From an uncultured Pelagibacteraceae bacterium (GTDB taxonomy: Bacteria > Pseudomonadota > Alphaproteobacteria > Pelagibacterales > Pelagibacteraceae): 64,000 nt of DNA. The stretch's first letter is position 1, and the number at the start of each line of letters is the position of its first letter. The notes under the pieces are model-generated. The model did not search any database, was not told the DNA's origin, and saw only the letters and a program-made list of their open reading frames with translations. Shown here piece after piece: positions 1-64,000 of the stretch. A program made the translations under genes and the position numbers. The stretch covers positions 1 through 64,000 of the forward strand of contig CACEVB010000001.1 of NCBI GenBank assembly GCA_902562875.1, read 5' to 3'.

Positions 1-1680
1 GGTTTAAAAACAGCCTGCGTGTCAAAAGTTTTTCCAACTCGAAGCCACACATCTGCAGCTCAAGGAGGAATTTCAGCAGCATTAGGTAATATGGGTGAGG
101 ATGATTGGAGATGGCATATGTATGATACTGTCAAAGGAGCCGATTGGTTAGGGGACCAGGACTGCATAGAATATCTTTGCAAAGAAGCTCCAAAAGCTGT
201 CTTAGAGCTAGAACAGTATGGAGTGCCTTTTAGCAGAACAGAAGAGGGAAAAATTTATCAAAGACCTTTTGGTGGTATGACAAAAAATTATGGCAATGGA
301 ACAGTCCAAAGAACTTGCGCAGCAGCAGACCGTACTGGCCATGCAATATTACACACTTTGTATGGACAAGCTTTAAAACATAATACAGAATTTTTTATAG
401 AGTACTTTGCGTTAGATCTATTAATGAAAGATGGAGAATGCAAAGGTTTAATTGCGTGGAACTTAAACGATGGAACAATTCATAGATTTAGATCACACAT
501 AACTATTATAGCAACTGGTGGATATGGAAAGGTTTATTATTCGGCAACATCAGCTCATACTTGCACTGGGGATGGAAATGCTATGGTCTTAAGAGCAGGA
601 TTACCTTTACAAGATATGGAATTTGTTCAATTCCATCCAACTGGAATTTATGGTCATGGTACATTAATATCAGAGGGTGTTAGAGGCGAAGGAGGATACC
701 TAGTAAACTCTAAGGGAGAAAGATTTATGGAACGATATGCACCTAAGGCTAAAGATCTAGCCTCTAGAGATGTGGTTAGTAGATCTATAGCAGTAGAAAT
801 AAATGAAGGCAGAGGAGTTGGAAATGAGAAAGATCATGTGCATTTACATTTAGACCACTTAGATCCAAATGTTATAGAAGAAAGATTACCTGGTATATCA
901 GAATCATCAAGACTATTTGCAAATGTTGACGTAACCAAAGAACCAATACCAGTTGTTCCAACAGTTCATTATAATATGGGTGGTATTCCAACTAATTATA
1001 AAGCAGAAGTTTTAACTTTAAATGGTTCAACTAAAACTGTACCTGGACTTATGGCAATCGGAGAGGCCGCCTGTGTCTCTGTACATGGAGCAAATAGACT
1101 TGGTTCAAATTCCTTAATTGATCTTGTTGTTTTTGGAAGAGCAGCAGCTAAAAGAGCAGCGGAACTAGTTAAACCGGGCACACCACATGAAGAAATTTCC
1201 CAGTCTGAAACAGATAAATGTCTAGATAGATTTGATAAACTTAGAGACTCGAATGGAACAAATAGTACAGCAGAGCTAAGACTATCAATGCAAAAAACAA
1301 TGCAATCAAAATGTGCAGTATTTAGAACAGAGAAAACTTTAAAGGAAGGTGTTAATGAAATAAGAAAACCATATGATGGTATGGACGATTTATCCGTTAA
1401 GGATAAGTCATTAATATTTAATACTGATTTGGTTGAAACACTAGAATTTGATAACCTAATAAGACAAGCTATAACAACAATGGATTCTGCGTACCATAGA
1501 AAAGAAAGCAGAGGAGCCCATGCAAGAGAAGATTTTCCAAAAAGAAATGATGAAAAGTATATGCAACATACGCTGTCTTGGTGTAATGGTACAAAAACTA
1601 AAATTGATTATAGACCTGTTCATCGAGCAACTTTGACAAATGATGTTCAGTATTTTCCTCCACAAGAAAGAATTTATTAA
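1..1680 (+). CDS. sdhA: Succinate dehydrogenase flavoprotein subunit, 5' end cut off by window start (reads in frame from base 1: [23 protein letters not shown]...)
   Basis: [12 protein letters not shown]/His motif, [36 protein letters not shown]; followed by sdhB. Confidence 0.97.
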
Positions 1681-2453
1681 TGGTTCAAATAAGTTTGCCA
1701 CAAAACTCAAAAGTTCAAAAGGGCAAATACTATAAAGATAAAACCGGCTCAAAAAACTTACGCAAAGTTAATATTTATAGATGGGATCCTTCAACTGGTG
1801 AAAATCCGAGAATAGATACTTATGAAGTCGACATGGACAATTGTCCATCAAAAGTATTAGATTTACTAAATAAAATCAAAAATGAAATAGATTCGTCAAT
1901 TGCTTATAGAAGATCATGTGCTCATGGTGTATGTGGATCTTGTGCTATGAATATGGATGGTAAAAATGGATTAGCTTGCACAAAACCTCACTCAGAAATA
2001 AAAGGTGACATAAATATCTATCCATTACCGCATCTAAAAGTACAAAAAGATTTAATAGGAGATTTGTCTACATTATATAAACAATATGCATCAGTAGAAC
2101 CTTGGTTAAAGAATTCAAATACCAAAAGAGAAAAAGAAAACTTCCAATCAAAAGAGGATAGAGCTAAGTTAGATGGGGTATATGAATGTATCATGTGTGC
2201 GTGTTGCTCAACCTCATGTCCAAGTTACTGGTGGAATGGTGATAAGTATTTAGGTCCAGCTGTTTTGCTACAAGCATACAGATGGATAATAGACTCAAGA
2301 GATGAGGAGAGAAAAGAAAGATTGAAGAAAGTTGCAGATGAATTGAAGTTATATAGGTGCCACACCATCATGAATTGCACAAATGCATGTCCTAAGGGAT
2401 TAAATCCTGCAAAAGCGATAGCATCTATAAAAAAAATGCTTGCAACAAGCTAA
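1680..2453 (+). CDS. sdhB: Succinate dehydrogenase iron-sulfur subunit
   Basis: [22 protein letters not shown] 2Fe-2S motif; [17 protein letters not shown] and [11 protein letters not shown] cluster motifs. Confidence 0.97.
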
Positions 2454-2476
2454 TTACTTAATTAAATAAATTCTTC

Positions 2477-3970
2477 ATGAATTTAATACAACACTTTGTA
2501 AATGGTAAGTCATACAAAGGAAATTCAAACAAAAAAAGCAAGGTATTTAATCCTGCAACAGGAGAACAGCAGTCTGAGGTTATTCTTGGTACAAAAGAGG
2601 ATTTAAATAAAACTGTAGAAATATCAAAAAAAGCTTTTGAAAGTTGGTCATTAAAACCTCCCCTGCATAGAGCAAGAGTTATGTTTAAGTTTAAAGAACT
2701 GATTGAAAAAAACTCTGACGAAATAATAAAGGTGATAGTTTCTGAGCACGGAAAAGTTTATGAAGATGCTAAGGGTTCGTTAACCAGGGGACTTGAGGTG
2801 GTAGAATTTGCATGCGGTATACCTCATGTTTTAAAAGGAGAATTTACAGAAAATGTAGGATCAGAAGTTGATAGTTGGTCAATAAGACAACCTTTAGGAG
2901 TTTGTGCAGGTATAACTCCGTTTAATTTTCCTGCAATGGTTCCGATGTGGATGTTTCCGATGGCAATTGCTTGCGGAAATTCATTTATATTAAAACCCTC
3001 AGAAAAAGATCCATCCTGCTCTTTTAAGCTTGCTGAACTTTTAAATGAAGCAGGTCTACCGGAAGGAGTTTTTAATGTTGTTAATGGTGACAAAGAGGTT
3101 GTAGATGCGATATTAACAAATAAAGATATTCAAGCTGTCAGTTTCGTCGGGTCAACACCAGTCGCTAAATATGTTTATGAGAACGCTGCCAAAAATGAAA
3201 AGCGAGTCCAAGCATTAGGTGGTGCTAAAAATCATTGTGTTGTAATGCCAGATTGTGACCTAGATCAAGCAGTAAATGGTTTAATGGGTGCAGCTTATGG
3301 CTCCGCAGGCGAAAGGTGTATGGCTCAATCAGTTGCTGTTGCAGTAGGAGAAGTTGGAGATAAATTAGTTGACAATCTTTCAAAAAAAGTTGAGGCATTA
3401 AAAGTTGGTTCTGGAATGGATAAAAATTCTGAAATGGGTCCCTTAATCACTAAAGAACATCTTGAAAAAGTCAAAGGATATGTAGACATAGGTGTAAAGG
3501 AGGGAGCAGATTTAATTGTTGATGGTAGAAATTTAAAACTTCAAGGTTATGAAAATGGTTTTTTTATGGGTGGTTGCTTGTTTGATAATGTTACAAAAGA
3601 TATGCAAATTTATAAAGAAGAAATTTTTGGTCCAGTACTATCTGTTATAAGAGCAAAAGATTTCACAGAAGCCTCTGAATTAGTAAATAATCACGAGTAT
3701 GGTAATGGTGTCAGTATTTTTACAAGAGATGGAGATGTTGCTAGAACTTTTTCAAGCAAGATCAAAGTTGGAATGGTTGGTATAAATATTCCAATACCAG
3801 TACCAATGGCCTTTCATAGTTTTGGGGGATGGAAAAGATCTCTTTTTGGCGATCAACATATTCACGGTCCTGAGGGTGTTAGATTTTATACAAAACTTAA
3901 AACTATAACCTCAAGATGGCCATCAGGCATTAGATCAAATCCTGAATTTACAATGCCTACAATGAAATAG
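2477..3970 (+). CDS. mmsA: CoA-acylating methylmalonate-semialdehyde dehydrogenase family protein
   Basis: ALDH fold; [14 protein letters not shown] catalytic Cys region, [24 protein letters not shown] typical of MmsA. Confidence 0.9.
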
Positions 3971-3972
3971 AA

Positions 3973-4938
3973 ATGGGAAAAAAAATATCATTAATTGGAG
4001 CCGGTCAAATTGGAGGAACTCTTGCACATTTAATTGGAATTAAAGAAGTCGTGTCTGAAGTAGTTTTATTTGATGTTGTAGAAGGTATTGCAAAAGGCAA
4101 AGCTTTAGATATAGCTCAATCATCTTCAGTTGATGGATTTAATGTAAAATTTTCAGGCACTGATAATTATAAAGATATTAAAAATTCAGAAGTTATAATT
4201 ATAACAGCGGGAGTTCCGAGAAAACCAGGCATGAGTAGAGACGATTTATTAGGAATAAACCTGAAAATAATGAAACAAGTTGCTGAAGGAATAAAATTAA
4301 ACTGCCCAGATGCATTTGTTATTTGTATTACAAATCCTTTAGACGTAATGGTTATGGCTTTACAAAAATATTCCAATTTACCAAAAAATAAAGTTGTAGG
4401 AATGGCTGGAATTTTAGATTCTTCAAGATATAAATTGTTCTTATCAGAGGAATTAAATGTTCCAGTTAAACATATCGATGCATTAGTTATGGGAGGCCAT
4501 GGTGATACAATGGTACCTTTGCCAGGTTTTACTAAAATTAACGGAAAAAAGCTTTTAGATTTAGTTAATGAGGGAAAGATTTCTAAAGAAAAAATTGAAA
4601 AAATTAATCAAAGAACAAAGGATGGTGGAGCTGAAATAGTGAAATATCTTGAAAAAGGCTCAGCATACTATGCTCCTGCAGCCTCAGGAGTAGAAATGGC
4701 TATTAGTTATATTAATGATGAGAAAAAATTGTTACCCTGCGCTGTTTATATTGATGGTGAGTATGGGGTTAAAAATATTTATGCTGGTGTTCCAGTAATC
4801 ATTGGAAAAAATGGGGTTGAAAAAATCGAGGAAATAAACTTAAAAAATAATGAGAAAGATGAGTTTCAAAAATCAGTTGATGCTGTTAAAAAACTTTGGG
4901 AAGCAGCTATAAAAATTGACCCTGATTTAAATAATTAA
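3973..4938 (+). CDS. mdh: Malate dehydrogenase
   Basis: [12 protein letters not shown] Rossmann motif, [27 protein letters not shown]. Confidence 0.95.
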
Positions 4939-6098
4939 TGAATATACATGAGCATCAAGCAAAAAAGCTTTTAAAAGAATTCGGAGCACCAGTTCCAAAT
5001 GGTGTTTACGGTTTTAGTGTAGATGAAATTTTACATAAATCGAAATCGCTTAAAACTGAGAAATTTGTATTAAAAGCCCAAATACATGCAGGAGGAAGAG
5101 GTAAAGCAGGAGGTATCACAATAGCAAATAGTATTGATGAGCTCAAACAGGCAGCAAATCAGCTTTTTGGAAAGACTTTAATCACTCATCAGACTGGACC
5201 AAAGGGAAAAAAAGTTGAGAGGTTATACGTTGAAGAGGTCTCAAATATTAATAAAGAATTCTACCTTTCATGTTTAGTAGATAGGAATAGTTCAAAGATT
5301 GCATTCATATCAAGCGTTCAAGGAGGAATGGATATCGAAGAGACAGCAATAAAAACACCAGAAAAAATAATTACTACTAAAGTTAATTTTGAGAAAGATA
5401 TATCAGAAATTGATTGTGAAAAAATAATTAAGGTCTTTAACTTAGAATATGATGCAAAAGAACAAGGAATAGAATTAATAAAGTGCATATATAAAATGTT
5501 TAGGGAAAAAGATGCGAGTCTAGTTGAGATAAATCCATTAATATTAACCAAAGAAAATAATATTGTATGTCTTGACGCGAAAGTAATATTGGATGATAAC
5601 GCAATATTTAGACATCCAGATCATTTGGATTTAAGAGATTTAAAAGAAGAGGAACCTACTGAAATAGAGGCAAGCAAGCATGGTCTGTCTTACATTAAAT
5701 TAGATGGCAATATAGGTTGTATGGTGAATGGTGCTGGTTTAGCTATGGCTACAATGGATATAATTAAATTATATGGGCAAACACCTGCAAATTTCTTAGA
5801 TGTAGGTGGTGGAGCTTCAAAAGAAAAAGTAGCTTCTGCATTAAAAATAATTTTGTCGGATAAAAATGTTAAAGGTATATTGATAAATATTTTCGGTGGT
5901 ATAATGAGATGTGATATTTTAGCCGCTGGAGTAGTTGATGCGGCAAAGGAAATTAAAATAGACTTACCAATTGTGGTAAGATTAGCAGGAACCAATGTTG
6001 ATGAGGGCAATAAAATATTAAAAGACTCGAAATTGAAAATAATTCCAGCCTCGGACTTATCAGACGCTGCAGAAAAAATTGTTAATGTAATTAAATAA
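4938..6098 (+). CDS. sucC: Succinyl-CoA synthetase beta subunit
   Basis: [21 protein letters not shown]-terminus, ATP-grasp, [22 protein letters not shown]. Confidence 0.97.
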
Positions 6099-6973
6099 TG
6101 TCAATTTTAGTAAATAAAAATACAAAACTTATTTGCCAAGGTTTCACAGGATCTCATGGTACTTTTCATTCAGAACAAGCTCTAAAATATGGAACAAATT
6201 TAGTTGGTGGAGTCACGCCAAGAAAAGGTGGTCAAATACATCTTGGAAAACCAGTTTTTAATTCAGTTCAAGACGCTGTTAATGAAACTAATGCAAATGC
6301 ATCAATGATTTACGTTCCGGCAAAGTTTGCTGCAGATGCAATAATAGAAGCTATAAATGCATCAATAGAAATTATAGTTTGTATTACAGAGGGAATACCA
6401 GTTTTAGATATGTTAAGAGTAAAGCAGCATCTATTAAACTCAAATTCCAGATTAGTAGGCCCAAATTGCCCCGGAATAATCACTCCAGAGGAGTGTAAAA
6501 TTGGGATTATGCCTGGAAATATTCATAAAAAAGGTTCAGTAGGTATTGTATCTAGATCTGGGACTTTAACGTATGAGGCTGTGGATCAAACCTCTAAGAT
6601 AGGATTGGGTCAATCTACATGCATTGGTATTGGTGGAGATCCAGTTAATGGAACAAATTTTGTAGATTGTTTAGAGCTATTTTTAGAGGACCCTGACACA
6701 GAATCTATTGTAATGATCGGTGAAATAGGCGGTTCCTCTGAAGAGGAAGCATCAGAGTATATAAAAAAACATAAAATAAAAAAACCAATGGTTGGTTTTA
6801 TTGCTGGTATAACAGCACCACCTGGCAGAAGAATGGGACATGCAGGAGCAATTATTTCTGGTGGAAAAGGTGGGGCAGAAGAAAAAATTAAGACAATGGA
6901 ATGGGCAGGTATTTCTATGGCAAAATCTCCAGCAGACATAGGAAAAACTTTATTAAACAAATTGTCACTTTAA
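6098..6973 (+). CDS. sucD: Succinyl-CoA synthetase alpha subunit
   Basis: [48 protein letters not shown] (phospho-His loop). Confidence 0.97.
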
Positions 6974-7005
6974 ATATTTTTTTCTAACACTATAATGTTT
7001 ACTAA

Positions 7006-9852
7006 ATGAGCGGTGAATATAATTTAAACATAAAAAATACATCTTTTTTATCTAAATCAAATAGCTCTTTTATAGAGCAAATGTACTTAAGATACATAGA
7101 TAAAGATCCCTCTCTACCTGAAAGCTGGAGATTATATTTTTTAGATTTAAATGAAGACTCTGCTTCGGTTTTAAAGGAAATAGAGGGACCATCATGGCAA
7201 AGAAAACAAATAAAAGATAATTTCAAAAACGAAGATTTAAAAAGTTTAGAACAGCAAAAGATAGATTCTATAAAAGCAATAGCATTAATTAGATCATATA
7301 GGATAAGAGGCCATTTAATTGCAAATCTCGATCCATTAGGAATGATGAAAAGAGAATATTTGCACGAGTTACATCCATCTGACCATGGTTTCAAAAAAGA
7401 TGACTATGAAAGAAAAATTTATTTAAGTTCATATCTAGATAGTACCTACTCTACAATAAAACAGATAATGTCTAAACTTCGTAAGGTTTACTGCTCAACT
7501 ATAGGTGCCGAATATATGCATATATCTGATCCTGAAGAAAAAATATGGTTCAGAGAGAGAATGGAAAAAAAAGAAAATCAAATTAATTTTACTAATAAAG
7601 GTAAAAAAGCAATTTTAAAAACAATTATAAAAGCAGAGAGCTTTGAAAAATATTTAGCAAAAAAATTTATTGGAACTAAAAGATTTGGACTTGACGGTGG
7701 AGAAGCGCTAATTCCAGCTTTAGAACAAATAATAAAAAGAGGCGGGCAACTTGGAGCAAAGGAAATTAAGATAGGTATGCCACATAGGGGTCGATTAAAT
7801 GTTTTAGCAAACGTTTTGCAGAAATCTTATAAAAAAATCTTTAATGAATTTGTTGGAGAATTAGATGCTAAAAGTGAAGAATCTGCAGGTGACGTTAAAT
7901 ATCATTTGGGAGCATCTTCAAATAGAGAATTTGATGGAAATTCAGTACATGTCAGTCTTACAGATAATCCATCACATTTAGAAGCTGTAAACCCAGTAGT
8001 CTTGGGACAAGTTAGAGCAAAACAATTTTTCCACAATGATAAAGAGAGAAAAGAGGTAATACCAATATTAATACATGGAGATGCAGCATTTGCGGGTCAA
8101 GGTGTTGTTGCAGAATGTTTTGCAATGTCTGGTCTGAAAGGTCATAACACCGGTGGAACAATTCATATAATAGTTAATAATCAAATTGGTTTTACCACAA
8201 GCCCCAGATTTGCTAGATCAAGTCCTTACCCATCTGATCTTGGTAAGATTGTTGAGGCTCCAATTTTACATTGTAATGGAGATGACCCAGAGGCAGTAGT
8301 GCATTGTGCAAAAATTGCAATTGAATTTAGACAGAGATTTAAAAAAGACGTAGTAGTTGATTTAATATGTTACAGAAGATTTGGTCACAACGAGGGAGAT
8401 GAGCCAACATTTACTCAACCATTGATGTATAAAAAAATTAAATCTCATCCAACAACATTAAATATTTATTCAAAAAAACTTATTAGTGAAAATTCTATAA
8501 CAGAAGAAGAATTTAAATCTGAAAAAAAAGAATTTAACGATCTATTAGAGAAACAATTCAAATCTGCAAAGGATCATCACCCAAAAATTGATTGGTTTGA
8601 GGGAACTTGGTCCAGATATAGACCTCAAAAGGGTAAAGATAAAATAGGTAATACCGGAGTTCAAAAAAAAGAATTAATCAAAATTTCAGAAAAAATACAT
8701 TCTTTAAATGAGAATTTGAATATTCATAGAACAATAAAGAGAATTTTTGAAACTAGACATAAATCGGTTTTGGAGGAAAAAAATATTGACTGGTCAACCG
8801 CAGAAGCATTGGCATTTGGAAGTCTGCTAAATGAGGGTTTTCCGGTTAGATTAGTTGGACAGGACTCTGGTAGAGGTACTTTTAGTCAACGGCATTCAGT
8901 TTTAAGAAATCAGGAAGATAATTCTAGATACATTCCACTAAACAATATCTCGAATAAACAAAAAAATTTTGAAATTGTTGATAGCTTTTTGTCAGAGTTA
9001 GCAGTTTTAGGTTTTGAATATGGATATAGTTTGGTTGAGCCAGAAACATTGACTATATGGGAAGCTCAGTTCGGAGATTTTGCAAATGGTGCCCAAGTTG
9101 TTATTGATCAATTCATTGCATCTGGTGAAAGAAAATGGAACAGAGCCTCTGGTTTAGTTATGTTATTGCCTCACGGATATGAAGGCCAAGGTCCGGAACA
9201 CTCTTCAGCAAGGCTCGAGAGATTTTTACAATTAAGTGGACAAGAAAACTTACAAGTTGTTAATTGCACGACCCCAGCAAATTATTTTCATGTTTTAAGA
9301 AGACAAATACATAGAGATTTCAGAAAACCATTAATAATAATGACCCCAAAATCGCTCCTTAGAAATAAACTGTGTATATCTAAACTGGAAGATTTTAGTA
9401 AAAATAAATCTTTTCATAGAGTGCTCAAGGATCATTCTTACCTTGATAATGATAATTTTATTAATTTAAAAAAAGACTCAGAAATAAAAAAAGTGATTAT
9501 TTGCTCAGGTAAAATTTATTTTGATCTTCTTAAGGCTAGGGAAAAAATAAAAAGGGACGACGTAGTTTTAATAAGAGTAGAGCAATTTTATCCTTTTCCG
9601 GTGAAGTCTTTAGTCAAAGAAATCAAAAACTATCGCAAAAATGCCAACTTTTTCTGGTGTCAGGAAGAACCAAAAAATATGGGGGCTTGGAGTTCAGTAA
9701 GAGATTATATACAATGGACTTTAGACTATATAGGAGCTAATAATAATAAGATTTCTTATATTGGAAGAGACTCAGCTGCATCACCTGCAACAGGGTATGC
9801 AAAGAGGCATATATCCCAACAAGAAGAAATTATTAGAAAAGTATTTGAATAA
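7006..9852 (+). CDS. sucA: 2-oxoglutarate dehydrogenase E1 component
   Basis: Long E1 ORF: IGMPHRGRLNVLANVL, HGDAAFAGQGVVAE, YRRFGHNEGDEP, GQDSGRGTFSQRH. Confidence 0.97.
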   Translation: MSGEYNLNIKNTSFLSKSNSSFIEQMYLRYIDKDPSLPESWRLYFLDLNEDSASVLKEIEGPSWQRKQIKDNFKNEDLKSLEQQKIDSIKAIALIRSYRIRGHLIANLDPLGMMKREYLHELHPSDHGFKKDDYERKIYLSSYLDSTYSTIKQIMSKLRKVYCSTIGAEYMHISDPEEKIWFRERMEKKENQINFTNKGKKAILKTIIKAESFEKYLAKKFIGTKRFGLDGGEALIPALEQIIKRGGQLGAKEIKIGMPHRGRLNVLANVLQKSYKKIFNEFVGELDAKSEESAGDVKYHLGASSNREFDGNSVHVSLTDNPSHLEAVNPVVLGQVRAKQFFHNDKERKEVIPILIHGDAAFAGQGVVAECFAMSGLKGHNTGGTIHIIVNNQIGFTTSPRFARSSPYPSDLGKIVEAPILHCNGDDPEAVVHCAKIAIEFRQRFKKDVVVDLICYRRFGHNEGDEPTFTQPLMYKKIKSHPTTLNIYSKKLISENSITEEEFKSEKKEFNDLLEKQFKSAKDHHPKIDWFEGTWSRYRPQKGKDKIGNTGVQKKELIKISEKIHSLNENLNIHRTIKRIFETRHKSVLEEKNIDWSTAEALAFGSLLNEGFPVRLVGQDSGRGTFSQRHSVLRNQEDNSRYIPLNNISNKQKNFEIVDSFLSELAVLGFEYGYSLVEPETLTIWEAQFGDFANGAQVVIDQFIASGERKWNRASGLVMLLPHGYEGQGPEHSSARLERFLQLSGQENLQVVNCTTPANYFHVLRRQIHRDFRKPLIIMTPKSLLRNKLCISKLEDFSKNKSFHRVLKDHSYLDNDNFINLKKDSEIKKVIICSGKIYFDLLKAREKIKRDDVVLIRVEQFYPFPVKSLVKEIKNYRKNANFFWCQEEPKNMGAWSSVRDYIQWTLDYIGANNNKISYIGRDSAASPATGYAKRHISQQEEIIRKVFE

Positions 9853-11178
9853 ATGAGTGATGATATATTAGTACCAGTTCTTGGAGAAAGTGTAACTGAA
9901 GCTACAGTTGCACGTTGGTTAAAGAAAGAAGGTGAAGAGGTAACTGCAGATGAACCAGTTGTGGAACTGGAGACAGATAAAGTTAATCTCGAAGTGCCCT
10001 CTCCTGTGAGTGGTGTAATTTCAAAAATAAACTCTAAAGATGGAGAAAATGTAGAAGTCGGATCTATTTTAGGTGTTGTATCAAGTGGACAGGTTAAACA
10101 TAATGATAAGGAAAATATAAAAGATAAAATTCCACCCATAACAGAAAAAATAATCAGTGAAGCAGAAAAAACAATAAGTAAAAAATTAGAAAATGAAAAT
10201 ATAGATAAAATAATTGACGAAAATGATAGTCAAACAAGTAAAATATTTGATGAAGAGGTTAATAAAGAGGAACCATTAATTTTAAATAATGAAGTCTCAA
10301 ATGGTAAAGCAAACATCATTAATAGTAATCTTTCCCCGGCTGTTAGAAAAATAGTTACAGAAAAAAATCTTAAGCTTGAGGGGATAAAAGGATCGGGGAA
10401 ACACGGAACAATTTTAAAAGGTGACCTTTTAAATTTGATGAGTAAAAAACCTCAGCCAAATCAGAGAAAAACAAAATATGGGCCTGAAGAAAGAATCCAA
10501 ATGTCCAGATTGAGACAAACCATTGCTAAAAGGCTTAAGTCTGCTCAAGAGACAGCAGCAATGTTAACAACGTTTAATGAGATTGATATGTCTGAGGTAA
10601 TTAATTTTAGAAAAGAAAATCAAGATGATTTTAAGAGCAAATTTAACATTAAATTAGGATTTATGTCTTTTTTTGTAAAAGCATCGATAAAAAGTCTAAA
10701 ATTATATCCTACAATTAATGCAGAGGTTGAGAGAAACGATATAATTTATAAAAATTATTATAATATTAGTTTTGCTGTTGGAACCGAAAAGGGATTAGTC
10801 GTACCTGTATTAAAAAACGCTGATGAAATGTCATTTGCTGATATCGAAAAAAATATTAAAACTTTATCAGATAAAGCAAATAAAGGGAGTTTATCAATAG
10901 AAGATTTACAAGGTGGAACTTTTACAATAAGTAATGGAGGCGTTTATGGTTCAATGTTATCAACTCCTATAATCAACCCTCCTCAATCTGGAGTATTAGG
11001 GATGCATAATATTGTTGAAAGAGCAATAGTATTAAATGGTGAAATAAAAATTAGACCAGTAATGTATTTAGCATTATCTTACGATCATAGAATTATTGAT
11101 GGTAAAGAGGCAGTATCGTTTTTAAAAGAAATTAAGGAAAATTTAGAGGAACCCGAAAAATTATTTTTAGATAATTAA
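9853..11178 (+). CDS. sucB: Dihydrolipoyllysine-residue succinyltransferase (E2)
   Basis: Lipoyl domain [14 protein letters not shown], peripheral subunit-binding domain, [13 protein letters not shown] catalytic motif. Confidence 0.96.
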
Positions 11179-12579
11179 ATGTCAGAAAAATTTGATGTAA
11201 CAGTAATCGGTGGTGGGCCTGCTGGCTACGTATGTGCAATAAGAGCCTCACAGCTTGGATTAAAAACAGCCTGCATTGAGTCTAGAAATACTTTAGGTGG
11301 AACTTGTTTAAATATAGGATGCATACCATCAAAAAGTTTATTAAGTTTATCAGAATCTTTCCATAAGGCTCAAAATTTTTCAAAAATTGGAATCGAAACA
11401 GGCGAAATTAAGTTGAATCTTCCAAAAATGATGAAAAATAAAGATAAAGCAGTTACCGTTTTAACAAAAGGAGTAGAATTTTTACTTAAAAAAAATAAAG
11501 TAGATTATATAAAAGGCAAAGGAAGTTTACTAGGAGATAATAAAGTATCAATTAGTAGCAAAGATAATCAAACAAAAATTATTGAGAGTAAAAATATTAT
11601 TATTAGCACTGGTTCTGAAGCTTTAGGATTACCGGGAGTGGAGTTTGATGAGTCAAAAATTTTATCTTCAACAGGTGCACTGAGCATGTCTAAAGTGCCA
11701 AAAAAAATGTTGATAATAGGAGCTGGTTATATCGGACTTGAGATGGGATCAGTTTGGTCTAGACTTGGATCAGAAGTGCATGTAATTGAATACCTTGATC
11801 ATATAACACCAGGGCTAGATAAAGAAATATCAAATGAATTTATGAAAATATTAAAAAAGCAGAAAATAAATTTTCATTTAAATACTGAGGTTAAAAAAGT
11901 TTCCAAAACTGAAAATGGTGTAACTATTGAGACAAAGGATACTCAAAATAATAAGAATATATTCAGTGGTGATGTGGTGTTAGTTTCAGTTGGTAGAAAA
12001 CCTTACACAGAGAATCTAAATTTAGAAAAAGTTGGAATTCTTTGTAATGAAAAAGGAAGAATACAAGTAAATAGTAAATTTCAAACAAATGTAAATAATA
12101 TTTACGCTATAGGAGATGTTATAAATGGTCCTATGTTAGCTCATAAAGCTGAAGAGGAAGGAATTGCAGTTGCGGAATTGATTGCAGGTCAAGCAGGACA
12201 CGTAAATTACGATTTGGTACCAGGAGTAATTTATACTTCACCAGAAGTAGCGTATGTTGGAAAAAATGAGGAGGAATTAAAAAAAAATAGTATTAATTAT
12301 AAAGTGGGAAAATTTCCTTTCATGGCTAATTCAAGAGCAAAAGCCATAGATCAACCAGAAGGATTTGTAAAAATTTTAGCAGATCATAATACAGATAAGG
12401 TTTTAGGCGTCCATATTATAGGACCACATGCTGGAGAAATGATAGCTGAAATGTCAGTAGCTATGGAATTTGGCGCAAGCTCAGAGGATATTGCAAGAAC
12501 TTGCCATGCACATCCAACTTTTTCAGAAGCTATAAAAGAGGCAGCATTATCAGTAGATAAAAGACAGATTCACTCTTAA
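11179..12579 (+). CDS. lpdA: Dihydrolipoyl dehydrogenase
   Basis: GGTCLNIGCIPSK redox motif; IGAGYIGLEMGSVWSRLGS; HAHPTFSEA C-terminus. Confidence 0.96.
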   Translation: MSEKFDVTVIGGGPAGYVCAIRASQLGLKTACIESRNTLGGTCLNIGCIPSKSLLSLSESFHKAQNFSKIGIETGEIKLNLPKMMKNKDKAVTVLTKGVEFLLKKNKVDYIKGKGSLLGDNKVSISSKDNQTKIIESKNIIISTGSEALGLPGVEFDESKILSSTGALSMSKVPKKMLIIGAGYIGLEMGSVWSRLGSEVHVIEYLDHITPGLDKEISNEFMKILKKQKINFHLNTEVKKVSKTENGVTIETKDTQNNKNIFSGDVVLVSVGRKPYTENLNLEKVGILCNEKGRIQVNSKFQTNVNNIYAIGDVINGPMLAHKAEEEGIAVAELIAGQAGHVNYDLVPGVIYTSPEVAYVGKNEEELKKNSINYKVGKFPFMANSRAKAIDQPEGFVKILADHNTDKVLGVHIIGPHAGEMIAEMSVAMEFGASSEDIARTCHAHPTFSEAIKEAALSVDKRQIHS

Positions 12580-12636
12580 TTCCTATGTCAAAACGCGCTC
12601 TTACTAATATAAAATAAAACTATAACAGTAATTTAA

Positions 12637-13632
12637 ATGATAAAGTCTAACAATAATTTAAATTCTAAAATATTTGATGCTAGCGATATCAGCAAACCAT
12701 GGGATAAGGACAATCAGGCATGGTGGGATTGGTATGTAAGTCTTGCGGACAATAATGACAAAGAAAATAAAATCATTAATGCTGCTCCTTTACCAAATAT
12801 AGCAATACCCAGCGATGATGAGGTTCTTTTAGAGTTAAACCAACCCTATGATTTAACTAATGATCAAATTAAATTTTTTAAGAAAAATGGTTTCATAAAA
12901 CTTAAAAAAGTTTTCTCACCTGGAGCAGTGATTAAACTTAGAGCTAAGTTAATTAATTTATTAAAAAATCAGTTCCAGGTTGATCCAGATAAAGAGGGAA
13001 ATGATCGTTTCCTCAGTCTTGAGATGATATGGCCTAATAATTCCTTTCTTCGTGCTTATGTATTATCACCGCGTCTCGCACAAATTTCTGCAGATCTTCT
13101 TGAAGTACCAGCTGTTAGGCTCTACCACGACAATGTACTTGCAAAACAATCTGGATGTGGTCGTACCCCGTGGCACTTCGACGATCATCATTTTCCGCTA
13201 GACACTAACGATGTAGTGACCGCTTGGGTACCAGCACAGCCAACTCCTATAGAAATGGGACCGCTCTCATTTGCATATCCATTAGATGTACACAAATTAG
13301 TTAACTCTGTTTCGTTTGAAAAAACCGGAACGGGATATGACCGAGGGATATCTAATATTTTTTCAAAAAATAATGTTAGTGTTAATGAAACTCCATTTGA
13401 ATTAGGCGAAGTTAGTTTTCATCACAATTTAAGTTTTCATACAGCTTCACGTAACCGTACTAATCGTAGCCGAGTAGTTTTAGCCAATACTTATTATCGA
13501 GATGGAGCGAGAGTAGTCGATGCACCTACAATGGTCTCAGGCGACTGGCAGAAATTTATGCCAAATGTTAATCCAGGAGACATAGCCGCTAGTCCACTTA
13601 ATCCAATTTGTTGGCCAGTTAAAGACAAATAA
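12637..13632 (+). CDS. Phytanoyl-CoA dioxygenase (PhyH) family Fe(II)/2-oxoglutarate-dependent oxygenase
   Basis: TPWHFDDHHFP (HxD facial-triad motif), distal FHHNLSFHTASRNRTNRSR (His plus 2OG-binding Arg region), GDI...P C-terminus; stop overlaps next ATG (TAATG). Confidence 0.85.
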   Translation: MIKSNNNLNSKIFDASDISKPWDKDNQAWWDWYVSLADNNDKENKIINAAPLPNIAIPSDDEVLLELNQPYDLTNDQIKFFKKNGFIKLKKVFSPGAVIKLRAKLINLLKNQFQVDPDKEGNDRFLSLEMIWPNNSFLRAYVLSPRLAQISADLLEVPAVRLYHDNVLAKQSGCGRTPWHFDDHHFPLDTNDVVTAWVPAQPTPIEMGPLSFAYPLDVHKLVNSVSFEKTGTGYDRGISNIFSKNNVSVNETPFELGEVSFHHNLSFHTASRNRTNRSRVVLANTYYRDGARVVDAPTMVSGDWQKFMPNVNPGDIAASPLNPICWPVKDK

Positions 13633-14552
13633 TGAAAGAGATAAATAATCAAAAAGGATTAAATTCAATTTGGACTGAAAGTCTTACTAGCAATCTATAT
13701 CCTGATGGTAATGCTTTAGTTGATCATTTAAGAACTGTCCATAAAAAACATGCTGGATTTACAGAAGCATGCGCAAGTTCTTGTCGTGATGAAACTGGAC
13801 GCAATAGTTATGAATGGCTGGCAGAACTTGTACCTGATAATGAGGATTTATGTGTATTAGATCTTGCTTGTGGATCAGGACCATTATTAAAAATCTTATT
13901 TGATCGCAATAAAAAATTAAATTTAAAAGGTGTAGATATGTGTCCTGAGGAATTAGAATTGGCTAAGTCTCGACTTGTAAACAGTGGCGCTAACCTTTTT
14001 CAGTCAAAAGCGCAAAATTTGACTGTAATTAATGATAACTCTATTGACATGGTTTTTTGCCATTGGGCTTTGACATTAATGGATCCTATAACTCCTGTCT
14101 TAGAAGAAGTGAGACGCGTTTTAACTTCAAAAGGTAGGTTCGTAGCATTAGTTGATGGACCAATGAATACAGCACCTAACTACACAGAGGTACATGATTT
14201 AATTTATAGTTATGTGCAAGAAGAAATACCTAGCTATGGAAAGATTGATTTAGGTGATCCAAGGGTGCGAGGATCTGAAAGCCTTAGCAAACTTGTACGT
14301 AAAGTTTTTCCAAAATCAAATGTAATTATTGAAACAAATGTTGTATCTATGGAGGGGCCAGCTACTCAAGTAGCTGAAATTGCCGCGGGGTTTTTTTATG
14401 CTTCATTTGTCTTGAAACCAGAGAAAAGAAAATTAATGATTAGAAGTTTATCTAACTTACTCACAATATTCAAAAAAAATACTGAAGCTAAAAGACAAGG
14501 ACGATTTTCAATGCCAATTAGTCGTCTTTTAGTTGTACCTGATATAAAATGA
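13632..14552 (+). CDS. Class I SAM-dependent methyltransferase, substrate unknown
   Basis: VLDLACGSGPLLKIL motif I, LKGVDMCPEEL acidic loop, VFCHWALTLMDP; coupled to neighbours by overlapping start/stop codons. Confidence 0.85.
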   Translation: MKEINNQKGLNSIWTESLTSNLYPDGNALVDHLRTVHKKHAGFTEACASSCRDETGRNSYEWLAELVPDNEDLCVLDLACGSGPLLKILFDRNKKLNLKGVDMCPEELELAKSRLVNSGANLFQSKAQNLTVINDNSIDMVFCHWALTLMDPITPVLEEVRRVLTSKGRFVALVDGPMNTAPNYTEVHDLIYSYVQEEIPSYGKIDLGDPRVRGSESLSKLVRKVFPKSNVIIETNVVSMEGPATQVAEIAAGFFYASFVLKPEKRKLMIRSLSNLLTIFKKNTEAKRQGRFSMPISRLLVVPDIK

Positions 14553-15469
14553 AATCATTTTTACAAGAAGTAAGTATCGGTTTAAGTAAGAAAAATAAAA
14601 AGCTTAGTTCAAAATGGTTTTACGACTTTCATGGATCAATGCTTTTTGAACAAATTACTAAGCTGAAAGAATATTACCCAACACGAACTGAAAGAAAAAT
14701 TTTAAAAAATAATAAAATTGAAATTGCTAAAAAGATAGGCAAAAGTGCAGTTTTAATTGAGCCAGGTGCTGGAGACATAAAAAAAATTGGTATTTTTCTG
14801 AGCACCTTAGATAAGCCGAAAAAATATATACCCCTAGATATTTCTAAAGATTATATAACTAAAATATCTAAAGGCTTTAAAAAGAAATTTCCTAAAGTAA
14901 CTATTATTCCTAAAGGATATGATTTTTCTAGAGATAATAAACTACCTTTTAAAATTAATTCATCAGAAAATATAACTATTTTTTTCCCTGGATCAACTAT
15001 CGGTAATTTTGAAAAAAAAGATGCTATTAAATTCTTAAGAATGCTTAAATCAAAATTCAAAGCAAAAAAAATTATTATTGGTGCTGACTTAGTTAAAGAT
15101 ATTCCAACTTTAATATCTGCTTATGATGACAAAAAAGGCATAACTGCAAAATTCAACAAAAATATTTTACAAAGAATTAATACTGAGTTGGGTGGAAATA
15201 TAAACTTAAATTCCTATGAGCATTTAGTAATTTATAATAAGTCAAAAAAAAGAATTGAGATGCGATTAAAGTCTACCAAAAATAATAATATTAAAATAAA
15301 TGGTTCAAAGTATTCAATTAAAAAAAACGAAGAGATTCACACTGAGAATTCTCATAAATATACTATTAACTCATTCAAAAAATTAGCCAATGAGGCAGGA
15401 TGGAATATTGGTAAAACCTGGGTTGATGACAAAAAACTCTTTAGTGTTCATTTTCTAGACCTGGCTTAA
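14549..15469 (+). CDS. egtD: EgtD-like L-histidine N(alpha)-methyltransferase family protein
   Basis: SSKWFYDFHGSMLFEQITKLKEYYPTRTERKIL, PGSTIGNFEKKDA, GADLVKDIPTLISAYDDKKGITAKFNKN and EEIHTENSHKY align with remembered mycobacterial EgtD motifs. Confidence 0.88.
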   Translation: MKSFLQEVSIGLSKKNKKLSSKWFYDFHGSMLFEQITKLKEYYPTRTERKILKNNKIEIAKKIGKSAVLIEPGAGDIKKIGIFLSTLDKPKKYIPLDISKDYITKISKGFKKKFPKVTIIPKGYDFSRDNKLPFKINSSENITIFFPGSTIGNFEKKDAIKFLRMLKSKFKAKKIIIGADLVKDIPTLISAYDDKKGITAKFNKNILQRINTELGGNINLNSYEHLVIYNKSKKRIEMRLKSTKNNNIKINGSKYSIKKNEEIHTENSHKYTINSFKKLANEAGWNIGKTWVDDKKLFSVHFLDLA

Positions 15470-15551
15470 TAGCGCAACTTATTCTCTTACTTTTTTAAAA
15501 ATTTGTATGTTAAAAAGTCAAATACACTCGTAATATATAAGAAATCTAATT

Positions 15552-17507
15552 ATGAAATATCCTGTCCTTTTACCAAATATTTTTGGATACCCTTTTACGT
15601 ATAGTAGTAAAAAAAAACTTGATATTGGTCAGTATGTAAAAGTTCCATTTGGTAAAGCTCAAATGACAGGATTAATTTGGCATAAATTTCAAGATGATAC
15701 AAAAAAAAAATTTCAAATTAAAAATATATTAGAGGAAATCAATACACCTAAACTTAATGTAAAAACATTGAAGTTTTTAGAATGGTTTTCTGAATATAAT
15801 ATGGTTCCACTTGGAATGTCTCTAAAATTACATTTACTAAGTAATGAAGCGGTAGGAAAATTTGACAAAAAATTTTATGAACATTTTTCAAGCAACAAAA
15901 TTCCAAAAGACTTTAGGTTTACTCAAGAACAAAAAGAATCTATAAAAAAAATGGAAAACAAAACAGCTGGTTTTAGAGTTCATTTGCTTCAAGGAACTAC
16001 TGGTTCAGGAAAGACTTTAGTTTATTTTAATTCAGTTATGGAAAAAGTTAAAAAGGGTTTACAAGCATTGATTTTGCTTCCAGAAATTGGTCTTACTTTT
16101 GAATTTGAAAAAAAATTCGAAGAATTTTTTGGATTTAATCCAGCTATCTGGCACTCGGGAATTTCAAAAAAGAATAAAAAAATTATATGGAGTGGATTAG
16201 CAACTGGAAAAATAAAAGTTGTAATAGGTGCCCGTTCATCATTATTTTTGCCATTTAAAAATCTAGGAGAAATTATTGTAGATGAGGAACATGATCAATC
16301 TTTCAAACAAGATGAGGGGGTAATATATAATGCTAGAGATATGGCAATAGCTAGAGCAAAATTTGAAAATATTCCAATCAATTTAATTAGTGCCGTTCCT
16401 TCCATAGAAACATATCAAAATATCAAAATTAACAAATACTCTTATTCAAGATTATTAAAAAGACACAAAAATGCAAGTTTGCCAAATCATGAAATTATTA
16501 ATCTTAGAGAGCACAAACCACCAAAAAAAAATTTTATTAGTCCTTTAACAAAAGAAAAAGTATTAAATCATCTTAAAAAAGGAGATCAGGTTTTATTTTT
16601 TATAAATAGAAGAGGATATTCACCGCATGTTATGTGTAAGAATTGTCTAAAAGTTTTTTCATGTTTAAATTGCTCTATAAATTTAGTCTACCATAAAAAA
16701 AAAAATAAACTATTTTGTCATTATTGCGGTTTTACATCTAGTGTTAATAGAAATTGTTCAAGAGATAAAAAATGTGAATTAATTTTTAGTGGCCCTGGAG
16801 TTGAAAAAATCAAAGAAGAAGTAAATAATCTGTTTCCAAATTATAAAACACAAATATTTTCGAGTGACACTATGAGTAAAAAATCTTCAAGTCAGTTACT
16901 AGAAAAAATTATAAATAACGAAATTAATATATTAGTTGGTACTCAACTTATTTCAAAAGGTTTCCATTTCCCAAGTTTAAATTGCATTGTGGTTTTAGAT
17001 ATTGATTTATCCTCCTCAGGACATGATTTAAGAGCTTCAGAAAAAAATCTCCAATTATATCATCAATTATCTGGTAGAGCGGGTAGAGAAGGAAAGCCAG
17101 CAACTGTATATTTTCAAACCTACGATTTAAACTCTAAAACCATAAATACCATAACAAATGAGGATCCATTTATTTTTCTAGAAAACGAAATTAAAATTAG
17201 AAAAAAATTTAATCTTCCTCCATTCGAAAGATTTATTAGCTTAATACTAACGTCTCATGATTCAAAAAAATTATATTTGCAGTCAGTAGATATTAAAAAC
17301 TTTTTAGTAAAAAATATTAAAATTAGAGTTTTAGGACCTGTGGAGGCACCAATATTTAGAATAAAAAAAAATTACAGGTATAGAATTCTATTAAGATCTC
17401 CAAAATCAATAAATTTACAAAAAAAATTGTCAAAACTACTTGAAAATTTTCAGATTCAACCTGGAGTAAAATTAACTGTTGATGTTGATCCAATTACCTT
17501 CAATTAA
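15552..17507 (+). CDS. priA: Primosomal protein N' (PriA helicase)
   Basis: GTTGSGKTLVYF Walker A, VDEEHDQSFKQDEG, zinc-binding region CKNCLKVFSCLNC...CHYCGF, LSGRAGREGKP. Confidence 0.93.
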   Translation: MKYPVLLPNIFGYPFTYSSKKKLDIGQYVKVPFGKAQMTGLIWHKFQDDTKKKFQIKNILEEINTPKLNVKTLKFLEWFSEYNMVPLGMSLKLHLLSNEAVGKFDKKFYEHFSSNKIPKDFRFTQEQKESIKKMENKTAGFRVHLLQGTTGSGKTLVYFNSVMEKVKKGLQALILLPEIGLTFEFEKKFEEFFGFNPAIWHSGISKKNKKIIWSGLATGKIKVVIGARSSLFLPFKNLGEIIVDEEHDQSFKQDEGVIYNARDMAIARAKFENIPINLISAVPSIETYQNIKINKYSYSRLLKRHKNASLPNHEIINLREHKPPKKNFISPLTKEKVLNHLKKGDQVLFFINRRGYSPHVMCKNCLKVFSCLNCSINLVYHKKKNKLFCHYCGFTSSVNRNCSRDKKCELIFSGPGVEKIKEEVNNLFPNYKTQIFSSDTMSKKSSSQLLEKIINNEINILVGTQLISKGFHFPSLNCIVVLDIDLSSSGHDLRASEKNLQLYHQLSGRAGREGKPATVYFQTYDLNSKTINTITNEDPFIFLENEIKIRKKFNLPPFERFISLILTSHDSKKLYLQSVDIKNFLVKNIKIRVLGPVEAPIFRIKKNYRYRILLRSPKSINLQKKLSKLLENFQIQPGVKLTVDVDPITFN

Positions 17508-17603
17508 TACATGTTTAAATTGAATTTAGACAAATCTGTCGCTTGAAGCCTTAAAATTCTTATGTTAATTAATTTTAATTTTTATCTAATAAGGAATATT
17601 TAG

Positions 17604-18158
17604 TTGGCCCAAAATTCATTCTCATTAACTGTTAATAATAGCTATTCTCAAGCATTATTCGAACTTGTTGAGGAGGAAAAATCAATTGATAATGTTGAGA
17701 AAGAAGTCACGTCAATTTTAAAATTAATTACTGAAAGTCCAGAATTTCTAAGTTTGATTAAAGATCCCAGAAATACTCAGTTAGAGCAAACAAACGCAAT
17801 AACAGCTATTTGTGAAAGTTATAAACTAAATAGTACTTTAATTAAGTTTCTAAAGTTTTTAATTTCAAAAAGACGATTATTTTTTCTAGAAAAAATTTTG
17901 AAAGATTTTTTAGCAATTTGCTCCTCAAAAAGAGGTGAAATTAAAGTAAAATTAACTGCAGCAAAAAAATTGTCAACTTCTGAATTAGACAAAATTAAAA
18001 ATAGTTTAAAAGAAAATTTTGGTTCTAACCTTAATTTAAATTTTAAATATGATCCTAGTTTACTTGGTGGTCTCGTAGTACAAGTCGGAAGTGTCATGAT
18101 TGATACTTCCATTAAAAATAAATTACAACAAATTGAACACAAAATGATTGAGGCATAG
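17604..18158 (+). CDS. atpH: ATP synthase F1 delta subunit (TTG start)
   Basis: Position before atpA; C-terminal YDPSLLGGLVVQVGSVMIDTSIKNKL typical of OSCP/delta. Confidence 0.93.
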   Translation: MAQNSFSLTVNNSYSQALFELVEEEKSIDNVEKEVTSILKLITESPEFLSLIKDPRNTQLEQTNAITAICESYKLNSTLIKFLKFLISKRRLFFLEKILKDFLAICSSKRGEIKVKLTAAKKLSTSELDKIKNSLKENFGSNLNLNFKYDPSLLGGLVVQVGSVMIDTSIKNKLQQIEHKMIEA

Positions 18159-19691
18159 ATGGATATTAATCCTTCAGAAGTAACAAAAATATTAAAAGAA
18201 CAAATTAAAAAATTAGGAGATAAAGCCGAAGTTTCGGAAGTTGGACAGGTTCTTTCTGTAGGTGACGGAATTGCACGAATATATGGATTAGATAATGTTC
18301 AAGCTGGTGAAATGGTTGAATTTTCTGATAGCTCAAAAGGTATGGCTTTAAACTTAGAAAGCGATAATGTTGGAGTAGTAATATTCGGAGATGACAGAGC
18401 TATTAAAGAAGGAGACACTGTAAAAAGAACTGGAGCAATCGTTGATGTACCAGTTGGCAAAGAATTACTAGGTAGAGTTGTTGATGCACTAGGAAATCCA
18501 ATAGATGGAAATGGATCACTAGATAAATCTCTTAAAAGAAATAGAGTTGAGGTCAAAGCTCCAGGTATAATTCCAAGAAAATCTGTAAGTGAACCTATGC
18601 AGACAGGATTAAAAGCTATTGATAGTTTAATTCCAGTAGGTAGAGGACAACGAGAGCTTATTATTGGTGATAGACAGACAGGCAAAACTGCTGTTGCAAT
18701 AGACACTATTATCAACCAAAAAAAAGTAAACGAGTCAGATGATGAAAGTAAAAAACTTTATTGCATTTATGTAGCTGTGGGGCAAAAGAGATCTACAGTT
18801 GCACAAATTGTTAAAACTTTAGAAGATGCTGGCGCAATGGAATACACAACAATTGTATCAGCAACAGCTTCAGACTCCGCACCACTGCAGTTTTTAGCTC
18901 CATATACTGGATGTACAATGGGTGAATACTTTAGGGATAATGGTATGCATGCTTTAATAATTTATGATGATTTATCTAAACAAGCTGTTGCTTATAGACA
19001 AATGTCATTACTTTTGAGAAGGCCTCCAGGGAGAGAAGCATACCCTGGTGACGTTTTCTATTTACATAGTAGATTATTAGAAAGAGCAGCAAAATTAAAC
19101 GATGAGAATGGAGGAGGCTCTTTGACTGCTTTACCTATTATCGAAACTCAAGCTGGAGATGTATCAGCTTATATTCCTACAAATGTTATTTCAATTACTG
19201 ACGGACAAATTTTTTTAGGAACTGAAATATTCAATCAAGGAATAAGACCCGCCATTAACGTAGGATTATCTGTTTCTCGTGTAGGATCGGCTGCTCAAAC
19301 AAAAGCAATGAAAAAAGTTGCTGGTTCAATCAAGCTAGAATTGGCTCAATATCGAGAAATGGCAGCGTTTGCACAATTTGGATCTGATTTAGATGCATCA
19401 ACACAGCAATTATTAAATCGAGGTTCAAAACTTACTGAACTTTTAAAACAAAAACAATACTCTCCAATGACAGTAGAAGAACAAGTTATTTCAATTTTCT
19501 GTGGAGTAAAGGGATTTTTAGATGATGTTGATCTGAAGGATATTGCAGAATTTGAGAATAAAATAATAAACAAGTGTATGACTGAAAATTCTGAAATATT
19601 GGAATCTATTCGAAGTTCAGGTAAACTTGATGATGAAAATGAGAAAAAACTATCTGAATTAATAACTAGTTTAAAATCTAGTATGAAATAA
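18159..19691 (+). CDS. atpA: ATP synthase F1 alpha subunit
   Basis: [16 protein letters not shown]-loop, [17 protein letters not shown]. Confidence 0.98.
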
Positions 19692-19693
19692 TT

Positions 19694-22001
<2,308 letters not shown>

Positions 22002-22002
<1 letters not shown>

Positions 22003-22394
22003 TGAGCGAAGAATTCAAAATAGAAATTATTAATCCAGAAAAATCTTTTTACGTCAACGAAAGCATAACTGAAGCAGTGGTGCCAGCTTTTGAGGGAGAA
22101 ATGGGAATTCTAAAGGACCACATTTCAATCATATCTTTTTTAAAACCGGGAATTATCAAAGTAATAACCAAAAGTGCAGAAGAAAAATTTTATGTTGAGG
22201 ATGGTATATTAGAATTTAAAGATAATACTTTATCAATATTGACTAGTGCGATAATGGATTTAAAAAATATTGATAAATCTATATTAAGTGAAAATCTAAA
22301 AAATGCTGAGAATGATTTAAAAAATACAGAAATCAATGATCAAAATAGGTTTTTGATTTCACAAAAAATAGAAGTATTAAAATCAATAAATTAA
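22002..22394 (+). CDS. atpC: ATP synthase F1 epsilon subunit
   Basis: Follows atpD; beta-sandwich FEGEMGILKDHISIISFLKPG motif. Confidence 0.93.
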
Positions 22395-22864
22395 ATAATT
22401 TTTGTAATCTCTTTTTGAATTTTTTTATAAACTTCCAACTTAAAATGAACTACTACATTTGTTAGGTCCTTAACATTTATCCACTTCCATTCTAAAAATT
22501 CAGGTTTTTTTGTATTTATATTTATTTCATCATCGTTACCATTAAATCTCATTACATACCATTTTTGGGTCTGTCCTTTGTATCTACCTTTCCAGATAAT
22601 TCCTAAAAGATAATCAGGTAGCTCATATGAAATATATCCTTCTATCTCTTTCAATAATGTCACATTTTCAATACTAGTTTCTTCTTTGAGTTCCCTTAGA
22701 GCTGCCTCAAAAAACTTTTCCCCCTTATCGACTCCGCCTTGAGGCATTTGCCAAAAATTTGTTGGATTATCAATTCTTTTAGCTACAAAAATTTTATTAT
22801 CTTTATTTAAAACTACTATTCCCACTCCACTTCTTAGAGGTAGTCTTTGAAACTCTATTTTCAT
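22391..22864 (-). CDS. rppH: RNA pyrophosphohydrolase / Nudix hydrolase
   Basis: Nudix box GGVDKGEKFFEAALRELKEETSI; WQMPQGG of RppH/NudH. Confidence 0.92.
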   Translation of the reverse strand: MKIEFQRLPLRSGVGIVVLNKDNKIFVAKRIDNPTNFWQMPQGGVDKGEKFFEAALRELKEETSIENVTLLKEIEGYISYELPDYLLGIIWKGRYKGQTQKWYVMRFNGNDDEININTKKPEFLEWKWINVKDLTNVVVHFKLEVYKKIQKEITKII

Positions 22865-23995
22865 TTAACTCTTTAAAAGTTTTAAAGCAAACTTTAATTG
22901 ATTATCAGTCTCAGTATTTATTCTGAATTCGTCATTTTCCTCTTCTATTTCAAAATCTGGCACAACCCCTACTTCAGAAATTGAATCTCCAGATGGTAAA
23001 TAGTATTTTGAAACTGTAAGCCTAATCGCTCCGTTATTTTTTAGCGGGATAATAGATTGCACAGATCCTTTGCCATATGATCTTTCACCAATTAAAATTG
23101 CTCTCTTGTGGTCTTTCAACGCCCCTGCTACAATTTCAGAGGCTGATGCAGAACCATAATTAATTAAAACAATCATGGTACTTCCGTTTAAAATATCCCC
23201 AGACTTAGCGAACCACTTTTTATTCTCATAGTTCTTTCGGCTTTTAGTCGAGACAATTTCCCCATTTTCCAAAAAGTAATCTGAAATTTTAATTGCTTGG
23301 GAAAGCAAACCTCCAGGATTATTTCTTAAATCTAATATGTAGTATTTAATTTTATTATTTTTTTTAAACTCATTTACTTTTTTTTTTATCTGATCGCTAC
23401 TATTTTCATTAAATGATGTTAGTCTAATATAACCAACATTATCCTCTTTTACCTCACTTTTGACTGATGTTACCTCTATTATTTGTCGAGTGATTATAAA
23501 TTTTAGTGATTTTTTCAAGCCTATTCGCCTTACAGTGATTTCTATATTAGAACCAACTGGTCCTCGCATAAGATCTACAGCCTCAGATAATGACTTACCT
23601 TGAACTTGGATATCATTTATTTTAATAATGTAGTCTCCTGCTTTTACGCCTACTTTATAAGCTGGAGAGTTATCAATAGGCGATATTACTTTAACTACAC
23701 CTGCCTCCATGCTAACCTCAATACCTAGGCCTCCAAATTCTCCACTGGTCTCTGTAGCCATGTTTTTAAAAGCATCTGGCGACATGTAAGCAGAATAAGG
23801 GTCTAATGATTGCAAAACACCATTAATAGCAGCATCCATGGCATCACTCTGGTTTACTTCTTCAACATAATCATTATTTATTTTTTCCAAAACTTCGCTG
23901 AATGTATCAATTTTCTCGTAAATATCCGACTTGACTTCTTTGATTTGAAATATGCACAAAGATATTAAGGAAAAAATTAATAAATTTTTATTCAT
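22865..23995 (-). CDS. ctpA: S41 family C-terminal processing peptidase (start adjusted to internal Met; ORF track extends to 24031)
   Basis: PDZ domain, GSASASEIVAGALKDHKRAILIGERSYGKGSVQ catalytic Ser/Lys motif; signal peptide MNKNLLIFSLISLCIF. Confidence 0.92.
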   Translation of the reverse strand: MNKNLLIFSLISLCIFQIKEVKSDIYEKIDTFSEVLEKINNDYVEEVNQSDAMDAAINGVLQSLDPYSAYMSPDAFKNMATETSGEFGGLGIEVSMEAGVVKVISPIDNSPAYKVGVKAGDYIIKINDIQVQGKSLSEAVDLMRGPVGSNIEITVRRIGLKKSLKFIITRQIIEVTSVKSEVKEDNVGYIRLTSFNENSSDQIKKKVNEFKKNNKIKYYILDLRNNPGGLLSQAIKISDYFLENGEIVSTKSRKNYENKKWFAKSGDILNGSTMIVLINYGSASASEIVAGALKDHKRAILIGERSYGKGSVQSIIPLKNNGAIRLTVSKYYLPSGDSISEVGVVPDFEIEEENDEFRINTETDNQLKFALKLLKS

Positions 23996-24342
23996 ATAAT
24001 CACTTTTTCTTTTGGTATTAGTTCTGACCACATTTTTTCTAATTCATAGAATTTTCTTTTTTCAGGGTTAAAAATATGGATTATTAAATCGATTCCATCA
24101 ACTAACTTCCAATCACTACTATCTCTACCTTCAATTTTAGGATCCTTAACTCCTTGGCGTTTTAATTCTTCAAGTACTTGTTCAGATAATGATTGAATAT
24201 GTCTAGATGAAGTACCACTTGCAATTATCATAAAATCAGCAATCGACGACTTCCCTTCAAGATCAATTGTAATTATGTCTGATGCTTTGTTATTATCGAG
24301 CGTGTGTATTATCTTATCTTTTAACTCTGAATATTTTGGCAT
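23992..24342 (-). CDS. rsfS: Ribosomal silencing factor RsfS (start adjusted to MPKYSELKDKI; ORF track extends to 24363)
   Basis: DUF143 motifs: ADFMIIASGTSSRHIQSLSEQV, EGRDSSDWKLVDGIDLIIHIF. Confidence 0.93.
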   Translation of the reverse strand: MPKYSELKDKIIHTLDNNKASDIITIDLEGKSSIADFMIIASGTSSRHIQSLSEQVLEELKRQGVKDPKIEGRDSSDWKLVDGIDLIIHIFNPEKRKFYELEKMWSELIPKEKVII

Positions 24343-24359
24343 TAATTGATATAAACATA

Positions 24360-24887
24360 TCAAATTTTTCTTAATTTTGAAGATGAAATATTGACTTTTT
24401 TAAATTTTATAAATTTTAAACCTTTTTTTCTTAATTTTTTATAAGAAAAAGAATTTATAGATTTTGTTTTAAAACCTGTTCTATCAAAAACTAAAATGCG
24501 ACATTTTCTTGCTATCTGCTCCCATTTAACCCATTTATGAAAATTAATAAGATTATCTGCACCCATTATTAAATATAGAGATGTATTTTTATTTTTCCTA
24601 ATTAGATAATTAATCAAATTTATTGTCCTATTAGATTGAATTTTTTTTTCAAAAAATTGAACTTTAATAAAAGGGTATTTTTGTATAATTTTTTTAGAAA
24701 GAATAATTCTATCCTTTAAATTTAAATTACTTTTACTTTTGAAAGGGTTTTTTTTTGTTATAGCCCAAATGATTTTGTCCAATTTAAATTTTTTTTTTGA
24801 TTCTATTGATATTTTTATATGACCTTTATGTGGTGGATCAAATGAACCTCCCAATATACCAATTTTGTTTGAGTTAGATCTATTCAA
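24360..24887 (-). CDS. nadD: Nicotinate-nucleotide adenylyltransferase
   Basis: GILGGSFDPPHKGHIKIS nucleotidyltransferase motif; next to rsfS/proA. Confidence 0.9.
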   Translation of the reverse strand: MNRSNSNKIGILGGSFDPPHKGHIKISIESKKKFKLDKIIWAITKKNPFKSKSNLNLKDRIILSKKIIQKYPFIKVQFFEKKIQSNRTINLINYLIRKNKNTSLYLIMGADNLINFHKWVKWEQIARKCRILVFDRTGFKTKSINSFSYKKLRKKGLKFIKFKKVNISSSKLRKI

Positions 24888-24888
24888 A

Positions 24889-26138
24889 TTATTTTCTTAT
24901 TTGCCCTTTTCCTTTAACTTCATATTTGTAAGATACTAATTGATTTAATCCTACTGGACCTCTTGGGGGAAGTTTGTTAGTTGAAATGCCCACTTCTCCA
25001 CCGAAGCCAAATTCTCCTCCATCAGCGAATTGAGTTGAAGAGTTATGAATTGCTATTGAGCTTTTTACATTCTTCAAAAAAAATTTTGCAACTTTATTGT
25101 CTTTTGTAATTATTGCATCAGTATGCATTGTGCCGTATTTATTTATGTGTTTAACGGCATCTGAAACATTTTTCACAGTTTTTACTGATATTTTTGCAGC
25201 CAAATATTCTTTAGACCAATCATTTTCATTTGCTATAAAAATTTTTCCTTTATAAGCCTCTCTTACTTTTTTATCTCCGTATAATTTACAATTCTCGTTT
25301 GCCAGAGTAGATAAAATTTGATTAACATATTTATTTAAAACTTTTTCGTGAATAAGTAATGTCTCGGTTGCCCCACAAATACTAGTGTTTCTCATTTTTG
25401 CATTTAAAACAATCTTCTTTGCCATTTCTATATTTACATTCTTATCAATAAAAGTATGACATAACCCCTCTAAATGCCCGATTATTGGTATATTGGAGTA
25501 TTTTTGGACAGTTTTAACCAATCCTTTTCCACCTCTAGGTATCAAAACATCTATATATTTTTCCATCTTTGATAAAATAAATTTAACGATATTTCTATCT
25601 TTGCTACTTATGAACTGCACAAAATTTTCGTTAACTTTATAAGATTTTAAAGATTTTCTAAAAAGGTTGGATAAAAATTTGTTGCTATTATATGCCTCAG
25701 ATCCACCTCTTAAAATAACACTATTTCCTGACTTAAAGCATAAGCATGATACATCAGCTGTAACATTTGGTCTGCTTTCATAAATTATACCTATTACCCC
25801 GATCGGAATTGTTACTTGACTTATATGCAGTCCATTTGAAACTTTCCACTTTTTAAGTATTTTGTCGGTCGGGTCTTTAATCTTTATAATATTTTTTATT
25901 GAATCCTCAATATTCTTTATCTTCTCGTTGTTGAGCTCAAGTCTTTTAATCATATTCCCTTTTAAATTTTGCTTAGTTGCCTTCAGGATATCTTTTTTAT
26001 TTTCTGATAATATTTTTTTTCTATTTGTTTTAATTAATTTTACAAAATTCAACAATATTTTATTTTTAATGTCCTCACTTATTCTTAAACTTGATGCAGC
26101 TTTAGCTTTCATACCCATTTGAGTTAAACTTTTCATTA

Positions 26139-26142
<4 letters not shown>
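24889..26142 (-). CDS. proA: Gamma-glutamyl phosphate reductase
   Basis: IPIGVIGIIYESRPNVTADVSCLCFKSGNSVILRGGSEA; FGFGGEVGISTNKLPPRGPVGL. Confidence 0.96.
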
Positions 26143-28239
<2,097 letters not shown>

Positions 28240-28494
28240 TTAATTGGGTTTTACTGAAACAAACGTTCTGTCTGATTTGCTTTTTTTAAACTCAACAGTC
28301 CCTTTGACTACAGAAAATATAGAGTGATCTTTTCCCATTTTTACATTTTCCCCAGGGAAAATTTTTGTTCCTCTTTGCCGGATAATGATATTGCCTGGAT
28401 GTACGATCTGACCACCATATTTTTTTACACCTAACCTCCTACCAGCACTGTCTCTTCCGTTTCTCGACGATCCACCAGCTTTTTTTGTAGCCAT
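28240..28494 (-). CDS. rpmA: 50S ribosomal protein L27
   Basis: [29 protein letters not shown]. Confidence 0.98.
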
Positions 28495-28505
28495 AAATTT
28501 CCTTA

Positions 28506-28913
28506 TTATTTTCCAATCTCTTTATTTTCTTCTTCTTTTTTCTTTTGATCATTACTTGGAGGTAATGTGTGAGCTTCAGACAATAATTTGCCGTCTTTTG
28601 AAAAAATTTTCATTATTCTAATCATCGAGTATAATTGTCTATGTCCATTTTTCCTTCTAGAGTTTTTTCTTCTTCTTTTTTTAAATACTAATACTGTTCT
28701 ATTTTTTGAATTTTTTACTAAATAAGCCTCGACCTTTGCACCTTCTACAGTAGGACTTCCCAATTCAATACTTTTATCGTCACCATATGCAAGAATATGA
28801 TTAAAAAGAATTTTTTTTTCATCTTTAAAATTTTCAATTCTCTCAATTTTAAGGATTTCACCAGCTTTAACTTTATATTGTTTCCCACCAGTTTGTATTA
28901 CTGCAAAAGACAT
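28506..28913 (-). CDS. rplU: 50S ribosomal protein L21
   Basis: [28 protein letters not shown]-rich [16 protein letters not shown]. Confidence 0.96.
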
Positions 28914-28978
28914 TATTTTTCCCTTAATTTTATAAATGGCAATATAAGCTTAGGTAATTTCTAGTCAAGTTGAATAAC

Positions 28979-29698
28979 TTAAAAATTATCCTTTAAATCT
29001 CTTAGTTTTTTAAAAGTTTCAAGATTTTCTGATTTTAGAAAAATATTTGTTTGTAGTTCATCAATTAAACTCGTTGGTGTTGTTGGTTTTCCAGCATCAA
29101 TTAGTTGATATATTTTTTTAACTTTATTTTTTAATTGGATATTATTAGGATCATTAAATAAGCAAAAATTTAAATTACTTTTTGTATACTCGTGACCAAA
29201 ATAGATCATTGTATCTTTCGAGAGTTTTTTAATTATCTTAAGGGAATTAAACATTTGATCATGAGTGCCTTCAAAAATTCTTCCACAACCTAGTGAAAAA
29301 AGCGTATCGCCAGAGAATAAAAAATTATATTTATGAAAATGAAATACCACATGCCCTAAAGTATGACCAGGGGTATGGTATGTCATAAACTCAAAATCTT
29401 TGTCTTTATATAATTCTTTATCTTTTAAAAAAGTGTCAATACCAGGAATATAATTTTTATCATCAACAAATCCCAAAACATTACAATTAAATTTTTTTTT
29501 TAATTCTAAATTTCCTCCCACATGATCCTCATGATGATGAGTATTTAATATGTACTTGATATTAATTTTATTTTTTTTAACAATGTTAATTATTGGATCT
29601 GCCTCGCCAGGATCAATCACACAAGCATTATTATTTTTCTCATTTATAACAATATAAGAAAAATTATCTGAGAGACAATTGACAGTAATTACTTTCAT
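28979..29698 (-). CDS. gloB: Hydroxyacylglutathione hydrolase (glyoxalase II)
   Basis: LNTHHHEDHVGGN metallo-beta-lactamase motif; TPGHTLGHVVFHF; GCGRIFEGT. Confidence 0.92.
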   Translation of the reverse strand: MKVITVNCLSDNFSYIVINEKNNNACVIDPGEADPIINIVKKNKINIKYILNTHHHEDHVGGNLELKKKFNCNVLGFVDDKNYIPGIDTFLKDKELYKDKDFEFMTYHTPGHTLGHVVFHFHKYNFLFSGDTLFSLGCGRIFEGTHDQMFNSLKIIKKLSKDTMIYFGHEYTKSNLNFCLFNDPNNIQLKNKVKKIYQLIDAGKPTTPTSLIDELQTNIFLKSENLETFKKLRDLKDNF

Positions 29699-29699
29699 T

Positions 29700-30296
29700 T
29701 TATTTCTCTATTTCGAATATACCCAATTCTGATGATAAGTTTTTATAATTTAAATTTCTTCTTGTAATATGAGATACTTTATTTCCACTTAAGGAAATCG
29801 ATTTTGTTAATTTTAAATTTCTTTGATTACAAAAATTTACGAAATCTTTAATAGTACACATATGTAGGTTCGGAGTATTATACCATTCATTTGGTAAATT
29901 TTCAGTTACAGGCATTGTTCCTTTAAATAATAAATCTGTCCTTACCTTCCAATATCCAAAATTTGGGATAGTTACAATTGCCTTTTTCCCAACTCTTAGC
30001 AATTCAAATAAAACTTTTTCTGGTTTTAAGAATGCCTGAAGGGTTTGACTTAAAATTACATAACCAAAAGATTTATTTGGAAACTGCCCTAAATCTAATT
30101 CAGCATTACCCTCTATAACTGTCAAACCTTTTTGAATACATGCTTGGACATTTTCCTTTGATATTTCTAAACCTCTAATATTATTCGAAATATTTTTTAA
30201 AATAAATTTCATTAGTTCTCCATTACCACAACCCACATCTAATATTTTTGAGTTTTTCCCTATCAAAGAGGAGATTATTTTAAACTCTTGTTTCAT
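29700..30296 (-). CDS. metW: Methionine biosynthesis protein MetW (SAM methyltransferase-like)
   Basis: ILDVGCGNGELMKFI; adjacent to metX; LRVGKKAIVTIPNFGYWKVR typical of MetW. Confidence 0.92.
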   Translation of the reverse strand: MKQEFKIISSLIGKNSKILDVGCGNGELMKFILKNISNNIRGLEISKENVQACIQKGLTVIEGNAELDLGQFPNKSFGYVILSQTLQAFLKPEKVLFELLRVGKKAIVTIPNFGYWKVRTDLLFKGTMPVTENLPNEWYNTPNLHMCTIKDFVNFCNQRNLKLTKSISLSGNKVSHITRRNLNYKNLSSELGIFEIEK

Positions 30297-31413
30297 TTAT
30301 ATTTTTATATGAATTATTCAAAAAATTTTTGACTGAACTTAAAAAATCTGGGACATCTAACAAAAATGAGTCATGTCCTTTGTCAGATTTTATTTCAATA
30401 AATCCAACATCAGCTCCTATCGCATTTAAGGCAATAACTATTTCTCTATTTTCAGACGTTGGATATAGCCAATCAGAAGTGAAAGAAATTATAAAAAATT
30501 TAGTTTTGCTGTTTTTAAAAGCATCTGAAAGATTTCCATTGAATTGTTTTGTTAAATCAAAGTAATCCATTGCTCGAGTTATATATAAATAACTGTTTGC
30601 ATCGAACCTATCAACAAAAACTGAACCCTGATACCTTAAATAGCTTTCAATTTGAAAATCTGCATCAAAACCAAATTTTAGTGTATCTCTTTCTTGGAGC
30701 TTTCTTCCAAATTTCTCCTGCAATCCTTTTTTAGATAAGTAAGTAATGTGAGCTGCCATTCTAGCTACAGATAAACCTTTAGAAGGAGATTTTCCATTTT
30801 GTAAATAATTCCCGTTGTCCCATTCGCCATCCGCCATAATGGCTTGCCTACCAAGCTCATTTAGTGCAATGTTTTGTGCTGAATGACTTGCTGTGCACGC
30901 GATTGGAATGGCCACCTCAGCTTTGTTTGGAAAGTTTGAAATAAACTGTAGCACTTGCATACCACCCATAGAACCACCTATTACTGCAAAAAGTTTTTTT
31001 ATATTAAAACGATCTAATAAAAAATTTTGTGCATTTACCATGTCGTTAATTGTAATCACAGGGAAGTTTGAGCCATAAGGTTTATTTGTTTTTGGGTTAA
31101 TGCTTGAAGGCCCGAACGACCCCATACACCCACCAATTACATTTGCGCTTATCACAAAAAATTTATTAGTGTCTATAGCTTTGTCTGGACCTAGTGCATA
31201 ATTCCACCACCCTTCTTTATTTGTAATAGGGTTTTTTCCACCTGGAAATTGGTCACCTGTTAAAGCATGAAATATTAAAATTCCATTATTTTTTTTATCA
31301 TTTAACTTACCATATGTTTCGTAAGCTATTGGAAAATTTGAAATTTCTTTACCACAATCTAACTTTAATACTTCCTTCACTATATATTTATTTAAATTAT
31401 CTATTTTGTTCAT
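30280..31413 (-). CDS. metX: Homoserine O-acetyltransferase
   Basis: YETYGKLNDKKNNGILIFHALTGDQ, VIGGSMGGMQVLQF nucleophile elbow, GHDSFLLD. Confidence 0.95.
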   Translation of the reverse strand: MNKIDNLNKYIVKEVLKLDCGKEISNFPIAYETYGKLNDKKNNGILIFHALTGDQFPGGKNPITNKEGWWNYALGPDKAIDTNKFFVISANVIGGCMGSFGPSSINPKTNKPYGSNFPVITINDMVNAQNFLLDRFNIKKLFAVIGGSMGGMQVLQFISNFPNKAEVAIPIACTASHSAQNIALNELGRQAIMADGEWDNGNYLQNGKSPSKGLSVARMAAHITYLSKKGLQEKFGRKLQERDTLKFGFDADFQIESYLRYQGSVFVDRFDANSYLYITRAMDYFDLTKQFNGNLSDAFKNSKTKFFIISFTSDWLYPTSENREIVIALNAIGADVGFIEIKSDKGHDSFLLDVPDFLSSVKNFLNNSYKNINETRV

Positions 31414-31445
31414 AATTACTTCATTTGAATTGTGAGGAAAAAAAA

Positions 31446-31497
31446 CTTTTTTAGCGGTTTTTTTATAGCGCTCGCAATTCAGTTAAATCAGCGCAGA
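31446..31497 (-). promoter_or_regulatory. SAM-II riboswitch in the metX leader
   Basis: Minus-strand TCTGCGCTGATTTAACTGAATTGCGAGCGCTATAAAAAAACCGCTAAAAAAG, about 33 nt before the metX ATG; matches the remembered SAM-II sequence (CGCUGAUUUAAC...UUGC..AGCG...GCUAAAAAG) including P1 GCGCU/AGCGC. Confidence 0.9.
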
Positions 31498-31602
31498 TAA
31501 TGTTTACCTCATAGGTTTTTATATGTCAAATTTTTATAAATTTTAACTTATTTTAATTTAAATAAATTAAAATTTAATTATATATAACAAAAAAATATAA
31601 TT

Positions 31603-32694
31603 ATGAAACTAACCAAATTCAAATCACTAAAATTCCAATCTTATAAACCTGGGAAGTATGAAATTCCAAATTCAAAGAAAATCAAAAAAATTATAAAACT
31701 ATCTGCAAATGAATCCGCTTTGGGTGCTAGCCCAAAGGTGAAAACTATTTTAAGAAAAAATATTAACACCTCTAAATATCCAGATTATACATCCAAACTT
31801 TTAAGAAAACAAATTTCAATTAAATTTCAATGCGACTCAGATAAAGTAATTTGCGGTTCTGGGTCCGATGAGATTATTCAGATGCTTTGTCAATTATTTT
31901 TAAGTAAAGGAGATCAAGTAATTGTTCCAGAATACAGTTTTTTAATGTATAGAATCTATTCGTCTATTTCAGGTGCAAAAGTTATATTTGCCAAGGAAAA
32001 AAATTATAAAATATCTGTTAATAATATTATAAAAAAAGTAAACAAAAAAACAAAAATTGTTTTTTTGGCAAATCCTAACAACCCCACTGGTACTTATTTA
32101 TATAAAAATGAATTAATTAATTTAAGAAATAAATTAAGAAAAGACATATTATTAGTAATTGATGATGCATATTTTGAATATATGAAAGATAATAAATATT
32201 CATCAGGGCTAGATACTTTTAAAAATTTTAAAAATGTTTTTATATTAAGAACATTTTCAAAAATTCATGGATTGGCGGCATTAAGAATTGGATGGGGTTT
32301 TGGTGATAAAAAAATTATAAATGCGTTAAATTTAATTAAACCACCATTTAATGTAAATAAAATTGCTCAATTATGTGCTATCGAAGCATTAAAAGACGAA
32401 AAATTCATAAACAAATCAATCCAGCATAATTTATACTGGTGTAGAAAAATTAAAAATAAGCTTGAGGAATTTAATATTTATACAAACAAAATTAGTGCCA
32501 ATTTTCTTTTACTAAATTTTAACCAATGCAAATTCTCAGCATCAGTAATAGAAAAAAAATTAGAGAAAAATGGGATTATACTCAGAGAAATGAAAACATA
32601 TGGAATTTATAATCATTTAAGATTAACTATAGGAAATAGTGTAGAAAATAAAATGTTTCTTAAATCTGTAGATAAAATATTTAAAAATGTTTAA
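31603..32694 (+). CDS. hisC: Histidinol-phosphate / aromatic aminotransferase (HisC family, PLP)
   Basis: KLSANESALGASPKV, ANPNNPTGTY, RTFSKIHGLAALRIGW; paired with tyrA. Confidence 0.88.
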   Translation: MKLTKFKSLKFQSYKPGKYEIPNSKKIKKIIKLSANESALGASPKVKTILRKNINTSKYPDYTSKLLRKQISIKFQCDSDKVICGSGSDEIIQMLCQLFLSKGDQVIVPEYSFLMYRIYSSISGAKVIFAKEKNYKISVNNIIKKVNKKTKIVFLANPNNPTGTYLYKNELINLRNKLRKDILLVIDDAYFEYMKDNKYSSGLDTFKNFKNVFILRTFSKIHGLAALRIGWGFGDKKIINALNLIKPPFNVNKIAQLCAIEALKDEKFINKSIQHNLYWCRKIKNKLEEFNIYTNKISANFLLLNFNQCKFSASVIEKKLEKNGIILREMKTYGIYNHLRLTIGNSVENKMFLKSVDKIFKNV

Positions 32695-33568
32695 AAAAAT
32701 TTTAATAATTGGATGTGGTTTAATCGGATCGTCAATATTGAAAAGTTCTATAAAAAATAAAATATCTAAAAATATATATGTAAATGAAAAATCAAAAATA
32801 AATAAAAAAATAATAAAAAAAATAGACAAAAAGATAAAATTTATTAATAATTTAAACAAAGATATAGAGGATATGGATTTTATAATTATCTGTACTCCAA
32901 TGAGTGAATATAATTTTATATTTTCAAAATTAAATAGTTTAGTTTTTAAAAAAACAATCATAACTGAAGTGGGATCTACAAAACGAAATTTACTTAAATT
33001 TACTAAAAATAAAGATTTAGTTTTAAGTCACCCTATTGCTGGATCTGAAGTGAGTGGCCCTAACTTTGGGAATAAAGAATTATTCAATAATAAATTGTGC
33101 ATATTAATTAATAAAGGCAATAGAAGTAAAATCAAATTGGTGAACAAGTTTTGGCAAAAACTCGGATCTAAAGTGATATTAATGAATGTGAAAGATCATG
33201 ATAAAATTTTTGCAATAACAAGCCATCTCCCACACTTAATTGCCTATAATTTGATCAAAACTGCTCAAGATTTTCAAAAATTAGAAAAAAGAAACCTTAT
33301 TAAATACAGTGCTGGTGGTCTTAGGGACTTTTCGAGAACAGCTGCATCCAATGAAATTATGTGGAGGGATATTTTTTTTAGTAATAAAGATAATATGATC
33401 AATTCAATCAACAAATTTATTCAAAATCTAAATTTCCTTAAAAGGAGTATTAAAAATAAAAAAGACAAAGAATTAATAAAAATTTTAATTAATTCAAAAA
33501 AAGTTAGAAAACAAATTATAAACCTAAAGCAAGATGTTCCCAAACCAGATTTTGGGAGAAATATTTAA
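32687..33568 (+). CDS. tyrA: Prephenate/arogenate dehydrogenase
   Basis: IIGCGLIGSSIL Rossmann; LSHPIAGSEVSGP; TSHLPHLIAYNL. Confidence 0.92.
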   Translation: MFKKILIIGCGLIGSSILKSSIKNKISKNIYVNEKSKINKKIIKKIDKKIKFINNLNKDIEDMDFIIICTPMSEYNFIFSKLNSLVFKKTIITEVGSTKRNLLKFTKNKDLVLSHPIAGSEVSGPNFGNKELFNNKLCILINKGNRSKIKLVNKFWQKLGSKVILMNVKDHDKIFAITSHLPHLIAYNLIKTAQDFQKLEKRNLIKYSAGGLRDFSRTAASNEIMWRDIFFSNKDNMINSINKFIQNLNFLKRSIKNKKDKELIKILINSKKVRKQIINLKQDVPKPDFGRNI

Positions 33569-34311
33569 ATAGAGAAAACTTTCTTGATTTTTAAACCAGC
33601 TGTTTCTTTTATAATTTTTATAGTTTTGTCTATAGGCATAATCACAACTTTTTTCATTGGTCCATAAGCATGAATTAGATTTTTTTGATTTACACATACA
33701 GCCACATGACCTTTCCAAAATATTATATCACCTGTTTTAAATTTAGAATAAATTTTTTTACCTTTTCTAAAATTAATTTGGTCTACTGAATCTCTAGGAA
33801 AAAATTTATTATTAAATTTATAATAAACCTGTATTAAAGCAGAACAATCAATTCCCTTAAAAGTTTTTCCACCCCAAATATATTTACATCTTTTAAATAA
33901 GTTAAAAATCTTTAAATAATTATTTGTTGTATTATTTTTGTTGATTACATCACTTTTTTTTATCCATTTATTTTTATCAAATTTAAAAAATGTTGAATTT
34001 GATTCGCTAACACATATCTCACTTGAAAAAGATAAATATTCTATTGTTTTTCGGGAATTTTCTGGTTTTCTGTATATCCTTGCTTTTAGGACCTTTACTT
34101 TATAATTTGGCACAAAATTTTTTGGGTATTTTTCATTCTTAATATAACCTAAATATTTATCGTAGGTCGTTTTAATTTTTAAATACTTCTTATTCTTTGA
34201 AATTATTTTAAATTTTTCTCCATATAAAATTTGAGAACTTATTTTAGATGATTTATTTGGTTTTTCAAAAATATTTATAAATGGTTTATTTAAATAAAAA
34301 TTATTATTCAC
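33565..34311 (-). CDS. SH3-domain plus NlpC/P60 cell-wall peptidase
   Basis: FKGIDCSALIQVYYK catalytic Cys motif, KFKTGDIIFWKGHVAVCVN His motif, N-terminal SH3-like repeats. Confidence 0.88.
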   Translation of the reverse strand: MNNNFYLNKPFINIFEKPNKSSKISSQILYGEKFKIISKNKKYLKIKTTYDKYLGYIKNEKYPKNFVPNYKVKVLKARIYRKPENSRKTIEYLSFSSEICVSESNSTFFKFDKNKWIKKSDVINKNNTTNNYLKIFNLFKRCKYIWGGKTFKGIDCSALIQVYYKFNNKFFPRDSVDQINFRKGKKIYSKFKTGDIIFWKGHVAVCVNQKNLIHAYGPMKKVVIMPIDKTIKIIKETAGLKIKKVFSI

Positions 34312-35671
34312 TGATTTGAATTTGTTTTCTTATATACCATAAACAAATTAAAGATGGCAGTACCATTAATGATGTCATTATAAAAAATATTCCCCAATCG
34401 CCTTTTAACCAATCCACAAGGGCTCCAGAGGATGAAGCCAGCAAAGTTCTTCCTGCAGTACCAATAGATGCCAACAATGCGTACTGAGTTGCAGTATAAG
34501 TCCTATCAACTAGTAGAGATATAAAGGCAACAAAAGCCACAGTTGCAAATGCTGCTGTCAAATCGTCAGCAATAACCGTGAATGCAAATAATAGTTCTGA
34601 TTTCCCAACCCAATATAGTATGGCAAATAATATATTTGTTAAAGCCATTAAGATACCAGCAACAAACATGGTTTTTAATGTACCAGCCTTCATTGCGAGT
34701 ATACCACCAATTAAAGTGAATATCACAGTTGTAATCCATCCTAGTGTTTTTGAATAAATAGCTATTTCACTTTTTGAAAACCCTATTTCCTTATAAAAAA
34801 TAATAGACATTCTACCTAAAAATGCTTCACCTATTTTAAATAGAAAAACAAACCCCAAAATACCTATTGCTACTTTAATACCGTTTTTTTTGAAAAAACT
34901 AATTATGGGTCCACCTAATGTTTCAACTATCCAAGCTAGAATTTCAGCAAAAAAACTGGTCGATCCAATTTTATTTTTCAGAGCCTCTTGATTTTTTCTT
35001 TGTAACTCTAATCTCTTCAAATGACTGTCTTCATGAATAAATAATAGACCAACATTCATCAATAAAACCAACAAAAAAAGGATTAAAAAGGTAATTTGCC
35101 AGTAATTATCTAATCCTAAATTTTGCAATATTTCAGCTGCATATAAAGAAATTACTCCACCTAACTTATAACCAGTCCACCATCCAACAACCGCCATTGC
35201 AGCACCTGCAGCCATGGCTTTATTCTCTTTTTCTCCGACTTGCTCAATCCTTAAAGCATCTACTGTTATATCTTGAGTTGATGATGCAATTGCAATAATT
35301 AATCCTATAAATACTATCAAAGAAAGATTTTTAGTCGGCTCCATCAAGCTCCATAGCACAAGACAAATAGATATAATCATTTGCATCAAAATAATCCAAC
35401 TTCGTCTGTGTCCAAATTTTAAGGTTAAATATGGAATTCTGATTTTATCAATTAGTGGAGCCCAGAGATAATTGAATGCATATACTCCAAATATTAAACC
35501 AGCCCAACCAATAGTTGATCTACTTAATCCCTCTTCTTTTAACCAAAGTGACAAACTACTTCCAATAATCACCCATGGGAAACCACTAATAGCTCCAAGA
35601 AGTAATATTTTTAGCATTCTTAAATCATAGTAATATTTAAAAAACACACCCGATTTATTTTTTTGCAGCAT
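34304..35671 (-). CDS. ampG: AmpG-like MFS muropeptide permease
   Basis: LLLGAISGFPWVIIGSSLSLWLKEEGLSRSTIGWAGLIFGVYAFNYLWAPLIDK; ASSTQDITVDALRIE. Confidence 0.85.
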   Translation of the reverse strand: MLQKNKSGVFFKYYYDLRMLKILLLGAISGFPWVIIGSSLSLWLKEEGLSRSTIGWAGLIFGVYAFNYLWAPLIDKIRIPYLTLKFGHRRSWIILMQMIISICLVLWSLMEPTKNLSLIVFIGLIIAIASSTQDITVDALRIEQVGEKENKAMAAGAAMAVVGWWTGYKLGGVISLYAAEILQNLGLDNYWQITFLILFLLVLLMNVGLLFIHEDSHLKRLELQRKNQEALKNKIGSTSFFAEILAWIVETLGGPIISFFKKNGIKVAIGILGFVFLFKIGEAFLGRMSIIFYKEIGFSKSEIAIYSKTLGWITTVIFTLIGGILAMKAGTLKTMFVAGILMALTNILFAILYWVGKSELLFAFTVIADDLTAAFATVAFVAFISLLVDRTYTATQYALLASIGTAGRTLLASSSGALVDWLKGDWGIFFIMTSLMVLPSLICLWYIRKQIQISE

Positions 35672-37120
35672 TTAGTATTTTCTCCAAAATGCAGGTAAAA
35701 ATAAAACTAATATTGTAAAAATTTCTAGCCTTCCAAGCATCATTGCAAAACTTAATATCCATTTAGATGTGTTAGGTAATTGAGAGAAATTTCCATTAGG
35801 CCCAATATATTCACCCAAACCAGGACCAACATTAGATATTGATGTTGCTGCAGCAGAAATAGATGTAACAAAATCTAAGCCACTGATAGACAAAAGTGCA
35901 GTCACAACAAAAAATATTAAAATATATAGAAATATGAATGCGATTATTGAGGACATAAATTTATCATTTATATTTTGTCTATCATATTTAAGATTAAATA
36001 TACCATTAGGATAAATAATTTTTTTTATTTGATTAGAAAAAAAATTATAAAGGATTTGAACTCTAAAGATTTTTATACCACAAGAGGTTGATCCAGCACA
36101 ACCACCGATAAACATCAAAATTAAAAAAAATATTAAGGGAAAATTTCCCCATAGGCTAAAATCTTCAGTTACATATCCTGTTCCTGTAAGAATCGATACA
36201 ACATTAAATGCCACTGAAAGGAGGTCTATTTCAGTTAAACTTTTATTTTTTATAGCTAAATAAAAAAAAAGTATTAAAGTAGAAATTATTAAAATTTTTA
36301 AAAACGATAATATCTGAATATCTGAAATAAATACATTCTTATCACCGTTAAGAAATTTTAAATAAATTAGGAAAGGAATACTTCCAGATATGATAAATAT
36401 AATAGATGTTATTTCTATATATTGATTGTCGAAGTATCCAATTGATTCATTATAATTAGAAAACCCACCAGTTGCAATTGTAGTCATCGAATGAGTGATA
36501 CTGTCAAAAAAATTCATTCCACATATCTTATATAAAACCATGCAAGCGATACTTAAACATAAATAGATTAGCATTAGTCTTAAAGCAATTTCTTTAGTTT
36601 TTGGTAATATTTTTTCATTTGTATCACTTGATGAAATTTTAAATAGTTGCATTCCACCAATATTCATAATTGGCATTAACGTGATAGCCATCACTATAAT
36701 ACCAATACCCCCAAGCCACTGAAGCATAGCTCTCCATAAAAGTATACTTTTTGGACAATCATTCAAATCCATAATTATAGTTGATCCAGTAGTTGTTATT
36801 CCTGACATACTTTCAAAAAAAGCATCAACAACTTTTAAATTTAATTCAGAAAATATAAATGGTAGAGATCCGAATATTGCAATACTCAACCAAGCTAATG
36901 ATGTTAGTAAAAATGCTTGTTGTAAGTTGATTTTCCTATCATGATCTAAGTTTGATAAGTAAAATAACATCCCAAAAATTATTGATATTATCCCAGATCC
37001 AATAAAACCAGCATCTAGTTCTTCATATATAATTTGTGCAAATATTGGTATTATCATTGATAAACCTAAAATAATTTGCAGAAGACCCAGTGTAAAAAAA
37101 ACTGTTTTATAATTGGACAT
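35672..37120 (-). CDS. trkH: TrkH family potassium uptake protein
   Basis: SMSGITTTGST, LQWLGGIGIIVMAI, TIATGGFSNYNESIGYF, GGCAGSTSCGIKIFR selectivity-filter repeats. Confidence 0.94.
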   Translation of the reverse strand: MSNYKTVFFTLGLLQIILGLSMIIPIFAQIIYEELDAGFIGSGIISIIFGMLFYLSNLDHDRKINLQQAFLLTSLAWLSIAIFGSLPFIFSELNLKVVDAFFESMSGITTTGSTIIMDLNDCPKSILLWRAMLQWLGGIGIIVMAITLMPIMNIGGMQLFKISSSDTNEKILPKTKEIALRLMLIYLCLSIACMVLYKICGMNFFDSITHSMTTIATGGFSNYNESIGYFDNQYIEITSIIFIISGSIPFLIYLKFLNGDKNVFISDIQILSFLKILIISTLILFFYLAIKNKSLTEIDLLSVAFNVVSILTGTGYVTEDFSLWGNFPLIFFLILMFIGGCAGSTSCGIKIFRVQILYNFFSNQIKKIIYPNGIFNLKYDRQNINDKFMSSIIAFIFLYILIFFVVTALLSISGLDFVTSISAAATSISNVGPGLGEYIGPNGNFSQLPNTSKWILSFAMMLGRLEIFTILVLFLPAFWRKY

Positions 37121-37209
37121 TTTGAATGGACATTATTTTATGGTAAATAAATTTCAACTCTATATGAAAAAAATTAAAACGGGTATTTTCAAGGAAAAAT
37201 AAGAAAATT

Positions 37210-38778
37210 GTGATTGATAAAGCTGATATTGACAAAACAAACGCTTGGCCATTTGTTGAAGCGAAAAAACTGTTAAGAGAAAGATCCGAGAATATAAAAA
37301 AAAAGGGTAAAATAATTTTACAAACAGGGTATGGTCCAAGTGGACTGCCACATATTGGAACATTCGGAGAAGTGGCCAGGACATCAATGGTAGTTAACGC
37401 ATTAAACTATTTAACCGATGTTCCGAAAGAAATTATTACCTTTTCAGATGATATGGATGGTTTGAGAAAAATTCCAGAAAATGTGCCAAACCAAGATTTA
37501 TTAAAAAAAAATTTACATAAACCTTTAACTGTAGTACCTGACCCGTTTGGAAAATTTAGTAGTTTTGGCGAACATAACAATGAAATGTTAAAAGAATTTT
37601 TAAACAAATTCAATTTTAATTACAAATTTGTGAGTTCAACCGACTTATATTTTAATGGATTTTTTAATGATAGCCTCAAAATTATTTTAGAAAATTTAAA
37701 TGAAATTATGAATATTATTTTACCGACGTTAGGTAAAGATAGACAAAAAACTTATTCTCCTTTTTTACCTATTTGTCCTGATACTGGTACAGTTTTAGAA
37801 ATTCCAATAATGGAAATTGATAAAAAAAAATTTAAGGTGGTTTTTGATAACAAAGGTAAACAATTAGAGAAAAGTATTTTAGATGGTAATTGCAAACTAC
37901 AGTGGAAGGTTGATTGGGCAATGCGTTGGTTTGCATTGGATGTAGATTTCGAAATGTATGGAAAAGATTTAATAGAAAGTGCTATTTTATCAACTAAAAT
38001 AATTAAAGTTTTGGGTAAAAAAAATCCTTCGGGTTTTTCATATGAACTTTTTTTAGATGATAAAGGAGAAAAAATTTCAAAATCTAAAGGTAATGGAATA
38101 ACTATAGATGAATGGCTTAATTATGCTTCACCTGAAAGTTTATCAATGTTTATGTATCAAAATCCAAAAAGAGCAAAAAAACTTTATAAGGAAATAGTAT
38201 CCAAAACGGTTGATGAGTATTTTGATTTTATGGAAAAAAGTAGGACACAAAATAAATTACAGGTTTTAATGAATCCACTCTGGCATGTTCATAATGGCGA
38301 AATTCCACATGAAAATTCAATCATGAGTTTTTCAATGCTATTAAATCTTGTAGAGACCAGCAATGCGGATTCAAAAGATTTATTATGGAAATTTATAAAA
38401 AAAAATAAGCCAGATATAAATATTAACAAATATCCAATTTTTGACCAACTTGTTGAATATGCTATTAAATACTTTAATGAGGTAATAAAAAAAAATAAAA
38501 TTTACAAAAAACCTAATGAAATTGAAATTAAAGCATTGAATGCTTTAGTAAAAAAATTAGAGCAATGCAATGAGAAAATGACACCTGAGGAATTACAAAC
38601 TGAGATTTATACTGTAGGCAAAGAAAATGGTTATAAAGAAAATCTAAGAGATTGGTTTAAATTAATATATCAAGTGGTATTTGGAGATGAAAATGGACCA
38701 AGAATGGGATTTTTTATAAGTTTTTTTGGGTTAGCAGAAACAAGAAATTTGATAAAAAAAAAAATAAATGATGTTTGA
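37210..38778 (+). CDS. lysK: Class I lysyl-tRNA synthetase (GTG start)
   Basis: SGLPHIGTFGEVART (HIGH-like), EKISKSKGNGITIDEWL (KMSKS). Confidence 0.93.
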   Translation: MIDKADIDKTNAWPFVEAKKLLRERSENIKKKGKIILQTGYGPSGLPHIGTFGEVARTSMVVNALNYLTDVPKEIITFSDDMDGLRKIPENVPNQDLLKKNLHKPLTVVPDPFGKFSSFGEHNNEMLKEFLNKFNFNYKFVSSTDLYFNGFFNDSLKIILENLNEIMNIILPTLGKDRQKTYSPFLPICPDTGTVLEIPIMEIDKKKFKVVFDNKGKQLEKSILDGNCKLQWKVDWAMRWFALDVDFEMYGKDLIESAILSTKIIKVLGKKNPSGFSYELFLDDKGEKISKSKGNGITIDEWLNYASPESLSMFMYQNPKRAKKLYKEIVSKTVDEYFDFMEKSRTQNKLQVLMNPLWHVHNGEIPHENSIMSFSMLLNLVETSNADSKDLLWKFIKKNKPDININKYPIFDQLVEYAIKYFNEVIKKNKIYKKPNEIEIKALNALVKKLEQCNEKMTPEELQTEIYTVGKENGYKENLRDWFKLIYQVVFGDENGPRMGFFISFFGLAETRNLIKKKINDV

Positions 38779-39817
38779 TATTATAAAGCCTATTTTATTT
38801 AAATTAAATCCAGAGTCGGCACATTCTCTGGCAATAAAAGCTTTAAAACTAAATTATTTAATGAAGTTTAATTTTAGTAATTCAAATTTGCTAGAAACAG
38901 ATTTTTTTAATCAAAAAATAAAATCTCCAGTAGGAGTAGCTGCAGGATTTGATAAAAATGCAGAAGTATATAATTCGCTTTTTAATTTAGGTTTTGGATT
39001 TGCAGAGGTTGGAACAATTACCCCAAAACCGCAATTTGGCAATCCAAAACCAAGAGTATTTAGACTTGAAGAGGATCAAGCACTTATTAATAGACTGGGA
39101 TTTAATAACTCTGGTAGTGAGGATATTTTGAAAAGAATTATTAATAATCCCCCAAATAGTTGTCTAGGGATAAACATTGGTCCAAATAAAGATACGAAAA
39201 ATAGAATATCTGATTATTTAGAATGCTTTAAAAAATTCCATAATCTAGGTAATTATATTGCCATTAATATCTCGTCTCCAAATACTGAGAATTTAAGAGA
39301 TTTTCATAATGAAAATGAGCTAATCGAATTATTAACAGCAATTAATGAGGAAAAACAAACATTAAAATCATATACTCCTTTAGCTATAAAAATTTCCCCA
39401 GATATAAGCTATAATCAAATTGATAAAATTTCTGAAATTTTAATTGAAAAAAAAATTGATATTTTAATTGTCTCAAATTCCACTGACAAAAATAGAGAGG
39501 TTCTAAAAAACATTAATAAACTTGAAAAAGGAGGGTTGTCTGGGAAGCCAATTGAAAAGATTTCCAATAATTTAATATCCAAATTCTACAAAACTATTGG
39601 AAAAAAAGTTAAAATAATTGGAGTTGGTGGTATTAACGATGCAATTGGAGTTTACGATAAAATTTCAAGCGGTGCATCATTAGTGCAATTATATACAGGG
39701 ATGGTCTATCAAGGTCCTTATATCGCAAATAAAATAAATAAGAATCTTGCTAATATTTTAATTAAACAGGGTATAAAGAATGTGGGTGAATTAATAGGAT
39801 CAAAAAATTCAGCTTGA
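38768..39817 (+). CDS. pyrD: Dihydroorotate dehydrogenase (quinone)
   Basis: SPVGVAAGFDKNAEVYNSL, AINISSPNTENLRDF, VGGINDAIGVYDKISSGASLVQLYTGMVYQGP. Confidence 0.96.
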   Translation: MMFDIIKPILFKLNPESAHSLAIKALKLNYLMKFNFSNSNLLETDFFNQKIKSPVGVAAGFDKNAEVYNSLFNLGFGFAEVGTITPKPQFGNPKPRVFRLEEDQALINRLGFNNSGSEDILKRIINNPPNSCLGINIGPNKDTKNRISDYLECFKKFHNLGNYIAINISSPNTENLRDFHNENELIELLTAINEEKQTLKSYTPLAIKISPDISYNQIDKISEILIEKKIDILIVSNSTDKNREVLKNINKLEKGGLSGKPIEKISNNLISKFYKTIGKKVKIIGVGGINDAIGVYDKISSGASLVQLYTGMVYQGPYIANKINKNLANILIKQGIKNVGELIGSKNSA

Positions 39818-39853
39818 CGATTATTATAACTAACCGTATATAAATCATACCTT

Positions 39854-40135
39854 ATGTCAAAAAAATGTGAACTTACCGGTAAAATACCTCTAAAAGGTCA
39901 TAATGTTAGTCACGCTAACAATAAAACTAAAAGAAAATTTTTACCAAATCTTAAAAAGGTAAAATTTAAAAGTGAAATATTAAAAAGAAGTTTAAAACTT
40001 AATGTTTCAAACGCAGGTGTGAGATCTGTTGACAAGAGAGGAAGTTTTGATGAATTTCTTAAGTTAGCTAAATTCAAGAATTTATCTATTAGAGTAAAAA
40101 AACTAAAAAAATCTATTTTAAATAAATCGGCTTAA
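39854..40135 (+). CDS. rpmB: 50S ribosomal protein L28
   Basis: CELTGKIPLKGHNVSHANNKTKRKFLPNLKKV. Confidence 0.97.
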   Translation: MSKKCELTGKIPLKGHNVSHANNKTKRKFLPNLKKVKFKSEILKRSLKLNVSNAGVRSVDKRGSFDEFLKLAKFKNLSIRVKKLKKSILNKSA

Positions 40136-40683
40136 TGAATAAGGTTTTTTTAACTTTATCAGTTTTAATGGGTATAGTAGTATTGAGCTCTAATTTTCTG
40201 GTTCAATTTCCAATAAAATATTTCGGGCTACAGGAAATATTAACTTATGGAGCTTTTAGCTATCCTATTGCATTTTTGATAACAGATTTGGCTAATAGAA
40301 CTTATGGAAAATTTGCTGCACGTAAAATAGTTTATTTTGGCTTTGGAATAGGTATTGGTTTTACTTTATTTTTTTCAACTAATTTCTCAGATCTTATATC
40401 CATAAGAATAGCAATAGGTTCTGGCACAGCTTTTATAGTAGCACAACTTTTGGATGTTCAGGTGTTTGATAAATTAAGAGACAAGAGATGGTTTATTGCC
40501 CCACTAACATCATCTTTAATTGGATCCACTATTGATACTTTTTTATTTTTTTCAATATCTTTTTACGCAACTGGTATACCTTGGGTTACGTTGTCGTTTG
40601 GAGACTTGGCAGTAAAGATATTTGTAGCTTTATTGATGTTAATTCCTTTTAGATTTTTGTTAGGTACACTAAAACCCATATAA
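40135..40683 (+). CDS. yhhQ: YhhQ/VUT-family transporter (queuosine precursor transporter family)
   Basis: YPIAFLITDLANRTYGKFAARKIVYFGF; multi-TM; PLTSSLIGSTIDTFLFF. Confidence 0.85.
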   Translation: MNKVFLTLSVLMGIVVLSSNFLVQFPIKYFGLQEILTYGAFSYPIAFLITDLANRTYGKFAARKIVYFGFGIGIGFTLFFSTNFSDLISIRIAIGSGTAFIVAQLLDVQVFDKLRDKRWFIAPLTSSLIGSTIDTFLFFSISFYATGIPWVTLSFGDLAVKIFVALLMLIPFRFLLGTLKPI

Positions 40684-40684
40684 A

Positions 40685-41749
40685 CTAAACACTCGGTTCG
40701 TGTTGTGTCATACAGTGTATCGCCCCAAAACCCCAAATTAGTTTACTGCAATCAATACCAATAATTTTTCTTCTTTTAAAATTTTTTTTAAAAATTTTAA
40801 CAACTACTTTGTCGTTTGGATCATTGAACAGAGGCAATAAAATAATTTTATTACAAATTAGAAAATTTAGATAACTTGCAGGAACTCTAATTTTTTTTAT
40901 GTAAATTGGATTTGGCATTGGTATTTTAATTATTTTAAATCGTTTACCATTTATATCTTTAGCTCTATTTAAAATTTTCAGATTTTGTTTTAAAATATTA
41001 TAATTTTTGTCATTTTTATTTTTTTCAACTGCAGTCATAATTTTATTTTTTGAAATAAATCTACTAATATCATCAACATGCCCATGGGTATCGTCCCCCT
41101 TTATTCCTTTGTTTAACCAAATAAAATTTTTTACGTTTAACAAATTTGATAAAATCGTCTCATATATTGATTTATTAATTCCTGGATTTCTTTCCTGAAC
41201 TTTGCTTAATAAACACTCTTTAGTCAATAAAATTGAGCCATTCCCATTAACATCTATGGCACCACCCTCTAAAACCATTTTATATCTTTTTTTTCCAACT
41301 TTTAAAGTGGGCTCAATTTTTTTAATATTGGTTAATCTAGAAATAAAACTATTAACTTTATTATCTTTTTCAAAATCGTTATATTTGGCCCAACCGTTGA
41401 ACTTAAAATTTATAAAAATCTTCTTTTTTTTATTAATAAGATATATTGGCCCAAAGTCTCTAATCCATATTCTGTTTGATGAAATTTTATAAAATTTAAT
41501 ATTTTTTAATTTAGCTTTTAATTTCAATAATATCTTTTTTATACTTTTTGTTTCCTCACCCGGTTTTAAAATTAAATTAACTTTTTGATCTTTTGATATT
41601 GCGGCTACAATTTTAGCTACAGTATTTGGTATGTATTTAAAAAGACCTGGCCAGTCATTTTTATTGTATGGCCAAGTAATCCATACTGATTTTTGAGTTT
41701 CCCACTCTGCAGGCATTCTATAATTGGAATGATCCAAATTTTTAGTCAT
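40685..41749 (-). CDS. aguA: Agmatine deiminase
   Basis: MPAEWETQKSVWITWPYN, WIRDFGPIYLIN, KGDDTHGHVDD, GAIHCMTQHEP catalytic Cys. Confidence 0.93.
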   Translation of the reverse strand: MTKNLDHSNYRMPAEWETQKSVWITWPYNKNDWPGLFKYIPNTVAKIVAAISKDQKVNLILKPGEETKSIKKILLKLKAKLKNIKFYKISSNRIWIRDFGPIYLINKKKKIFINFKFNGWAKYNDFEKDNKVNSFISRLTNIKKIEPTLKVGKKRYKMVLEGGAIDVNGNGSILLTKECLLSKVQERNPGINKSIYETILSNLLNVKNFIWLNKGIKGDDTHGHVDDISRFISKNKIMTAVEKNKNDKNYNILKQNLKILNRAKDINGKRFKIIKIPMPNPIYIKKIRVPASYLNFLICNKIILLPLFNDPNDKVVVKIFKKNFKRRKIIGIDCSKLIWGFGAIHCMTQHEPSV

Positions 41750-42623
41750 TTTTGGAATTTTTTGCTAGATCCCTATAAGCATCTACTCTTCTATCTCTCA
41801 AAAAAGGCCAATGTTGTCTAGCATTTTCAACCTTTTTAAAATCAATAGCACATACTAAAATTCCACTTTTTTTGGAGTTTAATCTAGAAATAACTTTTCC
41901 ATTTGGGTCAATAATTAGTGAATTTCCCCAAAATTCAATTTTTCTATTACCTTTTTTTTCATAACCAACCCTGTTTGTTGCGGCAACAAAAATCCCATTA
42001 GCAATTGCATGAGATCTTTGAATTGTGACCCATGAGTCTAACTGGGTACTTCCAAATTTTCTTTTTTCCTTAGGATGCCATCCGATTGCAGTGGGATAAA
42101 ATATTATTTCTGAGCCCTTTAAAGCTGTGAGCCTTGACGCTTCTGGAAACCATTGATCCCAACAAATAAGAGATCCAATTTCGCCATATTTGGTTTTAAC
42201 ATTTTTAAATCCAAGATTACCTGGCCTAAAATAAAATTTTTCATAATATCCAGGATCGTCTGGAATGTGTATTTTTCTATATTTTGAAATAATTTTTCCT
42301 TTTTCATTAATAGTGACACAAGTGTTATAATAAATTCCTGACATTTTTTTTTCAAACAATGAGATGATTAGCACAACTTTTAATTGCCTTGCTAAATTAC
42401 AAAACATATGAGTAGTTTTACCTGGAATTTTTTCTGCATATTTAAAATTTGAATGATTTTCAACTTTGCAGAAATATTCATTTAAAAATAATTCAGGTAA
42501 ACAAATTATTTTAGCTCCTTTTTTAGCAGCTTCATTTATTTGTTTTATAGCTTTATTTATATTCAATTCTCTATTTTTTGAAATTTTAAGTTGAATTAGT
42601 CCAACTTTAGTTTTTTTTGTCAT
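41742..42623 (-). CDS. aguB: N-carbamoylputrescine amidase (nitrilase family; start adjusted to MTKKTKVGLIQ)
   Basis: LPELFLNEYFCK, KYRKIHIPDDPGYYEKFYF, SLICWDQWFPEASRLTALKGSEIIFYPTAIG. Confidence 0.93.
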   Translation of the reverse strand: MTKKTKVGLIQLKISKNRELNINKAIKQINEAAKKGAKIICLPELFLNEYFCKVENHSNFKYAEKIPGKTTHMFCNLARQLKVVLIISLFEKKMSGIYYNTCVTINEKGKIISKYRKIHIPDDPGYYEKFYFRPGNLGFKNVKTKYGEIGSLICWDQWFPEASRLTALKGSEIIFYPTAIGWHPKEKRKFGSTQLDSWVTIQRSHAIANGIFVAATNRVGYEKKGNRKIEFWGNSLIIDPNGKVISRLNSKKSGILVCAIDFKKVENARQHWPFLRDRRVDAYRDLAKNSKND

Positions 42624-42624
42624 T

Positions 42625-43668
42625 TTACTTAAATATATTTGAAAGATTTTTTCTGTCTCTATTTTTCCACTCGCCTTTATGATATGCATCACTCGCAATT
42701 AAAGGCAAAACGCTGGTGGCTTCGGCAAAAACCATTTGTTCTTTTGTAGTTTCTACTTTACCCCATGAGCTAGCCTCTTTGAGTGTAGAGCTGCTACAAG
42801 CCCCATCCCTAGAATCTGCAACTGTAATTTGTATAGCATATCTATGCATATCAACTTCCTTACCCAATAATTCTGCACATATCACTGTATCTTGTATAAA
42901 ATTCTTTGGAACACCTCCTCCTATCATAAACAACCCTGATCCTTTCGATTTGATTTTAATTTCTGTTAGCTCTCTAAATTCTCTAATAGAGTCTATTGTA
43001 ATATGTTCATTTGGGTTATTTTCTTGATGCATTACTAATCCAAATCCTGCGCTTGAGTCTGTAAAAGCAGGACAAAAGATTGGAACATTATTATCATAAG
43101 CTGTTTCAATTAATGATTCTTTCTTTTTTGAATTAGCTTTTAAATATTTTCCAATCTCTTTAATAAATTCTCTCGAAGTGTAGCTCTTAGAAGGAAGCTT
43201 GTTCGCAATTTCGCATATTGTTTTATCACATAATTGTAACTCTTCCTCATCGATATAAGTATCATATATCCTGTCTATGTAGTTTTTTCTTAATTGATTG
43301 TCGTCTTGAAACTGGGAGCCTTGATAATGCTTAAAACCTAGTGCCTCAAAAAAATCCATATCAATAATAGATGCTCCTGTAGCCACAACTGCATCAACCA
43401 TATTATATTTCACCATGTCTCTATAGATATTCATACATCCGGCTGCAGATGTAGATCCAGCTAAGGTTAAAAATATAGTGCAATCTTTATCTCTTAGCAT
43501 TTGATTAAATATATCTGCTGCGTTTCCTGTTTCCCTTGAAACAAATGACATTTTCTGCATGGATGAAATTATCTTTCGAGAATCAAAAGATGTTATATCA
43601 ATATGTTCTACTGATTTCTTTAAAAAGTCTTTTTTGCTATTGTGGCCTAATTTTTTTTTGTCTGACAT
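42625..43668 (-). CDS. Deoxyhypusine synthase-family protein (probable homospermidine-type synthase)
   Basis: LTLAGSTSAAGCMNIYRDMV, VVATGASIIDMDFFEALG, SSWGKVE catalytic-Lys region; sits inside a polyamine operon. Confidence 0.9.
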   Translation of the reverse strand: MSDKKKLGHNSKKDFLKKSVEHIDITSFDSRKIISSMQKMSFVSRETGNAADIFNQMLRDKDCTIFLTLAGSTSAAGCMNIYRDMVKYNMVDAVVATGASIIDMDFFEALGFKHYQGSQFQDDNQLRKNYIDRIYDTYIDEEELQLCDKTICEIANKLPSKSYTSREFIKEIGKYLKANSKKKESLIETAYDNNVPIFCPAFTDSSAGFGLVMHQENNPNEHITIDSIREFRELTEIKIKSKGSGLFMIGGGVPKNFIQDTVICAELLGKEVDMHRYAIQITVADSRDGACSSSTLKEASSWGKVETTKEQMVFAEATSVLPLIASDAYHKGEWKNRDRKNLSNIFK

Positions 43669-44847
43669 TTAAGCAACAAGAAATTCACCCTTATCATCTT
43701 TGTCGTACATTGTCATTATAGGAGAATCCTCTACCTCATATATTTGATCAGAATAGAAGCCATTAAATTCTGTTCTAAATGTTAAACCATATGCCCCAAG
43801 TTGACCTAATTCGATATAATCACCCTCTTTAACGTTGTTAGGTAATAAAAAAGGTCCTTTCATATAATCCATACTATCACAAGTAGGACCATAAAAATCA
43901 AAAGCTGTAAATTTTTTTGAAATGATTCTACCATCTGTAATTAGTTTAGACGGATAAACAATATTAGGAACTCCGGCATCAAAAAGTGTTCCATATGTTC
44001 CATCGTTAATAAATAATTTTTGTTTTTTTCTTAATATAACTTTAACTATTGTTGAGCCGCTTTCAGCAACAATCGCCCTACCTGGTTCGCAAATTATCTC
44101 TGGTAATTTTTTTAACTTTAAATTTTTTAAACTATTTTTAATTTCTTCAAAATAACTTGATAACGGTTGAGATATTAAGTCAGGATAAATAGTTGGGAAA
44201 CCACCACCGACATTAATATAATCTGGCAATATTTTGGTTTTCTTAATAATTTTTCCTATCTCATGAATTCCTTTATTATAAGATATTGGGTGCATACATT
44301 GTGAACCAACGTGAAAACTAATTCCAATTTTTTTTGCATATTGTTTTGTTAGTCTAAACAATCCAATTGCCTCTGATGTAATAGCACCAAATTTTTTTGA
44401 TAAATCTATTTCTGCATGTTCGTTTGATACAGAAACTCTTACAAATAATTCTAAATCTTTTGCGTAATTTGTTGTCTCAATAATTTTAATTAATTCATCT
44501 TTAGAGTCTAAAGCAAAAGTCTTAATATTATATCTAAAATAGGCATCTTTAATATTTTCCCTACTTTTAACCGTATGCATATAAGAGCATTTTGCGTTAA
44601 CATTTATTTTTTTTACGGCTTCAATTTCTTTTACTGATGCAACATCAAATTGATCAATACCGCTTTCCAGTATAGTCTTAAGTATCTCAGGATTTGGATT
44701 TGTCTTTACTGCGTATAAAATTTTACCTGGAAAGTTTCTTAAAAAGTATTTGGAAGCGATATTTATTGGTTGCTTCCTAATACAATAAATCGGTTCATCT
44801 GGTTTCAGTTGATTAATTAAACTATCAACCGATTTAAATTTTTTCAT
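43669..44847 (-). CDS. Fold-III PLP decarboxylase, ornithine/lysine decarboxylase-like (start adjusted to MKKFKSVDSL)
   Basis: ILYAVKTNPNPEIL PLP-Lys, SFHVGSQCMHP, GGGFPTIYPD, FDFYGPTCDSMDYMKGPFLLP. Confidence 0.92.
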   Translation of the reverse strand: MKKFKSVDSLINQLKPDEPIYCIRKQPINIASKYFLRNFPGKILYAVKTNPNPEILKTILESGIDQFDVASVKEIEAVKKINVNAKCSYMHTVKSRENIKDAYFRYNIKTFALDSKDELIKIIETTNYAKDLELFVRVSVSNEHAEIDLSKKFGAITSEAIGLFRLTKQYAKKIGISFHVGSQCMHPISYNKGIHEIGKIIKKTKILPDYINVGGGFPTIYPDLISQPLSSYFEEIKNSLKNLKLKKLPEIICEPGRAIVAESGSTIVKVILRKKQKLFINDGTYGTLFDAGVPNIVYPSKLITDGRIISKKFTAFDFYGPTCDSMDYMKGPFLLPNNVKEGDYIELGQLGAYGLTFRTEFNGFYSDQIYEVEDSPIMTMYDKDDKGEFLVA

Positions 44848-44863
44848 TTTAGCTCCTAAAAAA

Positions 44864-44900
44864 AAACTTAATAAAAAAAACTTGCATATCAATTATGCAA
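44864..44900 (-). promoter_or_regulatory. Terminator/attenuator-like hairpin plus U-tract in the leader of the polyamine operon
   Basis: Minus strand TTGCATA-attga-TATGCAA followed by G and TTTTTTTT, then ATTAAGTTTTTTTTTAGGAGCTAAAATG. Stem is short and AT-rich. Confidence 0.4.
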
Positions 44901-44983
44901 ATTTATATAAATTCGTGAATTATGGGATTATTGAGGTAAAGTAAAGCAAATAATACTATTGAAATTATTTTATTAATGTCCAT

Positions 44984-45556
44984 ATGCATAGAATGAATGC
45001 TGTAGTAAATCTAAAAAAATTGACAGATTTTCCTGACAAATCCTTACTTTTAGTGGATGACGATAACCCATTTAGAGAGAGATTAGCCAGAGCAATGGAA
45101 AAAAAGGGTTTCGAGGTAATACAAGCTGAAGGAGTAAAAAAAGGCATTGATGCTGTAAAGGTAAAAAAACCAACTTTTGCAGTTGTTGACCTTAGACTTA
45201 ACGATGGTAATGGATTAGAAGTTGTAAAAGAGATCCAAAATTCTAACGAGGACAGCAGAATTGTTATGTTAACTGGATATGGAAATATTCCAACTGCTGT
45301 GGCAGCCATAAAAAGAGGTGCTATTGATTACCTTTCCAAACCTGCAGATGCTGATGATGTGGAAAAGGCTCTTTTAGCAGATAGAGATAAAAAGGCTGAG
45401 CCACCAGAAAACCCTATGTCAGCAGACCGTGTTAAATGGGAACATATCCATAGAGTTTTTGAGTTATGCAACAGAAACGTTTCTGAGACAGCGAGGCGTT
45501 TAAAAATGCATAGAAGAACCCTTCAAAGAATCCTTTCAAAAAGATCACCTAGATAA
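44984..45556 (+). CDS. regA: RegA/ActR/PrrA-type response regulator with Fis-type HTH
   Basis: SLLLVDDDNPFRERLARAMEKKGFEV receiver, VDLRLNDGNGLEVV, C-terminal NVSETARRLKMHRRTLQRILSKRSPR. Confidence 0.92.
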   Translation: MHRMNAVVNLKKLTDFPDKSLLLVDDDNPFRERLARAMEKKGFEVIQAEGVKKGIDAVKVKKPTFAVVDLRLNDGNGLEVVKEIQNSNEDSRIVMLTGYGNIPTAVAAIKRGAIDYLSKPADADDVEKALLADRDKKAEPPENPMSADRVKWEHIHRVFELCNRNVSETARRLKMHRRTLQRILSKRSPR

Positions 45557-46100
45557 ATTTTCTAAGTTTTAATAAACTTTTAACTGAGATAATCAAGATA
45601 GTCACTTTAAGCAACTCTGCTAATAAAAATGGCTTAGCACCCAAACTAAATATAGGTTTGTCCCAACCTATTAAATTACCTAACCATAGCATGCCGAGAC
45701 AATATATTAATGATATAGAAAAAATAATCTTAATTATGATGTTAAAGTAGTTTTTTTCTAAATTAATTTTACCAGCAATGTAAGATGCAAATACAAAGCC
45801 TATCAAGTAACCCATTGTTGGACCTGTAAAGTAAATTAAACCAACACCTTTTTCAGGTGAGTTAGAGAATACTGGTAAACCTATTATACCCTCAAACAAA
45901 TACAATATGACTGTAGCTGTAGCTATCTTAGAGCCTAAAGTGATACCCAACATAACAACAACAAATGTTTGCATAGTCATAGGCACTGGATAAAATGGTA
46001 TTTTAATTTTTGCAGATATAGCAAGTAGCACACTTCCCAGAATTATAATTAATGAATATTTTAAAAATTTAAAATTTTGTAAAGTTTTTGAAATTTCCAT
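45549..46100 (-). CDS. bioY: BioY biotin transporter S-component
   Basis: AKIKIPFYPVPMTMQTFVVVMLGITLG; EGIIGLPVFS; GPTMGYLIGFVFASYIAG. Confidence 0.93.
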   Translation of the reverse strand: MEISKTLQNFKFLKYSLIIILGSVLLAISAKIKIPFYPVPMTMQTFVVVMLGITLGSKIATATVILYLFEGIIGLPVFSNSPEKGVGLIYFTGPTMGYLIGFVFASYIAGKINLEKNYFNIIIKIIFSISLIYCLGMLWLGNLIGWDKPIFSLGAKPFLLAELLKVTILIISVKSLLKLRKFI

Positions 46101-46132
46101 TTATATATACTAACAATTAAAAGAACATATTT

Positions 46133-47062
46133 CTAGTTATTAATTAACGAAACAAAAACATCCTCTAAATCACCATCATCAGTTGACATATCAATTATCT
46201 TGATATTTTTTTTATTAAAAAAATCAATTATTTCTCCAATATTTAATTTATCTTTTTCATAAGATAAAGTCATTGAGTTATCTCTTTTTGTTATAACTTT
46301 GAGAGTATCAAGAATTCCATCAGAAATATCTATGGCTTTGCTTAATTTTAATTTAACTATTTTATTTTTAATTTTCTTTATTAAATTTTCTGTGCTATCT
46401 AAAGCCACTAACTCACCCTTATTAATAATAGCAATTCTATCGCACATCTCCTCAGCCTCATTTAAATAATGGGTTGTTAAAATAATAGTTACTCCTTTCT
46501 TATTTAGTAATCTTATATTTTCCCAAAGATTCTTTCTCAATTCGACATCAACACCTGCTGTGGGCTCATCCAAAATAATTATTGGTGGTTGATGTACAAG
46601 CGCTTTAGCTATCATTAATCTTCTTTTCATACCACCAGATAAACCTCTAGAATAACTCTCAGCTTGACTATTTAAAGATACCATTTCTAAAATGGTATCA
46701 GTAATTCTATCCTTTTTTTTTACTCCATACATACCTGCCTGAAATTCAAGTAATTTTCTAGGACTAAAAAATGGATCTAAATTTAACTCTTGAGGAACTA
46801 TTCCAATTGAAGCTCTTACTTGTCTTGGATTAATGTCTAAGTTAAAACCCCAAACATTAACAGTTCCTGCTGTTTTAATAACTAGTCCTGCCAAAATATT
46901 AATAAAAGTGCTTTTTCCAGCTCCATTTGGGCCTAGCAATCCAAATATCTCGCCTTCTTTCACCTCTAAGTTTAAATTTTTAATAGCTTCAACTTTATCC
47001 GAACCTTTTTTAACATAAATCTTATTTAGGTTACTAACTTTTAAAACTTTTCTATCGTTCAT
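46133..47062 (-). CDS. ABC-2 type transporter ATP-binding protein
   Basis: LLGPNGAGKSTFINILAG Walker A, SRGLSGGMKRRLMIAKAL signature, IIILDEPTAGVDVELR Walker B. Confidence 0.92.
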   Translation of the reverse strand: MNDRKVLKVSNLNKIYVKKGSDKVEAIKNLNLEVKEGEIFGLLGPNGAGKSTFINILAGLVIKTAGTVNVWGFNLDINPRQVRASIGIVPQELNLDPFFSPRKLLEFQAGMYGVKKKDRITDTILEMVSLNSQAESYSRGLSGGMKRRLMIAKALVHQPPIIILDEPTAGVDVELRKNLWENIRLLNKKGVTIILTTHYLNEAEEMCDRIAIINKGELVALDSTENLIKKIKNKIVKLKLSKAIDISDGILDTLKVITKRDNSMTLSYEKDKLNIGEIIDFFNKKNIKIIDMSTDDGDLEDVFVSLINN

Positions 47063-47111
47063 AATAATTTAAATTTTTAACATTAGGATTTTTTAAGATA
47101 ACATATTTATA

Positions 47112-49886
47112 ATGGACAAAATTAAAAAAAACGATCATTTTTACTTAATAGATGGATCTGGATATATTTTTAGAGCTTATTATGCGTTACCTCCATTAAC
47201 ACGAAAAAGTGACGGGCTTCCTACTGGTGCTGTCAGCGGTTTCTGCAGCATGTTATTCAAATTATTAGAGGACGCAAGATCTGATGACAATAAAGAAAAA
47301 CCAACTCATTTTGCAGTTATATTCGACTCTGCAAGAAAAAATTTTCGCAATGAAATTTATAAAGATTATAAAGGCAATAGATCTGATGCACCTGAAGATT
47401 TAGTACCTCAATTTGATTATATTAGAAAATCAGTTCTAGCTTTTAACCTACCTTCTATTGAATTACTTAATTACGAGGCTGATGATTTAATAGCAACTTA
47501 TAGTGAACAAATAATTAAAGCTGGAGCAAAAGTAACAATAGTCTCTTCGGATAAAGATTTAATGCAACTATTTAAAAAAAATATAAGAATCTATGATCCA
47601 ATGAAAAATAAATTTATAAATGAAATTGATGTAATTAACAAATTTGGAGTAAAACCTGAAAAGGTTGTTGATGTACAGGCACTCGCAGGCGATAGTAGTG
47701 ACAATGTTCCAGGAGTCCCAGGCATAGGAATAAAAACTGCAGCAGAATTAATTAATAATTTTGGAACATTAGATAACCTTTTAAAAAATGCTGTTAAAAT
47801 AAAGCAAAATAAAAGACGTGAAACTTTAATAAATAATAGTGATAAAGCCATAATCAGCAAAAGACTTGTAACACTTAAAAATGATGTTCCAGTTAAAGAT
47901 AAATTAGAAAATTTTTTATTAAAGGAGGTTGATAAAGAAAAATTATTTTCTTTTTTAAGAGAAATGGAATTCAATCGATTATTAAGTTCAGCAATTTCTA
48001 AATATGGAGAATTACAATATAGCTCTAATATTGAAACAAAAGATAAAAGTAAAGACGATATTAAAATTTCAGAAAAAAACTATACTTTAATAAATAATTT
48101 AAATGAAATCCAAATTTTTTTAGATGAGGCAAATGAAAAAGGCGAGATTTGTATTGATACTGAGACCACCTCACTTAATCCACATGAAACAAAATTAGTT
48201 GGCATCTCATTGTCTGTAAAGACAGGATATGCCTGTTACATACCTCTTGGGCACAAAAACCATAACAATCTCGATGAAAAACAAGTATTAAGTTTTCTAA
48301 AACCAATTTTAGAAGATAAAAGTATAAAAAAAATAGGACAAAACATTAAATTTGATTTTATAGTTTTATTTAAAAGGAATGTGGAAATGAATTCAATGGA
48401 GGATACTATGCTAATGTCATATGTTCTCGATGCAGGAAAGAATAGGCATAATATGGATACTTTGTCAAAAATTCATCTTAATCATTCACCAATACCGTTT
48501 AAAGAATTAGTGGGATCTGGTAAAAAACAAATTAATTTTAGTGATGTAAAAATTGAAGATGCAAAAAATTATTCAGCCGAAGATGCAGATATAACATACA
48601 GGTTATACAAAATATTTCATAAAAATTTAAAATCTGAAAAATTACTTAACATTTATGAGATTTTTGAGAAACCTCTTATTAAAATCTTATCAATGATGGA
48701 AATTCATGGAGTAAAAATTGACAAAAATTTTTTAATAAAACTCTCCAAAAAATTTGAGAATAAAATTTCTAATTTAGAAAAATCAATTTTTAAAATTTCC
48801 AAAAAAAAATTTAAAATTGCCTCAACAAAACAACTAGGAGAGATAATGTACAATGATTTGAAGATTTCAGCGCTAAAAAAAACAAAAAAAGGTAGTTTTG
48901 CAACAGGTGCAAATGTTTTGGAAGATTTAGCATTTAAAGGCCATCAACTACCAAAATTGGTATTAGAATGGAGACAATTATCAAAACTTAAAAATACATA
49001 TTCGGATTCTTTGCCTGATCATATAAATAAAACTACAGAAAGAATACATACTTCCTTTTTACTCGCAGCCACAACTACTGGGCGTTTAGCATCTAGCGAC
49101 CCCAATCTTCAAAATATTCCAATAAAATCAGATGACGGAAGAGATATTAGAAAAGCTTTTATAGCAGAAAAAAACAATTGTTTAATTTCTGCAGACTATA
49201 ACCAGATAGAGATGAGAATATTATCAGATCTTGCCGATGTAAAGGAATTGAAAAAAGCTTTTAAAAACAACGAAGATATCCATTCTTTAACAGCTAGCCA
49301 AGTTTTCAATGTAGACTTCAGAAAAGTTGATAACGACATGAGGAGAAAAGCAAAAGCAATTAATTTTGGAATAATTTATGGAATATCACAATATGGATTG
49401 GCAAAACAAATTAATGTTTCAAATAATGAAGCTGCTGAATTTTTAAATTCTTACTTTTCAAAATTTCCAGAAATTAGAGATTACATGACATCCACAATAA
49501 AATTTTGTAGAAAAAGTGGTTATGTTAGTAATATTTTTGGTAGAAGGACGCATATTACAGGCATAAATGATAAAAATTTTAATGTTAGAAATTTTCAAGA
49601 AAGAGCAGCTATAAATGCTCCGATACAAGGGTCTGCTTCAGAAATAATGCGTTTAGCGATGATTAGGATAAATGATAAATTAAAAGAAAAAAAATTTAAA
49701 TCGCTTAAAATGATACTTCAAATACATGATGAATTAATATTTGAAGCTCCAAAAAAAGATCTTAAAGCTATATCTAAAATTGTAAGAGAAGAAATGACCA
49801 GTGTGAAAAATAGTGATCTACACTCTTTTTCTATACCATTATTAGTTGACATAAATGTTGGTGACAATTGGGGATTATTAAATTAA
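47112..49886 (+). CDS. polA: DNA polymerase I
   Basis: 5'-nuclease, 3'-5' exonuclease (ICIDTETTSLNPHETKLVG) and polymerase motifs (SADYNQIEMRILSDLADV, RRKAKAINFGIIYGIS, LQIHDELIFEAP). Confidence 0.97.
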   Translation: MDKIKKNDHFYLIDGSGYIFRAYYALPPLTRKSDGLPTGAVSGFCSMLFKLLEDARSDDNKEKPTHFAVIFDSARKNFRNEIYKDYKGNRSDAPEDLVPQFDYIRKSVLAFNLPSIELLNYEADDLIATYSEQIIKAGAKVTIVSSDKDLMQLFKKNIRIYDPMKNKFINEIDVINKFGVKPEKVVDVQALAGDSSDNVPGVPGIGIKTAAELINNFGTLDNLLKNAVKIKQNKRRETLINNSDKAIISKRLVTLKNDVPVKDKLENFLLKEVDKEKLFSFLREMEFNRLLSSAISKYGELQYSSNIETKDKSKDDIKISEKNYTLINNLNEIQIFLDEANEKGEICIDTETTSLNPHETKLVGISLSVKTGYACYIPLGHKNHNNLDEKQVLSFLKPILEDKSIKKIGQNIKFDFIVLFKRNVEMNSMEDTMLMSYVLDAGKNRHNMDTLSKIHLNHSPIPFKELVGSGKKQINFSDVKIEDAKNYSAEDADITYRLYKIFHKNLKSEKLLNIYEIFEKPLIKILSMMEIHGVKIDKNFLIKLSKKFENKISNLEKSIFKISKKKFKIASTKQLGEIMYNDLKISALKKTKKGSFATGANVLEDLAFKGHQLPKLVLEWRQLSKLKNTYSDSLPDHINKTTERIHTSFLLAATTTGRLASSDPNLQNIPIKSDDGRDIRKAFIAEKNNCLISADYNQIEMRILSDLADVKELKKAFKNNEDIHSLTASQVFNVDFRKVDNDMRRKAKAINFGIIYGISQYGLAKQINVSNNEAAEFLNSYFSKFPEIRDYMTSTIKFCRKSGYVSNIFGRRTHITGINDKNFNVRNFQERAAINAPIQGSASEIMRLAMIRINDKLKEKKFKSLKMILQIHDELIFEAPKKDLKAISKIVREEMTSVKNSDLHSFSIPLLVDINVGDNWGLLN

Positions 49887-49939
49887 TAATTAGATGGTAT
49901 TGCCCAATTTAGAACAATTTAGTATTTTTAATTTTATTA

Positions 49940-50638
49940 ATGACACAAACAATTGCCTTAGTTGATGATGATAGAAATATCTTAACAAGTATTAGTATCG
50001 CACTTGAAAAAGAAGGATACAAAGTTCAAACATATCTTGATGGAGAGAGTGCCTTAATAGGTCTTACTAGAACGCCGCCTGATCTTGCAATTGTGGATAT
50101 TAAAATGCCCAAAATGGATGGTGAAGAATTGTTAAAAAAACTGAGAAAAAAAACAACCATGCCAGTCATATTTTTAACTTCAAAAGATGATGAGGTTGAC
50201 GAATTGCTTGGTCTTAAACTAGGAGCAGACGATTTTGTTAAAAAATCTGGTGGATTTTCTATAAAAGTTTTAATTGAAAGAATTAGAGTACAACTTAGAA
50301 AAAAAGACAATAATATTGAAGATACAAAAAATATTATTTCTCACGGCAAATTAAAACTTGACCCTTCACAATTAGAATGTGAATGGAATGGTAAGCAGTT
50401 ACCAGATAAATTAACAACAACCGAATTTTTAATTGTTAAGGAACTGGCCAAAAGGCCCGGTATAATAAAAGAACGAGCACAGTTAATGGATATTGCATAT
50501 AGAGAGGATACAGATATTGAGGATAGGACAATTGATAGCCACGTTAAAAGAATAAGAAAAAAATTCAAAAAAGTTGATAGTAATTTTGCAGCTATTGAAA
50601 CAAGATATGGAAGTGGTTATAGGTGGAATGTCAGCTGA
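49940..50638 (+). CDS. chvI: ChvI-like OmpR-family response regulator
   Basis: IALVDDDRNILTSISIALEKEGYKVQTY, VDIKMPKMDGEELL, winged helix DRTIDSHVKRIRKKFKKVDSNFAAIETRYGSGYRWNV. Confidence 0.9.
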   Translation: MTQTIALVDDDRNILTSISIALEKEGYKVQTYLDGESALIGLTRTPPDLAIVDIKMPKMDGEELLKKLRKKTTMPVIFLTSKDDEVDELLGLKLGADDFVKKSGGFSIKVLIERIRVQLRKKDNNIEDTKNIISHGKLKLDPSQLECEWNGKQLPDKLTTTEFLIVKELAKRPGIIKERAQLMDIAYREDTDIEDRTIDSHVKRIRKKFKKVDSNFAAIETRYGSGYRWNVS

Positions 50639-52173
50639 TGTTGAGCAATATTTTAAAAAACTTTTCTATATTAAAAAAATTTCTTTTTATCAATTTAGTT
50701 TTTTTTTTAATTATTAGTATTTTTACTTTTATATATATAAATAATATTCAACCAAATTTAATAAAAGACAAATCTACAAACCATAATAAAATTATAAATA
50801 ATACCATTAATCATATTGAACGTCTTAAAGTAAATTTTATTCAGGAAGATATAAGAAAGTTTTTGTTTGCAACAAAATTTTTGTTTCAAACAATAGATAG
50901 AGTCATTATTTTTGATAAAGGATTTAACAGTATTTCTGATACAGATACTCTCGATTTAGATCCTAGGTCGTTTTCTAGAAATTTTGAAATTTTACAATCA
51001 GATATTCTAACTGATGAGGAAAGTTTAGAACTAGATCAAAATATAGACAATAGAGAAAATAATAACTTTATAAATAAAATATTAAACGAATATTCCAATT
51101 CAAAAAATTTAAATAATTCTTACACATTTACTTATGATGCAAAAGATCAATTTTTACTAATTACTATTAAAAATATATCAATTAAGGAAAATAATCTTGG
51201 TTATATAGCTGTTATAGAAACGGCAAATGACATAAAATTTGCAATAATTGAGAGAAAAAATTTTGTTCTTAGAACTGCAGTAATAATAGCACTAGTAATT
51301 CTTATTTTTTCTTATGTTCTTAATAGATATTTTCTAAAACCGATTAAAAATTTAGTTCACTACACAGAAATTATAAAGGATAAAAGTAAAGAGGATGCAA
51401 ATATAGATCAATACAAAAATAGAAAAGATGAAGTTGGTATTCTATCAAAGTCTATGGATGAAATGACTAGCGAACTTCAAAAAAGAATAAATACAGCTGA
51501 AAACTTTTCAAAAGATCTTGTTCATGAAATCAGAAATCCTTTAGCCTCTTTAAAAAGTGCAGCTGAAATTATATCAGATTCTGAAGACAAGGATCAAAAA
51601 AATAAATTGATTAAAATTGTTTCTCACGATGTTGAAAGAATAGAAAGACTCATAACAGATTACTCGCAAATGTTAAAAGATGAGGCTGCTATTTCGTCTG
51701 AAAAAATGGTTAGACTAGATTTAAAATATATTTTAAATTCTGTTGTTGACGATTTTAATAGTATCTATAATTCCAAAAGAGGGATATCTGTAAAATTAAT
51801 CTCTAATGGCAGTGGAAATTATAATATACTCGGTATTGAAAATAGAGTTGAGCAAATAGTTGCAAATCTATTGGATAATTCAGTTTCTTTTAGTGATGAT
51901 AATAAAAAAATAAAAGTCATTTTAAATTCAGATAGCTCGGGTTATGTTAAGTTAAATGTCATAGATGAAGGGAGAGGTTTTAGAGAGGCAGATACACAAA
52001 AAATATTTAAAAGGTTTTATAGCAACAGGCCTGAAAAATTCGGTGAACATTCCGGTCTGGGATTAAATATTGTTAAAAATCTAGTAGAGCTTCATAATGG
52101 CACTATTACCGCAATGAATAATAAGGATAAAGGTGCAAATATTGAAATTATTTTCCCAAGTGACAATTCTTAA
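50623..52173 (+). CDS. chvG: ChvG-like sensor histidine kinase
   Basis: Two TM segments, HAMP, H-box DLVHEIRNPLASLKSAAEII, N-box NLLDNSVSFS, GLGLNIVKNLVELHNG. Confidence 0.88.
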   Translation: MECQLMLSNILKNFSILKKFLFINLVFFLIISIFTFIYINNIQPNLIKDKSTNHNKIINNTINHIERLKVNFIQEDIRKFLFATKFLFQTIDRVIIFDKGFNSISDTDTLDLDPRSFSRNFEILQSDILTDEESLELDQNIDNRENNNFINKILNEYSNSKNLNNSYTFTYDAKDQFLLITIKNISIKENNLGYIAVIETANDIKFAIIERKNFVLRTAVIIALVILIFSYVLNRYFLKPIKNLVHYTEIIKDKSKEDANIDQYKNRKDEVGILSKSMDEMTSELQKRINTAENFSKDLVHEIRNPLASLKSAAEIISDSEDKDQKNKLIKIVSHDVERIERLITDYSQMLKDEAAISSEKMVRLDLKYILNSVVDDFNSIYNSKRGISVKLISNGSGNYNILGIENRVEQIVANLLDNSVSFSDDNKKIKVILNSDSSGYVKLNVIDEGRGFREADTQKIFKRFYSNRPEKFGEHSGLGLNIVKNLVELHNGTITAMNNKDKGANIEIIFPSDNS

Positions 52174-52211
52174 GTTGATTAATCAATATAAAGTTGTTAA
52201 AAGCCTCGCTC

Positions 52212-53498
52212 ATGACAGATTATAAAGTAACTGACATAAACCAAGCTGAATTTGGAAGAAAAGAAATTTCATTGGCAGAAACTGAAATGCCAGGTCTAAT
52301 GGCTCTTAGAAAAGAGTATGAGGGTAAGCATCCACTTAAAGGTGCTAGAATAGTTGGTTGTTTACACATGACAATTCAAACAGCAGTATTAATTGAGACT
52401 TTAGTTGCATTAGGCGCAGAAGTAAGATGGTCTTCATGCAATATATTTTCTACACAGGATCACGCCGCTGCAGCAATAGCTAAAGCAGGCATTCCTGTTT
52501 TTGCATGGAAGGGTGAAACGGAGGAGGAGTATTGGTGGTGCGTTCGTCAAACTATCGAAGGAAAAAAAGATTGGAAACCAAACATGATTTTAGATGATGG
52601 TGGCGACTTAACGGCTTTGATGCATAAAGATTATAAAGATTTAATGAAAAATATTAAAGGATTATCTGAAGAAACTACAACTGGAGTTTTAGCACTAAAA
52701 AAAATGGAAGGTGAAGGGACATTGTTAGTTCCTGCAATAAATGTAAACGACTCCGTCACTAAATCAAAATTTGATAATTTATACGGATGTAGAGAAAGTT
52801 TAGTAGATGGAATTAAAAGAGCAACTGACGTAATGATGTCTGGCAAGGTAGCAATAGTTGCTGGCTTTGGTGATGTTGGAAAAGGTAGTGCTGCTTCCTT
52901 AAGACAATCTGGTGCAAGAGTAATGGTGACAGAGACTGATCCAATTTGTGCGCTGCAAGCAGCGATGGAAGGTTACGAAGTTGTAACCATGGACGATATG
53001 ATAAGCCATGCAGACATAGTTGTTACTGCAACAGGTAATAAAGATATTGTTACAGCTGATCACATGAGAGAAATGAAAGATAGAGCAATTTTATGCAATA
53101 TAGGACATTTTGATAACGAAATACAGGTAGATGCACTTAAAAATTATAAATGGGATGAAATTAAACCACAAGTTCATGAGATCACATTACCAAGTAATAA
53201 AAGAATAATATTATTAGCCGAAGGTAGATTAGTTAATTTAGGTTGTGCAACCGGTCATCCAAGTTTTGTAATGAGTGCATCATTTACTAATCAGGTTACC
53301 GCACAGATAGAGCTATGGAATAACTCTGACAAATATGAGAAAAAAGTTTACGTTTTGCCAAAACATCTTGACGAAAAAGTAGCCATGTTGCATCTTGAAA
53401 AAGTTGGAGCAAAATTAACAAAATTATCTAAAGATCAAGCAGATTACATTAGCGTTAAACAAGAGGGGCCTTACAAACCCGATGCATATCGGTACTAG
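52212..53498 (+). CDS. ahcY: Adenosylhomocysteinase (start adjusted to [12 protein letters not shown] track begins at TTG 52194)
   Basis: [64 protein letters not shown]-terminal DAYRY. Confidence 0.97.
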
Positions 53499-53955
53499 TT
53501 CAAAAAAATTAGATATTTCATCAGAAATAAATACAAAAAAGGTATCTGAAAGGTTAGCAGAATTTTTAAAACCTGGTGATTTAGTTTGTTTATTTGGAGA
53601 TTTAGGTGTAGGTAAAACAACATTTATTAAATATTTAATTAATTACCTGCAAATAAAATTTCAAGAAAGTACTACAGAAGTTTCAAGTCCAACTTTTAAT
53701 ATTCTTAATGAATATAAAATTAATAACATAAATATTTATCATTATGATTTATATAGATTGCAAGATATTAGTGAAATAGACAATCTTGGAATATATGAAG
53801 AGCTGAAAAATAATATCACGCTAATTGAATGGCCTGAAATAATTTCCAAAAATTTAAAAGATTTTATTAGTCTTAATTTTAGGTATGAAAATGATTTTGA
53901 TAAAAGATCAATAACAATCTCTACAAGCCAAAAAAATATAATTAATGAACTTTAA
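53482..53955 (+). CDS. tsaE: tRNA t6A biosynthesis ATPase TsaE
   Basis: [46 protein letters not shown]. Confidence 0.94.
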
Positions 53956-54886
53956 AAATATTGTGGAACTATCTGGTGATGCTTCTCATAGAAAGTTTTA
54001 TAGAGATAAAAAAAATAATTCGATTATTGTTCATGCAAAAAAAGAAAAAAGAAAAAATTTATTAATATATGCAGCTATAAATGAATTATTAAGTAAAAAC
54101 AAAATTCTAACACCCCAATTAATTTCTGAAAAATACAAAAAAAACTATATTATAATTGAAGATCTAGGAGATAATACAGGGCTAAAAAAATTTAAAAATT
54201 ACAAGATTGGTAATTATATTAAATTATTTGAAATCTTAAAAAAACTTAAATTAGTAAAAAAAAGAACCATCAATACTTTTTTAAAAACAAACTACACTAT
54301 AAAAAATTATTCAAAGAATGAGTTACTTAGGGAGGCAAAATTATTTTCAGACTGGTATATGCCAAAAATAATTAAAAAAAAAATATCTAAATCTAAAAAA
54401 TTATATATTAAAATTATCAAAAAACTAATATTAAGTTTAAAATTAAAAAAAAAAGTTTTTGTTCATAGAGATTTTCATATTTCAAATATAATGATAAAAA
54501 AAAATAAAATTTATTTAATAGATAGTCAAGATGCAGTTTTTGGAAACGAAGCCTATGATCTGGCATCTCTAATTGATGATGTAAGAGTTAAAGTAAAACT
54601 AAAAAATAGAGAAAAGATTTACGAAAAGTTTATTTCAAAACAAAAAAAAATAAACCTAGTAAAATTAAGGAATGATTTTGAGATATTGTCAATTCTAAGA
54701 AACTTAAAAATTATAGGAATTTTTACAAGACTTTCAAAAAGAGATAAAAAACATAAATATTTAAGATTAATACCTTATGCCTGGAAAATGATAGATGAAA
54801 GAAGAAAAAATAACATTAAATTTGAAGAATTAAATAAATTTTTAAGCATCCATTTTCCAAAAAATTTAAAAAAAAATGAAAATTGA
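53945..54886 (+). CDS. amgK: Aminoglycoside phosphotransferase-fold kinase, AmgK-like
   Basis: ELSGDASHRKFYR, FVHRDFHISNIMIKKNKIYLIDSQDAVFGNEAYDLASLIDD; between tsaE and a MurU-like gene. Confidence 0.82.
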   Translation: MNFKNIVELSGDASHRKFYRDKKNNSIIVHAKKEKRKNLLIYAAINELLSKNKILTPQLISEKYKKNYIIIEDLGDNTGLKKFKNYKIGNYIKLFEILKKLKLVKKRTINTFLKTNYTIKNYSKNELLREAKLFSDWYMPKIIKKKISKSKKLYIKIIKKLILSLKLKKKVFVHRDFHISNIMIKKNKIYLIDSQDAVFGNEAYDLASLIDDVRVKVKLKNREKIYEKFISKQKKINLVKLRNDFEILSILRNLKIIGIFTRLSKRDKKHKYLRLIPYAWKMIDERRKNNIKFEELNKFLSIHFPKNLKKNEN

Positions 54887-55568
54887 AACAGCTATAATTC
54901 TTTGCGCAGGCTATGGAAAGAGATTGCATCCCATTACATTAGAAGTACCAAAGCCATTAATCAAAATAAAAAATAAATCGTTATTATTAAATACTATTGA
55001 ACTAGTAGCAAACTTAGGAATTAAAAAAATTAAATTAAATACTTATTATCTATCAAACCAAATTGAAGATTTTGTTAACAAACTCGAAAATTATGGCAAG
55101 ATTGAAATTATTAAAGATGGTGAAGAGATACTTGATACAGGTGGGGGTATAAAAAATATAATGAAAACGTCAAAAGATGAAAATTTTTTGGTTTTAAATC
55201 CCGATACAATTTGGAACTTAGGTTATAAAAAAGTCATTTTAGAAATGATTGAATATTATAAATATAAAAATTTAAACAATTTACTTATGGTAGTGCATAA
55301 ATCAAAAAGCTATGATACTAGATTTGTCGGCGATTTTTCTATGAACAATTATATACTGTCTAAAAAAAAAAATTGTAACTATATTTACACAGGATGCCAA
55401 ATAATAAATAAAGCGATTTTAAGTAGTATAAAATATAAAAAGTTTTCTATTAATGAAGTGTGGAATAACGAGATAAACAATTCCACCCTTTTTGGTTTTG
55501 AGAGTGACCAAGAATTTGTCCATTTAACTGATATTGAAATTTACGAAAAATTATTAAAAAATAATTAA
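54876..55568 (+). CDS. murU: Sugar nucleotidyltransferase, MurU-like
   Basis: AIILCAGYGKRLHPITLEVPKPLIKIKNKSLL NTP-transferase motif; DTGGGIKN; follows AmgK-like kinase. Confidence 0.8.
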   Translation: MKIETAIILCAGYGKRLHPITLEVPKPLIKIKNKSLLLNTIELVANLGIKKIKLNTYYLSNQIEDFVNKLENYGKIEIIKDGEEILDTGGGIKNIMKTSKDENFLVLNPDTIWNLGYKKVILEMIEYYKYKNLNNLLMVVHKSKSYDTRFVGDFSMNNYILSKKKNCNYIYTGCQIINKAILSSIKYKKFSINEVWNNEINNSTLFGFESDQEFVHLTDIEIYEKLLKNN

Positions 55569-56261
55569 ATCTTTAGCTCTTTCCGAGTCCAAATATTTTG
55601 CGCTTTTAGCCCTATCGTTTTCTATTTCCAAAATTAGCGGGTTGCCAGTTGGAATTTCTAATTTAGAAATATTGTCATCGCTTAAATCAAATAAATATTT
55701 GCAAAGTGCTCTGATAGAATTTCCGTGTGCGGAAATTAAAATATTTTTGTTAATACTGTTAATATTTTTTTTAAAGTATGGAACTACTCTCTCATAAGTA
55801 TCTCTTAAAGATTCTGTATTTGGTATCTTATCTTTAGGAACATTTTTATAAATATTAATATTATTCGGATGATAAATGCTACTAGTATCAAGTTTATCTG
55901 GTGGCTTGTCCCATGATCTTCTTAATTCATGCACTTTATCTTCACTTAATTTTTTTTTCATTTCATCTTTATTCAATCCTGTTAGAGCACCATAATGCCT
56001 TTCATTTAATTCCCATGCTTTAGTATAAGGTAAATTTTTAAACTTATTAACTTTCATTATTAATTCTAAAGTTTTAATTGCTCTTGTTAAATATGATGTA
56101 AAAATACCATGTATAGTTATATCTAAATTTTTTATAAGATTTCCCGCCTTAATAGCCTCTTCCTCACCTTTTTTTGACAATTCCACATCTACCCAACCTG
56201 TAAACCGATTTTCAAGATTCCACAAGCTCTGACCATGTCTAACTAATATTAAATGACTCAT
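55554..56261 (-). CDS. gpmA: 2,3-bisphosphoglycerate-dependent phosphoglycerate mutase
   Basis: LILVRHGQSLWNLENRFTGWVDVELSKKGEEEA; ELNERHYGALTGLNK; ISAHGNSIRAL. Confidence 0.96.
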   Translation of the reverse strand: MSHLILVRHGQSLWNLENRFTGWVDVELSKKGEEEAIKAGNLIKNLDITIHGIFTSYLTRAIKTLELIMKVNKFKNLPYTKAWELNERHYGALTGLNKDEMKKKLSEDKVHELRRSWDKPPDKLDTSSIYHPNNINIYKNVPKDKIPNTESLRDTYERVVPYFKKNINSINKNILISAHGNSIRALCKYLFDLSDDNISKLEIPTGNPLILEIENDRAKSAKYLDSERAKDLIIF

Positions 56262-56293
56262 TGTAAATTTTTATTTATAAATAAATATACTAA

Positions 56294-56668
56294 ATGTTAA
56301 AGATTTTATTTCATTTTTACAATTTATTATTGATCATTTTATACATTTATCCAGGAAGTATCTTGGGGTTTTTACTTTATAAAGATTTAAGTCGTCAGCC
56401 ACAAATAACATCTGATTTTTTTTCAATTTCCTCTAATCATTTGTATGTTTTTATTATACTTAGTTTGCTTGGTCTTTTATCAATTAAAAAAAATTTATTA
56501 TTATTTTTTTACTTAATTTTCATTTCAATATTTCTTGAAGTTTGCCATCTAATAATTCCAAATAGATCGTTTCAATTCTCAGACTTATTTGGTAATATAT
56601 TAGGTGTTATAATACCTTTTATTATAAATACGTTATATAAATTTAGGAAAAAAAATGAACACATTTGA
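56294..56668 (+). CDS. VanZ-like small membrane protein
   Basis: Multi-TM; FLEVCHLIIPNRSFQFSDLFGNILGVIIPF resembles VanZ E..Q..P.R.....D...N..G. Confidence 0.65.
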   Translation: MLKILFHFYNLLLIILYIYPGSILGFLLYKDLSRQPQITSDFFSISSNHLYVFIILSLLGLLSIKKNLLLFFYLIFISIFLEVCHLIIPNRSFQFSDLFGNILGVIIPFIINTLYKFRKKNEHI

Positions 56669-56963
56669 AGATAGAAAAAAAAGTTTTGAAAAAAAATTTG
56701 CTCATGATGAAGAATTACAGTTCAAAGTAAGTGCAAGAAGAAATAAATATATTGGAGAGTGGGCCTCAAGTATCCTTGGATTTAGCGAGGATAAAAAAAA
56801 AGATTATATTGAAGAGGTAATCAAGGCAGATTTTGCTGAAGCTGGGGATGAGGATGTTATAAGAAAATTGAAAGAGGACTTAAAAAACCATAATGTTTCA
56901 GAAGAAGAAATTAGAAAAAAAATGGGCGAGCTAAATGAAAAAGCAAAGTCTGATTTTAATTAG
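56655..56963 (+). CDS. DUF1476 protein (alphaproteobacterial ATPase-inhibitory zeta-type subunit)
   Basis: TFEDRKKSFEKKFAHDEELQFKVSARRNKYIGEWASSILGFS. Confidence 0.88.
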   Translation: MNTFEDRKKSFEKKFAHDEELQFKVSARRNKYIGEWASSILGFSEDKKKDYIEEVIKADFAEAGDEDVIRKLKEDLKNHNVSEEEIRKKMGELNEKAKSDFN

Positions 56964-57390
56964 CTTTATTTTTTTTTTAAATACTTTTTCGCATAGTACT
57001 GAAATTAACGCTGCAATAGGTAAGGCTAAGGTGATTGATGGAGATACAATTGTAATTAACGGGGAGAAAATACGTTTTGGTGGTATCGATACACCTGAAA
57101 GAAATAAAATTGGTCACAATTTTTCTAAAATTAAATTAAAAAAAAAATTGGGTAATAATATTATAACTTGCTTAAGAGAGCCTCAGCTTGATCCATGGGG
57201 TAGAACAGTTGCAGAGTGTTTTTTAAATGATGAAAGTATATCTTCTTATATGGTTAAAAATGGTTATGCCTGTGATTACAAAAAGTACTCTAAAAAAAAG
57301 TATGCTAAACAACAAGAATATGCAAAGTCAAAAAAGCTAGGTATATGGGCATTAAATTTTGAAAATTCTTGGGAAAAAAAATGTGGATAA
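56935..57390 (+). CDS. Secreted thermonuclease (SNase-like) family protein
   Basis: Signal peptide; AKVIDGDTIVINGEKIRFGGIDTPE; DPWGRTVAECFLNDESI; MVKNGYACDY. Confidence 0.88.
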   Translation: MKKQSLILISFIFFLNTFSHSTEINAAIGKAKVIDGDTIVINGEKIRFGGIDTPERNKIGHNFSKIKLKKKLGNNIITCLREPQLDPWGRTVAECFLNDESISSYMVKNGYACDYKKYSKKKYAKQQEYAKSKKLGIWALNFENSWEKKCG

Positions 57391-57982
57391 TTTGAAATAT
57401 AAAATACTTATTCTTTTTTTTATTTTTCTTAGTGCGTGCTCATCTATCCCAAAAAATACAACTGACGGATGTTCAATATTTTCAGAGAAATATCTTTGGT
57501 ATAAACATGCTAAAAAAACAGAATTGAAATGGGGAACCCCAATTTATTTACAATTAGCTATTATTAAAATGGAGTCTGATTTCGATTGGCTCGCAAAACC
57601 TGAAAGGTATAAATTGTTTAAAGTAATTCCATATAAAAGACCCTCTTCCTCATTTGGATACTCACAAGCTGTGAAAGGAACTTGGAAACAGTATAAAGAA
57701 GAAACCGGAAATAAATATGCATTAAGATCTAGATTTAAAGATAGTGTTGATTTTATTGGTTGGTACACAAATAAAACTGAAAAAATATTAAAAATTTCTA
57801 AAAAGGATGCCTTCAGGCAATATATAGCATACCATGAAGGTTGGGGAGCTTACAAAAATTATAAAAATAAACAGAAAGTTATTGGACTTGCCAAAAGAGT
57901 AGAGAAACAATCAAAAAAATATAAAAAACAGTTAAACGATTGCAAAAATTCTTTAACAACAAAAAAGTATATTATTTTTTAA
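57359..57982 (+). CDS. Lipoprotein with lytic transglycosylase-like domain
   Basis: Lipobox FIFLSACSS; AIIKMESDFDWLAKP...SSFGYSQAVKGTWKQYKEETG; YHEGWGAYKNY. Start codon uncertain. Confidence 0.7.
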   Translation: MKILGKKNVDNLKYKILILFFIFLSACSSIPKNTTDGCSIFSEKYLWYKHAKKTELKWGTPIYLQLAIIKMESDFDWLAKPERYKLFKVIPYKRPSSSFGYSQAVKGTWKQYKEETGNKYALRSRFKDSVDFIGWYTNKTEKILKISKKDAFRQYIAYHEGWGAYKNYKNKQKVIGLAKRVEKQSKKYKKQLNDCKNSLTTKKYIIF

Positions 57983-60900
57983 CGAAGTTGTTTCTTCAAC
58001 TCAATATCAATTGCATCTATTCTTTTTGTATTTTTTGCAAGAGCCAAATACATCGCTGGGGTTACATAAAGTGTAAAAAATGTAGAAATTAACATTCCAC
58101 CAAGTATTGTACAACCAACTGCTAATCTTGATCCTTCGCCAGCACCGGGTCCTATATTACCTAGAACCAAAGGGATCATTGCAATCATTGTGCTTAATGA
58201 TGTCATAATAATTGGTCTGAACCTTAAATAACATGCTTCCTTTAAAGCAGTCTCAATGTTTTTGCCTGCTACTCTTAATTGATTAGTGTAATCAACTATT
58301 AAGATACTATTTTTAGTTGATATACCAATTAATATTATTAAAGCTATCTGCGAAAATACGTTAATAGAGCTATTAAGGAAAAGTATAAAAACTAATCCTC
58401 CAAAAACAGCTAATGGGACTGTAAGTATTATGATAAAGGGATGAATGAAAGAATTGAATGTTGCAGACATCACTAAATAAGCTGTCAACAAAGCTAAAGC
58501 AAAAATAATATATAATTCATTACTTGTCTCTTTGAGTTCCTCAGACTTTCCTTTCCATGTAATTTGTTTATCTGATGCAACTACAGACATAGTATTTTCT
58601 AAAAATTTAATTGCTTCATTTAAAGTGTAATTTTCACTCAAATCTGAAGAAATAGTTACCGCTCTTTGTCTGTTATATCTCGACAATTTATTAGCAGAAC
58701 CCTCTTCTTCATACTCAACTAAGTTGGCAAGAGAAATAAGTTCACCAGAACTTTCTGACCTTACAAAAATTTTACTTAAACCCTGTTGATTTTTCCTGTC
58801 ATCTTTATACTGCTGTAAAATTATTGGATATTCCTTGCCTAATTTGTTAAATTTAGTAACTATTTTACCTCCATAAAGTGTTTCTAAGGTTTCACCAATA
58901 GTTTTGATTGAAATACCAAGATCTTTGGCTTTAGTTTTATTTATCAGTAATTTTATTTCAGGTCTATTTCTTGTATAATCAGATTCTATTCTTGATAAAT
59001 TTGGGTTTTCTCTCATTGCTCTTATCACTTTTTTTTGTGTTTCTTCAAGATCTTCATAAGTATTTCCATAAATCACCATTTGAACAGGTTTGTTATAATT
59101 AGACGTTCTTATAGATTGTGGAGAAATTGGAAAAGCTAGTGTTTGAGGAACAGTTACAATTTTTCCAATTGCCTTCCTCATTATGTTTTGTGAATTTTCT
59201 GATCTATTTTTCCAATTGTCTAATAAAGATATTATTAAAAAACTATTATCAGCTCCAAAACCGGGTACAATCATTAAAAATTTTTTATAAGGACTATTGT
59301 CATCTTTCAAGAGAGGTATTAGTCTTTTTTCTACATCCTCAGCTCTTTGTTGTGTGTAATCAAAAGAGCTTCCTTCGTCTGTGAATCCAATCACTAGATA
59401 AGCTCCTCTGTCTTCTAGAGGCAATAATTCTTTTTTTGTAAAATTATATAAAAGTGCAGATCCAATAATTATAAAAAATATAAATCCAATTATTATATTT
59501 TTACGATACAACCAGAATTGAAGAGTATCTCTATAAAAATTTGAAAATCCAATAAAAAACTTATTAAAGTTTTTAACTATAATATTTGATTTTTTTTGGT
59601 TGTCCAAAAATTTACTTCCTAGCATTGGTGATAGTGTTAATGCGACTAAAGACGAGACTACAATTGCAAATGATAAAGCAATTGCAGTTTCTTTAAATAA
59701 TGTTCCAGCTATTCCCTCTATGAAGATGAGTGGTAAGAATACTGCTACCAATATTAATGTAGTAGCTATTATTGCAAAAGTTATCTGTTTCGATCCCTTA
59801 AATGCTGCAACCAGCGGTGTTTCTCCCTGTTCAATTCTTCGATAGATAGCATCGGTCATTATAACCGAATCATCTGTGATGATACCGATCGCTAAAATAA
59901 AACTTAAAAGTACAAAAATATTAATTGATAAATCAAATATATATATACCTAAAAAAGTTGCTATAAGACTTACTGGAAGTGCAATTGCGGGAACTATAAC
60001 AGCTTTTAAATTTCCTAAAAATAAATAGATTATTATTACAACTAAAATAAATGCAATAAACAAAGTTTTATAAACTTCATTAATTGCTACACTTATATAT
60101 GTGGCTCTATTAAAGGCTACTTCTAGGTTTAATCCGGCTGGTAAATTAGGCTTAATTTTTCTGATTTTATCTTTGACATCGTTTGATAGTTCAACTGTTG
60201 ATGCACCACTACGAGCATAAATTCCTATACCAACAGAATTAAAGTTTAATGCATTTTTACTTTGTGATCTAAAAAATGCTTTTTCTGATACTGGTCCAAA
60301 TTCTATTTCAGCTATATCTGATAATTTAACAACGTTATTTTTAACTTTTTTAATTGGAAGTTGTTTTAGTTTTTCTAAATCATTATATGATTTATCAATA
60401 TTAAGTGTTAAATCTTTATTATCTGCCTCAAGAGATCCTGCGGGCAATCTGACGTTTTCCTTATTAAGAGCTAATTCGACTTCATGAGTAGTCAAGTTAT
60501 ATGCTGCTAATTTTATAGGATCTATCCAAACTCTAACACTTAGTTCTCTTAAACCTCCAGTTCTTATTCTTCCAACATTTTTAATACTTGAAAATTGATC
60601 AATTAAATACCTTTCAACATAATCTCCTAATTCTAAGTCGCTCCAAGTTGGTGAAGACAAAGATAACCACATGGTTGTGGTAAAACCAGCAGCCTGTTTT
60701 AAAATTCTTGGAGGATCAGACTCTGATGGAAGTCTCTCAACAACTCTGGCCACTCTTTCTCTTATATCATTAGCTGCATCATCTAAATCTACATCTGTAT
60801 CAAATTCGATGTTTATTTTACTTTTTCCATTTTCAGATGATGAGTCTATATTTTTAATACCTTCAGCACCTCCTATAACTTCCTCAAGAACTTGAGTTAC

Positions 60901-61089
60901 TTCTTCGTCTACTATTTGTGATGATGCAGAAGAATATTCAACATTTACTTGAACGACTGGCGGCTGTAATCCAGATGGCAATTCTCTAACAGGTAATTTC
61001 CAAAAAACAAATGACCCGAACAACACCAATATTAAAGATAATACCCATGAAAATGCTGGTCGTTTAATACTTAATTCTGTTATTAACAT
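57979..61089 (-). CDS. RND-type efflux transporter, inner-membrane subunit
   Basis: 1036 aa; LPSGLQPPVVQVNVEYSSASSQIVDEEVTQVLEEVIGG, DDSVIMTDAIYRRIEQG, GISTKNSILIVDYTNQL. Confidence 0.95.
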   Translation of the reverse strand: MLITELSIKRPAFSWVLSLILVLFGSFVFWKLPVRELPSGLQPPVVQVNVEYSSASSQIVDEEVTQVLEEVIGGAEGIKNIDSSSENGKSKINIEFDTDVDLDDAANDIRERVARVVERLPSESDPPRILKQAAGFTTTMWLSLSSPTWSDLELGDYVERYLIDQFSSIKNVGRIRTGGLRELSVRVWIDPIKLAAYNLTTHEVELALNKENVRLPAGSLEADNKDLTLNIDKSYNDLEKLKQLPIKKVKNNVVKLSDIAEIEFGPVSEKAFFRSQSKNALNFNSVGIGIYARSGASTVELSNDVKDKIRKIKPNLPAGLNLEVAFNRATYISVAINEVYKTLFIAFILVVIIIYLFLGNLKAVIVPAIALPVSLIATFLGIYIFDLSINIFVLLSFILAIGIITDDSVIMTDAIYRRIEQGETPLVAAFKGSKQITFAIIATTLILVAVFLPLIFIEGIAGTLFKETAIALSFAIVVSSLVALTLSPMLGSKFLDNQKKSNIIVKNFNKFFIGFSNFYRDTLQFWLYRKNIIIGFIFFIIIGSALLYNFTKKELLPLEDRGAYLVIGFTDEGSSFDYTQQRAEDVEKRLIPLLKDDNSPYKKFLMIVPGFGADNSFLIISLLDNWKNRSENSQNIMRKAIGKIVTVPQTLAFPISPQSIRTSNYNKPVQMVIYGNTYEDLEETQKKVIRAMRENPNLSRIESDYTRNRPEIKLLINKTKAKDLGISIKTIGETLETLYGGKIVTKFNKLGKEYPIILQQYKDDRKNQQGLSKIFVRSESSGELISLANLVEYEEEGSANKLSRYNRQRAVTISSDLSENYTLNEAIKFLENTMSVVASDKQITWKGKSEELKETSNELYIIFALALLTAYLVMSATFNSFIHPFIIILTVPLAVFGGLVFILFLNSSINVFSQIALIILIGISTKNSILIVDYTNQLRVAGKNIETALKEACYLRFRPIIMTSLSTMIAMIPLVLGNIGPGAGEGSRLAVGCTILGGMLISTFFTLYVTPAMYLALAKNTKRIDAIDIELKKQLR

Positions 61090-61958
61090 TATTTATTTAA
61101 TGGTTTAATTTTTCCGTTAGGTCTGACTTTTTTTAAACCCTCGGCAACAATAATATCACCTGCATTCAATCCAGAAGTAACTTCTACTTTGCCATCGTTT
61201 CTAAGCCCAATTTGAATTTCAGATCTATTTGCGATGTTGTCTTTAGAAACTTTATATACGTAAGCTTTATTCCCCTCTAGGATTATACTTGTGTCTGGAA
61301 TACTTAAAGAGTCTCTGTTATTAGTGCTTAATGTTATTTCTAATAATGAACCTGGAATGAGTTCATAATCTGGATTGTCTATTTTAACTCTAGTTAATAT
61401 ACTTCTTGTTTCAGCATTTATCCTGCTTGCAACACCGTCAATTTTTCCTTTATAGATTTTGTCTTTAATGCCAGAAAACTTAGCTATTACTGATAAATCT
61501 TTTTTAATAACAGTTGCAAAGTTTTCAGGTATTTTAAGATCTACATATATTTCTGAATTATCATCTAATGTTACTATTATAGAGTTTTCTGATCCAAGCA
61601 CATCTTCAGTAATACCTCTCACACCTAATACACCACTAAAAGGCGCTATAATATTTTCACTTTTTAATTTTACAATTATCTCACCCTTTTTCACAAATTT
61701 TTTTAGATTTAAATCTGAGATAAGATTACTTTTTTCAATTCTAAAAGTTTTGTTCTTTTTTGATATAGCAGTGCCAAAACTTTCAATGTTGTCTGAAAAT
61801 TCATTTTTTATAACCTCAGATACAATTATTGATGGGGGTGGTCTTTTGCTAAACTTTTTTTTAAAATGATTGCCAATCATAGTCCTACCAATGATGACTG
61901 ATGCAATGATCAAGAAAAAAATAATAATTATTGTTGTAATTTTAGTTGATCTTTTCAT
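61089..61958 (-). CDS. RND periplasmic adaptor (membrane fusion protein)
   Basis: N-terminal TM; ENIIAPFSGVLGVRGITEDVLG; GLNAGDIIVAEGLKKVRPNGKIKP. Confidence 0.92.
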   Translation of the reverse strand: MKRSTKITTIIIIFFLIIASVIIGRTMIGNHFKKKFSKRPPPSIIVSEVIKNEFSDNIESFGTAISKKNKTFRIEKSNLISDLNLKKFVKKGEIIVKLKSENIIAPFSGVLGVRGITEDVLGSENSIIVTLDDNSEIYVDLKIPENFATVIKKDLSVIAKFSGIKDKIYKGKIDGVASRINAETRSILTRVKIDNPDYELIPGSLLEITLSTNNRDSLSIPDTSIILEGNKAYVYKVSKDNIANRSEIQIGLRNDGKVEVTSGLNAGDIIVAEGLKKVRPNGKIKPLNK

Positions 61959-62776
61959 TTAAATATCTTCCCATACTCAGCCCAAGAGCCGTCATATATT
62001 GTTGGATTATAATTATTATTAATTAGAGAATATGCAAGTGCTAAAACGCATGAGGTAATACCTGAACCGCACGAAAAAACCACATTATCATTATCAATGT
62101 CGCTAATAATATTATTAAATATAATTTTCAATTCCTCTTTACCTTTAAATGTTTTGTCATCTTTAATTACATTATTAAATGGTATACAAATTGAATTTTT
62201 AATAGAACCATTCCTAACTCCTTCTCGTGGTTCCTTTGTCTTGCCTTCAAACCTGTCTTTACTACGAGCATCTACTAAACTAAATACTTTGTTTTCTATA
62301 TTTTGATTTATTTCATCTAAATTTTTAACCATAAATTTATTTTCATCTGCCTTATAGTTTGTCATTTTTGATCTAGTATGATCCTCGGTAATTGGAAAAT
62401 TATTTTTCTTCCATTTTTCTAACCCACCATTCAATACACTAACTAATTTTTTACTATGGCCAAAATATAGTAACATATACCAAAGTCTACAGGAGCTAAG
62501 AACTTTTGAATTATCGTAAATCACAATTTTATCATTGTTTGATATTCCTATTGATGACATTATTTTTTCCCACATATCTTTATTTGGAAGCATGTGAGGT
62601 AAATCAGAGTTCAGATCCGAATTTTTATCTATATCAAAATAAATAGCATTGGGTATATGTTCTGAACTATACTCTTTTAAACCATCTCTATTTTCACTCG
62701 GAAGATGCCATGAGCTATCTATAATTTTTACAGTATCTTTATTTTCGAACAACCATTCTGTTGATACTAAAGACAT
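61955..62776 (-). CDS. sseA: Rhodanese-domain sulfurtransferase (3-mercaptopyruvate sulfurtransferase-like)
   Basis: Two rhodanese domains; VFSCGSGITSCVLALAY active site; EGVRNGSIKNSICIPFNNV. Confidence 0.92.
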   Translation of the reverse strand: MSLVSTEWLFENKDTVKIIDSSWHLPSENRDGLKEYSSEHIPNAIYFDIDKNSDLNSDLPHMLPNKDMWEKIMSSIGISNNDKIVIYDNSKVLSSCRLWYMLLYFGHSKKLVSVLNGGLEKWKKNNFPITEDHTRSKMTNYKADENKFMVKNLDEINQNIENKVFSLVDARSKDRFEGKTKEPREGVRNGSIKNSICIPFNNVIKDDKTFKGKEELKIIFNNIISDIDNDNVVFSCGSGITSCVLALAYSLINNNYNPTIYDGSWAEYGKIFK

Positions 62777-62781
62777 TTAAT

Positions 62782-63222
62782 TTAATTTTCTAAATATTTT
62801 TGATGATAATCTTCAGCTTTACAATAATTTTTACTCTCAGAAATATTAGTCACTATCTTTCCATTATATTTACTATTTATTTTATTTAAAATCTTTTGAG
62901 CAGCTTGTTTTTGGTTTTCTGATGTATAAAAAATTTCACTTCTATATTGAGTTCCAATATCATATCCTTGTTGATTTAGTGTTGTCGGGTCGTGTATTTC
63001 AAAAAAAAAATTTAATATTTGTTCATAAGAAATGACTTTATCGTCAAACTCAATTTTAACAACCTCAGCATGATTAGTTTTACCAGTGCAAACCTCTTTG
63101 TATGTTGTTTCACAGCTAATTCCTCCGCAGTATCCAACTTCCGTTTTTAATACGCCATTAAGTTTACTGAATTTAATTTCAGGTCCCCAAAAACAACCAG
63201 CTGCAAGTATTGCTATTTCCAT
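62782..63222 (-). CDS. msrA: Peptide-methionine (S)-S-oxide reductase
   Basis: AAGCFWGPEIKFSKLNGVLKTEVGYCGG; FFEIHDPTTLNQQGYDIGTQYRS. Confidence 0.95.
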   Translation of the reverse strand: MEIAILAAGCFWGPEIKFSKLNGVLKTEVGYCGGISCETTYKEVCTGKTNHAEVVKIEFDDKVISYEQILNFFFEIHDPTTLNQQGYDIGTQYRSEIFYTSENQKQAAQKILNKINSKYNGKIVTNISESKNYCKAEDYHQKYLEN

Positions 63223-63256
63223 TGATATAAATTTATATTTGTCTTAAGTTAATTGT

Positions 63257-64000
63257 ATGCTCTCCAAAAATCAATTAGGCTTTTTGTACATGTTTATGTC
63301 AGTTTGTGCCTTTTCTTTAATGGATCTAGTAGTTAAGTGGTCAAATGAGTATCCTTTAGGACAAGTCCTTTTTTTCAGAGGTTTTGTAGGTGCTGTTATA
63401 TATTTTTTAATAATACCAAGAGAGAGAATAAAGAATTTTTATCATACAAAAAGAGCTGGACTACATTTTTTGAGATGTTTCTTTGGTCTTATAGCATTAC
63501 TATCAATATTCACAGCATTAAGAAATTTACCTTTAGCAACAGTCGTGAGTATATCTTTCGCAGCACCTATATTCACAACTATCTTTTCAATTTTCTTTTT
63601 AAGTGAGAATGTAGGAATTTATAGATGGCTTGCAGTATTAATTGGATTTATAGGTATTGTAATTATAGCTGAGCCTGGTTTTACTGAACTAAATATATTT
63701 TATATTTACCCAATCATTTTTTGTCTTGGAATGGCATATGTGGCAATTTCAATAAGACAATTATCTAAAACAGAGCCAGTTTGGTTAATTTCACTTTATT
63801 TCTCTCTCGCCATAACCATTATAAGTTTAATCACTATTCCAAGTGGATGGATCATGCCTAGTTTAAACGATTTAATTATATTGTCTCTTTTAGGAGTATT
63901 CGGAGGAGTTGCAAATTTATGGTTAAGTCAATCATATAAATTTTCAGAGGTGTCCCTAGTCACTCCATTAAAGTATTTGGCACTTGTTTTTGCAATTATA
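63257..64000 (+). CDS. EamA/DMT-family transporter, 3' end cut off by window end (not in the ORF track)
   Basis: Read by eye from ATG 63257: MLSKNQLGFLYMFMSVCAFSLMDLVVKWSNEYPLGQVLFFRGFVGAVIYF..., no stop seen to window end. Confidence 0.85.
   Translation, partial: MLSKNQLGFLYMFMSVCAFSLMDLVVKWSNEYPLGQVLFFRGFVGAVIYFLIIPRERIKNFYHTKRAGLHFLRCFFGLIALLSIFTALRNLPLATVVSISFAAPIFTTIFSIFFLSENVGIYRWLAVLIGFIGIVIIAEPGFTELNIFYIYPIIFCLGMAYVAISIRQLSKTEPVWLISLYFSLAITIISLITIPSGWIMPSLNDLIILSLLGVFGGVANLWLSQSYKFSEVSLVTPLKYLALVFAII

Follow-up and report, generated by a model that had tools for sequence, protein, structure and literature searches.

What product might come from three overlapping genes that combine a predicted EgtD with a PhyH-type oxygenase and a further methyltransferase, given that hercynine is usually regarded as an intermediate of ergothioneine? 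The window, that is, the whole stretch of 64,000 nucleotides analysed here, belongs to a SAR11 (Pelagibacterales) genome, G000 (1.07 Mb, 27 contigs, 87% complete), whose nearest relatives are Pelagibacteraceae. On its forward strand are found a PhyH-family Fe(II)/2-oxoglutarate (2OG) oxygenase of 331 residues (12637-13632; Pfam PF05721, with invariant HxD/H/R residues), a class I SAM methyltransferase of 306 residues, named MTB here (13632-14552; PF08241/PF13847), and an EgtD, L-histidine N-alpha-methyltransferase, also of 306 residues (14549-15469; above the TIGR03438 cutoff). The first-pass annotation had placed the three reading frames at these positions between lpdA (11179-12579, +) and priA (15552-17507, +), joined by overlapping codons, and both the layout and the overlaps (TAATG at 13630-13634 and ATGA at 14549-14552) are verified. 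The two flanking genes, considered only as context, delimit an insertion site: they abut directly, with no insert, in five SAR11 genomes (G003, G035, G051, G140 and G143), and other SAR11 genomes show different content between them. No Rfam riboswitch is detected near the cassette at gathering score. Elsewhere in the window, an Rfam match to the Rickettsia sRNA Rp_sR47 (65 bits, 23030-23329) lies antisense within a carboxy-terminal-protease-like gene (22865-24031, minus strand) and probably reflects coding-sequence conservation rather than an sRNA.

The predicted EgtD step, from histidine to hercynine, is well supported. The window protein scores 327 bits against the Pfam model Methyltransf_33 (cutoff 23) and 349.4 bits against the TIGR03438 EgtD equivalog (cutoff 290.9), covering profile positions 2-300 of 301. 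M. smegmatis EgtD aligns with it along the full length, and Y39, Y56, N166, Y206, T213, M252, E282 and S284 (M. smegmatis numbering) are retained in the alignment; crystal structures give these residues roles in histidine binding. Judged by model score and site residues, this protein, the single EgtD of the G000 assembly, looks like a true histidine methyltransferase. In the EgtD tree, the SAR11 cassette enzymes form one supported clade beside the EgtB-linked SAR11 EgtDs. A different group of EgtDs (37-38% identical) lies upstream of PhyH-MTB on the same strand in loci L050, L068 and L076, with M252L in L050 and L076, and another (38-39%) is divergent in L075 (Marivita) and L080 (Rhodobacteraceae). 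Thus, because EgtDs tied to PhyH-MTB (downstream, upstream and divergent) fall in three separate branches, there appear to have been at least three origins of the linkage; deep in the tree, branches are long and their exact placement is uncertain. As a separate observation, EgtD-like genes of the SAR11 genus g2 (L101:5912-6817, L103:6228-7130, L104:2256-3176, L106:5861-6763 and L107:5365-6267) carry M252G in the histidine pocket in the three that were aligned, and one scores just below the equivalog cutoff. These genes adjoin an iron-type ABC transporter and, in most cases, also a ProX/ProW-like betaine transporter; a TmpA/gamma-butyrobetaine-dioxygenase-like protein (L104:5315-6415) is found near one such set of EgtD and betaine transporter genes.

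The oxygenase scores 49 bits against PF05721 (cutoff 22), and H180-x-D182, H268 and R279 are invariant among 29 homologues down to 56% identity, H268 as metal ligand and R279 as 2OG arginine being assigned by analogy. A halogenase is ruled out by the HxD motif, in place of HxG or HxA, and by a chlorinating-enzyme model score of 14.9 bits against a cutoff of 226. An N-terminal tryptophan-rich extension (residues ~20-39) is nearly invariant in the family, and within it the stretch W22..N26-Q27..W29-W30-D31-W32-Y33 is invariant across the 29-homologue alignment; it could provide a putative aromatic cage for a trimethylammonium group. The nearest folds, in evidence limited to five AlphaFold models of mean pLDDT 45 to 78, are SnoK/SnoN, MysH, proline hydroxylase H11, GriE and EctD, enzymes acting on small polar or natural-product substrates. 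SnoK/SnoN, from nogalamycin synthesis, are the best match both in sequence (E 5e-12) and in fold; however, they are a polyketide carbocyclase/epimerase, the identity is about 20% and the match omits the tryptophan-rich extension. EctD (hydroxyectoine), H11 and GriE are PhyH-type Fe(II)/2OG hydroxylases of small polar solutes with close folds, although their identity to the cassette enzyme in fold alignments is about 17-20% and their genetic partners are others. Carnitine synthesis, with its trimethyllysine and gamma-butyrobetaine dioxygenases, would follow a like scheme, combining trimethylation with the hydroxylation of a betaine by a 2OG-dependent enzyme, but its oxygenases belong to the TauD/BBOX family, and the window PhyH gives no significant match to carnitine models.

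For its part, MTB scores 58 bits against Methyltransf_11 (cutoff 21.2), and D77, A79, C80, G81, G83 and D102, which correspond to SAM motif I and the acidic residue at the end of strand 2, are invariant in 42 homologues. Its AlphaFold model (pLDDT 92) is closest to HvrF and other small-molecule methyltransferases, so that by modelled fold MTB is a small-molecule methyltransferase. A second methyltransferase of ~280 residues, MTA, is present in all nine non-SAR11 PhyH genomes tested versus none of ten SAR11 genomes. It is placed between PhyH and MTB in Rhodobacterales and in a Thioalkalivibrio MAG; in G242 the order is PhyH-MTA-MFS transporter-MTB, and in G280 a PutP-like sodium:solute symporter gene and a convergent MFS-MTA pair come after PhyH-MTB, with EgtB-EgtD and a cysteine-desulfurase/EgtE-like gene on a separate contig. 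Such sets of PhyH, MTB and MTA with transporters resemble a solute pathway with transport.

The PhyH-MTB pair is linked to EgtD far beyond the window. In a scan of one genome per species across 85,462 species, the best 80 of 155 PhyH relatives were retained; nearly all of these 80 are from SAR11, MTB lies downstream of PhyH in nearly all their loci and MTA intervenes in four. EgtD is joined to PhyH-MTB in at least about 45 SAR11 loci. The order LpdA-PhyH-MTB-EgtD is observed in at least 16 loci (in 15 of these PriA can also be seen, matching the window), EgtB-PhyH-MTB-EgtD in at least 19 sister species, with egtB directly upstream of phyH, and PhyH-MTB-EgtD in other contexts in at least 14 further loci; PhyH-MTB stands without a nearby EgtD in at least about 30, a few of the loci in these last two groups being second copies of one locus from the genome collection. 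Outside SAR11, the Burkholderiales MAG locus L076 shows EgtD-PhyH-MTB-EgtB. The recurrence in related genomes on which the first-pass reading depended is therefore confirmed, in dozens of species, and together with the linkage of separate EgtD branches and the low dN/dS values given below it rules out chance adjacency. On the other hand, PhyH-MTB is unlinked to egtD in genus g2, where the two lie on separate contigs, and in several other alphaproteobacteria.

Several neighbours of these genes are worth recording. Another SAR11 group carries EgtB-EgtD-methyltransferase (209 aa)-Rieske ring-hydroxylating oxygenase (L098:2460-6456, L105:4118-8114 and L147:5885-9881), a parallel addition of an oxygenase plus a methyltransferase to ergothioneine genes. 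A DMSP-demethylase-like GcvT protein repeatedly adjoins EgtB-EgtD or EgtD (L094:7145-9275, L098:6555-8637 and L101:6820-8911), and the same three loci encode a 242-residue protein weakly similar to methylenetetrahydrofolate reductase, which could reflect methyl cycling or a shared site of insertion. Also, in the complete SAR11 genome G040, a glutaredoxin-DinB_2 fusion protein (L097:9155-9994) lies downstream of the triad.

Presence and absence across genomes point in the same direction as linkage. In a family sample of 146 SAR11 genomes, close PhyH proteins are found in 25, EgtD in 39 and EgtB, counted as a DinB_2-FGE protein beside EgtD, in 10. EgtD is present in 23 of the 25 genomes with PhyH versus 16 of the 121 lacking it (odds ratio 75, p = 2e-14), and the 39 EgtD-positive genomes divide into 21 with PhyH only, 8 with EgtB only, 2 with both and 8 with neither (p = 0.007); since the genomes share ancestry, both p-values overstate significance. 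Among these EgtD-positive genomes, those with PhyH tend to lack EgtB and vice versa. In all, of 44 PhyH-bearing genomes 41 also have EgtD, among them all 11 from outside SAR11, against a base rate of 129/387 (33%) in Alphaproteobacteria; the three genomes of the 44 in which no EgtD match was found are small, probably incomplete assemblies. Because co-occurrence without linkage and the separate linkages agree, PhyH-MTB appears to track EgtD and hercynine formation more than EgtB and sulfur insertion. This bears on the strongest of the alternatives, in which PhyH-MTB makes a compatible solute of its own, or a hydroxylated, methylated amino acid unrelated to hercynine, and EgtD keeps it company through a shared stress or osmotic response and flexible regions. 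The sets of PhyH, MTB and MTA with MFS and sodium:solute symporter genes that lie far from egtD in G280 and G242 would fit such a scheme, as would the separate contigs of g2 and the likeness of PhyH to proline, leucine and ectoine hydroxylases. Nonetheless, EgtD is retained by nearly all PhyH genomes even when unlinked, and distinct EgtDs have been joined to the pair in separate arrangements, and we consider an independent solute unlikely.

The relation to sulfur insertion is less simple. EgtB-type sulfoxide synthases combine DinB_2 and FGE-sulfatase domains, the latter being the core domain of EgtB, OvoA and SenA. The first-pass annotation had noted no EgtB or OvoA in the window, and a search for the FGE-sulfatase domain extends this to the whole G000 assembly: none is found in its 1.07 Mb (87% complete), and therefore no EgtB, OvoA or SenA, which at that completeness speaks against the synthesis of ovothiol or selenoneine. 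None of the rhodanese proteins of G000 is longer than 302 residues or lies in the cassette, which, in a comparison made without an EanB-specific model, speaks weakly against EanB. A metallopterin-dependent ergothioneine synthase is also on record (PMC9516567). EgtB is likewise not found in any of 16 other genomes with the window-type lpdA..priA arrangement or in the g2 genomes, and the complete genome G040, which has the triad, shows no EgtB; its sole FGE protein, stand-alone and 265 residues long, is of a kind that also occurs in SAR11 lacking EgtD. However, EgtB scores above cutoff in 12 of the 44 PhyH-bearing genomes, and an EgtB-like gene is present in 8 of the 11 outside SAR11. The earlier suggestion of a cassette with a product other than ergothioneine is, then, partly supported, by G000, the 16 same-site genomes and G040, but not as a system set apart: because at least 19 sister species carry egtB next to phyH, the cassette is part of the same gene pool as the ergothioneine and hercynine genes. 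For the EgtB carriers, those species and the 8 non-SAR11 genomes, ergothioneine itself could be the substrate of PhyH-MTB. A general version of this idea, in which the pair tailors ergothioneine (for example, to an oxidised or methylated form) and the window type either is decaying after the loss of egtB or takes up ergothioneine from outside, would agree with both egtB-containing gene orders and with the EgtB-EgtD-methyltransferase-Rieske group; it is nevertheless improbable, more so than an independent solute, as the window-type genomes, G040 and g2 lack a detectable EgtB and yet the cassette is under purifying selection. Finally, the order could be reversed, with histidine or a relative modified by PhyH and MTB before EgtD adds its three methyl groups as the last step. 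Such a route would suit the position of egtD as final gene of the window operon and the wider pocket that M252G in g2 or M252L in L050 and L076 could give, but it is very improbable, given that none of the histidine-site residues examined, M252 among them, has changed in the window EgtD or its close kin, and that these group with EgtB-linked enzymes that make hercynine for ergothioneine.

Divergence measures reveal how the cassette has moved. Between the window and locus L002, dS is 0.28 for MTB and 0.15 for EgtD, and 1.56 for the flanking lpdA; other genome pairs differ in the same direction. Because cassette dS is far below that of lpdA, the cassette has been exchanged between lineages. It is under purifying selection, with dN/dS of about 0.07-0.17 for PhyH and EgtD and 0.09-0.26 for MTB. 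PhyH is rare across the class, with 5 close matches in 387 alphaproteobacterial genomes. Plasmid matches (Streptomyces and Emticicia) proved to be distant PhyH proteins in other contexts, and no match to the cassette was found among phage records.

The cassette also carries a conserved upstream element (12585-12630, +), with the core AAAACGCGCTCTTACTAAT at 12590-12608 followed by an A-rich spacer and a TATAA-like box. In 67 of 73 SAR11 loci it occupies a fixed position, -45 to -49 relative to phyH, irrespective of which gene lies upstream (lpdA, egtB or others), and it matches at 13/20 or better in 66 loci, control stretches never exceeding 12/20. It is the sole match in the window, where 0.01 would be expected, and no strong copy was found elsewhere in the examined loci. 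The six SAR11 loci without it are the group with EgtD outside the cassette, and the one of them that was read lies downstream of a superoxide dismutase-like gene. From this conservation, the element is probably the cassette's own promoter or a regulator site, and transcription of phyH seems to have a start of its own, also where egtB is the neighbour. It is called only promoter-like because a generic scan for classical sigma-70 promoters gave no call there. A leader peptide (MSKRALTNIK) within the element is ruled out, there being no ATG at that place in the g2 loci.

We propose that the cassette is a transferable unit in which EgtD, hydroxylation by PhyH and methylation by MTB would lead to a sulfur-free betaine derived from hercynine, a proposal to which we give even chances. 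EgtD would trimethylate histidine to hercynine, PhyH would convert hercynine to hydroxyhercynine with Fe(II), O2 and 2-oxoglutarate, and MTB would methylate the hydroxylated product, in which the new oxygen and the imidazole are candidate sites; for PhyH and MTB, we infer the substrate, order, position and product. In non-SAR11 proteobacteria the system would be extended by MTA and, in those genomes that encode them close by, by MFS transporters and sodium:solute symporters, and where egtB is present hercynine would be split between the PhyH-MTB branch and ergothioneine. This reading is supported by the excess of EgtD among PhyH genomes and its three linkage arrangements, by the lack of EgtB in window-type genomes together with the kept histidine site, and by the invariant catalytic motifs of PhyH and MTB, the resemblance of PhyH to small-molecule and amino-acid hydroxylases and the low dN/dS; it is weakened by the EgtB carriers described above, by the PhyH-MTB pairs unlinked to egtD in g2 and several alphaproteobacteria, and by the three PhyH genomes with no EgtD match. 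The wider claim of a new histidine-betaine branch, with hercynine hydroxylated by PhyH and methylated once in SAR11 or twice in other proteobacteria to a sulfur-free solute, present in many SAR11 lineages and laterally spread, is more tentative, its chances falling somewhat short of even. Use of the product as a compatible solute or protectant is a guess.

Compared with the ergothioneine pathway (EgtD-EgtB and an EgtE-like C-S lyase), the EgtD step is common and the cassette EgtD is sister to EgtB-linked ones, but a PhyH oxygenase and a further methyltransferase are added and no EgtB/OvoA/SenA domain is found in G000. Hercynine and its thiol have been reported in cyanobacteria (PMC3826126). 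In the searched literature, which included few subscription journals, no paper was found on ergothioneine with SAR11, EgtD with Pelagibacter, or "hydroxyhercynine"; of the proposed steps, that of EgtD is already known, and the branch through the oxygenase and methyltransferase appears to be undescribed. Few kinds of cell in the ocean are more abundant than SAR11 bacteria, and their genomes are small. Because these genomes are small and the cassette is laterally shared and selected, its product would be one worth keeping. If the proposal is true, a prediction directly testable by mass spectrometry, a dedicated hercynine branch would give a use to EgtD genes that occur without EgtB and would represent a new metabolite in marine dissolved organic matter.
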